Notes under the pieces: model-generated | Database searches by the model: none | Told to the model about the DNA's origin: nothing | What the model saw: the letters and a program-made list of their open reading frames with translations, nothing else | Position numbers and translations under genes: made by a program | Shown here: positions 1 to 64,000 of the stretch, piece after piece | Position numbering within the stretch: the first letter of the stretch is position 1 | How the letters are laid out: each line of letters starts with the position of its first letter | Assembly (NCBI RefSeq): GCF_011044995.1 | Contig: NZ_JAAKZW010000004.1 | Location: 62,001-126,000, forward strand | Reading direction: 5' to 3' | DNA length: 64,000 nt | DNA from: Streptomyces mesophilus | GTDB taxonomy: Bacteria; Actinomycetota; Actinomycetes; Streptomycetales; Streptomycetaceae

Positions 1-1224
1 GACCTCGTCCACGAAGGCGCGCTCAGCGGCGACGAGGAACTCCTCGCCCAGGCCGAGGCGGTCAACGGCACCCTGCACGTGGGGGAGGCGTCGTACCAGC
101 TGGTCGTGCTGCCCACGACGCCCGTCCTCGACACGGCGACCGTTCGTGCGCTCGCCCGTTTCGTACGCTCCGGCGGGACCGTCGTCGCCGTCGGCGAGCT
201 GCCGAAGCTCGCGGCCGACGGCGATGACGCGGCGCTCGTCGCGGAACTCGCCAAGCTCCTGCCCCAGGACGGGGTGCGGCGCCTCGGCAAGGGCCGTGCG
301 GTGCACATCGCCACGGTGGACGGGCTGCGCGAAGTCGCGCACGAGGAGGGGGTGGCCGCGGCCGTCCTCGAGCCCTCCGCCGATGCGGTAAGGGTGTTGC
401 GTACGACGCGCGGCACGGACACGGCGTTCCTGTTCAACAACGAGAGCGGCGCCGCGGTCAGGACCCTGGCGACGCTGCCCGCCGACGGCCGGCCCGAGCT
501 GTGGGACCCGGCCACCGGCAAGGCGCGGCCCGCACCGGTGCAGGGGCCGAGCACGCGCGGAGCCGTCCGGGTGCCGCTCACTCTCGCCCCGTACGAGACG
601 CTCGCCGTGGTCGTACGGAGGAACACCGCGCCCACGCCCCACCTCACCGAGGCCGACGGCCTGCCCGTCACCGCGGTGACCCGCGAACGCCGCACCCTGC
701 GCGTGAGCGCACTCGCCGACGCGGCCGGCACCTTCCGCCTCACGGGCCGCGACGGCGGACGCACCTACCGGGGCACCGCGAAGGTCGAGGATCCGCTGAC
801 GCCGCTCACGCTCGACGGCGACTGGACCGTCACGCTCGCGAAGGAAGGCGCCGAGCCCGTCACCCGGCCGCCGGCGAGCTGGGTCGACCTCGACCCGCTG
901 TTCTCCGGGAGCGCCACCTACACCAAGGACATCACCCTCGACGCGGCCTTCCTGGACGGGCGGCGCATCCTGCTCGATCTCGGCACGGTGCGCGAGGTCG
1001 CCCAAGTGACGCTCAACGGCAAGGAGTTCGGTCCGGCGGTGTGGGCTCCGTATGTCCTCGACGTCACCGAGGGGCTGAGGCCCGGAGTGAACCGTTTCGC
1101 GGTCCGCGTGTCCAACACCCTGTCCAATGAACGCAAGAAGCCCCTGCCGTCCGGCCTCCTGGGGCCGGTGACGCTGCGTCCGCGCCGGCCGCTGACCGTG
1201 GAACTGAAGCCGTCCTCTGCCTGA
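1..1224 (+). CDS. C-terminal part of a GH106-type glycoside hydrolase (likely alpha-L-rhamnosidase), 5' end outside window
   Basis: The reading frame is open from base 1, so the start lies upstream; 407 residues plus stop are visible. The first part resembles the flavodoxin-like region before the C-terminal domains of GH106 rhamnosidases (a run ending LPTTPVLD, then FVRSGGTVVAVGELP). The last ~130 residues form a GH2-like jelly-roll: Trp-Val-Asp-Leu, an FSGSATYTKDI strand, a DLGTVREVAQVTLNG strand and GLLGPVTL at the end. GH106 enzymes remove terminal L-rhamnose. A GH78 rhamnosidase follows 72 bp downstream on the same strand, which supports a rhamnose-glycan role. The family call is by pattern; another GH2-like clan member is possible because the catalytic half is not in the window. 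Confidence 0.7.
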   Translation, partial: DLVHEGALSGDEELLAQAEAVNGTLHVGEASYQLVVLPTTPVLDTATVRALARFVRSGGTVVAVGELPKLAADGDDAALVAELAKLLPQDGVRRLGKGRAVHIATVDGLREVAHEEGVAAAVLEPSADAVRVLRTTRGTDTAFLFNNESGAAVRTLATLPADGRPELWDPATGKARPAPVQGPSTRGAVRVPLTLAPYETLAVVVRRNTAPTPHLTEADGLPVTAVTRERRTLRVSALADAAGTFRLTGRDGGRTYRGTAKVEDPLTPLTLDGDWTVTLAKEGAEPVTRPPASWVDLDPLFSGSATYTKDITLDAAFLDGRRILLDLGTVREVAQVTLNGKEFGPAVWAPYVLDVTEGLRPGVNRFAVRVSNTLSNERKKPLPSGLLGPVTLRPRRPLTVELKPSSA

Positions 1225-1296
1225 CGCCCGCCTCCGCCTGACGCCTGCCTCGTGCTGCAACGCCGCCGCCCGCCCCACCCGAACCGGAGACCTCGT

Positions 1297-4200
1297 ATGG
1301 CCAGACGCACCCTCCTGCTCGCCACCGCCCTGACCGCCCTGGTCACGGTCGTGCCGTCCGCGGCACCGTCCGCGGCCGGCACCGCGGCGGGCCTGAACGC
1401 CACCTCGTTGCGCACCCAGCACCTGGGCAGCGCCCTCGGTATCGACGACACCACACCCGACCTCAGCTGGCAGCTCACCGCCCGCGGTCCCGGCGCCGTC
1501 CAGCGCGCCTACCGGGTGCAGGCCGCCACCAGCCGTGCCGCCCTGGAACGCGACCGCCCCGACCTGTGGGATTCGGACAAGGTCACCTCGGCCGTCCCGG
1601 GAACCACGTACGCGGGGAAGACCCTCGGCTCCCGTACCCGCGTCCACTGGCGCGTACAGGTCTGGTCCCAAGGGTCCGACCGCGCCTCCGGCTGGAGCGC
1701 GCCCGCCGTCTTCGAGACGGGCCTGACCAAGAGCGGTGACTGGTCCGCGGACTGGATCACCCATGAGGACTGGCAGCTGGGCGAGCGCTCCGTGCAGCCG
1801 GTCACCGTGACCGTCCCCCGCACCACGGCGCGTTATCTGCGCCTCGACGTCACCCGGCTCGGACTGCCGCTCGCCGACGAGTTCCCCGCGCTCGCGCATC
1901 GCCTGCAGCTGGCCGAGATAGCGGTACGCGACTCTGCCGCACCGGACACCGAACTCGCCCAGGGCGCCACGGTGACCGCCTCGGAGTCCGACACCGAGCG
2001 CAAGGTTTGGGAGCCGAAACTCGCCGTCGACGGCGTCACCAACAGCGCCTGGAGCCAGGCGGCCGGCTACGCGAGCCTGCCGCACCCGACAACGGACGTG
2101 CGCGACAAGCCCGTCACCGTGACCCTCGACCTCAAGGAGGCGAAGACCTTCGACCAAGTGGTGCTCCACCCGCGCGCCGACGTCCTCACCGACGACGGGC
2201 GCGTGCCGGGCTTCCCCGTCGACTACACGCTGGCCACCGCCACGGCGGCCGACGGCCCGTACGAGACGGTCGCCGACGTCACCGGACAGCGCCCGCCCGA
2301 GCCGTATCTGCCCTCCGGACTCCCGCTGTTCGCCAAGGACTTCACCCTGCCGAAGGGGGTGCGTCAGGCGCGCCTCTACATGGCGGGGCTCGGGGTGTAC
2401 GACGCGGACATCAACGGCCGGGCGGTCGGCGACGCGGTCCTTGAGCCCGCCAACACCGACTTCGCCGACCGCGTCCAGTACGCGACGTACGACATCACCG
2501 ACCAACTGCGGCCCGGCGCCAACACGGTGGCCGTCGAGCTGGGCAACGGGATCTCCAACCAGCTCAGCACCGCCGACCGTTACCGCAAGCTGTACGGCAA
2601 CAAGGCCGACCCCGCGCTCATCGCACAGCTGGAGGTGACGCTCGCGGACGGCACCGTACGCCGTATCTCCAGCGGACCCGACTGGCGCACCACGCTCGGT
2701 GCGACCACGTCGTCGCACTGGTACGGCGGCGAGGACTACGACGCGCGCCGCGCGATACCGGGGTGGAACAAGCCGGGTGCCGATCGCTCGCAGTGGAAGG
2801 GGGCCACGCGTGTTGCCCTCGACGACGACCCGCCGGCGCTCAGCGCCCATGAGACCGAACCGGTCCGCGTCGTCGAGACGTTGAACGGCAAGGAAGTACC
2901 CGAGGCCGCACCGGGCAGCCGCATCTTCGACCTCGGCCGCAACATCGCCGGCTGGCCGGAGATCACGGTCACGGCACCCGAAGGCACCGCCGTCCGCGCG
3001 TACCCCGCCGAGAGCCTCAAGGACGGCCACGCCCACCAATCCATCAGCAATGTCGGCGCACCCCTGTGGGACGGCTACACCACCGGCGCGGGATCAGGTC
3101 CGGGGACCTGGCACCCCAAGTTCAGCTACCACGGCTTCCGTTACGTCGAGATCCGCGGGCTGCCCGAGGGCGCCGAGGTGTCGGTGCGCGGCAAGGTGCT
3201 GCGCGCCGACAACGCCTCGGCCGGCTCGTTCAGCAGCTCCAACGAGCTGGTCAACGGCATCCACTCGCTCATCCGCCGCTCCGTCGAGGGCAACATGATG
3301 AGCGTCCTCACCGACTGCCCCAGCCGCGAGAAGCTCGGCTGGCTTGAACAGAACCAGCTCGTCTTCCCCACCCTCGCCGCCAACTACGACATGGAGGCGT
3401 ATCTCCGCAAGATCGTGCGGGACATGGCGGACGCGCAGACCGAGGACGGTCTGATCCCCTCCACCGTCCCCGACTACGTGCAGCTGGCGGGCACGTACCG
3501 CAACGACGCCAACTGGGGCGGTGCGTTCGTCCTCGTCCCGTGGCAGCTGTACACCACGTACGGCGACAAGGAGACGCTGCGCGCGTACTACCCGCAGATG
3601 AAGAAGTACGTGGCCTTCCTCGAGCAGAAGGTCGTGGACGGCATCCTCGACTACTCGCTCGGCGACTGGTTCACCCCGGACCGCACCTTCCCGAAGGCCG
3701 TGTCCGGTACGTACGGCTACTGGCGGGTGGTGAACGGGCTCAGCGACATCGCACGGGTCCTGGGCGAGGACGAGGACGTGGCGACGTACCGCTCCAAGGC
3801 GGACACGAGCGCCCGGGCGCTCTCCGACAAGTTCTACGACCCGGCGACGGGGACATTCGGCGGCGGCGGGCAGGGCGCGGAGGCACTCGCCCTCGACATG
3901 GGCGCCCACCCGCAGGGCGAACGCGACCGTCTCCTCGGCCACTTGGTGTCGTCCATCGAGGCGGCGGACCACCATCTGCTGCTCGGCGAGATCTCCCTGC
4001 CGGCCGCGATCCGCGTGCTGTCGCGGTCCGGCCGTGACGACCTCGTCTACAAGATCGCCACGCAGACCACGTCCCCCAGTTACGGCTTCCAGGTCGTCGC
4101 CGGCAACACCGCGCTCGGCGAGACCTGGGACGGCGGCTCGGGCCAGTCGCAGAACCACTTCATGCTCGGCGCGATCGACGCCTGGTTCACCACCCGGCTT

Positions 4201-4530
4201 GCCGGCCTCGACCAGGCTCCCGGCTCGGTCGGCTACCGCGAACTGCGCATCGCCCCGGCCGTCGTCGGCGACCTCACCTCGGCCCGCGGCACGTACACGA
4301 CGCCATACGGCCAGGCGGTCAGCGACTGGCGCCGCGAAGGCGGCACCCTGCGCCTGAACGTCCGCGTGCCCGCGGGCAGCACGGCCACGGTCGAGGTACC
4401 GACGACCTCCGGAGAGGTGCGGGCGCCGCGAGGTGCGCGGCTGGTCTCCGAGGGGGACAACAGGGCGGTGTACGCGGTGGGTTCGGGGGAGTGGGCCTTC
4501 GAGTCGGTCTACGCGCCCGAGTCGGGCTGA
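1297..4530 (+). CDS. Secreted GH78 alpha-L-rhamnosidase with an inserted F5/8-type (CBM32-like) domain
   Basis: 1077 residues. I chose the ATG at 1297 because GGAGA lies 6-7 bases upstream and it gives a clean Sec signal peptide (MARRTLLLATALTALV, Ala-rich cleavage region near 31). Residues ~169-330 look like a discoidin/F5-8C module, ~345-530 the rhamnosidase N-terminal beta domains, and ~640-980 the (alpha/alpha)6 barrel. The GH78 acid motif DCPSREKLGW starts at residue 673 (Glu678), and a second conserved acid lies in GETWDGG (Glu943 region), followed by NHFMLGAIDAWF. The protein should hydrolyse terminal alpha-L-rhamnosides outside the cell. It probably shares a transcript with the GH106-type gene before it. 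Confidence 0.9.
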   Translation: MARRTLLLATALTALVTVVPSAAPSAAGTAAGLNATSLRTQHLGSALGIDDTTPDLSWQLTARGPGAVQRAYRVQAATSRAALERDRPDLWDSDKVTSAVPGTTYAGKTLGSRTRVHWRVQVWSQGSDRASGWSAPAVFETGLTKSGDWSADWITHEDWQLGERSVQPVTVTVPRTTARYLRLDVTRLGLPLADEFPALAHRLQLAEIAVRDSAAPDTELAQGATVTASESDTERKVWEPKLAVDGVTNSAWSQAAGYASLPHPTTDVRDKPVTVTLDLKEAKTFDQVVLHPRADVLTDDGRVPGFPVDYTLATATAADGPYETVADVTGQRPPEPYLPSGLPLFAKDFTLPKGVRQARLYMAGLGVYDADINGRAVGDAVLEPANTDFADRVQYATYDITDQLRPGANTVAVELGNGISNQLSTADRYRKLYGNKADPALIAQLEVTLADGTVRRISSGPDWRTTLGATTSSHWYGGEDYDARRAIPGWNKPGADRSQWKGATRVALDDDPPALSAHETEPVRVVETLNGKEVPEAAPGSRIFDLGRNIAGWPEITVTAPEGTAVRAYPAESLKDGHAHQSISNVGAPLWDGYTTGAGSGPGTWHPKFSYHGFRYVEIRGLPEGAEVSVRGKVLRADNASAGSFSSSNELVNGIHSLIRRSVEGNMMSVLTDCPSREKLGWLEQNQLVFPTLAANYDMEAYLRKIVRDMADAQTEDGLIPSTVPDYVQLAGTYRNDANWGGAFVLVPWQLYTTYGDKETLRAYYPQMKKYVAFLEQKVVDGILDYSLGDWFTPDRTFPKAVSGTYGYWRVVNGLSDIARVLGEDEDVATYRSKADTSARALSDKFYDPATGTFGGGGQGAEALALDMGAHPQGERDRLLGHLVSSIEAADHHLLLGEISLPAAIRVLSRSGRDDLVYKIATQTTSPSYGFQVVAGNTALGETWDGGSGQSQNHFMLGAIDAWFTTRLAGLDQAPGSVGYRELRIAPAVVGDLTSARGTYTTPYGQAVSDWRREGGTLRLNVRVPAGSTATVEVPTTSGEVRAPRGARLVSEGDNRAVYAVGSGEWAFESVYAPESG

Positions 4531-4552
4531 CGGGCTACGAGGGGCCGGTTCC

Positions 4553-5443
4553 TCATACGGGACCGGTTCCCTTGAACGCACGTCGGCAGTCCTTGAGCAC
4601 CTCACGCACCGGCGGATGGTCCGCGTTCTTCCAGACCAGCGCGAGCAGCGCCGGTGTCCTCGCGTCGACGATGCGGTGGACGGTGAGCCGGTCGCGGTGG
4701 CCGTCCGCCATCGAGTCGCTGAGGACGGCGACACCGAGACCGCGGGCGGCGAGTTCGGCGATGGCGTCCGCGGCGCCGGCCTGCAGCGGGATCGACGGCT
4801 GAAGGCCCTGCGCCGCGCACGCCTGATCGAACACCGCGCGCAACCCGGTGCCGGGCGGCATGCACACGATCGGGTGCGCCATCAGATCGCGCAGCATGAC
4901 GCGCCGCCGCTTCGCCAAGGGGTGCCCGGCCGGGACCGCTACCACGAGCCGTTCGCTGATGAGGGTCAGCGCGCCGAGACCCTCGGGGGCGGCGTCCGCG
5001 GCCCCGATGAGCGCCAGGTCGATCGTGCCGGTCCGTACGCCTTCGACGAGCCGGTCGGAACTGTCCTCCAGGAGCGCGATCTCCACGCCGGGATGCGCCG
5101 TGTGGAAGGCGGCGAGGGCGTCGAACAACGGTGTGAGGGTGCAGCCGATCACCATGCCGACCGTGAGCCGCCCGCGGACCAGCCCGGCCACCTCGCCCAC
5201 CGACTCGCTCACGGCTTCGGCCGCGGCGAGTGCGGCACGGGCGTATGCGAGTGCGGCCTTCCCCGCGACGGTGAGCGTGACGGTCCGGCCCGACCGGTCG
5301 AACAGCTCGGCGCCTACTTCCCGTTCAAGTCGCCGGATCTGGGCGCTCACACCGGACTGGCTGATGTGCACACGCTCGGCCGCGCGCGTGAAGTTCTGCT
5401 CCTCGGCGACTGCGACGAAGTACTCCAGCTGCCTCAGTTCCAT
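4553..5443 (-). CDS. LysR-family transcriptional regulator
   Basis: 296 residues starting MELRQLEYFVAVAEEQNFTRAAE, the standard LysR N-terminus; the winged HTH covers residues ~1-60 (ISQSGVSAQIRRLE as recognition region) and a periplasmic-binding-protein-like effector domain covers ~90-290. The ATG at 5443 was chosen by alignment to the family; longer in-frame extensions add non-conserved residues. It is divergent from a SnoaL-like gene across a 149-bp gap, so autoregulation and control of that neighbour are the obvious guess. It converges on the rhamnosidase gene with only 22 bp between the stops. Confidence 0.93.
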   Translation of the reverse strand: MELRQLEYFVAVAEEQNFTRAAERVHISQSGVSAQIRRLEREVGAELFDRSGRTVTLTVAGKAALAYARAALAAAEAVSESVGEVAGLVRGRLTVGMVIGCTLTPLFDALAAFHTAHPGVEIALLEDSSDRLVEGVRTGTIDLALIGAADAAPEGLGALTLISERLVVAVPAGHPLAKRRRVMLRDLMAHPIVCMPPGTGLRAVFDQACAAQGLQPSIPLQAGAADAIAELAARGLGVAVLSDSMADGHRDRLTVHRIVDARTPALLALVWKNADHPPVREVLKDCRRAFKGTGPV

Positions 5444-5592
5444 GACTGGAGATTCTAGTCGGCAGAAGAACCATCTGTTGGACTTCTGGCGGGGAGCCTG
5501 CGGACACTGGAGAAGCACTGCCGGAGCTGGAGCAGCACTGCCGGAGCGGCAGACCGGCACCAGCCGATGCCCGCCAAGGTCAGGAGGAAGCC

Positions 5593-5958
5593 ATGCCGGA
5601 GTACGAGAAGGCCATGCGGCCCGAGGACATCACCCGTCTGTTCGTCGAGCGGTCCAACGCCGGTGACGCGGCCGGGGTGGCCGCGCTGTACGACGAGAAC
5701 GCGGTGCTCGCCTATCCGCCAGGCCGGCAGACGGTGGGACGGGAAGCGATCCGCGAGCTCTGGGCGAAGGTGCTGGCGAACGGCCCCCGCTTCGAGGCGG
5801 AACAGCCCTTGCCCACGCTCATCAGCGGCGACATCGCCCTCACCTCGACGCCGCCGAAGGACGGCGCGGGCGCGCGGGCCCAGGTCGTCAGGCGCCAGCC
5901 CGACGGCAGCTGGCTGCGGGTGCTCGACCAGCCCGAGTTCGTGCCCCCGTCGACCTGA
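5593..5958 (+). CDS. SnoaL/NTF2-like small protein
   Basis: 121 residues with the NTF2-like fold pattern: helix MRPEDITRLFVERSNAGDAAGVAALYDENAVL, then the loop YPPGRQTVGREAIRELWAKVL, and beta strands ending WLRVLDQPEFVPP. AGGAGGAAGCC directly precedes the ATG. Members of this superfamily (YybH/SgcJ type) are small isomerase-like or unknown-function proteins; no catalytic residues can be assigned here. It is divergent from the LysR gene and may be its target. The convergent TerB-like gene is separated from it by a strong hairpin terminator. Confidence 0.8.
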   Translation: MPEYEKAMRPEDITRLFVERSNAGDAAGVAALYDENAVLAYPPGRQTVGREAIRELWAKVLANGPRFEAEQPLPTLISGDIALTSTPPKDGAGARAQVVRRQPDGSWLRVLDQPEFVPPST

Positions 5959-6002
5959 ACGGCGCACGCACGCGGGGCGAAGCTGCCACGACGCCTGAAC
6001 GC

Positions 6003-6057
6003 GGCGTCGCCGCCCCGTCCTTGATCAGCACACGACCAAGGACGGGGCGGCGACGCC
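6003..6057. terminator. Bidirectional terminator hairpin
   Basis: A perfect 21-bp inverted repeat (arms 6003-6023 and 6037-6057) with a 13-nt loop sits between the convergent stops at 5958 and 6078. Stem strength and position fit a bidirectional factor-independent terminator of the GC-rich actinobacterial kind, which lacks a U tract. Confidence 0.85.
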
Positions 6058-6077
6058 AACTCCGGCCGGAACCCGGT

Positions 6078-6626
6078 TCAGAGACCGAACTGCTGCGGGT
6101 TCACGCCCAGCGCCGCGCACGCTTCCCGCAGCACCTGCTCCTCGGCCGGGGCGATGTACCCGTCCGCGCCGGCGACGACGAACCCGGTCTGCACGACCGC
6201 CTGCGCCTCCGCCGGCTTCTTGGCCGCCTTGGCGATCTCCTGCATGACCGTGGTCTTGCCCTGCTGGAAGTTGTACGACAGCTGGTCGACGTGCTTGTTG
6301 AAGCGCTCGCGCAGCTGCTCGGGCGGGAAATTCTGCAGGACATCGTTCTGCAGGATCAGCGATTCCACATGCTGCCGCTCGGCGGGGTCGACCGAGCCGT
6401 CGGCCGCCGCGACCAGCGCGCACATGGCCATGGTGGCGTCCCGGAAGGCGCCGCTCTTCAGCTCTGTCTTGAGCGAGCTGAGCTGGGTCTTGAGCACACC
6501 CACCAGCTGAGCCTTCGATCCACCGCCCGTCCGTGCGGCAGACCCGCCGTGGCCGGCGGAGCTACGCCCGCCCTGCGCCTGCTGCAGCCCCTTGGCCTGA
6601 TCCTTGAGCCGGTCCCACATTGCCAT
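6078..6626 (-). CDS. TerB-family (tellurite-resistance-like) protein
   Basis: 182 residues from the ATG at 6626, which has GAGG eight bases upstream. After a Gly/Ser-rich linker (~10-35) comes a TerB-like helical domain: FRDATMAMCALVAAADGSVDPAERQHVES (~55-85) and a second acidic loop VVAGADGYIAPAEEQVLREAC (~145-165). These AADG/AD-rich loops are the metal-binding acidic pairs known for TerB. Streptomyces carry many such proteins, usually in tellurite/calcium-stress Ter systems; no other ter gene is adjacent, so the specific role is unknown. Confidence 0.88.
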   Translation of the reverse strand: MAMWDRLKDQAKGLQQAQGGRSSAGHGGSAARTGGGSKAQLVGVLKTQLSSLKTELKSGAFRDATMAMCALVAAADGSVDPAERQHVESLILQNDVLQNFPPEQLRERFNKHVDQLSYNFQQGKTTVMQEIAKAAKKPAEAQAVVQTGFVVAGADGYIAPAEEQVLREACAALGVNPQQFGL

Positions 6627-6787
6627 CCATGCCACCTCGGCTGTCGTTCGTCGATTCACGCGAATCTCTCTTGCGTCCCAGCCAAACGTTCATGGGCTTC
6701 GCAAAGTTCCGCGGCCCGATGCGGACATCGATGCCGGACCGGCGGAGCCGTGGGGGATGAGTCCGCCGATTCACCCCCCACGGCGGC

Positions 6788-7420
6788 TTATCGGGGACGC
6801 CCGGCGTGCTCGACCAAGGCGATCAGGACCTCCTTGCCGGAGGTACGGTCGCGGGCGTCGCACAGCACCACCGGTGTGCCCGGATCCAGGTCCAGGGCGG
6901 CGGTGATGGCCGCCGTCGTGTGGGCGCGTGCGCCGTCGAAGCAGTTGACCGCGACGACGAAGGGCAGATGCCGGCGCTCGAAGTAGTCGACGGCCGGGAA
7001 GCAGTCCTGGAGCCTGCGGGTGTCCGCGAGCACCACCGCACCCTGTGCGCCGTGGGCGAGTTCGTCCCACAGGAACCAGAAGCGGTCCTGGCCCGGCGCC
7101 CCGAACAGATAGAGCGCCAGGTCGTCGCCGAGCGTGATGCGGCCGAAGTCCAGCGCGACGGTGGTGGTGGTCTTGGCGCCCGCGTCGTCGAGATGGTCCA
7201 CGGGCCGGCTCGCCTCGGTCAGCACCTCTTCGGTGCTCAGCGGGCGGATCTCGCTGACCGCGCCGATCAACGTGGTCTTGCCGACCCCGAAGCCGCCGGC
7301 CACCAGAATCTTCAGCGCCGCGTAGCCGGCCGTGAAGTCGACCGTGAAGCCGGCAGGGTTGTCGGCCGCGGAGTCGTCCGGAGCCGAGTCCGGCAAGGCG
7401 TCAGAGCGCGCGGAGTCCAT
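6788..7420 (-). CDS. Conservon small GTPase-like ATP/GTP-binding protein (CvnD type)
   Basis: 210 residues. Walker A is GGFGVGKTT at 42-50; the G3-like APGQDRFWFLW motif and the VAVNCFD (G4-like) motif follow. In Streptomyces conservons this protein is the Ras/MglA-like switch working with a roadblock protein and a membrane sensor ATPase at the cytoplasmic face. It is the last gene of the four-gene set and overlaps the DUF742 gene by 20 bp, the usual conservon arrangement. Its upstream sensor gene is interrupted, so input to this switch may be altered. Confidence 0.93.
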   Translation of the reverse strand: MDSARSDALPDSAPDDSAADNPAGFTVDFTAGYAALKILVAGGFGVGKTTLIGAVSEIRPLSTEEVLTEASRPVDHLDDAGAKTTTTVALDFGRITLGDDLALYLFGAPGQDRFWFLWDELAHGAQGAVVLADTRRLQDCFPAVDYFERRHLPFVVAVNCFDGARAHTTAAITAALDLDPGTPVVLCDARDRTSGKEVLIALVEHAGRPR

Positions 7421-7769
7421 CGATCACTCTCCTGAGCAAGTGCGGGTCGGGCAGGCCGGCCGGCTGGACCTGCGGGCCCACGCCGATCAGGCCGGAGGTG
7501 AGCAGGTCGTCGAGCAGGACGCGGACCACACCGAGCGGAAGTCCGGCGTCGGACGCGAGGTCGGCCACGGTGCGCGGGCGTGCGCACAGGAGGTGCAACT
7601 CCCGCTGCTCCGGCGGCAGTGGCGGGCCGTGGCCAGGAAGTGGTACCGCCCGCACCACGGTCATCAGGTCGAACCTGCCGCTCGCGCCGGCCCGGCCGCC
7701 GGTCATGGCGTACAGCCGCACCAGGGGCCCCGCCTCGTCGTCGAACCACAGCGGGACGGAGTCGTTCAC
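7401..7769 (-). CDS. DUF742 protein (CvnC type)
   Basis: 122 residues with the DUF742 pattern: PLVRLYAMTGGRAGASGRFDLMTVVRAV near the N-terminus, LPPEQRELHLLCARPRTVADLASDAGLPLGVVRVLLDDLLTSGLI in the middle (winged-helix-like), and DPHLLRRVIDGLRAL at the end. The family is found almost only in conservons between the roadblock and GTPase genes; it is thought to be an adaptor/DNA-binding-like element of the membrane complex. The start overlaps the roadblock stop by 4 bp, indicating translational coupling. Confidence 0.93.
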   Translation of the reverse strand: MNDSVPLWFDDEAGPLVRLYAMTGGRAGASGRFDLMTVVRAVPLPGHGPPLPPEQRELHLLCARPRTVADLASDAGLPLGVVRVLLDDLLTSGLIGVGPQVQPAGLPDPHLLRRVIDGLRAL

Positions 7770-8179
7770 GTGGCTCCCGAGCTGCCGCGGACGCCGGTCC
7801 CGAGATGTTCGCCGACGCGCTGGACGAGCCGGGCCATCTCATAGGCCACCAGACCGACGTCCGCGGCGGCGGTGGCGAACACCGCGAGGCAGGAGGACCG
7901 GCCGGCCGAGACGACGAACAGAAAGCCTTCACCCAGTTCGACGACGGTCTGCACGACGGGACCGGCCTCGAAGTGGTGGCCGGCGCCTTTGGCGAGGCTG
8001 TGGAACCCGGAGGCGATGGCGGCGAAACGCTCCGCGTCCTCGCGACGGACCCCTGAGGACACGGCCATGGCGAGCCCGTCCGAGGAGAGCACCAGGGCCT
8101 CGCGGATCTCGGGGACCCGCTTGGTCAACTCGTCCATGAGCCAGGTGAGTTCACCGCTGGAGGGGGTGGCGCCGGTCAT
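7766..8179 (-). CDS. Roadblock/LC7-domain protein (CvnB type)
   Basis: 137 residues. The roadblock fold is evident: LTWLMDELTKRVPEIREALVLSSDGLAMAVS, then EDAERFAAIASGFHSLAKGAG, HFEAGPVVQTVVELGEGFLFVVSAG, and SCLAVFATAAADVGLVAYEMARLV. Such proteins act as GTPase-activating or scaffolding partners of the CvnD switch. It overlaps the sensor gene's stop by 4 bp (8176-8179) and the DUF742 gene by 4 bp, as in known conservons. Confidence 0.94.
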   Translation of the reverse strand: MTGATPSSGELTWLMDELTKRVPEIREALVLSSDGLAMAVSSGVRREDAERFAAIASGFHSLAKGAGHHFEAGPVVQTVVELGEGFLFVVSAGRSSCLAVFATAAADVGLVAYEMARLVQRVGEHLGTGVRGSSGAT

Positions 8180-10497
8180 CGGTTGTCTTCTCCTCGGGAC
8201 GGGGACGGGGACGGGCTGGGGTACGGGGACGGACTGTCGTCGCTCAGCGGGTTGGCACGGCCGCGCTGCCAGCCGCTGCGCAGGGCGGACATCGTGGCGC
8301 GGGCTTGATCCGGCGTCCGCTGCGGTGGTGCGCCGCCGGGTTCCGGCCGGGGTTCGACGGGTTCCGCGCGCAGGGGCGCGGCCATATGGGTCTGGCGTAT
8401 GCGTCGGGGGAGCCCGGCCGTAGCGGCGGGAAGCGTTGCGGCGGGTGGCGGTCCTCCGGCAGGTCCGGTGCCTGCCTCGGTGACGGGCGTGAGGATGAGC
8501 GTCGGAGCGTCCGGGGGCGGATCATGGGGCGGTACGCCGGGCACCGAGCGGCGTCGTGGCAGTCCCGTGTCGGCCGCTCGGCGTCTTGCGGGTACGGGCG
8601 CGGTCACCAGGTCTTCGGGCAGCAGGACGATCGCGCACACCCCTCCGTAGACCGAGGCGCGCAGGGTGACGCGGATGTTCTACCGGTGGGCGAGCCGGTT
8701 GACCACGAACAGGCCGAGGCGTTCGCTGTCGAGCAGGTCGACCCGGGCGGCGTCCTCGATCCGGCGGTTGGCCTCGGCGAGCGCCTCCTGCTTCATGCCG
8801 AGCCCGCGGTCCTCGATCTCCAGCGCCACTCCGGAGCCGACGCGGTCGGCGCGTACGGTGACCTTGGTGTGCGGGGGCGAGAACGACACGGCGTTCTCGA
8901 CGAGTTCGGCCACCAGGTGGACGACGTCCGCGACCACGGACCCGGGCACGCGCACGTCAGGCACCTCGCCGGTCTCCACGCGGGCGAAGTCCTCGACCTC
9001 CGCGACCGCGGACCGTACGACATCGAGCAGCGGCACGGGATGCCGCCAGCCGCGCCCGGGCGTCGAGCCGGACAGGATGATCAGGCTCTCGGCGTGCCGT
9101 CGCATCCGGGTGGTCAGATGGTCGATACGGAACAGGTCCTCCAGGTCCTCGGGACGCTCCACGCGCCGTTCCAGGGCGTCGAGCAGGCCGAGTTGACGGT
9201 GCAGCAGCACCTGGCTGCGCCGGGCGAGAGAGACGTACACGTCGGCGATCCGTGCGAGGACCTCGGCGCGCTGGGCGGATGAGCGCAGGGCGGCCCGTTC
9301 CACGGCGACCAGGGCGGCGCCGATCTGCGAGACCTCGTCCTCGCCGGGTGTACGTGAGGGGGCCAGCGTGTCGATGTCGACGTCCTCGCCCTGGTGCAAC
9401 GTCCGCATGGCGGAGGGGAGTTCGCGCCGTGCCAGATCCAGCGCCTCGTCGCGCAGGCCGACGAGCTCGACGACGAGCGAACGGCCGATACCGGCGGAGA
9501 TCAGCAGCGAGAGCAGCACCGCGAAGAGACCGAGGACGACGGCGACACCGGCTCCGCCGAGTTCGTCGAAGGAGTACGGGTCGTGCTCCGCGGCCGGTCG
9601 GGTCAGGGCGCCGACCCCTGCCTCATGCAGACCGTCGAGGACGGTCCTAGCAGAGCGCTCCCAGGCCGTGGCCGTCGTGGCGGCCGGCGCACGGCCCGGC
9701 CCCGCGGCGCGTATCGCGTCCTCCGCGGCGGTCAGCGCGCGAGAGGTGTCGCCTGACAGGACTGCCCGATAGGCGCGCGCATCACGGGGGTTGAGATCGG
9801 CGAGCGCCGCGCGCATCAGCTCACGACGGGCGATCACGGTGCCGGCGAACTCCTCATGGGCCGTACGCGGCATCCGGCCGCCCGCTCGCGCGGCACCGAA
9901 CAGCGCGTCCTCACGGGCGAGCAGCTCGCCCGCACGGGCCAGATCGTGCAGGGCGCGCGCCTCCGAGGCGCCCGGAGGCGCATGGACGGTACGCACCTGG
10001 GTGAGCGCCCCGTCGACGGCGAGCGCGGCATCGACGAGCGCGGTGTAGCCGCCGTACGAGCCGATGTCCTGCCGCTTGCGCAGGGCGGGAAGTCCGTCGA
10101 CGGAGCGCAGCAACCTCTCGATACGGAATGGGAGTTCGGGGCCGAAGTCGCCGGAGTCGGTCGTGCCCTCGTTGATCCCGTCCCGCAAGGCCCTGCTCGC
10201 CTGATCGGTGAGACGCTGCGCCGACCGCAGATGCTTGTCGTGTGCGGCGTCGGGATCGGCGGCATGGCGGCCCGTCGCGGAGCGTTCGTACTGCACCGCC
10301 GCGACGAAGTGGCCGACGGGTTCGAGGAGTGTGGTGGCGGCCTCGTCGAGCCGGCCCCGGTCGGAGATCTCGCGTGCGGTGGAGACCGTGGCCTGGGCCC
10401 ACAGCGCCATCAGGGAGATCACAGGGACCATGAGCAGACAGATGATCTTCGCTCGTACGGACTTGGGGCGTATCCGCCCCAGCGCGCGCAGGCGCAT
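8176..10497 (-). pseudogene. Conservon sensor histidine kinase-like ATPase (CvnA type), interrupted by an in-frame amber codon
   Basis: The intact frame would give 773 residues. It has an N-terminal membrane anchor (ICLLMVPVISLMALWAQA), an extracytoplasmic nitrate-sensor-like region (~45-300), a second membrane helix (AGVAVVLGLFAVLLSLLISAG, ~310-335), HAMP-like and dimerisation helices, then an HATPase domain (N box ELVENAVSFSPP, G1 EDRGLGM, G2 SERLGLFVVNRLAHR). Codon 606 (8682-8680) is TAG. The same frame continues after it with NIRVTLRASVYGGVCAIVLLP, the expected last ATPase strands, and a Pro-rich tail to 8176. A single CAG-to-TAG change explains it. The product would stop inside the ATPase fold. 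A sequencing error is the main alternative. Confidence 0.8.
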
Positions 10498-10572
10498 GGG
10501 TGCCTCGATCGACGGTTCGGTGGTGTGCGGGGGGAACGGCCCGGGGGCTGGGAGCCCGCGGGCGCCGGACGC

Positions 10573-11433
10573 TCAGAGGGCGGGAAGCTCCACGTCGTCC
10601 AACGGCTCGGCGTACGCGGGACGCCGGCGTGCGGCGGGCGAGAGGGCCACGAACGCCGAGGTGAGGAAGAGGAAGGAGCCCACCGCCACGGCCAGCGGGA
10701 AGATGAATTCCATCGCGGTGGCACCGGGCAACGGGGCGTGCCCCGGGGTGAGTTCGACGCTCACGGAGACCATGCCCGTGTAGTGCATGCTGCTCACCGC
10801 CGCGCCCATCACGACAGAGGCGAGCATCGTGCCCGTCACGCCGCGCACCGTGAGCGCGGCCCACAAGGCGGCGGTGGCGGTGATGACGGCGATGACCACC
10901 GAGACGCAGACCAGCGTGAGGTCGTAGACGATCCCTCCGTGCAGCCGCAGCGCCGCCATGCCCAGGTAGTGCATGGCCGCGACGCCGAGTCCGGTGCCGA
11001 GGCCGCCCGCGAGCAGCGGCCGGCGGCGCGCCCGGCCGAACAGGCCGACGACGAAAAGCCCGGCCCCGACCACGAGTACGGCGATCAGCAGACTGAGCAG
11101 GGTGAGCGGTACGTCGTAGCGGATGGCACTGCCGCCCACGGCGAAGCCCAGCATCGCGATGAAGTGCATCGTCCAGATGCCCGAGCCGATCGCCACGGAC
11201 GCGGTGAGCAGCCAGTTGCGCCGTGCGGCGCCCTCGGCCGCCAGGGCCCGCACCGTGCAGCGCAGCCCGAGGGCGGCTCCCGCGGTGGCCATGGCGTAGG
11301 CGACGACGGGTGATATCCAGCCGGCGCCGAAATGCTCGAGGTGGCCAACGCTGTCCCTTTCCTGGTCGTGCGGACGCCGGGGGCCCGGCGCGGCGGCGAG
11401 GAAGTTAGCACGCGTAAATGCCTTGGAATCCAA
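10573..11433 (-). CDS. MHYT-domain integral membrane sensor protein
   Basis: Seven predicted membrane helices with repeated MHYT-type signatures: WTMHFIAMLGF, AMHYLGMAALR and SMHYTGMVSVS, whose Met/His residues are proposed to bind copper or a diatomic gas. A short hydrophilic C-terminus follows, with no GGDEF/EAL domain. The start is uncertain. The only upstream in-frame start is TTG at 11433, which sits in a 15-bp palindrome and lacks a ribosome site. Homologues usually begin about where SVGHLEHFGAGW lies; there a good site (GGAAAGGG, ~11355-11362) precedes GTT, not GTG, at 11349. The gene reads toward the conservon, 75 bp from the sensor gene. Confidence 0.85.
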   Translation of the reverse strand: MDSKAFTRANFLAAAPGPRRPHDQERDSVGHLEHFGAGWISPVVAYAMATAGAALGLRCTVRALAAEGAARRNWLLTASVAIGSGIWTMHFIAMLGFAVGGSAIRYDVPLTLLSLLIAVLVVGAGLFVVGLFGRARRRPLLAGGLGTGLGVAAMHYLGMAALRLHGGIVYDLTLVCVSVVIAVITATAALWAALTVRGVTGTMLASVVMGAAVSSMHYTGMVSVSVELTPGHAPLPGATAMEFIFPLAVAVGSFLFLTSAFVALSPAARRRPAYAEPLDDVELPAL

Positions 11434-11435
11434 GG
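11421..11435. promoter_or_regulatory. 15-bp palindrome (7-1-7), possible operator
   Basis: CCTTGGA-A-TCCAAGG is a perfect inverted repeat around one central base. It lies at the 5' end of the MHYT gene in the gap that also serves the divergent GntR gene at 11797. The geometry fits a dimeric regulator site; the regulator is unknown. Confidence 0.4.
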
Positions 11436-11796
11436 CTGTTCAGGCGCCGGAAGCGGATTCTCTTGACTCTGCGCTTAGTTACTTGTGCGTCTGGTGATGC
11501 CGGGGATTCCGGGCGGGACGCGTTCGGCCGGAATGCCCGGGCGTGGGGGCGGCGGGGTGCGCGGTCGGAGCTGAGCCGTGCGCCTGCGTCGCTCAGTGCG
11601 GCGTCCGAGAGATCCACTACGGCGTGGTCGGTACAAACCCGGCACTCCCGCACTTCTGGTCCACCCCGCGCCTGCTCCGGCCCCCTGACTTTCGTCAGGT
11701 GCGCCCCCTTCCGCGGTCAGCACCTGCCCCTTAGCTCCGCTTTCAGACTCAAAAGGACTCACTTATCGGCATACGAGCTCCCGAGGAACGACCGCG
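11434..11796. other. Divergent intergenic region between MHYT and GntR genes
   Basis: This 363-bp stretch has no convincing coding frame. It holds the 7-1-7 palindrome at its left edge, a TGACTTTCG motif at 11686-11707 that recurs near 15078, and the GntR leader with GAGG ten bases before its ATG. Promoters for both flanking genes must lie here, but I could not assign -10/-35 elements. Confidence 0.6.
11686..11707 (+). promoter_or_regulatory. TGACTTTCG(T)CAGGTGCG motif, copy A
   Basis: A 22-bp segment matching the segment at 15078-15099 at all but two positions. Its core TGAC-TTTC-GTCA is a short inverted repeat. It lies about 90 bp before the GntR start. The proximity of both copies to NarL-type response regulator genes suggests a regulator or promoter site; this is inference. 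Confidence 0.35.
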
Positions 11797-12435
11797 ATGA
11801 CTCCCGCACTACCGCGCTACCTCGAAGTCGCGGACAAGATCCTGGGTCTGATCGAGGAGCAAAAGGGCGCGTGTGACCTCAGGCTGCCCCCTGAGCGCGA
11901 CCTCGCGGAGGAGTACGGCGTCCACCGCGAGACCGTGCGGCGGGCGCTGCGCCATCTGCGGGCCCGGCGCAGGGTCTACGGCGATCACGACGGCACCTAC
12001 GCCTACGCACAGGTCATCCGGCCAGGCACCGGCGTGGCCGGACTGCTCGGTATGTCGGTGTCGTGCCGGCTGCGGTACGAAGCGCCGCCGCCGGACATGG
12101 CGAAGCTCTTCCTGTGTGCGCCGGGCGACGCCACCCTGGTCCACCGGCGCACCGTGCACATGGGCGGGGCGCCGCCGGCACCGGTCGCCACGACGTATCT
12201 GTCACCTGTGCTGATCGCGGAGGTGCCCCGGCTGCGTCAGCGGATCCGGCAGATCGACGAACCGCGTCAGCCCGATCTGCGGGAGATCCACGAGTGGATC
12301 CTCGAAGCGGGACTGCGCCCCTCGCGCTACGACACTCCCAGCCGGATCCGGTCCAAGTGGACGCGGCGGCGTGTGGTCGACCAGCACGGGCGGCTGTTGA
12401 GCGTCGCGGACCTTTGCCGCGGGGGAGCGGACTGA
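11797..12435 (+). CDS. GntR-family transcriptional regulator with UTRA-like effector domain
   Basis: 212 residues. The winged HTH spans ~5-70: YLEVADKILGLIEEQ, then LPPERDLAEEYGVHRETVRRALRHL and the wing. The C-terminal part (~85-205) has the HutC/UTRA layout with LVHRRTVHMGGAPPAPVATTYL and EWILEAGLRP. UTRA domains bind small metabolites or sugars and relieve repression. It is transcribed away from the MHYT gene and converges on the response regulator at 12466. No enzyme gene is co-transcribed, so the ligand cannot be guessed. Confidence 0.9.
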   Translation: MTPALPRYLEVADKILGLIEEQKGACDLRLPPERDLAEEYGVHRETVRRALRHLRARRRVYGDHDGTYAYAQVIRPGTGVAGLLGMSVSCRLRYEAPPPDMAKLFLCAPGDATLVHRRTVHMGGAPPAPVATTYLSPVLIAEVPRLRQRIRQIDEPRQPDLREIHEWILEAGLRPSRYDTPSRIRSKWTRRRVVDQHGRLLSVADLCRGGAD

Positions 12436-12465
12436 GGAGGCGGGGAGCGGGAGCCGAGCCGACGC

Positions 12466-13122
12466 TCAGTCCCGGTCAAGCCCCGCGCGGTACGCAAGAG
12501 TCGCCGCCTGTACGCGGCTGTCCGCGTCGAGCTTGGCCAGCACGTTGCTGACGTATCCCTTCACCGTGCCCTCGGTGGTGCCCAGTTCGGCGGCGATGTC
12601 CGCGTTCGACAGACCGCGCGCGAGCAGGCGCAGTACGTCGCGCTCCCGGGCGCTGAGCGTGGTCAGCCGGCGCTGTTCCTCGGGTGTGGCCGAGGTGGTC
12701 CGCCCCGCGCGCGCGTCCAGCAGGCGCCGGGCCACCGCCGGACCGAGCGTGGCGTTTCCGGCGTGGACCTCGCGGATGGCGCGCAGCAGGTCGTCGGGCG
12801 GCGTGTCCTTGAGCAGGAAGCCGACCGCGCCCGTGCGCAGCGCCTCGGCCACCTGGGCGTCCTCGTGGAAGGTGGCCAGCACGATCACCCGGGGCGGGCG
12901 GGGTGTGTGCAGCAGGTCGCGCAGCGCGGCGAGGCCGTCGACCTGCGGCATACGGATGTCGAGGAGGACCACGTCGGGGCCGAGTTCCGCGGCGAGGGCG
13001 ACGGCCTGGGCGCCGTCGGCGGCCTCACCGCAGACCTCCATGTCACCGCTGGAGTCGATGATCCATGTCAGTCCGCGGCGGGTGATCGCGCTGTCGTCGG
13101 CGATGAGTACCCGGATCGTCAT
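12466..13122 (-). CDS. NarL/FixJ-type response regulator
   Basis: 218 residues: a receiver domain (1-120) with the DD acid pair at 9-10, phospho-acceptor Asp55 in VVLLDIRMP, Thr in LATFHEDA and Lys in FLLKDTPP, then a LuxR HTH (~150-215; LSARERDVLRLLARGLSNADIAAELGTTEGTVKGYVSNVLAKL). Its ATG overlaps the stop of the upstream histidine kinase by 4 bp, so the two form a two-component operon. It is clearly paralogous to the regulator at 14407. Confidence 0.95.
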   Translation of the reverse strand: MTIRVLIADDSAITRRGLTWIIDSSGDMEVCGEAADGAQAVALAAELGPDVVLLDIRMPQVDGLAALRDLLHTPRPPRVIVLATFHEDAQVAEALRTGAVGFLLKDTPPDDLLRAIREVHAGNATLGPAVARRLLDARAGRTTSATPEEQRRLTTLSARERDVLRLLARGLSNADIAAELGTTEGTVKGYVSNVLAKLDADSRVQAATLAYRAGLDRD

Positions 13123-14294
13123 GGCGTTCCTGAGAGGTCGTGGGCGGTGGGCGGCCGGTGGTGCGGGAGGAACGCCTCCACCACGTAGCCGCCGTCCTGC
13201 GGTCCGGTGACCAGCGTGCCGCCGAGCAGGCCGACCCGCTCGGCGAGCCCCGCAAGACCGCGGCCCCCGCTGGGCAGGTCCGGCGACGCGGGCCGTGTGG
13301 GTGCGGTGTTGAGGACACGGAGCGCGACCCCGTCCCTGCGGCAGTCCACCTCCACCCGTACGGGCGCCCCGGGCGCGTGCTTGGCGGCATTGGTCAGCGC
13401 TTCCTGCACCACGCGCTGCAGCGCCCGCCGCATCGGGTACGGCAGGAGTTCGGGGTGGCCGTTGACCGCGAGCTCCGCCGCCTGGCCGTGCGCGCGGGCC
13501 CCGTCGACCAGGGTGTGCAGGTCGGTGTCGGCATGTTCGAGGGCCCCGGGCCGTTCCCGCCCGGCCGGATCGAGTACGTCCAGGATCTCGCGCAGTTCTT
13601 CGAGCGCCTGGCGGCCGTCCCTGCGGATGCGTTCGACGGTCTGTGTGATCTCCGGCCGGTCGGCGGCCGGTCCCACCTGCAAGGCGCCCGCGGCCAGCAC
13701 GATGTTGCTCACCCGGTGGCCCACCACGTCGTGCATCTCCCGTGCGATGCCCGCGCGTTCATCGGCCCGGGCCCGCTCGGCGAGCAGCTCCTGTTGCCGG
13801 CGCAGGTCCGTGAGGTGCTCCTCGGCGGCGGCCACCAGATCACGTCGCACCCCCACGGCGTAGCCGACCATGAGCGGGCCGATGATCATCGCAAGGGAGT
13901 ACGCGGCTTCCCGCACCCCCGCCTCGGGCAGCCCCCCGCGCAGCCCGATCAGACCGACGGCGAAACCCGCGAGGGCGAAGCCCGCGAGCGCCCGCAGGCG
14001 CCGGCGGTACGCGCCGCCGACCGTGAACATGGCGATGGCCAGCGTCACCGGAGTGAAGGCCACCACGTACGCCGCCATCACGACGGCGGTGACCGCGCCC
14101 GGCCGGCGCCGACGCCACCACAGCACGCCGGCGACGGCGGCGGAGCCGAGGGCGATCACCGGGGTGGGCAGCCCGGTGAGCAGACCGCTGTAGGGCTTGA
14201 CCCAGGAGTCGGCGAATCCGATGGTGACCGCCGCCGCCGTCACCACCGCGTCGATCCGGCGCGGCGTCCAGCGGGACGGCGAAGGGCCGTGCAT
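13119..14294 (-). CDS. DesK/NarX-type sensor histidine kinase
   Basis: 391 residues from the ATG at 14294. Five or six membrane helices cover ~15-140, followed by a coiled coil and a HisKA_3 dimerisation domain with phospho-acceptor His188 in REMHDVVGHRVSN. The HATPase_c domain runs from ~275 to the end (VQEALTNAAKHAPGAP as N box, SGGRGLAGLAERVGLLGG as G boxes). It is cytoplasmic-membrane bound and should phosphorylate the regulator encoded next. The divergent paralogous regulator at 14407 is a possible second partner. Confidence 0.94.
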   Translation of the reverse strand: MHGPSPSRWTPRRIDAVVTAAAVTIGFADSWVKPYSGLLTGLPTPVIALGSAAVAGVLWWRRRRPGAVTAVVMAAYVVAFTPVTLAIAMFTVGGAYRRRLRALAGFALAGFAVGLIGLRGGLPEAGVREAAYSLAMIIGPLMVGYAVGVRRDLVAAAEEHLTDLRRQQELLAERARADERAGIAREMHDVVGHRVSNIVLAAGALQVGPAADRPEITQTVERIRRDGRQALEELREILDVLDPAGRERPGALEHADTDLHTLVDGARAHGQAAELAVNGHPELLPYPMRRALQRVVQEALTNAAKHAPGAPVRVEVDCRRDGVALRVLNTAPTRPASPDLPSGGRGLAGLAERVGLLGGTLVTGPQDGGYVVEAFLPHHRPPTAHDLSGTP

Positions 14295-14406
14295 GCCGCC
14301 AACGTAGATCAGTCGCGTCGCGCAGGGGCCGCCGGACCGTGCGCTGCTCACCCGTTCGGCCCGTCGCCGCGCAGTGCCCGGCGTCGGCGGGCCGACGATG
14401 GGGTGC

Positions 14407-15045
14407 ATGATCACTGTCCTGCTCGCCGACGACGATTCCGCCGCGCGGCAGAGCCTGCGGACGATCGTCGACTCCAGCGGCGATCTGCGGGTGGTGGCCG
14501 AGGCGTGGGACGGGCGTTCCGCGATCGACCAGGCGAGGGTGCTGCTGCCCGACATCGTGCTCATGGACATCCGGATGCCGGGCACCGACGGCATCGCCGC
14601 CACGCGGGCCCTGCGTCGTCTGCCCGCGCCGCCCGCGGTCGTGGCGCTGACCGCCTTCGGCGACGACGCGTATGTGGAGCAGGCCCTGGCCGCCGGCGCG
14701 GTGGGCTTCCTGCTCAAGGACACCCCGCCGGGTGAACTCCTGGGCGCGCTGCGCAATGTGGCGCAGGGCGGTGCGGTGTTCGCTCCCGCCGTGACCGGCA
14801 AGGTCATCGACGTGATGACCGGCGACGGTCCGGAGGCGGCCTTGGTGCAGTCGCTGACCGACCGCCAGCTGGACGTGCTGCGGCTGCTCGCGCACGGTCT
14901 GTCGAATCAGGAGATCGGCGCCGAACTGGGGATGACGGAAGGCACGGTCAAGGGCCATGTCTCGCAGATCCTGGAGCGCCTGGGCGCCGCCAACCGAGTG
15001 GCGGCAGCGCGTATCGCCTATCGCGCCGGGCTGTGCGACCAGTGA
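14407..15045 (+). CDS. NarL/FixJ-type response regulator (second copy, divergent)
   Basis: 212 residues from the ATG at 14407 (MITVLLADDDSAARQSL); a slightly earlier ATG at 14398 is possible. The receiver has Asp54 in IVLMDIRMP, Thr in LTAFGDDA and Lys in FLLKDTPP; the LuxR HTH has LTDRQLDVLRLLAHGLSNQEIGAELGMTEGTVKGHVSQIL. It stands head-to-head with the histidine kinase across 112 bp and has no kinase of its own downstream. It and the regulator at 12466 are close paralogues with the same operator-reading helix layout, suggesting duplication within one signalling module. Confidence 0.95.
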   Translation: MITVLLADDDSAARQSLRTIVDSSGDLRVVAEAWDGRSAIDQARVLLPDIVLMDIRMPGTDGIAATRALRRLPAPPAVVALTAFGDDAYVEQALAAGAVGFLLKDTPPGELLGALRNVAQGGAVFAPAVTGKVIDVMTGDGPEAALVQSLTDRQLDVLRLLAHGLSNQEIGAELGMTEGTVKGHVSQILERLGAANRVAAARIAYRAGLCDQ

Positions 15046-15062
15046 ACTGTGCGACCAGTGAA
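15031..15062 (+). repeat. 16-bp tandem duplication across the response regulator stop codon
   Basis: CTGTGCGACCAGTGAA occurs twice in a row (15031-15046, 15047-15062). The TGA inside the first copy is the stop codon, so the second copy lies just outside the gene. It looks like a simple slippage duplication. Confidence 0.8.
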
Positions 15063-15077
15063 CTGCCTGACCAGGGG

Positions 15078-15099
15078 TGACTTTCGACAGGTGCGGCCC
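15078..15099 (+). promoter_or_regulatory. TGACTTTCG(A)CAGGTGCG motif, copy B
   Basis: Second copy of the motif seen at 11686-11707, differing at two positions. It lies just downstream of the response regulator gene in a 315-bp gap (15046-15360) that otherwise holds the tandem duplication, a terminator and no coding frame I would support. Confidence 0.35.
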
Positions 15100-15284
15100 G
15101 CCGTACGACAGCAGGCCGCCCCGGCGCGCCCGCCGAAACTGGAAAGGCACCGCACGGCGCCTTGCTCCCCGCAAGGACCCGTCGTGCGGCGCTTGGCCCA
15201 CCCGCTGTGCGTTTCTGCCCCAGAAGCACACGGGCGGCGCTCCCGGGCACCCCGTGTCCCCCGTGCCGGAAGCCCGGGACAGCG

Positions 15285-15318
15285 ACGGCGCCCGCACCCT
15301 GTTCGGTGCGGGCGCCGT
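15285..15318. terminator. Terminator hairpin
   Basis: Perfect 14-bp inverted repeat (15285-15298 with 15305-15318) and 6-nt loop, between the convergent stops at 15045 and 15361. Confidence 0.75.
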
Positions 15319-15360
15319 GCCTTCGAGCGCGAGAGCCTCGCGTCCGCGCTGATCGAACCT

Positions 15361-17520
15361 CTAGCGGCGAGCCCCCTCGAACCGGCCCACCCAGTAGGCC
15401 GTACGGTCCAGATACGCCGTCTCCGCCGCCTCGCCCGCCTTCCCGTACGCCCCGTCGAAGGTCAGGTAGCCGTGGCCGCCCGGTGGTGAACTGTCCGCGG
15501 GCTCGATGGAACTGCCCTCGTGCCACTCGTTGAACGACGTCACCGACACCCACGACGGTGAGCCGCCGATCGCCGGGTCCAGGGCGTTGCTCCACTGCTT
15601 GTCGTAGGCCGCGCCGTTCGCACGGTCCACCGTGGGCGTGGTGTTGCCAGGGACCGCACGGTCGTCCAGGTATCCCGGTGCGACCGACGGCGCCCAGACC
15701 AGACCGTTGGCCTTCGCGTAGTCACCGGCCTGCTTCCAGCCGGGGGCTGTGGCCCCCGCGATCCCGTCGTAGGTGTAGAGGCCGGAGAAGTGCGCGATCT
15801 TCGTGGTGTCGGTGGTCTGCGCGAGCACGATGCTGGTGTCCGTCACCTCGTCGAGCGCCGACCAGTCGGAGATCCTCAGGCTCTCGAAGACGTAGAACGC
15901 GGACTTCCCACCGTGCGCCGCCGAACGGTAGAAGGCCGGGTGGCCGCCGTACGTGGCGTTGATGTACTCGATGTCGGCCACCGTGGAGGCGGCGGTCCGG
16001 TCCCCGTACGGCTCCAAGTGCCAGGCGACCTTGATGCCGTCCTTCGCGGCCGCGTCGAGGACCCCCTTCGCGAGCCGGTCCTCATAGCCGCCGCGACCCC
16101 ACCAGCTGTACACGATCACGCCGGCGCCGGACTGCTTCACCCACCGCATGTGCTGCGCCACGACGGCCGCCATGTCGCCGGAGTCGTACGGGCCGAGCGC
16201 CGGGTAGAAGTCGGCGCCGATGTCCTCGGGCGGAGTGTGCCCGCCCTGGGGCCAGTGCCGCCAACTGCCGTGCACCGCCGGGCTTCCGTACCAGGGGTAG
16301 TAGAAGAGATGCACGTTCTCCGACCCGGCCTCGGTGGCCGGTTCGGTGGTCAGCGAGAAGGTGTCCAGGTCGAACAGTGCGCCCGAGCCGCCCGTGAACC
16401 GCAGGACGAGCGGCCCGGACCCGGCGCCGCTCAGCTCCGTGGTCACCGTCGTGAACGTCTCCCAGCCGCCGGTCACCGGCACCTGCACCGACCCGAGGAG
16501 CGTCCCGTCGGATGTCCCGGAGCGGATCTCGACGGTGCCGCCCGCCCCCGCCGAGGACACCTTCGCGGTGAAGCGGCGCGCGCCCTCGGTGGACACGGTC
16601 GCGTACGCGGCCCAGTCACCGTTGTCGATGTAGCCGAGGGTCTGTCCGCCGCCGGCCGGTGCATGAGCTGCGCTCTGCACCCCGGAGCCCGACGTGAACG
16701 ACTCGGCCTCCACCGTCGCCGCGCCCGACTTGGGCGAGCAGTCCGCCGGCGCCTGCCCGGCCGCATACCGGACCGCGCCGAGCAGCAACGTGCGGAAGGC
16801 GGGATCGGCGTACGACTCGGCGGTGTGCCCGAGCCCGGTGTAGAAGGAACGCCCCTGGCCCTGTGCGTGGCACCAGGTGATGGGGTGGTCGCCCGCCATC
16901 TCCCCGCCGCTGTACGTCGATTCGTCCAGCGACTGGAGCACCCGCACCCCGGCCCGCGGATTGGCGCGGTAGTTGTACCACTCGTCGGTCCGTGACCAGG
17001 TGGCGCCCAGGTGCGCGGTCGCCGGGTGGTCGCGGTCCTCGGTGACGACGGTGGCCTGCTGGATCGCGGGATGGCTCTTGAACCACGCCCCGACGAGCTG
17101 TCCGTAGTACGGCCAGTCGTACTCGGTGTCGGCCGCGGCGTGCACGCCGACGTAACCGCCGCCGGAATCCACGTACGACTGCAGGGCGCTCTGCTGGGGG
17201 TCGGTGAGGACGTCGCCCGTGGTGTTGAGGAAGACCACGGCCTCGTATCCGGACAGGCTCTGCTCGGTGAAGACCGAGGAGTCCTCGGTGGCCGTGACGG
17301 TGAACTCGTTCTGCTGTCCGAGCGTGCGGAGTGCGTCGATGCCGGCCGGGATCGCGTCGTGCCGGAACCCGGCCGTCTCGGAGAAGACCAGGATCTCGAA
17401 GGGCGCGGCGGCGGGCGAGGGCAGGGGTGCGGCCGAGGACACGGGTGCGATCAGTGTCGCGGCGAGTGCGAGCACCAAGGCGGCGGGCCCGCGCCGCAGA
17501 CGTGTGTGGAGGCTCCTCAT
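15361..17520 (-). CDS. Secreted ThuA-CBM6-GH99-like fusion protein
   Basis: 719 residues. A Sec signal peptide (~1-33) is followed by a ThuA-like glutamine-amidotransferase fold (~40-240; EILVFSETAGFRHDAIPAGI, FLNTTGDVL, GGYVGVHAAADTEYDWPYYGQLVG), a CBM6 module (~268-390; TLGYIDNGDWAAY) and a GH99-type barrel (~400-715). The last has HLFYYPWYGSP, VIVYSWWG, WHLEPYGDR with Glu503, and SFNEWHEGSSIEPA near the end. GH99 enzymes cleave internally at alpha-mannose or related linkages. I chose ATG 17520 because AGGGA lies 8 bases upstream. It begins 2 bases after the stop of the dehydrogenase gene, so the pair is an operon. Confidence 0.85.
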   Translation of the reverse strand: MRSLHTRLRRGPAALVLALAATLIAPVSSAAPLPSPAAAPFEILVFSETAGFRHDAIPAGIDALRTLGQQNEFTVTATEDSSVFTEQSLSGYEAVVFLNTTGDVLTDPQQSALQSYVDSGGGYVGVHAAADTEYDWPYYGQLVGAWFKSHPAIQQATVVTEDRDHPATAHLGATWSRTDEWYNYRANPRAGVRVLQSLDESTYSGGEMAGDHPITWCHAQGQGRSFYTGLGHTAESYADPAFRTLLLGAVRYAAGQAPADCSPKSGAATVEAESFTSGSGVQSAAHAPAGGGQTLGYIDNGDWAAYATVSTEGARRFTAKVSSAGAGGTVEIRSGTSDGTLLGSVQVPVTGGWETFTTVTTELSGAGSGPLVLRFTGGSGALFDLDTFSLTTEPATEAGSENVHLFYYPWYGSPAVHGSWRHWPQGGHTPPEDIGADFYPALGPYDSGDMAAVVAQHMRWVKQSGAGVIVYSWWGRGGYEDRLAKGVLDAAAKDGIKVAWHLEPYGDRTAASTVADIEYINATYGGHPAFYRSAAHGGKSAFYVFESLRISDWSALDEVTDTSIVLAQTTDTTKIAHFSGLYTYDGIAGATAPGWKQAGDYAKANGLVWAPSVAPGYLDDRAVPGNTTPTVDRANGAAYDKQWSNALDPAIGGSPSWVSVTSFNEWHEGSSIEPADSSPPGGHGYLTFDGAYGKAGEAAETAYLDRTAYWVGRFEGARR

Positions 17521-17522
17521 CG

Positions 17523-19976
17523 TCAACGTCCCTTCTTCTTCGCGGGGTTGGTGGCGAGCGTGAAGGCGTCGACGTCGAACAGGTTGCCCTGACCGGTCGG
17601 GCCCTTGAAGACCAGCACCAGGTCCGTGGTGCCCGAGGGCGCTCCGGACAGGTTCGTCGACACGTTCTGGAAGTTCTCCCAGCCGCCGGTCACCGGCACG
17701 TTCACCGAGCCGAGCAGTGTCCCGGTCGGTGAGCCGGCGCGGATCTCGAGGCTGCCGCCCGCGCCGCCCGACGAGATCCGGGCGGTGAACGAGGTGACGT
17801 TGCCCAGCGCGTACGGATTGAAGGAGATCCAGTCGCCGTTGTCCGTGAAGCCGACGGTGTTCGCGCCCTCGGCGGGCCCGTGCGCGGCGAGTTGGATGCC
17901 GGACTGGGCGGAGAAGTGCTCGGCCTGCCGGTGGCGCGGCTGCAGGACGCGCTTGCTGTGCGTGGTCAGACCGGCGTTGTCGGTGTACTCGGCGTCGAAC
18001 ACGCCGTACAGGTTCGCCGCGCTGTCGTGCTCGCCGTCGGGCGGCACGGTGATCGTGCCGCTGCAGCCGTTCTTCGAGGTGATCGCGTGCTCATGGCTGT
18101 CGTGCCCGAGCAGATAGGTGACCTTGACCTTCGCGCAGTCGACCGCACCGTCCTCCGGATCGCTCACCGTCACCTCGAACGGCACGGTGTCACCGAAGGA
18201 GAAGAGCTGACCGTCGAGCGGCTTGTTCAGGGTGACGGCGGGCGCCGTGTTGCCCGCCGTGATCACCAGGCTGGAGGAGCCGGTCAGGCCCTCCGGATCC
18301 TTCACGGTGAGCGTCGGGCGGTACGTTCCCTGCGTGGTGTACGTATGCGAGGGATTGGCCTCGGCCGAGGTGGAGCCGTCGCCGAAGTCCCAGTGGTACG
18401 TGAGGGGTCGGCCCTCGGGGTCGGAGCTGCCCGCGGACGAGAACGCCACGTTCAGCGGCAGTGCGCCGGAGGTCTTGTCGGCCGCCGCTTTCGCGATCGG
18501 GCTGCGGTTGCTGCCCGCCAGGTGCTCGATGCGGTACAGCGCCTGGTTGTTGGAGCCCGTCCCGTAGTCGAGGACGTACAGCGCGCCGTCCGGGCCGAAG
18601 TCGCTGTCGATGATCTGGGTGCCGGACCACGGGAAGTCCTCGATCACGCCGGGTGAGCCGTCGCTCCTCACCTCGATCGCCTTGATCCACTTGCGGCCGT
18701 ACTCGGTGGCGAAGAACCGGCCGTCGAGGGACTGCGGGAACTTCACGTCCGAGTTCAGCGCCGGGTCGTAGCGGTAGACCTCGCCACCCATCGGCGACTC
18801 GGAGCCGCTGCCGAACTCCGGCGGCGAACCCTCCCAGCCGTACTTGATCCAACTCGCCTTCGCGGCAGGCAGCTTGGCCTGCCCCGTGTTGCGGAAGGAG
18901 TTGTTCGCCGGCCCGCCCGCGCAGTCGTACTTGGCGCCCGAAGGGCCACTGGGGAAGGTGAACTCGTTGTACGTCTCGTTGGCGGTGTTCGTGCCGGTGC
19001 AGTACGGCCAGCCGTAGTTGCCGGGCCCGGTGACCCGGTCGAACTCGACCTGGCCGCCCGGGCCCCGGTTCGCGTCTCCGCCGCCCGCGTCGGGACCGTA
19101 GTCGCCGAGGTAGACGATGCCCGTCGCCTTGTCGACGTTCATACGGAACGGGTTGCGGAAGCCCATCGCGTAGATCTCGGGCCGCGTGTTCGCCGTCCCC
19201 GGGGCGAAGAGATTGCCGGACGGGATCGTGTAGCCGCCGTCGGCGGTCGGCTTGATGCGCAGGAGCTTGCCGCGCAGGTCGTTGGTGTTCCCGGAGGAGC
19301 GCTGGGCGTCGAACTGCGGGTTGCGGTCGGCGCGTTCGTCGATCGGCGCGTACCCGCTGGAGTCGAACGGGTTGGTGTCGTCGCCGGTCGTCAGAAACAG
19401 GTTCCCGGCGGCGTCGAAGTCGATGTCGCCGCCCACATGGCAGCACTGGCCCCGGTCGTTGGCCACCTCAAGCACGACCTTCTCACTGGTCATGTCGAGG
19501 GTGTTGTCGGACTTGAGCGTGAACCGGGAGAGGTTGAGATGCCCCTTCCACGCCTCGAAGTCGGCCGCGCTGCCGGTCACCGGGGCGTCGCCACCGGGGG
19601 TGTTGAGCTTGGGGGAGTAGTACACGTAGACGTGGCGGCTCGTGGCGAAGTCCGGAGCCGCAGCGATGCCCTGCAGCCCCTCCTCGTCATGGGTGTACAC
19701 GTCCAGCTTCCCGGCCGTCGTGGTGTTGCCCGCGGCATCGGTGAAGCGGATCGTGCCGTCGCGCGCGGTGTGCAGGACTGAGCGGTCCGGCAGCACGGTG
19801 AGCGACATGGGCTCGCCCAACTCTGCTCCACCGGTGGCGAGTTGGACCTGCTGATAGTCCGCGGGTGGAATGTCCCGCGCGGCCGGGGAGGCCGGGACCG
19901 ACGCGACGGAGACGCCGGTCAGGACGAGGGTGAGTGCGCTGAGCAGTCTCAGCCCCGTACGAGGGCGTGAGGGCAT
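17523..19976 (-). CDS. Secreted glucose/sorbosone dehydrogenase-like protein with PKD and CBM6 domains
   Basis: 817 residues from the ATG at 19976, seven bases after AGGAGG. After a signal peptide (~1-35) comes a six-bladed propeller of the PQQ-type glucose/sorbosone dehydrogenase family (~40-480; SLTVLPDRSVLHTARDGTIRFTD, LTTGDDTNPF, PEIYAMGFRNPFRM, YGWPYC). A PKD domain (~495-575; YHWDFGDGSTS), an Ig-like segment (~580-675) and a C-terminal CBM6 (~682-815; TVGFTDNGDWISF) follow. It probably oxidises sugars at the cell surface. Its CBM6 resembles the one in the next gene, implying a shared polysaccharide target. Confidence 0.88.
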   Translation of the reverse strand: MPSRPRTGLRLLSALTLVLTGVSVASVPASPAARDIPPADYQQVQLATGGAELGEPMSLTVLPDRSVLHTARDGTIRFTDAAGNTTTAGKLDVYTHDEEGLQGIAAAPDFATSRHVYVYYSPKLNTPGGDAPVTGSAADFEAWKGHLNLSRFTLKSDNTLDMTSEKVVLEVANDRGQCCHVGGDIDFDAAGNLFLTTGDDTNPFDSSGYAPIDERADRNPQFDAQRSSGNTNDLRGKLLRIKPTADGGYTIPSGNLFAPGTANTRPEIYAMGFRNPFRMNVDKATGIVYLGDYGPDAGGGDANRGPGGQVEFDRVTGPGNYGWPYCTGTNTANETYNEFTFPSGPSGAKYDCAGGPANNSFRNTGQAKLPAAKASWIKYGWEGSPPEFGSGSESPMGGEVYRYDPALNSDVKFPQSLDGRFFATEYGRKWIKAIEVRSDGSPGVIEDFPWSGTQIIDSDFGPDGALYVLDYGTGSNNQALYRIEHLAGSNRSPIAKAAADKTSGALPLNVAFSSAGSSDPEGRPLTYHWDFGDGSTSAEANPSHTYTTQGTYRPTLTVKDPEGLTGSSSLVITAGNTAPAVTLNKPLDGQLFSFGDTVPFEVTVSDPEDGAVDCAKVKVTYLLGHDSHEHAITSKNGCSGTITVPPDGEHDSAANLYGVFDAEYTDNAGLTTHSKRVLQPRHRQAEHFSAQSGIQLAAHGPAEGANTVGFTDNGDWISFNPYALGNVTSFTARISSGGAGGSLEIRAGSPTGTLLGSVNVPVTGGWENFQNVSTNLSGAPSGTTDLVLVFKGPTGQGNLFDVDAFTLATNPAKKKGR

Positions 19977-20348
19977 GGGGCATCCTCCTGACGCTTGGGG
20001 GTGTGTCAGGCAGGGCGCGCGCCGGCCGCGCTTGCTGCGGGTGTGCCGTGGTGGTGCTGGGGGTGTGCCTTGCGAGTGCTGTGGGGTGTGCCGTGCGGGT
20101 GCGGCGACTGGGCGCCTTGCAGGCGATACGTGAATTGCGCATTCAGTGCGGCTCGTTACGCAGAACTGTGAGCGTCTTGCATGCTGGCGATGCCATCCGT
20201 CATTTGTCAAGGGCCTGTCAAAAGTGCTGTGTGCACGGAACTGTGGGGAAGGTGGCGGCTGAGGTTCGGGGAGCGCACCCTGTTGCCGCGGGCAAGACTG
20301 GGTAAGGGCTGCCACAGGTTTGTCGACATCGGAGGAGTACCGCTTCCC
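19977..20348. other. Divergent intergenic region with three 12-bp direct repeats
   Basis: 372 bp without a supported gene, between the dehydrogenase operon and the SDR gene. GGGTGTGCC(G/T)TG occurs at 20039-20050, 20061-20072 and 20084-20095, spaced 22-23 bp, that is about two helical turns, on one face of the DNA. This suggests a regulator array for the dehydrogenase/GH99 operon. A further short repeat, TGTCAA, occurs near 20207-20222. Confidence 0.45.
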
Positions 20349-21143
20349 ATGCACATCGATCTGACGGGACGTACCGCCCTGGTCACCGGCTCCACCCAGG
20401 GCATCGGCGCCGCCATCGCCACCGAGCTCGCTCGCGCGGGAGCGCGCGTCGGCATCAGTGGCCGGACCGAGGAACGCGTCCACGGAGCCATCGGGCGGAT
20501 CCGGGGCGCGGTACCGGACGCAGACCTGGTGCCGGTGGCCGCCGACGTCACGACCGCGGACGGCGCGCGCCAGGTCGCGGACGCGGTGCCGCGGGTGGAC
20601 ATCCTCGTGAACAACCTCGGCATCTTCGGACCGGCCGACCCGCTGGACATCACCGACGACGAGTGGCGGCGCTACTTCGAGGTCAACGTGCTGGCCGCCG
20701 TACGGCTCATCCGGCAGTACCTGCCCGGTATGACCGAGCGGGGCTGGGGCCGGATCCAGAACATCGCCAGCGACTCCGCGGTGGTGATCCCCGCGGAGAT
20801 GATCCATTACGGCATGTCGAAGACGGCGCTGCTCGCGGTCACCCGAGGCTTCGCGAAGCAGGCCGCCGGCTCGGGCGTGACCGTGAACTCCGTGATCGCC
20901 GGGCCCACGCACACCGGCGGCGTGGAGGACTTCGTGTACGAGCTGGTCGACCGGAACCTGCCGTGGGACGAGGCCCAGCGCACCTTCATGCGCGAGCACC
21001 GCCCGCAGTCGCTGCTGCAGCGCCTGATCGAACCCGAGGAGATCGCCCACATGGTCGTGTACCTCGCGTCGGACCAGGCGAGCGCCACCACCGGGGGTGC
21101 GCTCCGGGTGGACGGGGGGTATGTGGACTCGATCCTGCCCTGA
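20349..21143 (+). CDS. Short-chain dehydrogenase/reductase
   Basis: 264 residues, classical SDR length. The cofactor motif TGSTQGIG is at 13-20, NNLGIFG near 90, the catalytic Ser in IASDSAV and Tyr154-x3-Lys158 (YGMSK). The C-terminus has the usual GGALRVDGGYVDSI. The start at 20349 was chosen because MHIDLTGRTALVTG is the natural SDR N-terminus, with GGAGGAG upstream. It should be an NAD(P)-dependent alcohol/ketone oxidoreductase. No pathway partner is adjacent. Confidence 0.93.
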   Translation: MHIDLTGRTALVTGSTQGIGAAIATELARAGARVGISGRTEERVHGAIGRIRGAVPDADLVPVAADVTTADGARQVADAVPRVDILVNNLGIFGPADPLDITDDEWRRYFEVNVLAAVRLIRQYLPGMTERGWGRIQNIASDSAVVIPAEMIHYGMSKTALLAVTRGFAKQAAGSGVTVNSVIAGPTHTGGVEDFVYELVDRNLPWDEAQRTFMREHRPQSLLQRLIEPEEIAHMVVYLASDQASATTGGALRVDGGYVDSILP

Positions 21144-21207
21144 CGGCGGGACCGCGGTGTGGTCCGATCCTGCCCGGAGCGAAGCCGCGCCGCCCTACAG
21201 TCCCCGC

Positions 21208-22038
21208 ATGACCACGCCGACGCGCCCTTCGAACCCGCTGCATCGCCTTGTATCGGACCCCACCGGTGCGTCCCTCGGGCTGTCGCTGCCCGCGGGCTCG
21301 ACGACGTGCGACACCACCGAGGGCACCTGGCACGAACCGCTGCTGTGGGTGTCCGACTCGCCCGCGTCATCCGGGAGTTGGGCCGCACTGCAACCCGCCC
21401 GGGCACTCGGACTCCTTCCGGTGCTCATAGGCCCCGACATGAGCGTACGAGGAGGCAGCGACCTGGCCCCGGAAGCCGTGTCGCGCCCCGGGGACCACGA
21501 CGCCCGCGAGGTGCTGGCCGGGCACTGGGGGCGGCGTCCGGTCCGACCGGCCTACCGCCACATCCGCGCACCCTTCGGCGCCGCATGGCCCGGCCTCGCC
21601 CAGGCCGTACGCCACGCGCCCGACGCGCCGGAGACCGCCGCCGAGCGCGTCGCGCGGCTGATGCTCGAGCCCGGCCCCGACCGGTACGACTTCGACGGGC
21701 AGACCTCGTGCATCGCGCTGGTGCCGGCGCCGCGGAGTGCCGACATACCCGCCGTCATCGGCTGGAGTTGGGCCGCCAACTACGAACGCGACGTCGCCCG
21801 CCTGTGCGCAGTCCTGCGCACGTGGGAGGACCGGTTCGGCGCCCGGGTGGTGGCGGTGGGCTGCGCACTGATCGTGTCCGTCGCCGCCCCGCCGGCCACG
21901 CGGGATGAGGCGGAGCTGCTGGCCGCCGAGCACATGGCGTTCTGCCCGGACGCGCTCGCGAACTTCGGCCTGAGCACCATCCGCGAGTACGCCGGCCACC
22001 TGCTGACCGCCCCGTACTGGACCTTCGGGTGGGACTGA
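21208..22038 (+). CDS. DUF4253-domain protein
   Basis: 276 residues from the ATG at 21208. The C-terminal ~110 residues match the DUF4253 pattern: IALVPAPRSADIPAVIGWSWAANYERDVARLCAVLRTWEDRFGARVVAVG, then LLAAEHMAFCPDALANFGLSTIREYAGHLL and a WTFGWD end. The family is common in Streptomyces and of unknown function; immunity-like roles have been proposed for related SUKH/SMI1-adjacent families, but nothing here shows that. It follows the SDR gene by 64 bp and converges on the next gene. Confidence 0.8.
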   Translation: MTTPTRPSNPLHRLVSDPTGASLGLSLPAGSTTCDTTEGTWHEPLLWVSDSPASSGSWAALQPARALGLLPVLIGPDMSVRGGSDLAPEAVSRPGDHDAREVLAGHWGRRPVRPAYRHIRAPFGAAWPGLAQAVRHAPDAPETAAERVARLMLEPGPDRYDFDGQTSCIALVPAPRSADIPAVIGWSWAANYERDVARLCAVLRTWEDRFGARVVAVGCALIVSVAAPPATRDEAELLAAEHMAFCPDALANFGLSTIREYAGHLLTAPYWTFGWD

Positions 22039-22180
22039 GCCGGAAGCGCCGCTCAGGGCCGGAGCGCGGACAAGTCCGCCTCCTCGGCCCGGAAGTGATC
22101 CGCGTTGACGAGCACACCGCCGGGTGCTGGACACGACGGCGGGTGGCTCAGCTCCGGGACCGCCTTCGGAGGGAGCGCCC

Positions 22181-23377
22181 TCATCGCCCGACCGGATCTC
22201 CGTCGGCGCCATCCCCTTGCGCGAGCAGCAGAAGGTGCCCGCCGTGATGGAGCGGGGTGTCCAGCTTCAGGCGGGTGGCCTCGTGCGCGGACCGGGCGTC
22301 CACGACATGGACTTCGCCGTGACCCCCGCGGGTGACCGCCACCCAGTCCGCCCCCGGTGAAGCGGCCACGGCGCGGCGCTGGACGCCCTCCCAGGGGGTG
22401 GAGCCGCGGGCCGGGGCGCCCTCCATGGGCGGCAGTGCGGTGTGCCGGCCGGCTCCGTCGTCGCCCAGCAGGATCAGTTCATCGCCGTCGGGGTGGATGC
22501 GGGCGAACGCCGCATGCTCCTTCGCGAGGGCCAGCCGGAAGACCAGCCCCGGGCCGAGGTCGGTCAGCGATGTGACATCCGAGTCCAGTTCGTACGTCCA
22601 TGAGTGATTGGTCCACTCCGGCCAGCGCAACGGATCGGCGGGGCCGCCGCGCAGAGTCGACCACAGCGCCCTGCGCCGCGTATCGAGGCGCAGATACCAG
22701 CCGCGGGCAGGCCCACCCCACGGGATCACCGGCTCCGCGACGAGGCCGTCACCTCCCCGGCGCGCCCGGTGCACCCCCGCACCGGTAGCCGCGAACACCC
22801 ACTCGTGGACGGGGTCTTGGGCATCTCCGTGACCGTCGTCCGGCAGCGGAAGCGAGGCCAGCGGCTCGACCTGCGGGCAGCCGGGCGGCGCGGTGAGCAG
22901 GTCGGCGAAACGGTGGACGGACAGGGCGCCCGGCTCCCGGTGGCGCAGGACCACGAGCGGGTCGTCGGACCCGAGGACCGTCACGCCGGGCTCGCCTCTG
23001 CGCGTACGCACCCGGGCGACGTCCCCCGCGGCCAGGTCGACGAGGGTCAGCAGGTCCGACCAGGGCTCGGCGTTCTTGCCGAGGCCCGTCGTGACGGCCA
23101 CCCACCGCCCGCTCGGGTCCGCCGCCAGATGCTCGGCCGGCACCGCCACCGGGACGGTGACCGCCACAAAATCGCGACCGTAAGGGTCGAGTACGAGGAG
23201 TTCGCCGCGGCGGTCATCGACGCAGGCGACCCGTCCGCCCGGCAACGTCAAGAACCCTGCGTGCTCGGACAGATGACGTCCTGTCAGACGGCCCGCCTCG
23301 ATGCCGTCCGGCACCGTCACCACGTGGACGCACCCCTCGATGTGGTCGGAGACGAGGAGCAGCGGGTCGGTGGTCAT
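22181..23377 (-). CDS. Uncharacterised beta-propeller-like protein
   Basis: 398 residues, no signal peptide. It shows regularly spaced short beta-rich units ending in aspartate-containing turns (GRVACVDDRRGELLVLDPYGRD, GRWVAVTTGLG, DWVAVTRGGHGEVHVVDARS), which suggests a WD40/YVTN-like propeller. GGAGG lies six bases before the ATG. It is divergent from the metal importer across a 141-bp gap containing a Zur-box-like palindrome, so it might share zinc control. No enzyme motif is visible. Confidence 0.7.
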   Translation of the reverse strand: MTTDPLLLVSDHIEGCVHVVTVPDGIEAGRLTGRHLSEHAGFLTLPGGRVACVDDRRGELLVLDPYGRDFVAVTVPVAVPAEHLAADPSGRWVAVTTGLGKNAEPWSDLLTLVDLAAGDVARVRTRRGEPGVTVLGSDDPLVVLRHREPGALSVHRFADLLTAPPGCPQVEPLASLPLPDDGHGDAQDPVHEWVFAATGAGVHRARRGGDGLVAEPVIPWGGPARGWYLRLDTRRRALWSTLRGGPADPLRWPEWTNHSWTYELDSDVTSLTDLGPGLVFRLALAKEHAAFARIHPDGDELILLGDDGAGRHTALPPMEGAPARGSTPWEGVQRRAVAASPGADWVAVTRGGHGEVHVVDARSAHEATRLKLDTPLHHGGHLLLLAQGDGADGDPVGR

Positions 23378-23454
23378 GGCGAGCCTCCGTCGGTGTTCGG
23401 GTGCGGACCGTCAGCCCTTCGCGGCATCGCAGGGCAGACGATCGGGGATGTATA

Positions 23455-23469
23455 TGAAAATGATTATCA
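23455..23469. promoter_or_regulatory. Zur-box-like palindrome upstream of the metallophore/zinc importer
   Basis: TGAAAAT-G-ATTATCA, a 7-1-7 inverted repeat with one mismatch, in an AT-rich island of an otherwise ~70% GC region. It matches the form of the Streptomyces Zur operator (TGAAAAT-N-ATTTTCA type). It lies 50 bp before the lipoprotein ATG and 78 bp from the divergent propeller gene. A Fur-type iron box has a similar look; the downstream L32/CobW context argues for Zur. Confidence 0.75.
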
Positions 23470-23518
23470 TGTATGGTCGGCCGCGTTCCGAACATGCGAG
23501 AAGAAAGTGGGGGCATCG

Positions 23519-24493
23519 ATGCTGCGCTCGATCTCGAGAGCTGTCCGATGCGGGATCGCCGCCGCGGTCCTGGGTTCCGTCCTGGTGGGATGCGGCGGCG
23601 ACGCCGAGCCGGCCACGACGGCGAAGGCGCAGGGGGAGAAGACCGATGTGACGGTCGAACCGATCAAGGCGACACGGGAGTTGACGGATGCCAACGGCGT
23701 CAAGGTCTCCTTGGAGAAGACGCCGGAGCGGATCGTGTGTCTGGTCGCGCTGTGCGACGACATCCTGACCGAGCTCGGCCTCGTCCCCACCGCCACCAAC
23801 AACGAACTCCTCGCCCAGCCCGGCTTCCTGGGCAAGGAGAAGGCGAAGCAGGTCAAGGTGATCCCCGGCGGCTTCATCGCACCGGAGGTCGAGGCGATCC
23901 TGTCCCACAAGCCCGATCTGGTGATCGGCCTCGAGGACACCCACGGCAAGCTCGCGCCCGCGCTGAAGGGGGCCACCACCTTCTGGCCCGTACAGCCCGA
24001 GAAGTGGCAGGACAGCGTGAGCTATCTGCGGGATGTCGCCGCACTCACCGGCCGTACGGCACAGGGCGAGAAGGCGGAGAAGACGTTCCGTACCAAGCTG
24101 GCCGACGCGGAGCGGACCAGGAGCGACAAGACGGCGCTCATCATCTACGGCAGCGACGAGAACTTCGGCGTCGCCACCCCGGGCGCGGACGTGGCCGCCG
24201 GACTCTTCCCGAAGCTGGCCGACTATCCCTGGAAATCCCGTGGTGTGGACGGGAGTTACAGCCTCGAAGAGATTCTCGCGCAGGGCGTGGACGTGCTCTT
24301 CGTGGAGACCATGAGCTTCGGCGAGGCGGACGGCAAGCTGTCCGAGAAGCTGGCCAAGAACCCGCTGTGGGGGAAGATTCCCGCCGTCAAGAACGGTGAC
24401 GTCCACGAGGTCAACTCGGAGATCTGGGCGAAGGGCCGCGGCACCCGCTCGCTCGGCATCGTCCTCGACGAGGCCGTGGCCGCGCTGAAGTGA
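23519..24493 (+). CDS. FecB/TroA-type metal(lophore)-binding lipoprotein
   Basis: 324 residues. A lipobox LVGC gives a lipidated Cys25. The mature part has the Peripla_BP_2 two-lobe pattern (ERIVCLVALCDDILTELGL; KPDLVIGLEDTHGKLAPALKG; DVHEVNSEIWAKGRGTRSLGIVLDEAV). This is the siderophore-type binding-protein family, not the ZnuA/AdcA family with a His-rich loop, so the ligand could be a metal-chelate complex. The frame is open upstream to 22604, but the signal peptide fixes the ATG at 23519. The gene overlaps the first permease by 4 bp. Confidence 0.9.
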   Translation: MLRSISRAVRCGIAAAVLGSVLVGCGGDAEPATTAKAQGEKTDVTVEPIKATRELTDANGVKVSLEKTPERIVCLVALCDDILTELGLVPTATNNELLAQPGFLGKEKAKQVKVIPGGFIAPEVEAILSHKPDLVIGLEDTHGKLAPALKGATTFWPVQPEKWQDSVSYLRDVAALTGRTAQGEKAEKTFRTKLADAERTRSDKTALIIYGSDENFGVATPGADVAAGLFPKLADYPWKSRGVDGSYSLEEILAQGVDVLFVETMSFGEADGKLSEKLAKNPLWGKIPAVKNGDVHEVNSEIWAKGRGTRSLGIVLDEAVAALK

Positions 24494-25527
24494 GCGTGCA
24501 GGCGGCGATATCCGATACGGGGGCGCCGGCCGCCGGGCCTGACGGGCATCCGGGCAAGCCCGCGCGGCGGCGGTCGGGGGTCCAGCTGCTGGTCCTCGGT
24601 GTCCTGCTGGCCGTCGCGTCATGGTGCGCGCTGAGTCTTGGCACCCCCTATGTGCCGCTGCACCGGCTGTTCGGGGGCGACGAGATCACTCAGGTGGTCG
24701 TGTCCGAACTCCGTGTACCCCGGCTGGTGTTGGCGCTGCTCGCCGGCGCCTGCCTGGGGGCGGCCGGACTCGTGCTCCAGGAGGCGCTGCGCAACCCCCT
24801 GGCGGTCCCCGAGATGCTGGGCGTCTCGTCCGGCGCGGCGCTCGGGGTGGCCGCACCGCTGGTGCTCGCCGTGGCCGTGCCCGCTGCCGTCCAGCCGCTG
24901 CTCGCCATCGGCGGGGCCGCGCTGGGCGGCGGACTCACGCTGCTCGCGGCGGGGCTCGGGCGCAGCCCGTCGGCCGTGCTGCTCACCGGGGCCGCCGTCG
25001 CGGCGGCGCTGCAGGCCGCGCTGCTCGTCCTGATGGTCATGGCCGATCAGCTCGATCTGCAGCTGATCTACCGGTATTTGCTCGGCTCACTGTCGGCGCG
25101 CACCTGGGAGGACGTCACCGGCCTGTGGCCGTGGCTCCTGATCGCCGTTCCGGCGCTCGTGCTGTGCGCGCCGGTGCTCGCGGTGCTCCGGCTCGGTGAC
25201 GACGACGCCGAAGCTCTGGGCGTACGAGCACGGCGGGCCCGGTTCGCGGCGCTGGCCGTCGCCGTGGTGCTGATCGCGCCCGTGACCGCCGTGTGCGGGC
25301 CCGTGGCGTGGGTGGGATTCCTCGCGCCGCAGCTGGCGCGCAGGCTCAACCCCCGCTCCGACGCGGTGGGTTGGCTGCCCTGGTCGGCGGCATGGGGCGC
25401 GGTCGTCGTGGCCCTCGCCGACGTACCGGCCCGGCTCGCGCTCGCACCGGTGGAGATCCCGGTCGGCGCCTGGACGGCCCTGCTCGGGGTGCCGGCCGGG
25501 GTCGCTCTGCTGAGGAGGGCGCGATGA
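24490..25527 (+). CDS. FecCD-family ABC permease (importer subunit 1)
   Basis: 345 residues, GTG start overlapping the lipoprotein stop. Nine to ten membrane helices; FecCD signatures include LRVPRLVLALLAGACLGAAGLVLQEALRNPLAVPEMLGVSSGAALG and AVCGPVAWVGFLAPQLAR. It pairs with the next permease to form the membrane channel of a BtuC-like importer. Its place behind a Zur-box-like site suggests uptake of zinc or a zinc chelate. Confidence 0.93.
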   Translation: MSVQAAISDTGAPAAGPDGHPGKPARRRSGVQLLVLGVLLAVASWCALSLGTPYVPLHRLFGGDEITQVVVSELRVPRLVLALLAGACLGAAGLVLQEALRNPLAVPEMLGVSSGAALGVAAPLVLAVAVPAAVQPLLAIGGAALGGGLTLLAAGLGRSPSAVLLTGAAVAAALQAALLVLMVMADQLDLQLIYRYLLGSLSARTWEDVTGLWPWLLIAVPALVLCAPVLAVLRLGDDDAEALGVRARRARFAALAVAVVLIAPVTAVCGPVAWVGFLAPQLARRLNPRSDAVGWLPWSAAWGAVVVALADVPARLALAPVEIPVGAWTALLGVPAGVALLRRAR

Positions 25528-26639
25528 CGGACAAGGTTCAGGTGGCGGAGAGGGAGTCGATGGCCGGGTCCGTGCAGGCCGCACGGGTCGTGCGATCGAA
25601 CGAGCCGGATCCGATGGGGCGGCCCGCACACATGGCGCGGCGCTTCGGCGTACTCGCCGGGCTCATCCTGGCCGCCGTCTGCGCATCGCTCATGTCGGGG
25701 CGGGCCATGTCCCCGTCCGTGGCCTGGGATGTGCTGTCCGGCGGGGGCGGCGCGATGGACCGGCACGTGCTGTTCAACCTCCGGGTGCCCCGTCTCCTTG
25801 TGGCGCTCGGGGCGGGCGGCTGCCTCGGTGTCGCGGGTCTGGTCCTCCAGTCGGCGCTCCGTAATCCGCTGGCCGGACCCGAGGTCACCGGTGTGACGCC
25901 TGGCGCCGTACTCGGAGCGGTCACGGCGACCGGACTCGGCCTCGCGGGCTGGCAGTCACCACTCGCCGTGGTCGTCGCGGCCCTCGCGGGCGGTCTGGCC
26001 GGGGCCGGACTCCTGTGGCTCCTCGCCGGACGCGGCCGTGCGGATCCCGCACAGACCGCCGTGTACGGAGTGCTCGTCTCCGCCGTACTCGGCGGACTCA
26101 CCGCCATGGTGCTGCTCGTCGCCCCGGGCGAACTGGGCAGCGTGGTCCAGTGGCTGGTCGGCACTACAGAGGGCCGCGTATGGGAGCACTGGCATCTCCT
26201 GTGGCCCTGGGCGCTCGCCTGGGCAGTCGTGGCCTGGCTGTGTGCCGGGCCGCTGACCCTGCTGCGCTGCGGCGACGAACTCGCCGCCGCGGCCGGCCTG
26301 TCGGTCGTACGGGCCCGGTCCCTGGCGCTGCTGTGTGCCGTGGCGCTGACGGCGGGCGCCGTGGCCTCCGTGGGTGCGCTCGGTTTCGTCGGCCTGCTCG
26401 TGCCGCATGTCGCCGTGGCCGTTTTCGGCGCCGACCTGCGCTGCGCGCTGCCCGGGGCGGCGCTGCTGGGGGCGCTCGTGGTGTGCGGCGCGGACGCCAC
26501 CGCACAAGCGCTCTCGCGACTGCTCGCCCTGGCCCTCGACTCCGACCGGCTGACCGTGCCCGTCGGAGCGCTCACCGCGTGTGTGGGCGCGGTGCTGCTG
26601 CTGATCGTCGTACGCCGCACGCCCGCCCAGGACTTCTAG
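25524..26639 (+). CDS. FecCD-family ABC permease (importer subunit 2)
   Basis: 371 residues from the ATG at 25524 (GAGGAGGG just upstream, 4-bp overlap with the previous stop). A ~35-residue polar N-terminal extension precedes nine to ten helices. Family motifs: LRVPRLLVALGAGGCLGVAGLVLQSALRNPLAGPEVTGVTPGAV and ASVGALGFVGLLVPHVA. The two permeases differ clearly, so they form a heterodimer, as in siderophore importers. Confidence 0.93.
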   Translation: MTDKVQVAERESMAGSVQAARVVRSNEPDPMGRPAHMARRFGVLAGLILAAVCASLMSGRAMSPSVAWDVLSGGGGAMDRHVLFNLRVPRLLVALGAGGCLGVAGLVLQSALRNPLAGPEVTGVTPGAVLGAVTATGLGLAGWQSPLAVVVAALAGGLAGAGLLWLLAGRGRADPAQTAVYGVLVSAVLGGLTAMVLLVAPGELGSVVQWLVGTTEGRVWEHWHLLWPWALAWAVVAWLCAGPLTLLRCGDELAAAAGLSVVRARSLALLCAVALTAGAVASVGALGFVGLLVPHVAVAVFGADLRCALPGAALLGALVVCGADATAQALSRLLALALDSDRLTVPVGALTACVGAVLLLIVVRRTPAQDF

Positions 26640-26675
26640 GCCGCTGCGGTTGCCAAGGCCCGCTGCCGCAGCGGC
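26640..26675 (+). terminator. Hairpin between permease and ATPase genes
   Basis: A ten-base inverted repeat (arms 26640-26649 and 26666-26675) lies immediately after the permease stop at 26639 and about 65 bp before the ATPase ATG. It may attenuate transcription or stabilise the upstream mRNA end. Confidence 0.4.
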
Positions 26676-26741
26676 GCATCTCGCTGCGGTCGGTCGGCAC
26701 CCTCAAGGGCCTTTGTCGCCAAGGACAGTTAAGGACACAGC

Positions 26742-27545
26742 ATGAGTGAACCCGTGGGCATCCGCGTAGAAGGAGTCCACTTCGGATACCCCGGCCGCCC
26801 CGTCCTGCGCGGCGTGGACGTGGCTGTCGAACCGGGAGAGCTGACCGCCCTCGTCGGCCTCAACGGGTGCGGCAAATCGACCCTGTTGCGGATCGTCGCC
26901 GGGCTGCTTCGGCCCGGCGAGGGGCGGGTCCTGGTGGGCGGTCACGACCTGGCCCGACGCTCGCGGCGGGCCACCGCACGCCATGTGGCGCTGCTGCACC
27001 AGTCGGCCCCGGCGGTTCCGGGGATGACCGTACGCCAGCTCGTACGGCAGGGGCGGTACGCGGCGCGCGGCCCGCTCGGCATGCTGCGCGAAGGCGACGA
27101 CGCCGTGGTGCGCCGCGCCTTGGACGACGTCGGCGTGGCGGCCTGGGCCGAACGGCCCGTCGACTCGCTCTCCGGCGGCGAACGCCAGCGCGTGCGCCTG
27201 GCCATGGCGCTCGCCCAGGACACCCGCGTACTGCTGCTCGACGAGCCCACCACCTACCTGGATCTCCACCATCAACTCGACGTGCTGCAAACGGTGGTGA
27301 GGCTGCGCGAGGAGCGCGGCCTGACCGTGGTCATGGTGCTGCACGACCTTGCGCACGCCGCCCGCTTCGCCGAGCGGATCGTCGCCCTGCGGGATGGCGG
27401 CGTGGTGGCCGACGGGGCGCCGAAGGAGGTCGTCACGCCCGGGTTCCTCGCGGACGTGCTGCGGGTCGCGGGCCGCGTCGGGCGGGACCCCGAGGGGGAC
27501 TGGCCGGTGTGTTACCCAGATCACCCACTGCCCTCTTCCAAATGA
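26742..27545 (+). CDS. FecE-type ABC importer ATPase
   Basis: 267 residues. Walker A is GLNGCGKSTLL (~40), the ABC signature LSGGERQR (~142), Walker B VLLLDEPTTYLDLHHQLDVL, and the H-loop VMVLHDLAHAARF. It energises the FecCD permeases encoded before it. The stop codon at 27543-27545 is itself part of the next Zur-box-like palindrome, so importer and peptide operon are packed with no spacer. Confidence 0.93.
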   Translation: MSEPVGIRVEGVHFGYPGRPVLRGVDVAVEPGELTALVGLNGCGKSTLLRIVAGLLRPGEGRVLVGGHDLARRSRRATARHVALLHQSAPAVPGMTVRQLVRQGRYAARGPLGMLREGDDAVVRRALDDVGVAAWAERPVDSLSGGERQRVRLAMALAQDTRVLLLDEPTTYLDLHHQLDVLQTVVRLREERGLTVVMVLHDLAHAARFAERIVALRDGGVVADGAPKEVVTPGFLADVLRVAGRVGRDPEGDWPVCYPDHPLPSSK

Positions 27546-27557
27546 CAATCATATTCA
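27543..27557. promoter_or_regulatory. Zur-box-like palindrome upstream of the RiPP operon
   Basis: TGACAAT-C-ATATTCA, 7-1-7 with the TGA...TCA ends conserved, in a local AT-rich patch. It overlaps the ATPase stop and lies 62 bp before the precursor ATG, a usual operator position. It is the second of three such boxes in 13 kb. Confidence 0.7.
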
Positions 27558-27618
27558 ATAACGTTCTCGCGTGGTGATCGACCGATCGCCGCAACTCCCT
27601 TGTGATGGAGGAAAGTTC

Positions 27619-27732
27619 ATGAAGGACGACCAGGTCTTCACGCCGATCGCCGACCCCGGCCAGCTGGCCCACGACTCGGCTTCCCACTCCAACGCTCTCG
27701 TCGAGAACCCCTTCGACGACACCGAGGAGTGA
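27619..27732 (+). CDS. Candidate RiPP precursor peptide (37 residues)
   Basis: ATG at 27619 with GGAGGAAA seven to eight bases upstream. The 37-residue product begins MKDDQVFTPIADPGQLA and continues HDSASHSNALV, ending in an acidic tail. There is no cysteine. Ser20, Ser22 and Ser24 alternate with Ala21 and His23, and His18 precedes. Azole-forming YcaO systems cyclise Ser/Thr/Cys, so oxazol(in)es flanking histidines are plausible. The leader could be ~1-17 and the core the Ser/His stretch, or the acidic C-terminus could be the recognition part. Position directly before a leader-binding protein and YcaO genes, and after a Zur-like box, is the main support. Its boundaries and modification are inference. 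Confidence 0.8.
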   Translation: MKDDQVFTPIADPGQLAHDSASHSNALVENPFDDTEE

Positions 27733-27751
27733 CCGAGGTCTGACCCTCGCT

Positions 27752-27786
27752 CGCGGGCCCGCCGACTGCCTCTCGGCGGGCCCGCG
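27752..27786 (+). terminator. Intercistronic hairpin (attenuator) after the precursor gene
   Basis: A perfect 14-bp inverted repeat (27752-27765 with 27773-27786) and 7-nt loop lie 19 bp after the precursor stop and 48 bp before the leader-binding protein start. Such a partial terminator would make precursor mRNA more abundant than modification-enzyme mRNA, as is common in RiPP operons. Confidence 0.8.
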
Positions 27787-27833
27787 TTCCAAGTCCTGTT
27801 GTGTGTAAGCCCCTTGTTCACGGGAGAAGTGAC

Positions 27834-28703
27834 GTGTCGCGCAGTCAGCTCGCACCGGGTGTCGAAGTCGTCGCCGTCCCCGACGGCGGCCTGGCCGTCC
27901 GTACGGCCGACGGGGAGTTCCTCCGGGTCGCGGCGGGCGAGGCGCACCGGGGGGAGCTGCTGGCCCGGCTCGCCGGCGGCGCGGCCGAGCGGGTGGACGC
28001 CGAAGTCGACCGGCTGGTGGCGGCGTTCGAGGGGGCCGGGTACGCCGAGGAGTGCGGTGGGGCGGACCGGGCCATGTGGCCTGTGGAGCGCCGGGACGTG
28101 TTGCTGCTCGGTGCTCCCGTACTGACGAAGCCGCTGGCCGGGTACCTGGAGGCGGCGGGGGCCGCGCCCCGGTTCGGTCGGCCGGGCGACTGGGAAACGG
28201 ACGAGCCCGCCGCCGTGGTGTGGTGCCTCGACGGTCCCGTATCCGAAGGCCTGTGGGACGCCGCCGACCGGCTGCCCGAGCGCGGCATCGCCTGGTCGCG
28301 CTGCCACCTCGAGGGCTGGCAGGCGTACGTCGAGCCGCTCGCGGCCGTGGCCGGGGATGTCACCTCCGCGCAGGTCCGGGCCCGGCGCCTGGCCGCCACG
28401 CCCGCCCACCGCGAACTGGCCGCCTACTGGCACGGACCGCGCACGGGCTCGCCCGTACGCCTTGCCGAGCCGGCCGCGGGACTGCTTGCCGCGCTCCTTG
28501 CGGATGACCTCACCTGGTGGGCGACCGGGGCCCGTGACGAGGACGGACTGCCCGCGCGGCGGCGCCTTCGACGCGTCGATCTGCGGACCCTGACCGTCAC
28601 CGCGCACCCCGTCCTGCCCGTGCCCGATGTGGCAGCGATGCCTGAGGTGCGGACGCACCGTCCTGGTGCGCAGGGCGCGGCAACGTCCGGGCACAGCCGG
28701 TGA
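27834..28703 (+). CDS. TOMM precursor leader-peptide-binding protein (ocin-ThiF-like/F-type partner of YcaO)
   Basis: 289 residues from GTG 27834, with GGGAGAA seven bases upstream. The N-terminal ~75 residues resemble a RiPP recognition element (LAPGVEVVAVPDGGLAVRTADGEFLRV). The middle is a degraded E1/ThiF-like fold, and the C-terminus has RRRLRRVDLRTLTVTAHPVLPVP, the hallmark of this family. The Cys-x-x-Cys usually following that motif is missing (PDVAAMPEV instead); only three scattered Cys remain, so the structural zinc appears lost. It should present the precursor to YcaO. Its stop overlaps the hydrolase start by 4 bp. Confidence 0.78.
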   Translation: MSRSQLAPGVEVVAVPDGGLAVRTADGEFLRVAAGEAHRGELLARLAGGAAERVDAEVDRLVAAFEGAGYAEECGGADRAMWPVERRDVLLLGAPVLTKPLAGYLEAAGAAPRFGRPGDWETDEPAAVVWCLDGPVSEGLWDAADRLPERGIAWSRCHLEGWQAYVEPLAAVAGDVTSAQVRARRLAATPAHRELAAYWHGPRTGSPVRLAEPAAGLLAALLADDLTWWATGARDEDGLPARRRLRRVDLRTLTVTAHPVLPVPDVAAMPEVRTHRPGAQGAATSGHSR

Positions 28704-30181
28704 CTTCGTTCACCACGTCCGTCAGCGGGCTCGCCACCGACGTCCAACTGCCGGATGGGCAGGTCACTTTCCCGGCCGTCCTCATCCGCACTCCCTACGA
28801 CCGGCACAGCCACCGTGCTGAGCTGCGCGGCTGGGCGCGGCGCGGATTCGCCGCGCTCGCCCAGGATGTACGCGGCCGGTACGCGTCGCCGGGGGAGTGG
28901 CGACCGTACGAGAGGGAGGCCGCCGACGGCGCGGACACCGCGCGCTGGATCCGGCGGCAGACCTGGAGCGACGGCCGGCTCGTGGCCTGCGGTGCCTCCT
29001 ACGCCGCCCACTGCGCCCTCGCGCTCGCGCTGGAAGGGCCCGAAGACGCGCGCCCCGACGCCGTGATCGCCGCCGTACCCGCGCTCGGAGCGGCCGACAC
29101 GGCGCGTGAACCCTCGGGCGTGGAGCGGCTGTGGAACCGCGCTGGGTGGTGGGCCGCCCACGGCGACCGGCCTGACTCCGACGAGAGCGCCCTGGCCAAG
29201 GCGCTCGCCGCCGATCCGGATCTGTTGTCCCACCTGCCGTTGGTGAAGTTGCCCGGGAGGCTGGGGCGGGAGCTCCCGTCCTGGGAGGGGCTGTGGTGCC
29301 GACGCGAGCGCGGGCGGCTTGTGTCCCGCGCGGCGGCGGCGAGGATGCCGCTGCTCGCCGTGGGCGGGCACCATGACCACTTCGCCGAGGACACGGTGGA
29401 ACTGTGGCGCCGCTGGGGCGGGCCGTCCGCGCGCCTGCTGATGGGGCCCTGGGGGCACGGCCTTGTCGCCGCGCCCGGGCCCGGTGCCTATCCCGAACAT
29501 CGCCTGAGGCTAGGCGAGTTGTATGCGGACTGGGCCCGCGCCGCTCTCGAAGGGCGGCTCAGGGAAGGGCGGGCCGGTGCGCTCGCCCTCGGTGGGGGCC
29601 CACTATGGGTGGCACCGGACATCATGGGCGACTCCTACGCTCCGAATCTGCGCCTGCTGCGCGGGGCCGCCTTCACCGCGGACCCTGAACGCCCGGTCAG
29701 CTCAGTGGAACTGGCCGTCCCCGCAGACGGCGAGCCGGACCGCTGCGTGCTCGTCACCCCGCCGCTCCCGCGCCCGCTGGACGCGTTCGGTCCCGCGGAA
29801 GTGCGTCTGCGCGCCACCGCGGACACGCCGTCCGCCGACTGGGTCGCCCGACTTGTCGCGCTGAGCCCCGAAGGGCGGGCGGTGCGGATCGGGGTTGGCA
29901 TCGTCCGCCGCGCCGAACCTCCGTACAGCAGCAAGGAGTTCACGATCCCCATCGGACGCCTCGCGCGACGACTGCCTGCCGGCACCCGGCTCCGTCTCGA
30001 GATCGCCGGACACCACTTCCCGGCCCACGCCCGCAACCCGCACACCGGCGACGACCCGATCACGGCCACCCGCCTGATCGCCTCCCGTCGCAGGGTGGAC
30101 CCGACCGGCCTCGAACTCCGCCTCGCTGCGCTCCGTACCCGACCCACACCCACCGACCCGGCCCTGGAGATCCCCCGATGA
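28700..30181 (+). CDS. CocE/NonD (S15-type) alpha/beta-hydrolase in the RiPP operon
   Basis: 493 residues, GTG start coupled to the previous stop. Alpha/beta-hydrolase with a C-terminal jelly-roll of the X-Pro dipeptidyl-peptidase/cocaine-esterase type. The nucleophile motif GASYAAH gives Ser100; candidate triad partners are Asp226 (GHHDHF) and His253 (GPWGHG). The N-terminus has the VLIRTPYDRHSH and ALAQDVRGRYASPGEWRPY segments of the family. In this operon it may remove leader residues or hydrolyse an ester/amide during maturation. No other protease is present in the cluster. Confidence 0.85.
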   Translation: MTSFTTSVSGLATDVQLPDGQVTFPAVLIRTPYDRHSHRAELRGWARRGFAALAQDVRGRYASPGEWRPYEREAADGADTARWIRRQTWSDGRLVACGASYAAHCALALALEGPEDARPDAVIAAVPALGAADTAREPSGVERLWNRAGWWAAHGDRPDSDESALAKALAADPDLLSHLPLVKLPGRLGRELPSWEGLWCRRERGRLVSRAAAARMPLLAVGGHHDHFAEDTVELWRRWGGPSARLLMGPWGHGLVAAPGPGAYPEHRLRLGELYADWARAALEGRLREGRAGALALGGGPLWVAPDIMGDSYAPNLRLLRGAAFTADPERPVSSVELAVPADGEPDRCVLVTPPLPRPLDAFGPAEVRLRATADTPSADWVARLVALSPEGRAVRIGVGIVRRAEPPYSSKEFTIPIGRLARRLPAGTRLRLEIAGHHFPAHARNPHTGDDPITATRLIASRRRVDPTGLELRLAALRTRPTPTDPALEIPR

Positions 30182-31557
30182 CGCCGCTGCCGCTCGAAGC
30201 CCTCGTGGACCCCGTCTGCGGCATCGTCCGCAAGGTCAAGCCCGTCGACCATCCGGCCGGTGCGCCGCCGCGGTACACGGCGATGACCGCCGAGGTCGCG
30301 GACGCCCGCAGGCTCGGTCTGTGGCCCGCCGACCGTGTCTCGCTGGGCACCGCCTTCGGTGACCCCGACACCGCCCGTATCGCCGCCATAGCCGAGGGAA
30401 TCGAGCGGTACTGCGGCAACCGCGTCCCGCCGCCGGGCCACCCGGACGCTCCCCTGCGCGCCACCGCCGGCGAACTCGCCGGGAAGGGCCTGCGGCTGTA
30501 CGGGCCGGACGCGCTGCCTTCGTACGCGGACTGGCAGTACGCCCGCGAGAAGTTCCCCTACCGTGGGCTCACGCACGACACCCCGGCCCTGTGGACGCGC
30601 GGAGTCGAGCAGCTGCCCGACGGCACGACGGACGAGGTGTGGGCGCCTGTCGCGCTCACCCACCTCAACTGGCGCCAGGGCGAGCTGCGTTCACTGCCGC
30701 GCACCCACCACCTCAACTACGCGGGCATCGCCACCGGCCAGGGCTTCGACGACGCCGTCGAACGCGGCCTTCTGGAGATCGCCGAACGCGACGCCCTGGA
30801 GGTGTGGTGGCACCTCGACGGGCCCACGCGCGGCATCGACGCGGCGACGGTCCCCGGTCTCGCGGAGGACCTCGCCGGATGCGGGCTCACCGTGTGGATC
30901 GTCGAGATGCCCTCCGAGTTCGCGCCCTGTATGGCCGCCCTCGTGTACGACCCGCGGCTCGATCTGTACGCCGCCGGGTTCGCCTGCAAGTACGACCCGG
31001 CCGACGCCGCCCGTAAGGCCGTACTCGAAGCGGTGCACACCTGGGTGTTCACCCAGGGGCTCACCGACCCCGACGGCTGGGTCTTCCAGGCCGTCGACGC
31101 CGGACTGCTCGCCAAGGGGCTCTACCTCGACCACCGGGAGGACCGTCGCTATCTCGATGCCTGCGGTGAACAGTTTGAACGCGTAAGGGATTTGGGCGCC
31201 CACGTCCAGGTGTGGCTCGATCCGCGGATGGCTTCCGAGGCCAGACGTTTCACGGAGCCGGCGCACGGCGTCGTACCCCTCGGCGCTGTCGCGTCGGGCA
31301 GCCGGGAGCGGATGGCCGCAGCCCTGCGCGAGGGCGGCCACCGTGTGATGACCTTCGACCTGACCACCGAGGACGTGGCCGAGACACAGCTGAGGGTCGC
31401 CCGGGTTCTGGTGTCCGGACTGCTGCCCAACGCACCGGCCGCGTTCGGGTACTTCGGGTGCCCGCGCCTCGCCGAAGCCGCCCTCGCGCGCGGCTGGCGT
31501 ACCGCCGCGCCGGGCGCGCCCGATGACTTCACGCTGGCCCCGCCGCCGCACATGTGA
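30178..31557 (+). CDS. YcaO-domain cyclodehydratase
   Basis: 459 residues. The ATP/Mg-binding motifs are visible: AEGIERYCGN (Glu73, Glu76, Arg77) and GLLEIAERDALEVWW (Glu200, Glu203, Arg204, Asp205); AVLEAVHTWVF follows near 280. The C-terminus ends APPPHM, a Pro-rich end typical of azoline-forming YcaO proteins. YcaO enzymes phosphorylate the backbone amide and cyclise Ser/Thr/Cys to azolines, or make amidines or thioamides. Together with the leader-binding protein and SagB-like dehydrogenase this points to azol(in)es. ATGA overlaps couple it on both sides. Confidence 0.93.
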   Translation: MTPLPLEALVDPVCGIVRKVKPVDHPAGAPPRYTAMTAEVADARRLGLWPADRVSLGTAFGDPDTARIAAIAEGIERYCGNRVPPPGHPDAPLRATAGELAGKGLRLYGPDALPSYADWQYAREKFPYRGLTHDTPALWTRGVEQLPDGTTDEVWAPVALTHLNWRQGELRSLPRTHHLNYAGIATGQGFDDAVERGLLEIAERDALEVWWHLDGPTRGIDAATVPGLAEDLAGCGLTVWIVEMPSEFAPCMAALVYDPRLDLYAAGFACKYDPADAARKAVLEAVHTWVFTQGLTDPDGWVFQAVDAGLLAKGLYLDHREDRRYLDACGEQFERVRDLGAHVQVWLDPRMASEARRFTEPAHGVVPLGAVASGSRERMAAALREGGHRVMTFDLTTEDVAETQLRVARVLVSGLLPNAPAAFGYFGCPRLAEAALARGWRTAAPGAPDDFTLAPPPHM

Positions 31558-32696
31558 GCCGCGCCATGGACCTAGGGAAAGCCCTCGCCAGAGCCCGTAC
31601 GGACGAAGTGCCCGGCCCGGACATGCCCGCCGCGCCGATGGTGCCCGACTGGCCGGGCCCCGCTCGCCGTCTGCCGCGGGCCGAGCTCGGACAGCTGGAC
31701 CTGCGCGAGCTGCTGCGCCTTTCGCTGGCCGCCGCCGACGGGACCGGACGGCTGCGGCCCGCGCCCTCCGCAGGCGCGCTGCACCCCGTCGACGCCCAGC
31801 TTGTCGTGGGCGACAACTGCGCGATGGAGCAGGGGCGGTACGGCTACGACCCGTTGTGTCACCGGGTGCATCGTCTCGGCGCCGCGCCTGGCGATGTGCT
31901 GCCCGGGGTTGCGGTCGAGCTGTACGCGATTCCGCAGCGCACGGAAGCCCACTACGGTCACCGCGCCTGGCCGCTGATCCTGCTCGACGCGGGGCATGCG
32001 GCTGCGGCGCTGTGGCTCGCGGGTCGGGCCTTGGGCGCCGGAGCGCCCGCCCTCGATCTGGAGGGTGCAGGCGAACAGCCGCTGGCTGTCGTGCACTTCG
32101 CGCCGGACTGGGGTGGCCGGCGGAGAGGGGAGCACGGTTTGCGGCAGGGCGAGGGCGCGGGGCGCATGGCGGACCGAAACCCGCATCAGGCACCCGAGCC
32201 CCGCGACCTCCTGGCCCGCCGCAGCACCCCGCCCCCGCTGAACGGCACCCTCACGCGTGCCGACCTGCTCGCCGTACTCACCACAGCGCAACAAGCCGAC
32301 GCCGGCGAACTGAGCTGGTGCGTGGCCGTCGGCGCACCCGAGCCGGAGCTCGTCGAGTTGGCGCCGGACGGTGCGCTGCGCCGGCTGGCCGCGGGGGAGG
32401 CGCGGCCCACCCTGGCCGCCTGGGCCGCGGGTCAGCGGTGGATCGCGGACGCCGGCGCGGTGCTCATCGGCTACGGCTGTCCGTCCGACGCGGACGCCGA
32501 GCGGATCCGGCGCACCCATCTGCGCGCCGGCTTCGCCGTCGGCCGCGCACACGTCGCGGCCCTGCAACGAGGGTTGGCGTCCCGCCCCGTCGGCTCCTGG
32601 CAACAGGCCGACCTGGGCGCGGCGCTCGGCCGCGCACCGGAACAAGACTGGATCGTCCACGGCCTGGCTCTGGGCCGACCCGAGGAGGGGACCTGA
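31554..32696 (+). CDS. SagB/McbC-type FMN azoline dehydrogenase
   Basis: 380 residues, GTG start overlapping the YcaO stop. Nitroreductase-fold protein with the RPAPSAGALHPVDAQLVV motif of SagB-type dehydrogenases (~60-78) and duplicated-half organisation (second half from ~215: RRSTPPPLNGTLTRADLLAVL...). These enzymes oxidise azolines to aromatic azoles using FMN. The C-terminal half lacks a strong second flavin motif, so one half may be structural. Its stop is immediately followed by the first exporter's GTG. Confidence 0.85.
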   Translation: MSRAMDLGKALARARTDEVPGPDMPAAPMVPDWPGPARRLPRAELGQLDLRELLRLSLAAADGTGRLRPAPSAGALHPVDAQLVVGDNCAMEQGRYGYDPLCHRVHRLGAAPGDVLPGVAVELYAIPQRTEAHYGHRAWPLILLDAGHAAAALWLAGRALGAGAPALDLEGAGEQPLAVVHFAPDWGGRRRGEHGLRQGEGAGRMADRNPHQAPEPRDLLARRSTPPPLNGTLTRADLLAVLTTAQQADAGELSWCVAVGAPEPELVELAPDGALRRLAAGEARPTLAAWAAGQRWIADAGAVLIGYGCPSDADAERIRRTHLRAGFAVGRAHVAALQRGLASRPVGSWQQADLGAALGRAPEQDWIVHGLALGRPEEGT

Positions 32697-34436
32697 GTGA
32701 TCGTCCACCCGGAGCTGCGCCGTGCCGCACGCCTCGCACGCCGTGAGCTGCTCGCGGCCACCGCCCTGCAGGGGGCCGTGACCCTCAGCTGGCTCGGCCA
32801 GGCCGTCCTGCTCGCTTTCGCCCTCGCCGCCATCGCCCGCGGTGACACCGGCCAACTGCCGGGTCTCCTCACGGCAGTTGCGGCCACCGTGGTCGTCCGC
32901 GCCGGACTCGGCCTGTGGCAGCGCCGTATCGCCACCCGGGCCGGAGCACGGGTCCGGGTCCGGCTGCGCGACGAGCTCTTCGCCCATCTCGGCCTCCTCG
33001 GCGCCGCCCACCTGACCACGGCCCGCACGGGAGCGGTCCGCACCACCCTGGTCGACGGAGTCGAAGGCGTCGACGCGTACGTCTCCCGCTACCTTCCTCA
33101 GCTGATCGTCACGTTCACCGCACCACCGCTCCTGCTCATCGCCGTCGCGGTCATCGAACCGCTCGCCCTGTTCGGCCTCGTACCGGCGCTGGTGCTCGCC
33201 CTGGCCGGGCCGCGCGCCTGGGACCGGCTCCTCGCCCGACGCGGCAAGGAGCACTGGGACACGTACGAACAACTCGGCGCCGACTACCTCGAGGCCCTGC
33301 AAGGCATGCCCGCGCTGCGCGCCGCGGGTGCCGTCGGGCGCGCACGAGTGCGCCTGGAGGAACGGTCGGCCGCGCTGCACCGCGCCACCGTGACCAAGCT
33401 CCGCGTCTCGCTCGTCGACACCGGTATCACCGACCTGGCCATCCAGGGCGGCACGGCGGCGGCCGCCCTGCTCGCCTGTTGGTCGACGGCGACCGGGTCC
33501 ACCACGGCCACCGGCACCTATCTGGTGCTGCTGCTCGCCGGGGAGTGCTTCCGTCCCGTACGCGATCTGTCCAGGGAGTGGCACGCCGGCTATCTGGGCG
33601 TCTCGGCTGCGGACGGGCTCGCGGCCCTGCGCACCGCCGAACCAGCCGTCTCCGATACGGGAACAGAGCAAGCCGACTGGCGCACGCCGCCCGAACTGCG
33701 GTTCGAGGAAGTCGAGTTCGCCTATCCCGGCGCTGAGGCGAGTGCGCTCACGAGCGTCTCCTTCACCGCCGAAGCCGGCCGTACCACCGCGATCGTGGGC
33801 CCCTCGGGCGCCGGCAAGTCGACCCTGATCGCCCTGCTCCTGCGCCACCGCGACCCGCAGCGCGGCCGGATCACCGTCGACGGCCGGGACATCACCTCGT
33901 ACACCCTCGACGCTCTCCGGGTCGGCATCGCCGTGGTCTCCCAGGAGACCCACCTCTTCCACGCCACCATCGCCGACAACCTGCGCCTGGCCCGTGCCGA
34001 GGCCACCGACGAGGAGCTGCGGCGCGCCGCCCGCGCGGCCGGTATCCACGACGAGATAGCCGGGCTGGCCGACGGCTACGACACCGTCCTCGGCGAGCGC
34101 GGCGCCACCCTCTCCGGCGGCCAGCGCCAGCGCCTCGCCCTGGCCCGTGCCCTGCTCGCCGACGCGCCCGTCCTCGTTCTCGACGAGGCCACCAGCTCCG
34201 TCGACGAGCGCCGCGAGGCGGACATCGTCCGCGAACTCCTGGACGCCGCGGGGGAGCGGACCGTCCTCGTCGTCGCCCACCGGCTCGCGGCCGTACGGCA
34301 CGCCGACCGCATCGTGGTCCTCGACGGCGGCCGCGTGGACGCCGAAGGCGACCATGCCGCGCTCGTCGCCGCCGGGGGCGTCTACGCGGAGCTCGTCGAG
34401 GCGGGCCGTATGCCGCAAGGAGGGCTCGCCGCATGA
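32697..34436 (+). CDS. ABC exporter, fused permease-ATPase (half 1)
   Basis: 579 residues, GTG start directly after the dehydrogenase stop. Six membrane helices (~20-320) and an ATPase domain with Walker A GPSGAGKST (~365), signature LSGGQRQR and Walker B VLVLDEATSSVDERREADIV. With the next gene it probably forms a heterodimeric exporter (CydDC/TM287-288-like layout). Its place at the end of the RiPP operon makes product secretion the likely job. Confidence 0.9.
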   Translation: MIVHPELRRAARLARRELLAATALQGAVTLSWLGQAVLLAFALAAIARGDTGQLPGLLTAVAATVVVRAGLGLWQRRIATRAGARVRVRLRDELFAHLGLLGAAHLTTARTGAVRTTLVDGVEGVDAYVSRYLPQLIVTFTAPPLLLIAVAVIEPLALFGLVPALVLALAGPRAWDRLLARRGKEHWDTYEQLGADYLEALQGMPALRAAGAVGRARVRLEERSAALHRATVTKLRVSLVDTGITDLAIQGGTAAAALLACWSTATGSTTATGTYLVLLLAGECFRPVRDLSREWHAGYLGVSAADGLAALRTAEPAVSDTGTEQADWRTPPELRFEEVEFAYPGAEASALTSVSFTAEAGRTTAIVGPSGAGKSTLIALLLRHRDPQRGRITVDGRDITSYTLDALRVGIAVVSQETHLFHATIADNLRLARAEATDEELRRAARAAGIHDEIAGLADGYDTVLGERGATLSGGQRQRLALARALLADAPVLVLDEATSSVDERREADIVRELLDAAGERTVLVVAHRLAAVRHADRIVVLDGGRVDAEGDHAALVAAGGVYAELVEAGRMPQGGLAA

Positions 34437-34470
34437 GCATCGTCCACCTGCACCGAGGAGAACCCGCCGC

Positions 34471-36222
34471 ATGAGCACCGTCGACACCGCTGTTCCCGCG
34501 CGTGGTTCGCTGCGTGCCCTGCTGCCTGCCCTCGCCGGGCACCGCGTCATGATGGCCCGTACCTGCGCGGCCGCCCTGCTCGAACAGGGGTCGCTGGTCA
34601 CGCTGGTCACCCTGTCCGCGCACACGGTCGGCGCCGCGGTCATCACGGGTGCTGCGCCTTCGGGTGCCACCGTGGCGGCGATCGGCCTCCTCGTAGTGCT
34701 GCGCGCCCTGATGACCTGGCGCGAGATGGACCTCTCGCACGATCTGGCCTACCGGGTCCTGGCCGAACTTCGCGTACGGCTCTTCGACGGGCTCGCCCGC
34801 AGCGCCCCGGCCCGCGTCGCCGGCAAGCGCAGCGGAGACCTGGCCGCCACGGCCATGGCCGACGTGGAGGCGCTGGAGTTCTTCTACGCGCACACCACCG
34901 CCCAACTCCTCGCCTCGGGCGTCGTGTTCACCGGCGGCGCCGGGCTGCTCGCCACCGTGGAGCCCTGGCTCCTGCTCGCCGTCGTGCCGGTCGCCGTCCT
35001 CCTGACCACCGCACCCTTCGCCGACGCACGCGGACGTACCGCCCGAGGCACTCGCACCCGTCAGGCCGCCGCCGCCCTGTCCGCCGACACCGTGGAGACC
35101 GTCGACGGGCTGCGCGACCTGCTGGCTTTCGGCGCACTCGGCGAGTGCCGCGCCGAGCTCGCCGCCCGCGGACGCAAGCTCGGGGCCGCCCAACGGGCGG
35201 AAGCCACCTGGGAGGCGATGGCCGCCGCCGTACGTGACCTGCTGATCGTGCTCGCCGTACTCGGCGTGGTGGCCGCCGCCGCGGGAGCCGTCACCGCCGG
35301 GCGACTGCACGGTGCGTGGGCCCCGGCCGCGATGGCGCTCGCCCTGTCCATGCTCGGCCCGGTCGCCGAATCCGCCCGGGCACTCAGCCAGGCGATGGGG
35401 CTGCGGATCGCGGCAGCCAGGGTCGAGTCCGGTATCAAGGCCCCCACCCTCGCGCCGCCACCCACTTCCCCCCGCTCCCTGCCCGCAGGACCGCTCGGTG
35501 TCCGCCTGCACGGCGTGAGCTTCGCGTACGGCGACCAACCCGTACTCCAGGACACCGAGTTGACGGTCCCGGCCGGACAGACCCTTGCCCTCGTCGGGAC
35601 CTCGGGCGCCGGCAAGTCCACCTGCGCCCACCTCATCGCCCGCTTCTGGGACCCCTCGGCAGGATCTGTCCAGCTCACCCCGGAGAGCGGCGAACCCGTC
35701 GACCTGCGCGACCTCGCCGACGCGGACCTCCGTACCGCCGTCGCCGTGGTGGGCCAGGACACCCCGCTGTTCCACGGCACGCTCGCCGAGAATCTGCGTC
35801 TGTCCGCACCCGACGCGGACGACAGGACCCTCGCCGAAACGGCCGCGCTGTGCGGCATCGACCGCATCGCGCCCTTGGACACCCATGTCGGCGAGCGCGG
35901 CGCCACCCTCTCCGGCGGCCAGCGCGCCCGAATCGCACTCGGCCGCGCCCTCCTGGCCCGGCCCCGCGTCCTCGTCCTCGACGAGACCACCGCCCACCTG
36001 GACAACGTGTCCGACGCCGAACTCGGCGCCGTACTCGCCGATGAGCACCGCACCACGATCGTGATCGCGCACCGGCCCGCGACGATCCGCCGGGCCGACC
36101 GCATCGCCGTACTCGAAGGCGGCCGCATCGCGGAGGAAGGCACCTGGGACCAGCTCACCGCACGGCCCGACGGAGCGCTCGCCCGCGTGCTGGCGCTCTC
36201 GCGTGCGCAGTCCACTCCTTGA
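34471..36222 (+). CDS. ABC exporter, fused permease-ATPase (half 2)
   Basis: 583 residues from ATG 34471 (GAGGAG ten bases upstream). Six helices, then an ATPase with GTSGAGKST, signature LSGGQRARIALGRALL and Walker B VLVLDETTAHLDN; the residue after Walker B is Glu, so this site could be hydrolytically active. The longer frame upstream overlaps half 1 and is not a credible start. It completes the RiPP operon, which ends at a tandem repeat and the third Zur-like box. Confidence 0.9.
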   Translation: MSTVDTAVPARGSLRALLPALAGHRVMMARTCAAALLEQGSLVTLVTLSAHTVGAAVITGAAPSGATVAAIGLLVVLRALMTWREMDLSHDLAYRVLAELRVRLFDGLARSAPARVAGKRSGDLAATAMADVEALEFFYAHTTAQLLASGVVFTGGAGLLATVEPWLLLAVVPVAVLLTTAPFADARGRTARGTRTRQAAAALSADTVETVDGLRDLLAFGALGECRAELAARGRKLGAAQRAEATWEAMAAAVRDLLIVLAVLGVVAAAAGAVTAGRLHGAWAPAAMALALSMLGPVAESARALSQAMGLRIAAARVESGIKAPTLAPPPTSPRSLPAGPLGVRLHGVSFAYGDQPVLQDTELTVPAGQTLALVGTSGAGKSTCAHLIARFWDPSAGSVQLTPESGEPVDLRDLADADLRTAVAVVGQDTPLFHGTLAENLRLSAPDADDRTLAETAALCGIDRIAPLDTHVGERGATLSGGQRARIALGRALLARPRVLVLDETTAHLDNVSDAELGAVLADEHRTTIVIAHRPATIRRADRIAVLEGGRIAEEGTWDQLTARPDGALARVLALSRAQSTP

Positions 36223-36256
36223 TGTCCGGAACCCCTCTGATGTCCGGAACCCCTCT
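36221..36256 (+). repeat. 18-bp tandem duplication
   Basis: GATGTCCGGAACCCCTCT is repeated exactly (36221-36238, 36239-36256), beginning at the exporter stop codon and ending ten bases before the third Zur-like box. Its function is unknown; it may be slippage. Confidence 0.85.
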
Positions 36257-36265
36257 CATTGTTAA

Positions 36266-36280
36266 TGGGAACCATTTTCA
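36266..36280. promoter_or_regulatory. Zur-box-like site upstream of rpmF paralogue and CobW gene
   Basis: Reverse strand reads TGAAAAT-G-GTTCCCA: one half site is perfect, the other degenerate. It lies 45 bp before the L32 ATG. Zinc-free ribosomal paralogues under Zur are established in Streptomyces, which supports the assignment of this and the two related boxes. Confidence 0.75.
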
Positions 36281-36324
36281 TGTAGCGTGAGCGACGCACG
36301 CCCGACCGAGATCAGGAGCCACCC

Positions 36325-36495
36325 ATGGCCGTTCCCAAGCGGAAGATGTCCCGCAGCAACACCCGCCACCGCAGGGCCCAGTGGAAGGCGACGACGGCGC
36401 AGCTCGTGCCGGTCACCGTGGACGGCACGACGCACCTCGTGCCGCAGCGCCTCGTGAAGGCGTACGAGCGCGGCCTGCTGCACCCCGAGGGCTGA
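36325..36495 (+). CDS. rpmF: Cysteine-free (C-minus) 50S ribosomal protein L32 paralogue
   Basis: 56 residues, [20 protein letters not shown] then the L32 core ending RGLLHPEG. Standard zinc-binding L32 carries four cysteines in its C-terminal ribbon; this one has none. C-minus paralogues replace the zinc form under zinc limitation and are classic Zur targets. AGGAG lies 7 bases before the ATG. Five bases separate it from the CobW gene. Confidence 0.95.
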
Positions 36496-36500
36496 CCGGG

Positions 36501-37760
<1,260 letters not shown>

Positions 37761-37763
37761 ACT

Positions 37764-37806
37764 CCGGGGCGGGCGACGGTCGCAGCCACGGCGCCGCCCG
37801 CCCCGG
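37764..37806 (+). terminator. Terminator after the CobW gene
   Basis: 12-bp perfect inverted repeat (37764-37775 with 37795-37806), 19-nt loop, starting three bases after the stop codon. It probably ends the zinc-starvation transcript before the methyltransferase gene. Confidence 0.65.
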
Positions 37807-37849
37807 GCATGATCCGGGACCACCACGACCGACGACGACGGAGGCGACC

Positions 37850-38677
37850 ATGACCGGTCACGGCGTACAACTCGGCACAGTCCAGGAAACCCTGCTCATC
37901 CCGCTGTACGGGCGCGCGGTGGAGAACCGCAAGCCCGAACCGGCCCTGCGTGATCCGCGGGCCGAGGAGATCGCCGGCGCGATCGACTACGACTTCGCCC
38001 GCTTCGACGAACTGCCCAGCCTGATCGGCACGGTGCTGCGCACCTCGCTCTTCGACCACTGGGTACGCAGCTTCCTGGAGGAACACCCCGAGGGCACCGT
38101 CGCCGAGATCGGCACCGGCCTGAACACCCGGTACGAGCGCGTCGACAACGGCCGGGCCCGCTGGTTCGAGCTCGACCTGCCCGACGTCATCGACCTGCGC
38201 CGGGCGTTCTTCACCGACACCGAACGCAGGCGCATGATCGCGGCCTCGGTCACCGACGAGTCCTGGGCCGCGTCCGTGGCAAAGGCCGCCGACGGTCCGT
38301 ACTTCTTCAGCGCGGAAGCCGTCCTGCCGTTTCTCGACGAGCCGGACGTCCGCGGCGTCGTGGACCTGATCGCCGCACGATTCCCCGGCTCACTCCTCGC
38401 CCTGGACACCGCGGGCCCCGGCATCATCACGACCCAGGACCAGCATGACGCGCTGAGCAAGGTCGAGGCCCGGATGCGCTGGTCCTGCTCCGACCCCTCC
38501 GCACTCCAGGACTGGCGTCCCGGCACGCGCCTGCTCACCTCGCACACCCTGACCACACTGCCGCAGCAGATGTACGAGGCACTGCCCACCCCCTACCGCG
38601 AAATGCTCACCGGCCTGGCCGCCCAGCGCCTGCCCCAGGTCGAGGAGTACCGGCTCACCTTGCTCCAACTGCCCTGA
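37850..38677 (+). CDS. Class I SAM-dependent methyltransferase (leucine carboxyl methyltransferase/Tcmp-like)
   Basis: 275 residues from ATG 37850 (GGAGG six bases upstream). Motifs: VQETLLIPLYGRAVENRKPEPALRDPRAEEI near the N-terminus, SAM motif I as VAEIGTGLNTRYERVDNG, and WFELDLPDVIDLRRAFF. This PPM1/LCM-type O-methyltransferase family is common in polyketide and secondary-metabolite clusters. It lies outside the terminator of the zinc island but on the same strand, so a tailoring role in the RiPP is possible but weakly supported. Confidence 0.88.
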   Translation: MTGHGVQLGTVQETLLIPLYGRAVENRKPEPALRDPRAEEIAGAIDYDFARFDELPSLIGTVLRTSLFDHWVRSFLEEHPEGTVAEIGTGLNTRYERVDNGRARWFELDLPDVIDLRRAFFTDTERRRMIAASVTDESWAASVAKAADGPYFFSAEAVLPFLDEPDVRGVVDLIAARFPGSLLALDTAGPGIITTQDQHDALSKVEARMRWSCSDPSALQDWRPGTRLLTSHTLTTLPQQMYEALPTPYREMLTGLAAQRLPQVEEYRLTLLQLP

Positions 38678-38701
38678 CCTGGGGCCGTGCTCAGCGCAGG
38701 C

Positions 38702-39421
38702 TCAGCTCACGCCGTCCTCGAAGTCCAGGTTCGTCGGACGCCGAGGCAGCAGTGCCAAGAAGTCCGTCACCGGCACGTCGTCGTCGACCACTTCGAGCTG
38801 GACGTCGTACATCCACACCTGCCCGGTTCGCTGCATCACCAGCCCGAAGTTGAGGTACGCGCCGGCTTCGGGCACGTCCAGAACCACGCTGCACCTTCGC
38901 CAGTTCTGCGTCCCCGTGATGCGCCGTTCCGCGTGGTACATGTTGCCGAAGGCGAGGATGTTGTCCGACGCATCGTCGACCCTGATCCACAGGCCGGCCC
39001 AGCTCGCCACATCCCTCGCCTTCACCATCGCCGACAACTCGACCCGTGCACCTCGGTAGTCGTCGGCCCTGATCGTCTGCAGCAGTGACGCGTACTCGAA
39101 CTGACCCTGCTCCCGGGACCGGATGAAGGCACACGCGCGCCGCGACGGGAGCAGGTCGAAATCGACCCCGACTTCATAGTCTTCAGGAACTCCGCCCGAG
39201 GCACCCCAGCCCTTGGGGAGTTCATGAGTCGTGGGCACCGGCTGGGCGTGGATGCCGACTTCGGCGAGGATCTTCGTCGTCTCGGCCCTGGTCTTCTCGG
39301 CCTCCGCGTCCAGCTTGCGCGCCTCTGCCTGCGCCCGCGCGCGGGTCGTCCAGTACGTGGTGAGTGCGACGGCGACGCCGCCCAGCAGCGGGCCGAGCAG
39401 CCCGGCCGTCCAAGTCCCCAT
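38702..39421 (-). CDS. Membrane-anchored protein of unknown function
   Basis: 239 residues. An N-terminal helix (GLLGPLLGGVAVALTTYWTT) is followed by a charged coiled coil (~28-50), then a soluble beta-rich domain (~90-235; EYASLLQTIRADDYRGARVELSAMVKARDVASWAGLWIRVDD ... LAFGNMYHAERRITGTQNWRRCSVVLDVP). This beta-sandwich pattern recurs in Streptomyces proteins and in some AraC regulators as a ligand-binding-like module. Function is unknown. Confidence 0.75.
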   Translation of the reverse strand: MGTWTAGLLGPLLGGVAVALTTYWTTRARAQAEARKLDAEAEKTRAETTKILAEVGIHAQPVPTTHELPKGWGASGGVPEDYEVGVDFDLLPSRRACAFIRSREQGQFEYASLLQTIRADDYRGARVELSAMVKARDVASWAGLWIRVDDASDNILAFGNMYHAERRITGTQNWRRCSVVLDVPEAGAYLNFGLVMQRTGQVWMYDVQLEVVDDDVPVTDFLALLPRRPTNLDFEDGVS

Positions 39422-39542
39422 GTGTCATGCCCCCCCAGGCGCGTCCCATCTGCCTCGAAGGGTCCCATTTCCGATGAACGCGAGCCAGGGGAGGTGACGA
39501 CGCACCCTGGGCGCGACGGTGTGCGCCGAGGTACCGGAGTCG

Positions 39543-40430
39543 TCAGCCGACCGGTTCGTCCAGAGTGTTCGAGCTGTCCGAGTGCCGCCGCGTTATCGCG
39601 TAGCCGAAGGCAGTCGCGAGGACGTACATCAGGATCGAGTAGACGGCGATGGGGATCGCGACTTCGGTGCTGTCCAGAACGCTGAGGGCGATGGTGAGGG
39701 CCACGGTCGTGTTGTGGATCCCGACCTCCATGGAGCTCGCTATCGCCTGGCGCCTGTCGAGGCGGAGCAGCCGGGTGACGCCGTAGCCGAGGGTGAGGCT
39801 CGCGAGGCAGAAGATGCCGGTCACCCAGCCGACCTGCTGAAGGTAGTCGGCCAGATTCTCCCGCTCGCCGAGCAGGGCACCGACCGAGACGATCACCAGT
39901 ACGGCGATGGAGAAGATCCGGACGGGGCGGTCGGCGCGCGCCGCGAACTCGGCGGAGCGCCGGCGTACCGCCATGCCGATGGCGACCGGGACGAGCACGA
40001 TCGCGATCACCTGCACCACCTTGCCGAGCTGCAGGCCGAGGTCGCCCTGGGCGTCGAAGTGGTCGATGGCGAGGTTGGTGATGATCGGAATGGTGACGGC
40101 GGCGAGTACCGAGTTGATCGCGGTCAGGGTGACGTTGAGGGCCACGTCTCCGCGGAAGAGGTGACTGAACAAGTTGGCCGTGGTCCCGCCGGGGGACGCG
40201 GCGAGCAGCATCACACCGACGGCGAGCAACGGGTCGAGGTCGAACAGCTTGACCAGCCCGAACGCCACGAGCGGGAGCACCAGTACCTGCAGCACGAGCG
40301 CGACGATGACCGCTTTCGGTGTCCGGCTGACCCTCCTGAAGTCATCGGTGGTCAGGGACAGTCCGAGGCCGAACATGATGATGGCCAGGGCGATCGGCAG
40401 GCCGGTGGTGATGAGTACGGAGTCGTTCAT
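39543..40430 (-). CDS. Bile acid:sodium symporter (BASS) family transporter
   Basis: 295 residues with ten predicted helices. Family motifs: ALAIIMFGLGLSLTTDDFRRV, LAASPGGTTANLFSHLFRGDVALNVTLTAINSVLA (crossover region), and SSMEVGIHNTTVALTIALSVLDS. BASS proteins import organic anions with sodium; the bacterial substrate here is unknown. It follows the lipase gene by ~140 bp on the same strand. Confidence 0.92.
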   Translation of the reverse strand: MNDSVLITTGLPIALAIIMFGLGLSLTTDDFRRVSRTPKAVIVALVLQVLVLPLVAFGLVKLFDLDPLLAVGVMLLAASPGGTTANLFSHLFRGDVALNVTLTAINSVLAAVTIPIITNLAIDHFDAQGDLGLQLGKVVQVIAIVLVPVAIGMAVRRRSAEFAARADRPVRIFSIAVLVIVSVGALLGERENLADYLQQVGWVTGIFCLASLTLGYGVTRLLRLDRRQAIASSMEVGIHNTTVALTIALSVLDSTEVAIPIAVYSILMYVLATAFGYAITRRHSDSSNTLDEPVG

Positions 40431-40572
40431 CGGTGTCCCGTGGTCGAAGGGGTGCAGGCAGCGAGCGTGTTCCCGCGCCTGCGAGGGGTGCGAGCGGCCG
40501 GTGTGCGACCGCAGGGAGCATCGTGGAGTGCCGCGCCGCTCGCCACCACCCTCCGGACGCGGGCAGGTCGGC

Positions 40573-41448
40573 TCAGCCGGTGCGCGGGGTGGACAGGACC
40601 GCGGCGGCCAGCGCCCTGCCGATGGCCTTGGAGCCGTTCGCGTTGGGGTGCAGCGGGGTGGCGACGTGGGCGGGGACGAGGCCCTCGATGTACCGGTCGG
40701 CGGGTGCCGCGCACGAGTCGTGACCGATGCCGAGGGAGTAGGTGTCCACGAAGGTCGCGCCGCTCTGCTCGGCCGTCGTCCTGAGCACGGCGCTGAGGTG
40801 GGAGGTGGCGCCCTGGATGTAGGTCGCGTCGACGTCCCAGATGGGCTGGGTGGGGAAGCAGCCGCCGGGGCGGATGTAGTTGCCGTACCCGATGACGAAC
40901 ACCTCGGCGTGCGGGGCTCGCTGCCGGACCTGGTCCAGGGTGGTGGCGAACTTCGGGGCCCAGGCGTCGATACCTGCCTTCACGATGTCGACGCCGCCTT
41001 TGGTGTTCCTGGCCGCGCAGCTGCTGCCGAGGGGCTTGGCCAGCAGGTTGACGCATCCCAGGGCGGCGGGGACAAGTCCCGCGTCGTTGCCGCCGATGGT
41101 GATGCTGACGACGTCCGTCTCTTTGGTGAGGGCGTCCAACTGAGGCTTGGTTCCCGGGTATTGGGAGGCGGTGAAGTGCTCGGCGGTCGCACCGGAGCAG
41201 CTGACATCGGTGAGCTCGGCACCCAGCGCTTTGGCCGCGATGTGCGGGTAGTCAGCCAACGAGCGCAGGCACAACAGGTTCGAGGGGTCGATCGGCGGTA
41301 CGAGAGGGGCGGCGGCGTATGAGTCGCCCAGGGCCACGTACTCGAGGGGCTCGGTGCTCTCGGCAGCGACAGCCGGTGAGACCAGGGTCGTTGCCAGGGC
41401 TGTGGCGGCCACGGTGGCGGCCAGTGCCGTGCGCAGGCTGACGTTCAC
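40573..41448 (-). CDS. Secreted SGNH/GDSL-family lipase/esterase
   Basis: 291 residues from GTG 41448 with AAGGAG six bases upstream. Signal peptide to ~30 (TALAAT...VAA). Block I YVALGDSYAAA carries the nucleophile Ser, block III ITIGGNDAGL the oxyanion Gly and Asn, and the C-terminal HPNANGSKAIG supplies Asp/His-like residues (block V). Six Cys suggest disulfides, as in the Streptomyces scabies/rimosus lipase group. It is divergent from a PucR regulator. Confidence 0.92.
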   Translation of the reverse strand: MNVSLRTALAATVAATALATTLVSPAVAAESTEPLEYVALGDSYAAAPLVPPIDPSNLLCLRSLADYPHIAAKALGAELTDVSCSGATAEHFTASQYPGTKPQLDALTKETDVVSITIGGNDAGLVPAALGCVNLLAKPLGSSCAARNTKGGVDIVKAGIDAWAPKFATTLDQVRQRAPHAEVFVIGYGNYIRPGGCFPTQPIWDVDATYIQGATSHLSAVLRTTAEQSGATFVDTYSLGIGHDSCAAPADRYIEGLVPAHVATPLHPNANGSKAIGRALAAAVLSTPRTG

Positions 41449-41534
41449 GTGCGGCTCCTTCGACTCAGGGCGGTGCGCGCGAACGCACCGCAATGCCAGG
41501 GATCGGGGGCGGGCCGGCAGGCGGACAGCACTGT

Positions 41535-41548
41535 TTACCGGCCGGTAA
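41535..41548. promoter_or_regulatory. 14-bp perfect palindrome, operator candidate
   Basis: TTACCGGCCGGTAA in the 178-bp gap between the divergent lipase and PucR genes. The form is like a TetR-family operator; no TetR gene is adjacent. Confidence 0.5.
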
Positions 41549-41626
41549 GTTTGTGGTGCGATACATCATGACGGCACACGCTCGGCGTGCTTCCGGTCCG
41601 GGAAACAGCATTCCGAGGGGTGATTT

Positions 41627-42868
41627 GTGTCCGCGTACAACGCCGAGACGACGGGCGGCGCCGGCGAGGTTGTGCAGCAGTACCTGCGCGGATCCGCCCA
41701 CCGGCTGGAGGCGGCGATCCTGGAGCGACTGACCGCGGAACTCCCCGTCTACCGGAAGCTGCCCACCGAACAGCTCTCCGGCGATGTGGCGCGCATGATC
41801 CGCCGGGGCCTCGACGACTTCGCGCGGGTAATGGAAAGCGGCTCCATGCCAGGTCCCGAGCAACTCGCCCTGCTGACCGGCTCGGCCACCCGCCGGGCGG
41901 AGGAAGGGCTGCCGGCCGAAGCCATCGTCTCCGCCTACTTCCTCGGGGCCAGGACCTGCGCGGACGACTTCGCCGCGGCGGCCCGGCCCGAAGACCTTCC
42001 GGCCCTCACCGCCATGTACAGCCTGCTCGTCGCATACCTTCAGCACGTCACCACCGCCGTCACCGCCGGCTACGTGCACCAGATGCAGACCACCGTCGGC
42101 GAACGGCACAGCGCCCGCCAACTGCTGCTGACCGCCCTGCGCGAAGGACGCGTCGACGAGGAGGCGGCCAAGGAAGCGGGGCTCACGCTCCCTGCCGGCT
42201 ACCTCGTTCTCGCGCTGGTCACCGGGCCGCACGCCGATGAACACGCTCCCGGTGTCGACACGAACGCCGCGGCCCAGCGCAAACTCAGGCGCCTGCACAC
42301 GGAACTCGCCCTGCACACCCGCGGAACCGCCCTCACCTCACTGACCACCACCGGCGGCCTGGTGCTCCTGCCCAGCGAGACCGACCCCGCCGAACTCACC
42401 CCGGCTCATTGGGACGGCACCACACAACTCCTGACCCGTCTGCAGCGCGCCGCGGGCGCCACCGTCCTCGCCGCGGCGGTGCCGGCCCGGCCCGGCGACG
42501 TCGCCCAGGTGTGGCCCGTCGCCACCGAACTGGCCCGTATCGCCGCCGCCTCGGCACGCCCACCGGGCCTTTACCGCCTTGAAGACCTCGCCCTCGAGTA
42601 CCAGCTCTCACGTCCCGGCCCCGCCCACGCCCACGTCGCCGGTCTCCTCGACCCGCTGGACGCGCACGCCGACCTTCTGCTCACGCTGACGGCTTTCCTG
42701 CGCCACGACTTGGACCGTCGCGCGACCGCCCAAGCCCTCAACGTCCACCCCAACACCGTTCTCTACCGACTCCGCAAGATCACCGCCCTCACCGGACTCG
42801 ACGCCACACGCCCCACCGACCTGCCCACCCTGCACGCCGCCCTCACCTGCCACACCCTCGGGAACTGA
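41627..42868 (+). CDS. PucR-family transcriptional regulator
   Basis: 413 residues, GTG start with GAGGGG nine bases upstream. A RsbT co-antagonist-like helical N-terminal region (~10-150), a GGDEF-like middle domain (~180-310) and a C-terminal PucR HTH (~345-410; LTLTAFLRHDLDRRATAQALNVHPNTVLYRLRKI). Such regulators often control catabolic or secretion genes next to them. It is divergent from the lipase, which may be the target. Confidence 0.92.
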   Translation: MSAYNAETTGGAGEVVQQYLRGSAHRLEAAILERLTAELPVYRKLPTEQLSGDVARMIRRGLDDFARVMESGSMPGPEQLALLTGSATRRAEEGLPAEAIVSAYFLGARTCADDFAAAARPEDLPALTAMYSLLVAYLQHVTTAVTAGYVHQMQTTVGERHSARQLLLTALREGRVDEEAAKEAGLTLPAGYLVLALVTGPHADEHAPGVDTNAAAQRKLRRLHTELALHTRGTALTSLTTTGGLVLLPSETDPAELTPAHWDGTTQLLTRLQRAAGATVLAAAVPARPGDVAQVWPVATELARIAAASARPPGLYRLEDLALEYQLSRPGPAHAHVAGLLDPLDAHADLLLTLTAFLRHDLDRRATAQALNVHPNTVLYRLRKITALTGLDATRPTDLPTLHAALTCHTLGN

Positions 42869-42883
42869 CGTAGGGCAGCACCT

Positions 42884-43750
42884 TCAATGGCCGGGCAGGT
42901 CGAGGTCCTTTCGAGCCTGCTCGAGTTCGTCGGCCCAGATGAACAGGCGGTGTGACGGCGGCACTTCGTGATAGCCGTGCAGTCCTACGACGCGCAGGTC
43001 GCGCAGGTCGACACAGACGCGTTGATAGGCGTCGTCGACCGCCGCCTTGGGGTCGTCCAGCTTCTCGGAACCCAGCTTGACGCAGGCGCGGAACTCGTAC
43101 GCGAGCAGTAGATCCTCGCCGAACTCGGCCCACGCGCCCCGCCGTTCGCTCCACGCCCGGTCGGCCTCGGTGACGAGCCGGTTCAGGTCGGTGTTGTGGG
43201 GGAGTGAGGGGTGGACGAGGAACATGGCGCCCCAGCCGGAGGCGACCATGTCCAGGTTGAACGTACGGCGGTCGGGGTGGTCCCTGGGTGGCAGGGGATC
43301 CGAGGCGTCCGCGTCGAACCAGGGTGCCAGGTAGGCGAGGAGCCGGCCGTACCGGTCGAGGATCTCGCCGGTCGGGATGATCGCCGCTCTGCGCCGCGGC
43401 CCGGACGGTCGGGTGAGCCGCCGGTCAAGGAGGGCGTCGAACTCGGCACTCGCGCGATTGCCCGCGGCGATGTGCCGTTCGGCGGCTGTCGGGGTCAGCC
43501 GGCCGGCCAGGTACGCGCGCAGCCTTTCGGGAAGGAAGGCGTCGAAGGTGCCGTCGCTCAGGCGGGACCGGCAACGGTCCAGCTTCATCTGGGCGGTGGC
43601 GGGCAGCCCGGCGTAGTGCGCCTTCTCGGGTGTGTCCACCGACACCATGCGCACCGGCTGGTCGATGACGGGGGTGTCGCCGTCGGAGGTCCGCAGCAGC
43701 CGCCTGGGGGCGGGAGGCCGCGTCACTCGGGGAAAGTCGAACCTGAGCAT
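42884..43750 (-). CDS. Staphylococcal-nuclease-like (thermonuclease fold) protein
   Basis: 288 residues from ATG 43750 (AAGGGA eight bases upstream). SNase-like hallmarks: VRMVSVDTPEKAHYAG, then a helical insertion (~65-125), TGEILDRYGRLLAYLAPW, and FNLDMVASGWGAMFLVHPSLPHNTDLNRLVTEADRAWSERRGAW. The motif Asp-Thr-Pro-Glu and the Asp-x-Tyr-Gly-Arg active-site stretch are kept. No signal peptide is seen, so it may act in the cytoplasm. It converges on the PucR gene with 15 bp between them. Confidence 0.75.
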   Translation of the reverse strand: MLRFDFPRVTRPPAPRRLLRTSDGDTPVIDQPVRMVSVDTPEKAHYAGLPATAQMKLDRCRSRLSDGTFDAFLPERLRAYLAGRLTPTAAERHIAAGNRASAEFDALLDRRLTRPSGPRRRAAIIPTGEILDRYGRLLAYLAPWFDADASDPLPPRDHPDRRTFNLDMVASGWGAMFLVHPSLPHNTDLNRLVTEADRAWSERRGAWAEFGEDLLLAYEFRACVKLGSEKLDDPKAAVDDAYQRVCVDLRDLRVVGLHGYHEVPPSHRLFIWADELEQARKDLDLPGH

Positions 43751-44075
43751 GCTCTGTCCCTTCGGACGCCACATACCACTGAGGTGTGCGTGAGCGGCGA
43801 TCCCGGTGCCGGGCCCGGCGTGTGGCCGCCCGGAGGCACAGGTGCCATGGGCAGCGAACACCCGTACCGGCCCCGACGCAATGGCCCGGCAGGCCTGGTG
43901 GAGACACCTGGCTCGTCGTCTCGTGGTCGACGTACGGCCCGAAAGTCCAAGCGGAATTGGATGTTCTGCGCTTCTTCCGTACGGGATGTTGACCGACTCT
44001 GCGTCGCTGGCTTGGATCGGCGGGCAGAGATCCGATGAATCCGCCCCTGTACCTCACACTTCGACAGGAGTCGCA
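43751..44075. other. Divergent intergenic region (nuclease-like / GH20)
   Basis: 325 bp with no supported gene. Forward frames across it are open but lack a start with a ribosome site or conserved sequence. Promoters for both neighbours must be here. A loosely symmetric CCTGGTGGAGACACCTGG at 43894-43911 is too poor a match to a DasR site to call. Confidence 0.5.
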
Positions 44076-45977
44076 GTGCTACGCAGACGATCGATCCCCT
44101 GGTTGCTTGCCACGCTGGCGGGTGCCCTGCTGATGATCGCGGCCCCCCTGCCCGGCGCCGCCGCTTCGGCCTCCGCCGCCTCGGTCGCCGCGGCCGCGCC
44201 GCCCGTCACCGTGCCTGCCCTGTCGGACTGGACGCCCCAGGAAGGGAGTTACTCCTTCGGGCGGCACACGCGCCTGGTCGTGGACGTCCACGACAAGGAG
44301 GCGCGCGACGTCGCCGCCACCCTCGCCGAGGACCTCCGCCAGGCCGGCCACGGCGCCGTACCCGTCGCGGACAGCGGCCAAGGAGCCGTCCGCGGCGGTG
44401 ATGTGGTCGTGCGCGTCGACCCTGCCCGCGAGGGTGCTCTGGGCAAGGAGGGGTACGCCCTCACGGCGGGACGCACCCTCACCATCACCGGCGCCACCGA
44501 GGCCGGGGCCTTCTACGGCACCCGCACCCTGCTCCAACTCCTGGCCGGGGGCCACCGGATACCGGCCGGGCGGACCGTCGACGTCCCGCAGTACGCCGAG
44601 CGCGGCGTCGGGGTCTGCGCCTGCTACATCCACATCACCACGCAGTGGCTGGAGAACCTCGTACGCGACATGGCGTACCACAAGCTCAACCAGCTGCTGC
44701 TCGAACTCAAGGTGAAGAGCGACGCCCACCCCGAGGCCAACAGCTGGGGCTACTACACCAAGGACGAGATCCGGCGGCTCGTCGCACTGGGCGAGAAGTA
44801 CCACGTCACCATCATCCCGGAGATCAACTCCCCTGGGCACATGGACCCCTGGATCGAGAACCGGCCCGAACTCCAGCTCACCGACAGCGACGGGAAGCCG
44901 CAGCCGTCCCGGCTCGACGTCACCTCACCCGAGGCGTTCGCCTACTACACGTCGCTGATCGACGAGTACGGCGAGGTGTTCACGGCCGACTCCTGGCACA
45001 TGGGCGCCGACGAATACATGCTCGGCTCGGACTTCGCCAAGTACCCGCACGTCCTGGAGTACGCGAGGAAGAAGTACGGGCCGGGCGCCACCCCGCAGGA
45101 CGCGTTCATCGACTTCGTCAACCGGGTCCATGACTACGCCGCGGCCAAGGGCAAGCGGCTGCGGATCTGGAACGACGGGCTCACCGGCGACAACACCGTC
45201 CCCGTCGAGCCCGGTACGACCGTCGAGCACTGGCTGAACGTACGGACGAAACCCAGCGAACTCCTCGCCCAGGGCTACCCGTTGCTCAACGCCTCCTACT
45301 CGCTCTACCTCGTCCGCGGCGGCTTCCACATGAACACCAAGTCGCTGTACGAGCAGCGGTGGGACCCGCGCAGCTTCGAAGGAGAGAAGGTGGCCTCACG
45401 CGAGGGCATCACCGGCGCGAAGATCAGCCTCTGGCCGGACAACGGTCGCGGCGAGACCGAGAACGAAGTCGCCGAGGCCATGGACCTGCCGCTGCGTTAC
45501 GTGGCCCAGACCACGTGGGGCGTGCCCCACCCCGACGCCACCTACGAGGCGTTCGCCGCCCGCGCCAAGACCGTGGGGCACGCTCCGGGCCACCGCGACC
45601 TGACCCGGCTGCCCGTGGCCGAAGGCACGTACACCCTGCGCGACACCCAGGGCAGGGCCGCCCCGGCCGACTGGCGGATCAGCCGCACCCCCGACGGCTA
45701 CGCCACGCTGACCTCTGCGGCGACCGGACGGTGCGCCGAGACGCGCAGCGGCAAGCTCACCCTCAACACCCCGCTGCAGCCCGGCACTCCGGTCACCCAG
45801 GAGACCTGCTCGGCGACGAACACCCTGCAGCGCTGGCAGCTCACCAAGGTCCGCGGCGGCTACCGCCTCACCAACGCGATCACGCAGATGGCCCTCCACG
45901 TCACCGCGGACGGCCGGCTGCTCCAGTACCCGGCCGACCAACAGCCGCCCGCCGTCTGGCGCCTCGCCGCCCACTGA
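44076..45977 (+). CDS. Secreted GH20 beta-N-acetylhexosaminidase-type enzyme with C-terminal ricin-like domain
   Basis: 633 residues from GTG 44076 (AGGAG five bases upstream). Signal peptide to ~40, a GH20b N-terminal alpha/beta domain (~55-165; GYALTAGRTLTITGATEAGAFYGTRTLLQLL), then the GH20 barrel (~170-500). The catalytic pair is Asp312-Glu313 in WHMGADEYM. A ricin-B/RICIN-like beta-trefoil fragment covers ~525-630 (ATGRCAETRSGKL, NTLQRWQLTKV, QQPPAVWRL). It removes or releases terminal GlcNAc/GalNAc units outside the cell, possibly as lacto-N-biosidase-like activity. The GH29 gene follows by 18 bp. Confidence 0.9.
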   Translation: MLRRRSIPWLLATLAGALLMIAAPLPGAAASASAASVAAAAPPVTVPALSDWTPQEGSYSFGRHTRLVVDVHDKEARDVAATLAEDLRQAGHGAVPVADSGQGAVRGGDVVVRVDPAREGALGKEGYALTAGRTLTITGATEAGAFYGTRTLLQLLAGGHRIPAGRTVDVPQYAERGVGVCACYIHITTQWLENLVRDMAYHKLNQLLLELKVKSDAHPEANSWGYYTKDEIRRLVALGEKYHVTIIPEINSPGHMDPWIENRPELQLTDSDGKPQPSRLDVTSPEAFAYYTSLIDEYGEVFTADSWHMGADEYMLGSDFAKYPHVLEYARKKYGPGATPQDAFIDFVNRVHDYAAAKGKRLRIWNDGLTGDNTVPVEPGTTVEHWLNVRTKPSELLAQGYPLLNASYSLYLVRGGFHMNTKSLYEQRWDPRSFEGEKVASREGITGAKISLWPDNGRGETENEVAEAMDLPLRYVAQTTWGVPHPDATYEAFAARAKTVGHAPGHRDLTRLPVAEGTYTLRDTQGRAAPADWRISRTPDGYATLTSAATGRCAETRSGKLTLNTPLQPGTPVTQETCSATNTLQRWQLTKVRGGYRLTNAITQMALHVTADGRLLQYPADQQPPAVWRLAAH

Positions 45978-45995
45978 CCGTCCCGGAGGACCCAC

Positions 45996-47627
45996 ATGGC
46001 CATCAGCAGACGTCTCTTCGTCGGCGCGGTCGCCGCGTCGAGCACCTCGTACGCGCTCACCGTGGGCGCGGCATCCCCTGCGTCCGCCGGCCCTTCGGCG
46101 GCGACCGTCGAGCCGCACTACCGCATACCGATCAGCACGGACGACACACCCGAGCAGCTCGTCGCCAAAGCGGCCCGCGTGCGGCCCACGGAGCGTCAGA
46201 TCACCTGGCAGCGCCTGGAGAAGACCGCCTTCCTGCACTTCGGCGTCAACACCTTCACCGGCCTCGAGTGGGGTACCGGCGACGAGGACCCGGATGTCTT
46301 CCAGCCCGTCGGCCTGGACACCGACCAGTGGGCACGGGCCCTGCGCGACGGCGGCTTCGAGCTCGCCATCCTCACCGTCAAGCACCACGACGGCTTCGTC
46401 CTCTATCCCTCCCGCTACACCCGGCACAGCGTCGTCTCCAGCAGTTGGCAGGGCGGCCACGGCGACGTGCTGCGCTCCTTCGCCGACTCGATGCGCGGCC
46501 ACGGCATCAAGGTCGGGGTCTATATCTCCCCGGCCGACGAGAACCAGTACCTGCACGGCGTCTACGCCAACGGCAGCGCCCGCACCACGCACACCGTGCC
46601 CACGCTCACCGACGGCGACGACCGGGCGGGCGAGGAACCGCGCACCTTCGACCTCCAGGCCACCGACTACGGCGCGTACATGCTCAATCAGCTCTACGAG
46701 GTGCTCACGGAGTACGGCCCCGTCGACGAGGTGTGGTTCGACGGCGCCCAGGGCCGTATCCCCCCGGACAAGGTGGAGCGCTACGACTGGGACAGCTGGT
46801 ACGAGCTGATCCGCACCCTCGCGCCGGACGCCTCCATCGCCGTGTCGGGTCCCGACGTCCGCTGGGTCGGCAACGAGGGCGGGCTCGCGCGCGAGGACGA
46901 GTGGAGCGTCGTCCCGGTGCGGGAGAAGGACTACGGCCGCACCGACTATGCCCTCCACTACGAGGCCGCCGACCAGGGCAGCCGTGCGGCGCTGGTGGAG
47001 GCGCAGCCGCTGGCCCAGCACCTGCAGTGGTGGCCGGCGGAGTGCGACGTCTCGATCAGGCCCGGGTGGTTCTACCACGCGGACCAGCAGCCCAAGTCGG
47101 TGGAGCAGCTGACCGACCTCTGGTTCCGCTCCGTCGGACGCAACTCCGTGCTGCTCCTGAACATCCCCCCGGACCAGCAGGGCCGCCTGCCCGACGCCGA
47201 CGTCGCCGTCCTCAGGGAGTTCCGTGAGCGGCTGGCACGCGAGCTGCCGGAGGATCTCGCCCGCGACTCCCGGGCCCGGGGCGACGGCCGCCGACCCGGC
47301 CATGCGGTGGACGGCGACCCGGACACCGCGTGGACGTCGCCCGCGCCGTCCGAGGGCACACTCACGCTGGACCTCGGCCGGGAGCAAGCGGTCGACCGGA
47401 TCCGGCTCGCCGAGGACATCCGCCAGGGCCAGCAGGTCGAATCGGCGGTCGTCGAGGCACGCACGGCCGGGGGCTGGCATCACGTGGCGACGGTCGGCAC
47501 GATCGGTGCCTCCCGGATCCTCGCCCTGCCCGCCGTGGTGACGGCCCGTCAGTGGCGGCTGCGCATCGTCGCATCCCGCGAGGCGGCCTCGATCGCCGCC
47601 TTCGAGCTCCACCACTCGCGCGTGTGA
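45996..47627 (+). CDS. Secreted GH29 alpha-L-fucosidase with C-terminal F5/8-type (CBM32) domain
   Basis: 543 residues. The N-terminus MAISRRLFVGAVAASS has a twin-arginine motif. The GH29 barrel (~60-400) shows WQRLEKTAFLHFGVNTFTG, LTVKHHDGFVLYPS, GVYISPADEN and nucleophile Asp249 in EVWFDGAQ. The last ~120 residues are a discoidin-like module (HAVDGDPDTAWTS ... RQWRLRIVASREAASIAAFELH). It removes alpha-L-fucose. Pairing with GH20 indicates host- or fungal-type fucosylated GlcNAc glycans as substrate. Confidence 0.93.
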   Translation: MAISRRLFVGAVAASSTSYALTVGAASPASAGPSAATVEPHYRIPISTDDTPEQLVAKAARVRPTERQITWQRLEKTAFLHFGVNTFTGLEWGTGDEDPDVFQPVGLDTDQWARALRDGGFELAILTVKHHDGFVLYPSRYTRHSVVSSSWQGGHGDVLRSFADSMRGHGIKVGVYISPADENQYLHGVYANGSARTTHTVPTLTDGDDRAGEEPRTFDLQATDYGAYMLNQLYEVLTEYGPVDEVWFDGAQGRIPPDKVERYDWDSWYELIRTLAPDASIAVSGPDVRWVGNEGGLAREDEWSVVPVREKDYGRTDYALHYEAADQGSRAALVEAQPLAQHLQWWPAECDVSIRPGWFYHADQQPKSVEQLTDLWFRSVGRNSVLLLNIPPDQQGRLPDADVAVLREFRERLARELPEDLARDSRARGDGRRPGHAVDGDPDTAWTSPAPSEGTLTLDLGREQAVDRIRLAEDIRQGQQVESAVVEARTAGGWHHVATVGTIGASRILALPAVVTARQWRLRIVASREAASIAAFELHHSRV

Positions 47628-47777
47628 CGACGGGCACTGATCCTGAACGGCCAGACATCGGAGGAATGGGCTGAAGGGGTGGGCCGCGGCTGGGGTCGTC
47701 GCGGGACCACCGGCCTCCGTTTGGGCGACCAGCGGATGCGGCACCGCGGCGGTGACGCCACGTTATGGGACATGGTC

Positions 47778-47818
47778 GCGTGTGCCTCGGCTGCGACGTT
47801 CGCAGCCGAGGCACACGC
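47778..47818. terminator. Strong terminator hairpin after the GH20/GH29 operon
   Basis: Perfect 18-bp inverted repeat (47778-47795 with 47801-47818) and a 5-nt ACGTT loop, 150 bp after the fucosidase stop. Confidence 0.85.
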
Positions 47819-47851
47819 CCTTCCGATGCCCTGACGAGAGTGGGTAACAGC

Positions 47852-48058
47852 ATGCAGATCAAGTGCACGAACGCGAGCACCGGGCAGGGTGTGACGGTGG
47901 GCTCGCTCGAGGAGATGCGGGGCGTGGTGTACGGCATCGTCCTCACCCGGGGCGAGTCCGGCGACGTCGCGGCGAAGATGTGCGACTCCATTGTCGGCGC
48001 CGTCCGCGACAGCGCCTCGGCGTACAACTACCAGGGCTGGACGTTCGAGAGCCGCTGA
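47852..48058 (+). CDS. Small hypothetical protein
   Basis: 68 residues from ATG 47852, MQIKCTNASTGQGVTVGSLEEMRGVVYGIVLTRG..., ending NYQGWTFESR. Good actinobacterial codon usage supports it as real. No known family recognised. It stands alone between a terminator and the WXG100-like operon. Confidence 0.6.
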   Translation: MQIKCTNASTGQGVTVGSLEEMRGVVYGIVLTRGESGDVAAKMCDSIVGAVRDSASAYNYQGWTFESR

Positions 48059-48132
48059 GCTCGGGAGCGCCGGCCCGGCACCGTGCGGCCGGCGCGCCGA
48101 TCGGCCCCCTCGCGGCTGAGGCCGCCCCTGTT

Positions 48133-48152
48133 CGATCAAGTACCCTTGATCG
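48133..48152. promoter_or_regulatory. Inverted repeat CGATCAAG-N4-CTTGATCG
   Basis: Two perfect 8-bp arms around TACC, 36 bp before the TTG start of the WXG100-like gene. It is a candidate operator or promoter element for the three-gene cassette. Confidence 0.5.
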
Positions 48153-48187
48153 CTTGAGAGTTCGACAGAGGGCAACGGGGGCTCGCT

Positions 48188-48652
48188 TTGGCGTGGGAAG
48201 AGTGGGAGCAGCTGAAGGCTGCCGCGGCCGAGCGGCATGCGGCCGCCGCGGCATCCGGGATGCGGCTGAATCAGGTGGCGCCGGAGCCGGGAGGCGGCGG
48301 GGCCGGTGGCCTTGGTCCCGGCGACGGGTTCCGTGTGAAGCATCAGTCGCTCGACGGCAGTTCGCATCTGCTGATCGAGCTGGCCGGGCTGCTCTACGAG
48401 GGCCGTCCGGACGGGGACCTGTGCACGACGGCGCGCGCACCCCGTTCGCATCCGGATGTGGCCGAGAAGGTGGACCGGTTCGCGCGCTTCGCGGACGACC
48501 AGTACCAGGATCTGACCTCGCTGCTTGCCGCGCTGTCGACGCGGCTGCGGGACACCAAGAGCAACTACGTGTCGTACGACGGCGAAGTGGCGGGCGGAAT
48601 GATGAACGCCCTGCTGGAAACGGGCGTGTACGTGCCGCCCGAGAAGCGGTGA
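48188..48652 (+). CDS. WXG100/ESX-associated-like small protein
   Basis: 154 residues, TTG start with GGGGG upstream. MAWEEWEQLKAAAAERHAAAA has two W-x-x-W-like turns and a helical N-terminus; a Gly-rich linker (~33-45) is followed by a helical pair (~60-140; VAEKVDRFARFADDQYQDLTSLLAALSTRLRDTKSNYVSYDGEVAGGMMNALLETGVY). The pattern is like actinobacterial type VII secretion chaperone/partner proteins. It precedes the lysozyme-like gene by 15 bp. Confidence 0.6.
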   Translation: MAWEEWEQLKAAAAERHAAAAASGMRLNQVAPEPGGGGAGGLGPGDGFRVKHQSLDGSSHLLIELAGLLYEGRPDGDLCTTARAPRSHPDVAEKVDRFARFADDQYQDLTSLLAALSTRLRDTKSNYVSYDGEVAGGMMNALLETGVYVPPEKR

Positions 48653-48667
48653 GGGAGAGGGATACCC

Positions 48668-50056
48668 GTGGCCTATACCTACCGTGCCGATGTGGAGTTC
48701 CTCGAAGGGTGCAATGCGGCGCTCGTCGAGCGGAACGCCGATGAATTCCGGCGGTTGCGCGATCTGTTGCTGAGCATCGAGCCGTCGGCGTCCAGGGCGG
48801 CGAAGAAGACGGACTGGGTGAGTGAGAACCGCAAGCCGTACGACGACCGGCTGCGCGAAGCGAACGAGCTGGTCACGCATCTGTCCGACGGCTACGACAA
48901 GGCACAGAGCGCGCTGTTGCACTACGCGCGCGCACTGGAGATAGCCAAGTCGCACTACTCGGACGGGCTGCGCGCGGAGTCGACGCTGAAGGGCCTGGTC
49001 GCTCAGGTGGGGGAGGCGGTCACGGAGACGGCGCAGCGCGCCGAGCCGATGCGGCAGTGGGAAGACCTGCGCGGCACCACGGGCTTCCTGGACTGGATGG
49101 CGGAAGTGACCGTCGACATCGACGACATCGAGGACGAGGCGAACCGCGCGCACGACGACGCGAGCGCCGCGTTCGGCCGGGCGAAGCGCGTCGAGAAGGA
49201 GGCCAGGGACAGCTGTACGGCGTCGATGGACGCCGCGTACAAGGCGCTGCCCGACTTCCGTGGCGGAGGTTTCGGGGACGCCAAGGACCTGCTCTCCTCG
49301 ATACCGGCGCTGCGGGCCGAGGCGGCGCAGGCCAGGAACGACCCGCTGGCGAAGCTGGCGGGCAGCGGTCCGAAGGCCGAGTTCACGCAACGGGTGGGCA
49401 CGGAGGACGAGTCGCCTGCGCTGCGCGACATCCGGATGCGGCTCACCCAGTTGCCGGAGGCCGAGGACGCGTACTGGTCGGTGCCGTCCGATGAACAGGA
49501 CAGGCGCGAGTGGATCGCCGCGAACAAGGAGATCATCAAGGCGGCCGCCGAACGTTCCGGACTGCCGGCGGACATGGTCGCGGGCATCGCGTGGCAGGAA
49601 ATCGGCGGGCAGTGGGGGTGGATGGACGACGGCGTCGACACGATCCGGGAGATCTCGGACAGCGGCTGGCTTCCCTGGACGCCGGAGAATCTGCCGATCG
49701 ACCGGCTCGCCAGCCCGCCCGACGAGACATCCTTCGGTCCGATCGCGATGCAGGTGCGCCGCGGCGCGGAGGTGCTCGGCTACGACCCCGAGAACCTGAC
49801 CGAGGGCCAGCGCGACACCATCGAGGCCGCCCTTCAGGACCCGGGCCAGAACATGTTCATCGCCGGCGAGTATCTGAAGATGCTCAAGGAGGAGAGCGGC
49901 TTCGCGGACGTTCCGGCCGAGGAGATGACCCGCGAACAGCGCCAGGAACTGGCCGCCCGCTACAACGGCGGGCCGTATTGGCAGAATGACCAGGCCCAGG
50001 CCTATGGCCGGGGCTTCGACCGGAACCTGGACGACGCGAGGGGCGCCATCAAGTGA
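48668..50056 (+). CDS. Two-part protein: N-terminal ESX-like helical domain and C-terminal lysozyme/SLT-like domain
   Basis: 462 residues, GTG start with GAGGGAGAGG upstream. Residues ~1-215 are long amphipathic helices (YRADVEFLEGCNAALVERNADEFRRLRDLL ...), as in T7SS-exported LXG/WXG proteins. Residues ~285-455 resemble a transglycosylase/lysozyme: AAERSGLPADMVAGIAWQEIGGQWG with Glu311 as likely acid, SFGPIAMQVRRGAEVLGYDP, NMFIAGEYLKMLK and ARYNGGPYWQNDQAQAYGRGF. It may be a secreted peptidoglycan hydrolase. The following membrane protein overlaps by 4 bp. Confidence 0.7.
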   Translation: MAYTYRADVEFLEGCNAALVERNADEFRRLRDLLLSIEPSASRAAKKTDWVSENRKPYDDRLREANELVTHLSDGYDKAQSALLHYARALEIAKSHYSDGLRAESTLKGLVAQVGEAVTETAQRAEPMRQWEDLRGTTGFLDWMAEVTVDIDDIEDEANRAHDDASAAFGRAKRVEKEARDSCTASMDAAYKALPDFRGGGFGDAKDLLSSIPALRAEAAQARNDPLAKLAGSGPKAEFTQRVGTEDESPALRDIRMRLTQLPEAEDAYWSVPSDEQDRREWIAANKEIIKAAAERSGLPADMVAGIAWQEIGGQWGWMDDGVDTIREISDSGWLPWTPENLPIDRLASPPDETSFGPIAMQVRRGAEVLGYDPENLTEGQRDTIEAALQDPGQNMFIAGEYLKMLKEESGFADVPAEEMTREQRQELAARYNGGPYWQNDQAQAYGRGFDRNLDDARGAIK

Positions 50057-50370
50057 GCGAGGCAGGACGTGTGACCGGTGCGGCGCGCGGATCGTGGACG
50101 GTCGTACTCGTCCTGGCGAATCTGCTCAGCTGCTATGTCGGCTACGGTGCCCTGTTCATCCGGCCCGAAGGCGGCTGGGATACGGCCGCGATCGACGGGA
50201 TCGCCGCGGCCGCCGTCTTCCTGTGCGTTCTCGGCACGCTCACCCTTCTCCTGACGTACGTACCGGTACGACGCGGCACCCTCGCCCGCTGGTGGCTGCT
50301 GCTGCCGGCGGTGTTCCTGCTGGCCGGCGTCGCGCGTCTGATCCACGTCGAGTACGCCTATCCGGTCTGA
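50053..50370 (+). CDS. Small integral membrane protein (possible immunity or accessory protein)
   Basis: 105 residues, GTG start overlapping the lysozyme-like stop. Three predicted helices (VVLVLANLLSCYVGYGALF; AIDGIAAAAVFLCVLGTLTLLLTYV; WLLLPAVFLLAGVARLI). No family recognised. Tight coupling to a putative exported cell-wall hydrolase suggests self-protection or export, which is inference only. Confidence 0.7.
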   Translation: MSEAGRVTGAARGSWTVVLVLANLLSCYVGYGALFIRPEGGWDTAAIDGIAAAAVFLCVLGTLTLLLTYVPVRRGTLARWWLLLPAVFLLAGVARLIHVEYAYPV

Positions 50371-50398
50371 CCGGGGCCCGCCTCACGCGCCGCGCGGT

Positions 50399-50797
50399 CT
50401 ACAGCGGACCGTGCGGCAGCTTGCCCTGGTGCTGGTGGAGGAAGACGACCTTCGGGGCGGAGGTCAGGTACTGCTCACGGGCCTGGAGCATGTGACGCGT
50501 GTGCGGCTGCGCCTCGTGCTCGAGGAACGCGTCGCGGTCGGCGTACAGCTCGTAGAACACCCGGGTCAGCGGCCCTCCTTCAGGCGTGTGCACGGTGTAC
50601 ACGAGTGTGCCCGTCTCGCCTTCGATTCCGACGAGGGCGTCGGCGACGAGCTTGTCGAAGGCCTCCGCGGCCGCTTGGGAGCGGAGTTCGAAGACGACGT
50701 AGAGCGCGTACGGGGTGCGGTGCTCCCGTTCGGCCTGGTCGCTCAGATCGACGCTCAGCTGGAGCGCTTCACGACGGGTGATTTCCGGTTCGGACAT
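50399..50797 (-). CDS. Antibiotic-biosynthesis monooxygenase (ABM)-type protein
   Basis: 132 residues from ATG 50797 (AAGGGA upstream). The ABM ferredoxin-like fold pattern is seen in YALYVVFELRSQAAAEAFDKLVADALVGIEGETGTLVYTVH and VFYELYADRDAFLEHEAQPHTRHMLQ. Small cofactor-free oxygenases or stress proteins of this family act as dimers. No pathway partner is adjacent. Confidence 0.88.
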   Translation of the reverse strand: MSEPEITRREALQLSVDLSDQAEREHRTPYALYVVFELRSQAAAEAFDKLVADALVGIEGETGTLVYTVHTPEGGPLTRVFYELYADRDAFLEHEAQPHTRHMLQAREQYLTSAPKVVFLHQHQGKLPHGPL

Positions 50798-50891
50798 ACT
50801 CAGTCCCTTCTTCGTCGTGGTGAGCGGACCGGGTGTCGGTTGCCCGAGCCCCTCCCACACAAACGTCGGCTCACGCGGCGGTGGCCGAGGG

Positions 50892-51992
50892 TCAGCCCGC
50901 GGCCACCGCCGCGTGAGCCGCGGTCGGCGATCTGCCGCCGGGGTGTCGGTGGCGCCAGGTCCAGAACACGGCGCTGGAGACCACGGCCCAGGCACCGAGC
51001 ACGAGGTAGGGGAATACGTGCTGGTGGCCGGCGAAGTAGACGGCCGTGTGCTGGGCGTTGACGGAGGCGCCCGGTGGCAGCCACTGGCCGAGGATGCCCA
51101 GCGGAGACGGGAGGAGGGGCCAGGAGACGGCCCCGCCCGACGAGGGGTTGCCGATCAGCACCATCAGGCCCCACGTCGGGATCATCGCCCACCTGCCGAA
51201 GAGGGTGTTGAACATCGTGAAGACCATGCCGGACGTGAACATCGTCAGCGCGAGGATCAGCCACGACTGCACAAAGGGCAGGTCCACCGCGTCGAGCAGC
51301 CAGTCCACGACGGCCGCGATGGTGAATCCGCCCAGGAGGGCGTAGGCGGCGGTGAAGCCGATGCGTTCCGTGGGGTTGAGATCGCGGGCATGCACGCTCA
51401 GTTGGATCGCGCCGACGAAGCCGATGATCACGGCCGCGAGCGAGATGTAGAAGATCGCGAGGCCGCGCGGGTCGCCGGGCTGCATCGGTTTGATGTCCCG
51501 CACGGTGACGGGCACGCCGACCTGCTTGCCGACCTTCGGCGCGGCCTGCTGGAGCAGTTGGGCCACGGAAGAGCCGGAGGCGCCGGCGACGTCGAGCGTC
51601 ACGCGGTCCCCGTTCCCGTGCTGCAGGACGGCGAAGACCCTCTGGTCGTCGACGGCCTCCCGCGCGGCCTTCCCGTCCGCATACGGCTTCAGCTCAAGGG
51701 ACGCATTGAGGGCCTTCTCCATACCGGCGACGAACTGTTCGCTCCGGCCGGAGTCCCAGGCACCCACGACCGCGGTGGGGATGTGGCGCGGAGTGGGGTT
51801 GGCCATGGAGTACGTATAGCTGCCGGCGAACAGGCCGGCAGCCGCGGCGAGGATGAACAGCAGCACGGTGGCCGGCAGGAACGGCCCTTCCTTGAAGCGC
51901 CGCCACCGCTCGGCGAAGGAGGGGACCCGGCCGTGCGCCCCATGGGGGTCGTGCGGGAGTTGCGGTCGTGAATTATGCGTGTTGCCTGCCAT
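50892..51992 (-). CDS. ABC-2-like/DUF3533-type membrane protein
   Basis: 366 residues from ATG 51992. A cytoplasmic N-terminus, helix 1 (ATVLLFILAAAAGLFAGSYTYSM), an extracytoplasmic domain (~65-185) and five more helices (GLAIFYISLAAVIIGFVGAIQ; FTAAYALLGGFTIAAVV; WLILALTMFTSGMVFTMFN; and two after it), ending in a short tail. The topology matches YhgE/Pip-like ABC-2 permease components. It starts 10 bp after the hemerythrin gene and is probably co-transcribed. Confidence 0.78.
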   Translation of the reverse strand: MAGNTHNSRPQLPHDPHGAHGRVPSFAERWRRFKEGPFLPATVLLFILAAAAGLFAGSYTYSMANPTPRHIPTAVVGAWDSGRSEQFVAGMEKALNASLELKPYADGKAAREAVDDQRVFAVLQHGNGDRVTLDVAGASGSSVAQLLQQAAPKVGKQVGVPVTVRDIKPMQPGDPRGLAIFYISLAAVIIGFVGAIQLSVHARDLNPTERIGFTAAYALLGGFTIAAVVDWLLDAVDLPFVQSWLILALTMFTSGMVFTMFNTLFGRWAMIPTWGLMVLIGNPSSGGAVSWPLLPSPLGILGQWLPPGASVNAQHTAVYFAGHQHVFPYLVLGAWAVVSSAVFWTWRHRHPGGRSPTAAHAAVAAG

Positions 51993-52002
51993 GCGGGGCG
52001 GA

Positions 52003-52509
52003 TCAGGCGTCCGGGCCGTCGGCCACGATGCGACGGACGTTGTCGACATCGCCGCTGCCGGCGTCCAGGTGCCGCTGCCGGGCCCGGATGAAGGACGCGC
52101 CGAGTTCGACGAGGCGTTCATGCGGGACGTTCTCCCGGGCCCCGTTGAGAATGGTCCGCTCCTCCTCGTCGATGTGGTGCGTGATCGCCTCGGAGAGCTT
52201 CTCCAGCTTCTCGTCCCAGTCCTCCGAGCCCACCACCGGCACCTCGAGCAGCGCCAGAAGCGCTTCGTTGCCCTCGGCGTGCTCCTTCACTCCGTGCTGG
52301 ACTTCTTCGTTGTCGATATCGCGGAAGCGCTTGAGCGCGGGGTAGACCTCTTCCTCCTCGGCCTCACCGTGCGCGATCAGCAGATCGGAGAATTCGCCGA
52401 GCGCCTTGCCGCGGTCCTCCTCGACGCTGCGCATGCGGCGGAACAGTTCCTCCATCCGCCGGTGGTCGTCGAGAATCAGCTCTACGGCGTCCTTCTTGTC
52501 AGTGGCCAC
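52003..52509 (-). CDS. Hemerythrin-domain protein
   Basis: 168 residues, GTG start with GAGGAG seven bases upstream. Diiron ligands are visible: His in LDDHRRMEELF, His/Glu in AHGEAEEEEVYPAL, His in GVKEHAEGNEALL, and His-His plus Glu in ITHHIDEEERTILNGARE. The protein should bind O2 or NO or act in oxidative-stress sensing in the cytoplasm. Confidence 0.93.
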   Translation of the reverse strand: MATDKKDAVELILDDHRRMEELFRRMRSVEEDRGKALGEFSDLLIAHGEAEEEEVYPALKRFRDIDNEEVQHGVKEHAEGNEALLALLEVPVVGSEDWDEKLEKLSEAITHHIDEEERTILNGARENVPHERLVELGASFIRARQRHLDAGSGDVDNVRRIVADGPDA

Positions 52510-52518
52510 GAGTTCTCC

Positions 52519-52671
52519 TCATGTCTGTTCCGAGGGCGTATCAGGCTGCCTGCGCGGGCCGGCCGGGGCTCGCGGCCGCACCAGCTTGTCCGGCGCTTGT
52601 GCCGCGCGCATCTGGAGTTCGGCGTAGCGGCTCAAGAGGGTGCGTACGAACTTCGGGTCGGGTATCAGCAC
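52519..52671 (-). CDS. DUF5133-like small protein (short form)
   Basis: 50 residues from GTG 52671, with AAGGAG seven bases upstream. The N-terminus (V/M)LIPDPKFVRTLLSRYAELQMRA matches the start of DUF5133 proteins (Streptomyces, usually ~70-80 residues), followed by a Pro/Arg-rich tail. It lies 9 bp before the hemerythrin gene on the same strand. The 233 bp between it and 52905 hold no other supported gene. Confidence 0.6.
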   Translation of the reverse strand: MLIPDPKFVRTLLSRYAELQMRAAQAPDKLVRPRAPAGPRRQPDTPSEQT

Positions 52672-52904
52672 GACGTTGCTCCTTCGGCGAGGGCGGGGGA
52701 CCGATGCCTCATTTGCCCCGATGTCGCCGGTGCACACAAAGATTCCCTCAGGGAAGGAGAGGGGCAGCTGGAATAAGGCGCCGCGTTCGGGGCACGGAAG
52801 CGAAGCCGGCGCAGGTGCCGGCGGGACCGAGGAGGAAGCCGAACCATGCGAACGATCAGGCGTACCAGGCACCTGTTGTACCGGGCCGTGTGTCTGTCCC
52901 GCCC

Positions 52905-54335
52905 TCAGCTGTAGGAGCCCCAACGGCGTCCCAGGGTGTCGTACATGTAGCGGGGCAGTCCGTCGATGGCGCTGGTGCGGAACGGGCGGCCGTCGTCGTC
53001 GATGCGGACGGTGCCCTTGCGGCCCTGGGAGGACCAGTCCAGCTCCAGGTACCAGCGGCAGTCGCACGAGGTGGTTCCGGCCGTGACCAGCAGCACCTCG
53101 GGGTCCTTCGCCGAGACGCGGTAGGGCATCCGTACGGCCGGGATCGGCGTGCCGGAGTCGCTTCCGGCGACCGCGCGGGCGAGGGGGCGGTCCTTGTCCA
53201 GGTCCACCGCGAAGTACCGGGGAGTGAGCGCCCCGCCGCACCCCTGGTCCATGGCGTAGGCGTTGCCCTCGGCCGGCTCCGTACGGCCGACCACGCGCAC
53301 GCGCAGCGCCTCGAGGACGACAGCCGTGTCGCTGCGTCCCTGGACCGACAGCTGTACGAGCGTCTCGCCGCCGTGCACCGCGCTCTGTGCCGCCGCCCAG
53401 GGCGCCGCGTCCTGCGGGGCCGGGGGAGGAGGAACCTGGCTCGGCGGCTTGGCGATGACGTAGTCGTGACCGCAACCGAGCTTCCACGCCTGGGAGTTGA
53501 CGGACCAGGTCAGCGGCAGCCCGACGGGCTGTTCGCCGCGGGGCGGGGCGGATGTCGCGCCGGACGGACGGGAGGTGCCCGGCTTCGCCTTCGCGGTGGG
53601 GGACCCGGAAGGCGGCTCGGTGCTGGGGGTGTTGCTCGGGGCGGGTGAGGAGCCCCGTTGCCCGGGGGCCGTGGCCCGCGCCGTATCGGCGACCCGGTCA
53701 GGACCGTCGGCGGAGGCCTGCCGTCCGTCCGGCAGCGTGGAGAAAGACCCGAGCGTCGCCAATACGGCGCAGACGGCGGCGAGTCCGACTGCGAGACGTC
53801 TGCGGCGGTACCAGGGGCGGGACGGGTGCGAGGGCGTGGTGGCGCCGGGCGGTCGGGGCGCAGATTCCGTTTCGGCGACCGGGCTGCTGCCGTTGGACTG
53901 CGGTGCTGTGTCGGGCGTGGCGACCGGGCCGCCGTCGGGCTTGAGCTCCACGGCTGGTGTGGCGTTGCCCGCCACCGCGATGTTCGGCCCTTCCCCTCCC
54001 TCGTTTCCGGCTTCCGCCGCCCCGGCATCGGGCGCGCTCTGCTCCACCTCTGCCGTGGGAGGCCGACGGCGGGCTGCCACCGCCTGGAGCCAACGGCGGT
54101 GAAGTTCCAGGCGTTGCTCCGAGGTCGCCCCGCACAGGTTCGCGAACCGTTCCACGGGGGCGAAGTCGAGCGGCACCGTATCGCCCGCGCAATAGCGGTG
54201 CAGGGTCGAGGTGTTCATGCCCAGACGGCGGGCCAGCGAGCCGTAGCTGCGGTCCGTGCGCTCCTTCAACGCCCGCAGCAGCGCCGCGAACTCGGCCACC
54301 TCGTCGATGCCGTCGCCGTCGCCCTGTGCCGCCAC
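52905..54335 (-). CDS. XRE-type HTH protein with transmembrane helix and extracytoplasmic domain
   Basis: 476 residues from GTG 54335 (GGGGGA upstream). An N-terminal helix-turn-helix (~8-65; FAALLRALKERTDRSYGSLARRLGMNTSTLHRYCAG) is followed by a linker, one membrane helix (~175-195; RRLAVGLAAVCAVLATLGS), a Pro/Ser/Thr-rich spacer, and a C-terminal extracytoplasmic domain (~275-475) with four Cys (GCGHDYV, QGCGG, CDCRWYLELDW). It resembles RodZ/anti-sigma-like one-component membrane regulators common in Streptomyces. It is divergent from a secreted protein gene it may control. Confidence 0.85.
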   Translation of the reverse strand: MAAQGDGDGIDEVAEFAALLRALKERTDRSYGSLARRLGMNTSTLHRYCAGDTVPLDFAPVERFANLCGATSEQRLELHRRWLQAVAARRRPPTAEVEQSAPDAGAAEAGNEGGEGPNIAVAGNATPAVELKPDGGPVATPDTAPQSNGSSPVAETESAPRPPGATTPSHPSRPWYRRRRLAVGLAAVCAVLATLGSFSTLPDGRQASADGPDRVADTARATAPGQRGSSPAPSNTPSTEPPSGSPTAKAKPGTSRPSGATSAPPRGEQPVGLPLTWSVNSQAWKLGCGHDYVIAKPPSQVPPPPAPQDAAPWAAAQSAVHGGETLVQLSVQGRSDTAVVLEALRVRVVGRTEPAEGNAYAMDQGCGGALTPRYFAVDLDKDRPLARAVAGSDSGTPIPAVRMPYRVSAKDPEVLLVTAGTTSCDCRWYLELDWSSQGRKGTVRIDDDGRPFRTSAIDGLPRYMYDTLGRRWGSYS

Positions 54336-54583
54336 GGGGTCCCCCTGTCCTCGTACGACCTCACCCGGCCTGGGACGGCATCCCAGGCACCCGTATACCT
54401 GCACGTCAGATGGGCTGGGATGGTTCCACCGTGCCCGATCGGCCGTCGGCTGTTGCGCCGGGGTGCTGGGAAAGCTGATGCTCTTGGTGTCGCACCGGCC
54501 AGGCCCGGGCCGACCAGCCGGCCTCGCCGCGGCTCTCATGTCCACGCACCGATGTCCACGCACTCATGCACGGGGGAACATCC

Positions 54584-55207
54584 ATGTCCATGCACATCCG
54601 AACCAGCGCCTGTGCCGCACTCGCCGTCGCCGCACTCGCCGCGGGCACGGTCCTCACGGCGCCGGTCGCCGGCGCCACTTCGAAGGCCGCCGCGCCCAAG
54701 TTCCTGTCGGCCTCCCAGCTGCCGCCGCACCCGACGTCGTCCTGGACCGCCGGTCCGGTCACCGAAGGGTTCCCGGAGGAACTCGGCTTCTGCGTGAGCA
54801 CGGAGGGCGTGCTCGACTACGACTACCGCTACCGGCAGTTCTGGACCGACCTGGACGCGGGCGCCGTGCAGTTGACCGTCGTGACGGACTCCGCCGCCCA
54901 CGCCAAAGCCCTGGCGAAGCACTACGACGACCTGATCCGCACCTGCGCCACACGGATCGAGCAGTCCTCGCCCGATGTCGAGGCCGAGGGCCGCAACTAC
55001 GGCAAGCTGCCGGTCGAGGAGGGCGCACGCGTCCGCGGCCTGCACACCGAGACGTCCTGGGGCGCCACCGACATCGCCCTGCTGTCGGTCGGGCGGGACG
55101 GCCGGACCGTCACCGTCGTGAAGTGGGGTCAGATGGGGGGCTTCAAGGACGCACCGGTGGCCGCCTTCAAGAAGACCACGACCACGGCCGTCAACAAGCT
55201 CTACTGA
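54584..55207 (+). CDS. Secreted protein of unknown function (sensor-domain-like)
   Basis: 207 residues from ATG 54584 (GGGGGA six bases upstream); an earlier ATG at 54566 is possible. Signal peptide ACAALAVAALAAGTVLTAPVAGA, then a compact domain with FLSASQLPPHPTSSWTAGPVTEGFPEELGFCVS and two Cys (FCVS, RTCATRIE) likely in a disulfide. Streptomyces have many secreted proteins of this pattern, sometimes fused to kinases as sensor modules. A strong terminator follows 28 bp after the stop. Confidence 0.8.
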   Translation: MSMHIRTSACAALAVAALAAGTVLTAPVAGATSKAAAPKFLSASQLPPHPTSSWTAGPVTEGFPEELGFCVSTEGVLDYDYRYRQFWTDLDAGAVQLTVVTDSAAHAKALAKHYDDLIRTCATRIEQSSPDVEAEGRNYGKLPVEEGARVRGLHTETSWGATDIALLSVGRDGRTVTVVKWGQMGGFKDAPVAAFKKTTTTAVNKLY

Positions 55208-55235
55208 CCGACCGGCCACCTCAAAGGGAGGCCGC

Positions 55236-55276
55236 GGGGCCGTCCGTCCGCCACGGGGGAGCGGAAGGACGGCCCC
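55236..55276 (+). terminator. Terminator after the secreted protein gene
   Basis: 16-bp inverted repeat with one mismatch (55236-55251 with 55261-55276) and 9-nt loop. Confidence 0.8.
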
Positions 55277-55428
55277 ATTGCGGTGCGCCGGCGCCGGTGC
55301 ACCGGATCTCCTGGACCGTGGCGACGCCTGATCCCTTCTGCATTCCACCGCCCCCGATCTGCGTTCCACCGCCTTGAGGAATTTGCTTCCGCTCCGTTTC
55401 GCGGGTCATGCAGTTGGTCACCCGAGTC

Positions 55429-55450
55429 GCAACCCCGGCTTCGGGGTTGC
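55429..55450 (+). terminator. Second hairpin in the gap before the CBS gene
   Basis: Nine-base perfect inverted repeat GCAACCCCG / CGGGGTTGC around GCTT, about 40 bp before the CBS gene. It could be a leader hairpin or part of a terminator. Confidence 0.45.
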
Positions 55451-55490
55451 CGCAACTGACCGACCCTTCCGAGAGGAACGGTGATCCGCC

Positions 55491-55913
55491 ATGCCCACCA
55501 CGACAGCCCGAGAGATCATGACCGCAGGCGCCGAGTGCGTACAGGCCCACGACAACGCCTTGGACGCGGCCCGCAAGATGAAGGATCTGGGCGTGGGCGC
55601 GCTGCCGATCTGCGGAGAGAACAACCGGCTCGTCGGGGTCGTGACCGACCGGGACATCGTGGTGGGCGTCCTCGGCAACGGCCTTGATCCGGCAGAGGTG
55701 GAGATGGGCACCCTGGCCCAGGGCGAAGCCGTGACCATCGGCGCGGACGACGGCGCGGACGAGATCTTCTCCACCATGACCCGGCACAAGGTCCGACGCC
55801 TGCCGGTGATCGACGGTACGGATCTGGTGGGCATGGTCGCGCTCGCGGACGCCGCGCGAGCGCTGGACGACCCCGCAGCCGGTCGCCTGATCGAGGCCCT
55901 GTCGACCGACTGA
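55491..55913 (+). CDS. CBS-domain pair protein
   Basis: 140 residues made of two CBS motifs: TAREIMTAGAECVQAHDNALDAARKMKDLGVGALPICGENNRLVGVVTDRDIVVGVL (~3-60) and AVTIGADDGADEIFSTMTRHKVRRLPVIDGTDLVGMVALADAARAL (~75-125). Such free CBS pairs bind adenylates and are stress/hibernation-type regulators in actinobacteria. GAGG lies 12 bases upstream. Confidence 0.93.
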   Translation: MPTTTAREIMTAGAECVQAHDNALDAARKMKDLGVGALPICGENNRLVGVVTDRDIVVGVLGNGLDPAEVEMGTLAQGEAVTIGADDGADEIFSTMTRHKVRRLPVIDGTDLVGMVALADAARALDDPAAGRLIEALSTD

Positions 55914-56041
55914 GCCTGCGCCGATCACCCGAGCTCGCCGTGACCTGCTGAGGCGGTGTGCTGGTGCACCGCGGCACGCCGGGCGAACGCGCCGGGCGAA
56001 CAAATCGTGCCGGCCGGGCCCTGAGGGGGTACAAGTCGATC

Positions 56042-56299
56042 ATGCAGACTCATCACGACATCACGGTCCTCGCCGCATCCAGCACAGCTCCGCTGCTGTT
56101 GATCATCGTGGGCGTCATCCTGGTCCTGGCGCTGCTCGGCATGTTCGTCATGGGGCAGCGCCGCGCCGCCCGGCGCAGGCGCAGTCTGCCGGGCACCTCG
56201 CCCGGCCACAGCCCGGGCTCCGCCGACCGCCAGGCACAGCGCGGCGACGGCTGGCAGACGCCGGACGACGACCCGGACCAGGGCAACCCCCACCGCTGA
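56042..56299 (+). CDS. DUF6479-like small membrane protein
   Basis: 85 residues from ATG 56042. One helix (APLLLIIVGVILVLALLGMFVM) is followed by an Arg cluster and a polar tail ending GDGWQTPDDDPDQGNPHR. This layout fits the small Streptomyces family DUF6479. Function unknown. Confidence 0.7.
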   Translation: MQTHHDITVLAASSTAPLLLIIVGVILVLALLGMFVMGQRRAARRRRSLPGTSPGHSPGSADRQAQRGDGWQTPDDDPDQGNPHR

Positions 56300-56496
56300 T
56301 CCCCCTCCGCCGGCGCCGTGAACGTCGCCTACCAGGTGTGATCACCGGGGCCGAGTCAACCCAGCGCAGGAATCTCGATCGCCGGGGAGTTGTGCATTCC
56401 GGGCGCCAAATGTCTGGAACTACTGCGCACTCCACGCTGCGCTGTCTGCTCACCGAAATCCCGCCGCGTCTGCGTTCGGCCGGCGTCGCGGCCCGG

Positions 56497-57897
56497 TTAT
56501 CGTGTGCCACCGTTTCTCCGACAGTCGGGCAGTGCGCGGATGTCCTCGCCCAGTTCGGGCGCGGAGATTTCGTGCCCACGGTCGAAGCTCTTGAGTATGA
56601 CGGAGTCTGATTCTTTGTCGGTCCGGCAGGCGTAGCAAAGTTCCATCCGCAGGCACTGTGGGCACAGGCGACTCGCCACGAAAGGTGACAGGGCACAGGG
56701 GCCCTCAGGGCTCAAGGCGTAGAACGTGTCGTTGGCGACGGGGTCTTCCCAGGTGAAGTTCTGGTATTCGGAATCCGGGTGGTCCCCCATCACTCGCTGC
56801 GCAACCACGTCAAAGGTTTCCGTCCGCGGTCGGTACGCGCAGAAATCGATGAGCAGCCAGGGGAAATCACTGAGGAATTGAGCCTTCTGAAGGGCCCTCT
56901 CCAGGTGTGGCGAGTACTCGGTGACCCGCAGCCGGGCCTCCTCCATGCTGCGGGGCTTGTCGCCGTGGGATGCGCGATTTCGCTCATCGCGCAGGACCTT
57001 GAGGTCCTGGAGGATCCCGTTGTTGTCGGCCTGGCTCTGGAATGCGTCCGAGAGGCCTGGGACCAGCTCGGGCTGAGCGGTGGCCAGGGGCTGGATGTGA
57101 GCCGTGAGCCAGTTCGTCCAGGTACCGAATGTGGCGCCTGTGTTGCTGAGGAGTGTGTTGCGCAGTGCCGAGAGGGCGCGGAGTTCCAGAGCTTCGGGAA
57201 GCTCAACCCCGCTGTTTTGGATCTTGCCGAGACACTGCCGTTGTAGTGGTGCGGCTGCAGTTGCGCTGAGGGTGATGGCCAAGATCTCGGCAGTCTCCAA
57301 CAGCGCCTGGTACTGGTCCGTGGGGGAATGCGCTCGCTGCAATGCGTGCACGGCCCGGGCCAGCGGATGCGGCAAGGAGTTCCGCGCGTTCATCAGCACC
57401 GGTGAGGAGGACAGGGGGACACGGGTGGCAGATTGCTGGTGGACACTGCGAGGCCTGCCTGAGCGTGTTGGCCCGGAAGCCCGACCAGAGCGTGGCGGTC
57501 GTGGTGAGGCGGCGGTGTCAGGTGGCGCCGGGGGCGCGTGATGGGGCCGTGGTACGCCAGGGGGCTCCCTGAGCGGTGCCCGTGCCGGGGTGAGCGGTTG
57601 ACTCGCCTGCTGCAGCCGACGCCATCGCCACCGCCTAATGTGCAATCGGATCCAGGCCGGGGCTACACCGAAGGCGGCAACGAAGAAGATCACAGCAAGC
57701 ATCGTGTCCAGCCACGTGGGCAGGGGGCTGGGTTCCTTGCTGGTCGGGATGGCGGCCGCTGCCATCAGTCCCCAACCGAGACTCATCCAGAATGCCCAGT
57801 CCCGGTGCAACGGGGCGTCGTACAGCCGGAGCACCGAGTTGCGTCGTCTCGGAGCAGGCTGCGGCGGAGGGTTCGATGCCCCGGATTGACCGTCCAT
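56497..57897 (-). CDS. Membrane protein with HEPN-like helical region and C-terminal zinc-ribbon-like motif
   Basis: 466 residues from ATG 57897 (an ATG/alternative start at 57927 adds ten). Two helices (~35-85), a Pro-rich linker, then a long helical region (~165-360) containing LKVLRDERNRASHGDKP, like the RN...H motif of HEPN/DUF4145 domains. The C-terminus has LCPQCLRMELCYACRTDKE, a four-Cys candidate metal site. It reads away from the DoxX gene, so it is not part of the VMAP operon, but proximity to a predicted conflict system makes the HEPN resemblance notable. Confidence 0.6.
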   Translation of the reverse strand: MDGQSGASNPPPQPAPRRRNSVLRLYDAPLHRDWAFWMSLGWGLMAAAAIPTSKEPSPLPTWLDTMLAVIFFVAAFGVAPAWIRLHIRRWRWRRLQQASQPLTPARAPLREPPGVPRPHHAPPAPPDTAASPRPPRSGRASGPTRSGRPRSVHQQSATRVPLSSSPVLMNARNSLPHPLARAVHALQRAHSPTDQYQALLETAEILAITLSATAAAPLQRQCLGKIQNSGVELPEALELRALSALRNTLLSNTGATFGTWTNWLTAHIQPLATAQPELVPGLSDAFQSQADNNGILQDLKVLRDERNRASHGDKPRSMEEARLRVTEYSPHLERALQKAQFLSDFPWLLIDFCAYRPRTETFDVVAQRVMGDHPDSEYQNFTWEDPVANDTFYALSPEGPCALSPFVASRLCPQCLRMELCYACRTDKESDSVILKSFDRGHEISAPELGEDIRALPDCRRNGGTR

Positions 57898-58006
57898 ATG
57901 CGTATGGTGCCTGCGCGCTGTGCGCACAACTAGCGGTGGGTAACTAGTAGTTGATGCAAGTTGCGCATGGGGGCTTAACAGTGGGCGTGTACGGAGTTCT
58001 TGTCAG

Positions 58007-58031
58007 CAGCGTGATCGGGGAGATCACGCTG
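58007..58031 (-). terminator. Hairpin downstream of DoxX gene
   Basis: Ten-base perfect inverted repeat CAGCGTGATC / GATCACGCTG with loop GGGGA, 114 bp after the DoxX stop. The remainder of the 247-bp gap (57898-58144) has no supported gene; a small AACTA-G-TAGTT palindrome at 57942-57952 sits ~45 bp before the HEPN-like gene. Confidence 0.55.
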
Positions 58032-58144
58032 GGTGCGGACGGTCAACGTGCAGGGCGGTAGCTGTCGTCCGGGCCTTCGTGTCGCGTTTCCTGCGGCGGT
58101 GCACGATGTGGAGTCTTCAAAGGGCGGGGCGCGCCGGCGCGGCA

Positions 58145-58567
58145 TCATGTTCGTGCGCCGGGTACGCCATGTCGTTCGCACTGAGAGTGTCCTGCCCGTG
58201 AACAGCGGGTGTGGAAAGTCCTCTGGGCGAAGGCGAGCGCCCCGGTAGCAACGACGGGGGCCAAGTACAGGAACGGGAACACAACGGTCTTGTAGGAGCG
58301 TGCGCGCAGGATCGTGACGATTGCGCCGAGGAAGTAGAGAATGAGCCCGGTCGCCGCCGCCACCCCGAGAACGGGGAAGGACAGGCCCACCAACAGGCCG
58401 GACGCGCCCAGCAGCTTGAGGACCGCAAGCGGCGTCCACCACGAACGCGGCACGCCGTACTCCTGCAAGGGTCCGACGACGAAGGCCGCGCCTCGCAACA
58501 AAGAGATGCCGGAGAAGCCGACCCACAGGACGGTCGGGACGGTGACGACGGCGGTGGTGGTGGACAT
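58145..58567 (-). CDS. DoxX-family membrane protein
   Basis: 140 residues from ATG 58567 (AGGGAG five bases upstream). Four helices with the DoxX pattern: VPTVLWVGFSGISLLRGAAFVVGPLQEYGVPRSWWTPLAVLKLLGASGLLVGLSFPVLGVAAATGLILYFLGAIVTILRA. The last ~20 residues (TRCSRAGHSQCERHGVPGART) extend beyond the usual family length. The role is unknown; relatives act in redox or sulfur metabolism. Confidence 0.85.
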   Translation of the reverse strand: MSTTTAVVTVPTVLWVGFSGISLLRGAAFVVGPLQEYGVPRSWWTPLAVLKLLGASGLLVGLSFPVLGVAAATGLILYFLGAIVTILRARSYKTVVFPFLYLAPVVATGALAFAQRTFHTRCSRAGHSQCERHGVPGART

Positions 58568-58775
58568 GGGGACTCCCTGACGGTTGTGGCTGTGGGCTGG
58601 TGCCGCGTCTGCGGCATGGCCCATCACAGACTGCGCTCGCCGAAGATCCCAGCGCGATGGGACACAATGGGACCTGGGCAACGGAGCTGACCAGCACAAA
58701 CGTCGTCCGCACAAAGAGCTGGCCCGTGGGACATGGCGGTACGATGAAATGTGGCCGCGCACCGCGGTAGCCGGG

Positions 58776-61700
58776 TCAACCCTCGCCGGCAGGGCGTCCC
58801 TTGGGTGGCCCGAGGAACCCGCCTCCACCGCCGGCGGCGTCGAGCATGTACTGCTGGACGGACAACGTGTCGGGGTGGACTGCTCCCAGCGTCCGGTTGC
58901 GCCCCGCGTATACCTGCTCGTACGAACTGCGGGCGAGCGTCCACTCGCCGAGGTGCGCCTGGATGTGGCCCAGTTCTTCCAAGCTGTCGAGGGTGTCGGC
59001 GTGGTCGGCGCCGAGCGCGGTGAGACGTGCGTCATACGCCTGGGTTGCGGCAGTCAGGGCTTCGTCGGCGCGCCCCAACTGGCGGTAAGTGTAAGCGAGG
59101 TTGTGTCGGCACCGCAGTGTGTCGGGATGGCGGTCGCCCTGGTCGGCGGTACGGCCAGCCAGCAACTGGAGGTAGGCATCCAGGGATTCATCGTGGCGGG
59201 CCAGGTGGTTCAAGGTGAAAGCGATCTGCTCCAAGGCGTCGAGCACTGTAGGGTCCAGACGCCCCAGAGTTGCCCCTCTTGACGCGTGAACTCGCTGGAA
59301 GTCTCGCAAGGACCGGGTCAAGTCGCCGAGGCTGCGAAGTGCGACAGCCCGTTCGAATACGGAGTCGAGCGTTGAGGCGCCATCGGGGCCATGGAGCGCG
59401 GACCGGCCGTCCGCCGCTTCGGTCAGGTGTTGGTACGCGTCGCTGAACTGGCCTGCCCGCAGCAGAGCGACGCCCTGTTCGTGCAGAGTCTCGAAGCGGG
59501 CGTCAGGTCTGGATGGGTAGGGGAGGAACGCGAGACTGCCGGCCTGGGACGTGAGCGTTCCACCGCCGTCTGACCCCGTGAGTTCGACCTCGTAGGACAA
59601 GGCATTGCGCCTGCCTGGGGTGAGCCTGCTGCGGTCGCGTTCGCCGATCAGCAGGTGCACGTTTTTGTACGCGGTGGCGAGCAGGTCGTCGGCGTTGGAG
59701 AGCCCGCCGAGCGGTAGCAGGTGGTAATTGTCGAGGACGATGAGCACCTTGGGCTCTACCGAGCCGAACGAGGACAACAGGTCCATGAAGATCTGCCGCA
59801 GTTCGGCAGCCTGCCCCTGCCGTGAGAGCGCCAGCCCTCCGGCCCATTCGGCCTGTGGCAGTTCCGCGAGCTCGGCCAGCACGTCGGCGCGTTCGTACCA
59901 GGCGCAGAGGAAGACCACATCGCCCTCGGGGTGTGCACCTGCCAGGTGCCGGACGAGCCCGGCGAGCATCTGATGCCGCACGGTGTCGTCCTCGCACAGG
60001 ACGACACCGTGCGGGCCCATCCCGCCGACCGTCGACGCGTTGAGGTCGAGTGCCACACGGGTGCCGTCCTCGGCGTAGCCGAGTCCTATTTTCGCGAAGC
60101 GGAGAGTCTCGTCGGACGGCACCGCGTCGGGAGGCGAGGACTCGCCCTGAGGTGCCGGCTCGGGAGGTGAGGATTCCCGGGGGTCCGACCTGTCACCTTC
60201 GACCGTGAGCGCGGTCAGCACCTCGTCCGCTGTGGGCCGTGCTTGGGGAGATGTCGCCGTGCAGGCACGCAACACCTGACGCAGGGCGTCGTCGATGGGG
60301 AAGGACTCGTTCGGCGGTTGTGCCGCCACCGTGCTCATGAGGGCCCGGCCGAGCGCGAATACGTCACCGGCTTTCGTCGGCGCCTGTGCGTTCTGGAGCT
60401 CGGGAGCGCGGAAGCCCTCCAGACAGGAGAGGGGGGTCCAGTAGGCGCTGTGTGATCCGTCCACTGAGGCGGTCGACCACCCCGTAAGGCGCAACTCCTC
60501 GCCGACGACCAAGACTTTGTGAGGGCTCAGGACTCCGTGGACGACCTCCCGTTGGTGTGCGACAGCGACGGTCAGGGCCAATTGCGTCGCGTAACTGAGG
60601 AGTTGCTTCCGGGAGAGGGCGCCATGGCGGCGTACGTGCTCGCTCAAAGAGAGAGCCGGCTCGGGTGAGCCCGGATTTGACAGGTACTCGACGGCCAGCC
60701 AGTGATGCCCGTCATCGGACCCGACCTCAAGGAGCCGGGGCACCCGGTGGTTTTCGAGACGGGCGAGCACCTCCTCTTCGGCGGCGCATGCTGCCTGGTC
60801 CGCTGCCGAAGAACCTGTGCGCGGAGACCGGATCAGGACGAGTCGTCTTCCGGCATCGTGCGAGGCGAGATACTGCCTGACCGAGGGGGATCCACCCCGG
60901 AAGCGCGCCACGATCCGATAGGGTCCCAGCGCATGCGGATCGCCCTCCTCCGACTCGGGGGACACCGGCACCCACAGCGAACCGGGGCGGCCGACGAAGG
61001 GGAGGTCGGGTTCCCATTGCGGCACGGCGGGAGCGGAGCTGGTCGTCTCGTGTGATCTGCCCGGAACGCCGAGGCGCCGCAGCAGCCTCTCGTCCACCCA
61101 CCCGAACGGCTGCCCGTCCCTCCGCACCAGGTCCGCGCCCGACGGATGCGGCATCCAGGCCGGGAACCCCCCGTTCGCATCGGCCAGTTCGGCGAGACGC
61201 GCGCTGACTGCGCCGGCGGACCGTACAAGAGCGGCAGGAGGCACCGTGTCGAGGAGGATGCGGCGGGTGTCCTCCGCGAAGTCGAACCATTGGTGCTGCG
61301 GCAGCAGTTCGCCCTCCGCTGGAAGACGCCGCATCAGTCCTCCGAGGAAGACCTCGGCCAGATGACCCGCGTCGATCTCCGGGTCCAGCGCCTCCTGCAC
61401 CAGGCGCATGGCGGGCACGGACACCGGGGCCACGGCCGCCAGGTGGGCGGCGAGTCGATAGGCCTGGGGCGAAGCCGCGTCACGGAAGCGCAGCAGGCCG
61501 ACTCCGGCCGGCGCGCGTGTCGCCGCGTACGGGCGAGGCGCCGCGTCAGATCCCATGGGCGCCATGAGCGACAGCCTCGCGGTGGTGCCGGGGGAGCCCA
61601 CCAATGCGGCCCAGGCACCCACCGACTCCGGGCTCGGCGCGAGAACGGGGACGGGAACGCCTCGGTAGGGAGCGAGATCGGGTGGCAGCACCGGATCCCG

Positions 61701-62735
61701 CACTTGCCAGGTTCGATTCGGAGCACCGCGTAGGCGGGTGGTCACCTGCCACTCCTGGGCCCGGATGCCAGAGCCGTCCCACAGCCGCTGGGGCAACGCA
61801 TGCAGTACGGCAGTCGGCCCGAACTTCGCCGCGTGCTCCAGGACCGCGTGCATGCGGCCGTCCCGCCAGGCGGGCCCCACCCCGTCACTGATGACGAGCA
61901 GGAGGGTGTGACCCGTCGGATCCGTCAGTGCCGCCGGGGGCAAGGGGGCGGGGTCCGCTTCGTACGGGCGGCGGCCGAGCTTGGGGGACCCGGGACTGCG
62001 GCTGTCGAGTCCGTGCACGCGGACGGTGCGGAAGGCACCACTGCGCACCAGAAGCAGCCGGAACTCCGTGACGAGTCGCTGCCAGAGCAGCATCGAGATC
62101 CCGTCGTCGACGAGGAGGACCAGATCGAGCCAGCGCGTACGTGCGGGGCGCAGCACTGCGTCCGGCAGGCCGGTCTCCGCCATCGCCGACACTGTCGCCG
62201 CGATGTCCAGGTCCCACGCATGAGGATCCGGTCGGAGCTGCTTGAGGGGGCGAAGAGCACGACCGAGGCGGAGTTCCACACCCGCGAGTGCCTTCTCCTC
62301 CGGGCTGCGTACCGGCACCGCGGGGCGGTCCGATGCGTCGGCCTCCGCCCGATCCGCGGTCTTCTTCGGCCTCGGCGTGTCGGCCCGTCTCTGTGGTGCG
62401 GCTCGCTCGACGGCCCCGTTGCCGGGCGCCGGCGCAGCGTGCAGCTCGGATGGGTGGCGGGTGTGGTCGGTGGTGGAGGGCGTCTCGCGGATGCTGCCCG
62501 CCTCGGCGGCGGACGGTCTGGCGCTGTCTACCGCCGGCCTGTCTTGCGTCGGTTCGTCCTCCGCCGGTTCCTGACCGGACCCGCGGGAACGGGCCCCCTC
62601 GCTCGCCGCAGCCCCGGCCAGCGCCGACGACGCTCCCTGGGGCAGTCGCGCCGCGAGCCACAACGCATCGAGCAGCTCCTCGGAGGACAGTTCGGAGCGA
62701 CTGCCTGCCAGAATGCGCCTAAGCTCGTCCAGCAT
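58776..62735 (-). CDS. SAV_2336-type multidomain protein: vWA-like, pseudokinase, NTPase-like and TPR regions
   Basis: 1319 residues. After a short helical N-terminus and an acidic/Pro-rich linker (~50-150) comes the SAV_2336-type region (~155-560) with a vWA-like strand LVLLVDDGISMLLW (~202-215). A kinase fold follows at ~604-840 (GPYRIVARFRGGS ... VHGVLSPHKVLV ... PTADEVLTAL). It lacks the catalytic Asp of HRD, the DFG motif reads TGW, and the VAIK lysine is Arg (VLIRS), so it is a pseudokinase. Region ~877-1058 is an EccC/FtsK-like NTPase core without a Walker A. TPRs fill ~1078-1310 (DRHPDTLRCRHNLAYTYRQLGRADEAL, and more). It is the effector/hub candidate of the VMAP operon. Confidence 0.85.
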   Translation of the reverse strand: MLDELRRILAGSRSELSSEELLDALWLAARLPQGASSALAGAAASEGARSRGSGQEPAEDEPTQDRPAVDSARPSAAEAGSIRETPSTTDHTRHPSELHAAPAPGNGAVERAAPQRRADTPRPKKTADRAEADASDRPAVPVRSPEEKALAGVELRLGRALRPLKQLRPDPHAWDLDIAATVSAMAETGLPDAVLRPARTRWLDLVLLVDDGISMLLWQRLVTEFRLLLVRSGAFRTVRVHGLDSRSPGSPKLGRRPYEADPAPLPPAALTDPTGHTLLLVISDGVGPAWRDGRMHAVLEHAAKFGPTAVLHALPQRLWDGSGIRAQEWQVTTRLRGAPNRTWQVRDPVLPPDLAPYRGVPVPVLAPSPESVGAWAALVGSPGTTARLSLMAPMGSDAAPRPYAATRAPAGVGLLRFRDAASPQAYRLAAHLAAVAPVSVPAMRLVQEALDPEIDAGHLAEVFLGGLMRRLPAEGELLPQHQWFDFAEDTRRILLDTVPPAALVRSAGAVSARLAELADANGGFPAWMPHPSGADLVRRDGQPFGWVDERLLRRLGVPGRSHETTSSAPAVPQWEPDLPFVGRPGSLWVPVSPESEEGDPHALGPYRIVARFRGGSPSVRQYLASHDAGRRLVLIRSPRTGSSAADQAACAAEEEVLARLENHRVPRLLEVGSDDGHHWLAVEYLSNPGSPEPALSLSEHVRRHGALSRKQLLSYATQLALTVAVAHQREVVHGVLSPHKVLVVGEELRLTGWSTASVDGSHSAYWTPLSCLEGFRAPELQNAQAPTKAGDVFALGRALMSTVAAQPPNESFPIDDALRQVLRACTATSPQARPTADEVLTALTVEGDRSDPRESSPPEPAPQGESSPPDAVPSDETLRFAKIGLGYAEDGTRVALDLNASTVGGMGPHGVVLCEDDTVRHQMLAGLVRHLAGAHPEGDVVFLCAWYERADVLAELAELPQAEWAGGLALSRQGQAAELRQIFMDLLSSFGSVEPKVLIVLDNYHLLPLGGLSNADDLLATAYKNVHLLIGERDRSRLTPGRRNALSYEVELTGSDGGGTLTSQAGSLAFLPYPSRPDARFETLHEQGVALLRAGQFSDAYQHLTEAADGRSALHGPDGASTLDSVFERAVALRSLGDLTRSLRDFQRVHASRGATLGRLDPTVLDALEQIAFTLNHLARHDESLDAYLQLLAGRTADQGDRHPDTLRCRHNLAYTYRQLGRADEALTAATQAYDARLTALGADHADTLDSLEELGHIQAHLGEWTLARSSYEQVYAGRNRTLGAVHPDTLSVQQYMLDAAGGGGGFLGPPKGRPAGEG

Positions 62736-62741
62736 CGCCCG

Positions 62742-63746
62742 CTATACCGTCCCGCCGAGCCGGTGCAGAACCGCGTCCAGAAGCCCGTCGGCGTCGAGAT
62801 CCACGCCGCCCGTACGCAGGAACACTGCGTTCAGCAGCTGGTCGGTGGCGAGTTCGCCCCGAGCACGACGGGTCAGGAACGCATGCAGCAGGTCGTCGAC
62901 CGCAAGGGGACCGACCGAGTCGAGATGGGCGTGGACGATGGCGAGCAGGCGCTCTTCGTCGGGCTCGGGAAGGGCGAGTCTGACACACCGGCGCAGAAAG
63001 GCCGGAGGGAAGTCGCGCTCGCCGTTACTGGTGATGACCACGACAGGGAACTCGGAACAGCGCACCCGGCCTCGCACCACCTCGGTGCGGGAGTTCGCGT
63101 CCGCGGTGAGGACATCGATGTGCGACTGTTCCTCGGGCAGGCGAGCGAGCTCGGGAATCTCGAACTCGCCTTCCTCGAAGACGTTCAGGAGGTCATTGGG
63201 CAGGTCGACGTCGCCTTTGTCGAGCTCGTCGACGAGTAGCACGCGAGGGCGCGCACCTGGCACCAGGGCGGTGCCCAGCGGACCGAGGCGCAAGTACGAG
63301 CCGATATCCGGCCCATCGGTCGTGCTGTCGCCAGAGGCCCCGTTCCGGTCCCGGAGCAGGTTCGATTCGCGCAGCCGGCCGATGGCGTCGTATCGATACA
63401 GGGCCTCGGCCAGCGTGGTCCGGCTGTTCACCGGCCAGTTGAGGACGGGACCGAGCCTGAGCTCATGCGCGATGGCGTGGGCGAGTGAGGACTTCCCGGT
63501 GCCGGGTCGGCCGGTGACCAGGAGGGGCCGCCTCAGATACAGCGCGGCGTTGACGACGTCAGCCTCGGCTCGGCCTATGAGATAGGGCAGCGGCTGGGCC
63601 GGCTCGGTCCTCGTGGAGGACGCGGCGTCGAAGCGGCGCCATGGCGGTGCATCGGGGAACTCGACCGCATGCGACTGCCCGTCTCCGCGGAACAGCCGCC
63701 AGCCGCTGCCCGGTTCACCTGACAGTGCACCATGATGATCCGTCAT
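62742..63746 (-). CDS. MoxR-type AAA+ ATPase of a VMAP ternary system
   Basis: 334 residues. Walker A GRPGTGKSS (79-87), Walker B VLLVDELDKGD (Asp173-Glu174), sensor 1 VVVITSNGERDFPPAFLRRCVRLALPEP with an arginine finger, then a lid domain. MoxR ATPases partner with vWA proteins as remodelling chaperones. Here it lies between a VMAP-C protein (4-bp overlap) and the vWA-like SAV_2336 protein (6-bp gap), which is the gene order of predicted vWA-MoxR-VMAP conflict systems. Confidence 0.92.
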   Translation of the reverse strand: MTDHHGALSGEPGSGWRLFRGDGQSHAVEFPDAPPWRRFDAASSTRTEPAQPLPYLIGRAEADVVNAALYLRRPLLVTGRPGTGKSSLAHAIAHELRLGPVLNWPVNSRTTLAEALYRYDAIGRLRESNLLRDRNGASGDSTTDGPDIGSYLRLGPLGTALVPGARPRVLLVDELDKGDVDLPNDLLNVFEEGEFEIPELARLPEEQSHIDVLTADANSRTEVVRGRVRCSEFPVVVITSNGERDFPPAFLRRCVRLALPEPDEERLLAIVHAHLDSVGPLAVDDLLHAFLTRRARGELATDQLLNAVFLRTGGVDLDADGLLDAVLHRLGGTV

Positions 63747-64000
63747 CGGACATCCGTTTCTTCCGAAGGGTCCATGAGTCCGAGCCCGCCGGGCAACGCC
63801 AGCTCGGTGTCCTCCCAGACCAGTGAAGGCTGGGCGGGGAAGAGGTCGGGGGCGCCGTGTCTGTCGGCCCGGAGGTACCGAATACGTTCGGGCAGCTGAT
63901 GCAGCGGACCCGCGGATGTCACGTCATTGAGGCGATGGGCGTGCTCGTGACCTTCCGCGGAGCGGTCCCACAGCACCACCGGCACTCCCACGGCCAGGCA
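63743..64000 (-). CDS. C-terminal end of a VMAP-C-domain protein (5' part outside window)
   Basis: The frame is open to the window edge; 85 residues are visible, including AVGVPVVLWDR near the start and LPERIRYLRADRHGAPDLFPAQPSLVWEDTELALPGGL. The VPVVLW-D-R strand and the following -W-x-D segment are typical of the VMAP C-terminal domain. It is coupled to the MoxR gene by a 4-bp overlap. An N-terminal effector-associated or protease domain probably lies upstream. Confidence 0.7.
   Translation of the reverse strand, partial: CLAVGVPVVLWDRSAEGHEHAHRLNDVTSAGPLHQLPERIRYLRADRHGAPDLFPAQPSLVWEDTELALPGGLGLMDPSEETDVR

Follow-up and report, generated by a model that had tools for sequence, protein, structure and literature searches.

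The 64-kb stretch of Streptomyces mesophilus DNA analyzed here (the window) contains a run of forward-strand genes in the order F1-F4, A, B, C, D, E, T1, T2, which is the published order of the streptamidine (ami) cluster of Streptomyces albidoflavus J1074, reported in 2021 (PMC8442711; MIBiG BGC0002115). The same source describes this order for over 90 clusters and streptamidine-type clusters from over 230 species. The importer genes come first and begin with amiF1 (23519..24493), which encodes a siderophore-type substrate-binding lipoprotein (Peripla_BP_2, PF01497; lipobox cysteine C25 by eye) whose fold matched FecB, YfiY and HtsA in a structure comparison. The FecCD permease genes amiF2 (24490..25527) and amiF3 (25524..26639; both PF01032) and the FecE/FhuC-like importer ATPase gene amiF4 (26742..27545; PF00005) follow; the whole genome holds 15 FecCD matches. 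Together with the box that precedes amiF1 (see below), this agrees with the siderophore-type importer with its own box proposed in the first-pass annotation.

The precursor gene amiA (27619..27732) encodes 37 residues and matched NF040714, the NCBIfam model "streptamidine family RiPP", over all 28 positions with 67.2 bits (cut-off 40 bits). Alignment with the published core HLSATH places the predicted core HDSASH at 27670-27687. About 100 bp separate amiA from amiB and include a forward-strand 14-bp hairpin (27752..27786), likely an attenuator or processing site, within an 83-nt stretch of -40.1 kcal/mol (z -4.2). Downstream lie amiB (27834..28703, alternative start 27801), encoding an E1-like/leader-binding protein (TIGR03882 below cut-off); amiC (28700..30181), a CocE/NonD-type hydrolase gene (TIGR00976, PF02129); the YcaO gene amiD (30178..31557; PF02624); amiE (31566..32696, alternative GTG start 31554), encoding a SagB-like dehydrogenase of the nitroreductase type (PF00881; TIGR03605 (SagB) below cut-off); and the ABC half-exporter genes amiT1 (32697..34436) and amiT2 (34471..36222; both PF00664 and PF00005). 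Profile searches found no YcaO match other than amiD in the 9.0 Mb genome, and its closest relatives are from Streptomyces (up to 88%). The gene list given earlier was thus borne out, with the leader-binding and SagB models matched below cut-off. Its statement that nearly all genes are coupled by 4-bp overlaps holds for amiB-amiC and amiC-amiD and, only if the GTG start at 31554 is used, for amiD-amiE; amiE and amiT1 abut, and amiT1 and amiT2 are 34 bp apart.

By precursor and gene set, the predicted cluster belongs to the streptamidine (ami) RiPP family, motif A. It shares precursor family NF040714, gene set and gene order with J1074 and differs from it in the predicted core (HDSASH here, HLSATH there) and in the two zinc-starvation genes that adjoin the cluster here, rpmF (36325..36495) and a CobW-family GTPase gene (36501..37760; PF02492, PF07683), both on the forward strand. 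The L32 protein encoded by rpmF contains no cysteine and lacks zinc ligands, and a second L32 elsewhere in the genome has four. Streptamidine itself carries a six-membered amidine ring, formed from the N-terminal amine to the second residue, and no azole, and peptides of its family are described as lacking Ser/Thr/Cys-rich regions (PMC8442711). The azol(in)e chemistry suggested in the first-pass annotation is not supported: the precursor matches NF040714, the characterized relative is an amidine, and HDSASH, with two serines and no cysteine, is not Ser/Thr/Cys-rich. Its remark that no described RiPP has this gene set is likewise superseded by the published ami cluster.

Across 106 loci from the two main sets described below, the cores were HDSASH (52), HLSATH (26), HLSASH (11), HASASH (9), HASATH (5) and HESASH, HNSASH and HQSATH (one each). 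Both core histidines were conserved in 106/106 recognized motif-A precursors; the search pattern demanded both, and all 76 loci with an amiA detected by tblastn were recovered with it. Outlier cores were HSAGH (L180, L181) and HPTCNH (L182, which has a perfect box), and motif-B precursors lack the histidine pair. Two HGHVSH hits in the class draw were spurious pattern matches and were left out of the counts. The model NF040715 matched nothing in 396 genomes and nothing in any control, which makes this search uninformative.

Candidate Zur boxes in the S. mesophilus genome

Sites were scored against the ChIP-derived Zur motif of S. coelicolor, tGaNNatSatNNtCa (PMC5472717). Zur-box-like palindromes had been pointed out before the importer, the peptide operon and the zinc-free L32 and CobW genes, and all three held up, at 0, 0 and 2 mismatches, respectively. 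Box 1 (TGAAAATGATTATCA, 23455..23469, no mismatch) precedes amiF1 and is followed by the -10-like element TATGGT (23472-23477). Box 2 (TGACAATCATATTCA, 27543..27557, no mismatch) precedes amiA; it overlaps the end of amiF4, whose stop codon supplies its first three bases, and the -10-like TAACGT lies at 27559-27564. Box 3 (TGGGAACCATTTTCA, 36266..36280, two mismatches) precedes rpmF, with the -10-like TAGCGT at 36283-36288. When a related pattern was applied with up to two mismatches, these were the only sites in the window (6 strand matches), compared with a mean of 0.98 strand matches in window shuffles, 0/100 of which reached 6.

In the whole genome, the related pattern at the same threshold gave 22 places, compared with 2 for a reversed control. 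Three of the 22 are the window boxes, and 9 of the other 19 (in 8 stretches) were inspected. Two adjoining sites (one and two mismatches) precede znuA (PF01297), whose neighbors are a Fur-family gene and, judged by eye, genes for an ABC ATPase and a permease. The 15-mer of box 3 occurs again upstream of a CobW_C gene and of genes that, by eye, encode L33- and L31-like proteins without cysteine, and one perfect box is situated between an SBP_bac_5 binding-protein gene and a divergent permease-like gene; at five of the nine inspected sites, no zinc gene was recognized nearby by eye. Binding of S. coelicolor Zur has been reported for znuA, rpmF2 and rpmG2 (PMC6103462), which ties this type of box to zinc. 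Iron control was rejected on a weak test: no DmdR-type box within three mismatches of the consensus was found in the window, and shuffles gave none either.

Zur boxes before amiA in relatives

For the named-genome set, 80 of 86 YcaO loci were kept by the scan, and 76 of these have amiA on the contig (L040, L046, L059 and L064 do not and were excluded). The best ChIP-motif site within 150 nt upstream of amiA had 0, 1, 2 or 3 mismatches in 30, 36, 6 and 4 loci, placing a box with 0-1 mismatch near amiA in 66/76. A genus draw gave 38 precursor matches in 295 genomes of the genus Streptomyces; the best 30 of the 38, the S. mesophilus window included, formed the genus set, and all 30 carried an amiA box at 0-1 mismatch (20 with none, 10 with one). 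Four scrambled palindromes never came below three mismatches before amiA. At the same 0-1 threshold, a box preceded amiF1 in 54/54 loci with a type-1 importer (the type found here) and lay near the start of the propeller gene discussed below in 73/74 loci, this being partly the same box as that of amiF1. Exact HLSATH-core loci, used as a stand-in for J1074, had boxes at 0-1 mismatch to the better of two motifs in 9/9 named-genome and 17/17 genus-set cases.

The position of the box was equally regular. TANNNT followed the amiA box by 0-4 nt in 63/69 boxed named-genome loci and 30/30 boxed genus-set loci, compared with 4% in shuffles, which puts the operator directly beside the predicted promoter, where a repressor site is expected. 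The operator begins 16 nt upstream of the amiF4 stop codon in 68/85 records and at the stop in 12/85 (possible double counts), placing it within or at the end of amiF4 in 80/85. With the first pattern and up to two mismatches, 71/77 amiA upstream regions matched, compared with 9/1453 random 150-nt windows; the random draw excluded amiA surroundings only, so amiF1 boxes may be among the nine. A class draw of 394 genomes (YcaO in 35; the window genome and G107 were not among the loci compared) supplied 18 closer loci from 16 genomes and 17 distant ones. Among the closer loci, 14/18 matched either published motif at 0-1 mismatch and 17/18 at up to two, which leaves three with two mismatches and a single boxless locus, situated 0.6 kb from a contig end. 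The distant loci contained 19 matches to the looser second motif at up to one mismatch (0.55 expected), not all of them near a gene start.

Chance palindromes were ruled out by the shuffles, scrambles, promoter geometry and random windows, and rpmF-CobW was ruled out as part of the system, as it is linked to ami in only some relatives. This bears on the linkage that the first-pass annotation proposed to look for, of which one half stood (the peptide is constantly accompanied by a FecCD-type importer) and the other, the rpmF-CobW association, did so only in part. That partial linkage, together with box 3, is what would favor the boxes belonging to rpmF-CobW or arising by chance, with ami itself outside zinc control; this is scarcely credible, however, as the amiA box is kept in many genera whatever the neighbors and at a fixed distance from a -10-like element. 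At the level of sequence, Zur control of the motif-A ami family is close to certain, and the Zur-type control of peptide operon and importer proposed from the window is supported beyond it by the predicted boxes of relatives. The earlier observation is confirmed, and its interpretation partly supported.

Zinc control is the new part. The authors of the streptamidine study took the FecBCDE-like genes as a hint of metal import (PMC8442711), but the word Zur occurs 0 times in that paper, and Zur control of ami was not found in print in the open-access literature. Neither Zur boxes nor the AztD-like fold described below feature in the accessible text of PMC8442711.

The AztD-fold propeller and the importers

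Divergent from amiF1, and sharing box 1 with it, is a reverse-strand gene (22181..23377) that is perhaps the amiX of PMC8442711. Its product matched nothing in Pfam or NCBIfam, and a sequence search of the PDB returned none or chance matches. The AlphaFold 2 model (pLDDT 93) is a predicted eight-bladed propeller with AztD as its best fold match (PDB 6cmk, 6n01, 6ck1). The gene was found at 74/80 named-genome loci, and in the 394 class-draw genomes it occurred only together with ami genes. Three histidines (H39, H83 and H183) are invariant and, in the model, lie at or near the starts of the innermost strands (DSSP).

With the AztD zinc metallochaperones (PMC6689063), whose site 1 is formed by three histidines in the central pore, the modeled propeller would share eight blades and a zinc-controlled neighborhood, and its conserved histidines, judged by strand position, may lie near the pore. 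In contrast, the two are only 12-15% identical, and the spacing of the AztD transfer site, site 2 (an HGxHxD hairpin plus a C-terminal histidine), was absent by eye, the conserved C-terminus here being GDPVGR. The first strand already starts at residue 6, and inspection by eye showed no hydrophobic leader, so that the propeller, unlike AztD, appears to lack a signal peptide and is apparently cytoplasmic. The partner of AztD is AztABC, whereas that of the propeller is a FecBCD-type importer (PMC6689063). Membership of the AztD family was rejected, as neither site 2 nor a signal peptide was found, and the predicted fold by itself shows no function.

A siderophore-type binding protein was present at 74/80 named-genome loci: 54 were of the type found here, 19 were best matched by another type, and one was a divergent type-1 protein (L080). 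The other importer type has permeases 31-42% identical to F2/F3 and includes four Streptomyces loci (L003, L026, L034, L038); for type-2 importers located away from amiA (L068, L072), the signs of a separate box were no more than suggestive. The six loci without a binding protein comprise five short contigs and Arthrobacter L077, which has ami genes and no importer within 21 kb. FecCD importer genes were present at 16/17 distant class-draw loci and missing at L198, whose YcaO is only 26-28% identical. That the cluster has exchanged one type of importer for another is an argument for the importance of import as such. A dedicated exporter (T1/T2) and importer (F1-F4) are encoded with the product gene, and we infer that both carry the ami product.

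An importer that serves biosynthesis, bringing in a metal or other substrate that the enzymes need and zinc-controlled for that reason, would account for the published finding that deletion of amiF1-F4 abolished streptamidine production (PMC8442711). We consider this improbable. The amiA operator overlaps the end of amiF4, so the deletion effect may be in cis, through removal of the amiA promoter, and two unlike importer types are in use.

A proposed role in zinc capture

Taken together, we consider it probable, with considerable room for doubt, that ami is a ribosomal zincophore system whose peptide captures scarce zinc, a zinc-carrying product being the simplest account. Zinc-loaded Zur is predicted to sit on boxes 1 and 2 beside the -10-like elements and to repress, with release at low zinc. 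By analogy with the published relative, AmiB and the YcaO protein AmiD would act on AmiA, AmiC would remove the leader, AmiE would be needed, and the amidine-ringed HDSASH peptide would be exported via AmiT1/T2. Outside the cell, the peptide may bind zinc through its two conserved histidines together with the amidine and, here, Asp2. AmiF1 would then bind the zinc complex for import by AmiF2-F4, and the AztD-fold propeller may then receive either the metal or the whole complex. The same operon in other genera also encodes an S9 oligopeptidase, which may subsequently cut the peptide.

Published results speak against this proposal. In LC-MS assays with seven metal ions, streptamidine bound neither zinc(II) nor iron(II), cobalt(II), copper(II), magnesium(II), manganese(II) or nickel(II); it was negative in the CAS assay, was abundant in ordinary fermentation, and a YcaO mutant resembled the wild type under metal starvation (PMC8442711). 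Concerning an HLSATH relative, these are real negative data on metal binding and starvation. Some of our own observations point the same way, namely the 4/76 loci with only a 3-mismatch site, the class-draw loci with two mismatches or no box, the motif-B precursors without a histidine pair, the importer-free loci L077 and L198, the resemblance of AmiF1 to iron-siderophore binding proteins and the missing AztD transfer site of the propeller. The negative LC-MS result for zinc is possibly due to acid, which, if used, would strip zinc from imidazoles, and the starved mutant may have grown normally because ZnuABC compensated for the missing peptide. The isolated peptide may also be a fragment, as AmiE is required yet no oxidation was seen.

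The same published data underlie the strongest alternative, a peptide made under zinc starvation that acts as a signal or weapon, with the importer serving sensing or recycling. The role of streptamidine is stated as unknown in PMC8442711, whose authors propose signaling or development, and the reported lack of both metal binding and a starvation phenotype would fit. However, no antibacterial or antifungal activity was observed for streptamidine (PMC8442711), and a carrier agrees better with the histidine pair, with the type of importer (siderophore-type) and with co-control alongside the AztD-fold protein and znuA-type genes. We therefore regard a signal or weapon as a doubtful explanation, albeit one to be reckoned with. 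A product carrying a different metal (e.g., copper, cobalt or iron), with zinc starvation as a mere trigger, appears very improbable: AmiF1 is closest to iron-siderophore binding proteins, but none of the six other ions was bound in the published assays (PMC8442711), and the weak scan of the window showed no DmdR-type iron box.

For the zincophore proposal, the conserved Zur operator points to zinc starvation as the condition of interest. It also brings in two partners that the accessible text of PMC8442711 does not describe as such, the AztD-fold protein and, in other genera, the co-regulated oligopeptidase. If true, the proposal would assign a role to a YcaO amidine peptide, and ami would be, to our knowledge, the first ribosomal zincophore. 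RiPP metallophores such as methanobactin and the bufferins are ribosomal and metal-handling, as the ami product may be, but they act on copper and involve other enzymes, whereas ami would combine YcaO with zinc. Zur-controlled zincophores of actinomycetes, coelibactin and [S,S]-EDDS (PMC6103462, PMC12161575), have Zur sites at the biosynthetic cluster in common with ami; these are described as non-ribosomal or enzymatic products, in contrast to the ribosomal, YcaO-made ami product, for which zinc binding is a prediction.

Extended to the whole of this widespread actinobacterial RiPP family, the reading would be that its members diversified as zincophores under Zur control, each with a YcaO-made amidine peptide exported to bind zinc, a dedicated importer of either interchangeable type and an AztD-fold acceptor inside the cell; for this we see about an even chance. 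On this family-wide reading, the argument is that the zinc switch reaches the distant motif-B branch, where inspection by eye of four distant loci with motif-B precursors (L190, L193, L195 and L199) showed an inverted repeat of similar form that starts about 35 nt upstream of each start codon.

Hairpin between amiA and amiB

A strong 14-bp hairpin (27752-27786, z -4.2) lies between the precursor gene amiA and amiB in the window, which fits, as would be expected, an output of precursor in excess of its enzymes.

Precursor peptides of related clusters

Three matches to the ami YcaO were found in a single genome (G139, loci L177-L179), two of which were located close to contig ends, and the accompanying precursors were identical. 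A divergent precursor was observed in another genome (G895, locus L182; numbered with YcaO forward), where a perfect Zur box at 6098 is followed downstream by the peptide at 6177, with a cysteine placed between the two histidines of its core-like HPTCNH.

Peptidase and importer-type genes behind Zur boxes

In genera outside Streptomyces, an S9 oligopeptidase-like gene adjoins the AztD-fold propeller gene (L062-L079, minus strand; e.g., L068:4856-6670, minus) and is preceded by the Zur box that also stands before amiA. The window's own genome carries another perfect Zur-like box (G000:C321:17219-17233; L097 near 4220) upstream of an SBP_bac_5 gene, assigned by family match as an oligopeptide/nickel-type binding protein. 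This gene possibly represents a further Zur-controlled importer of a metallophore or peptide.
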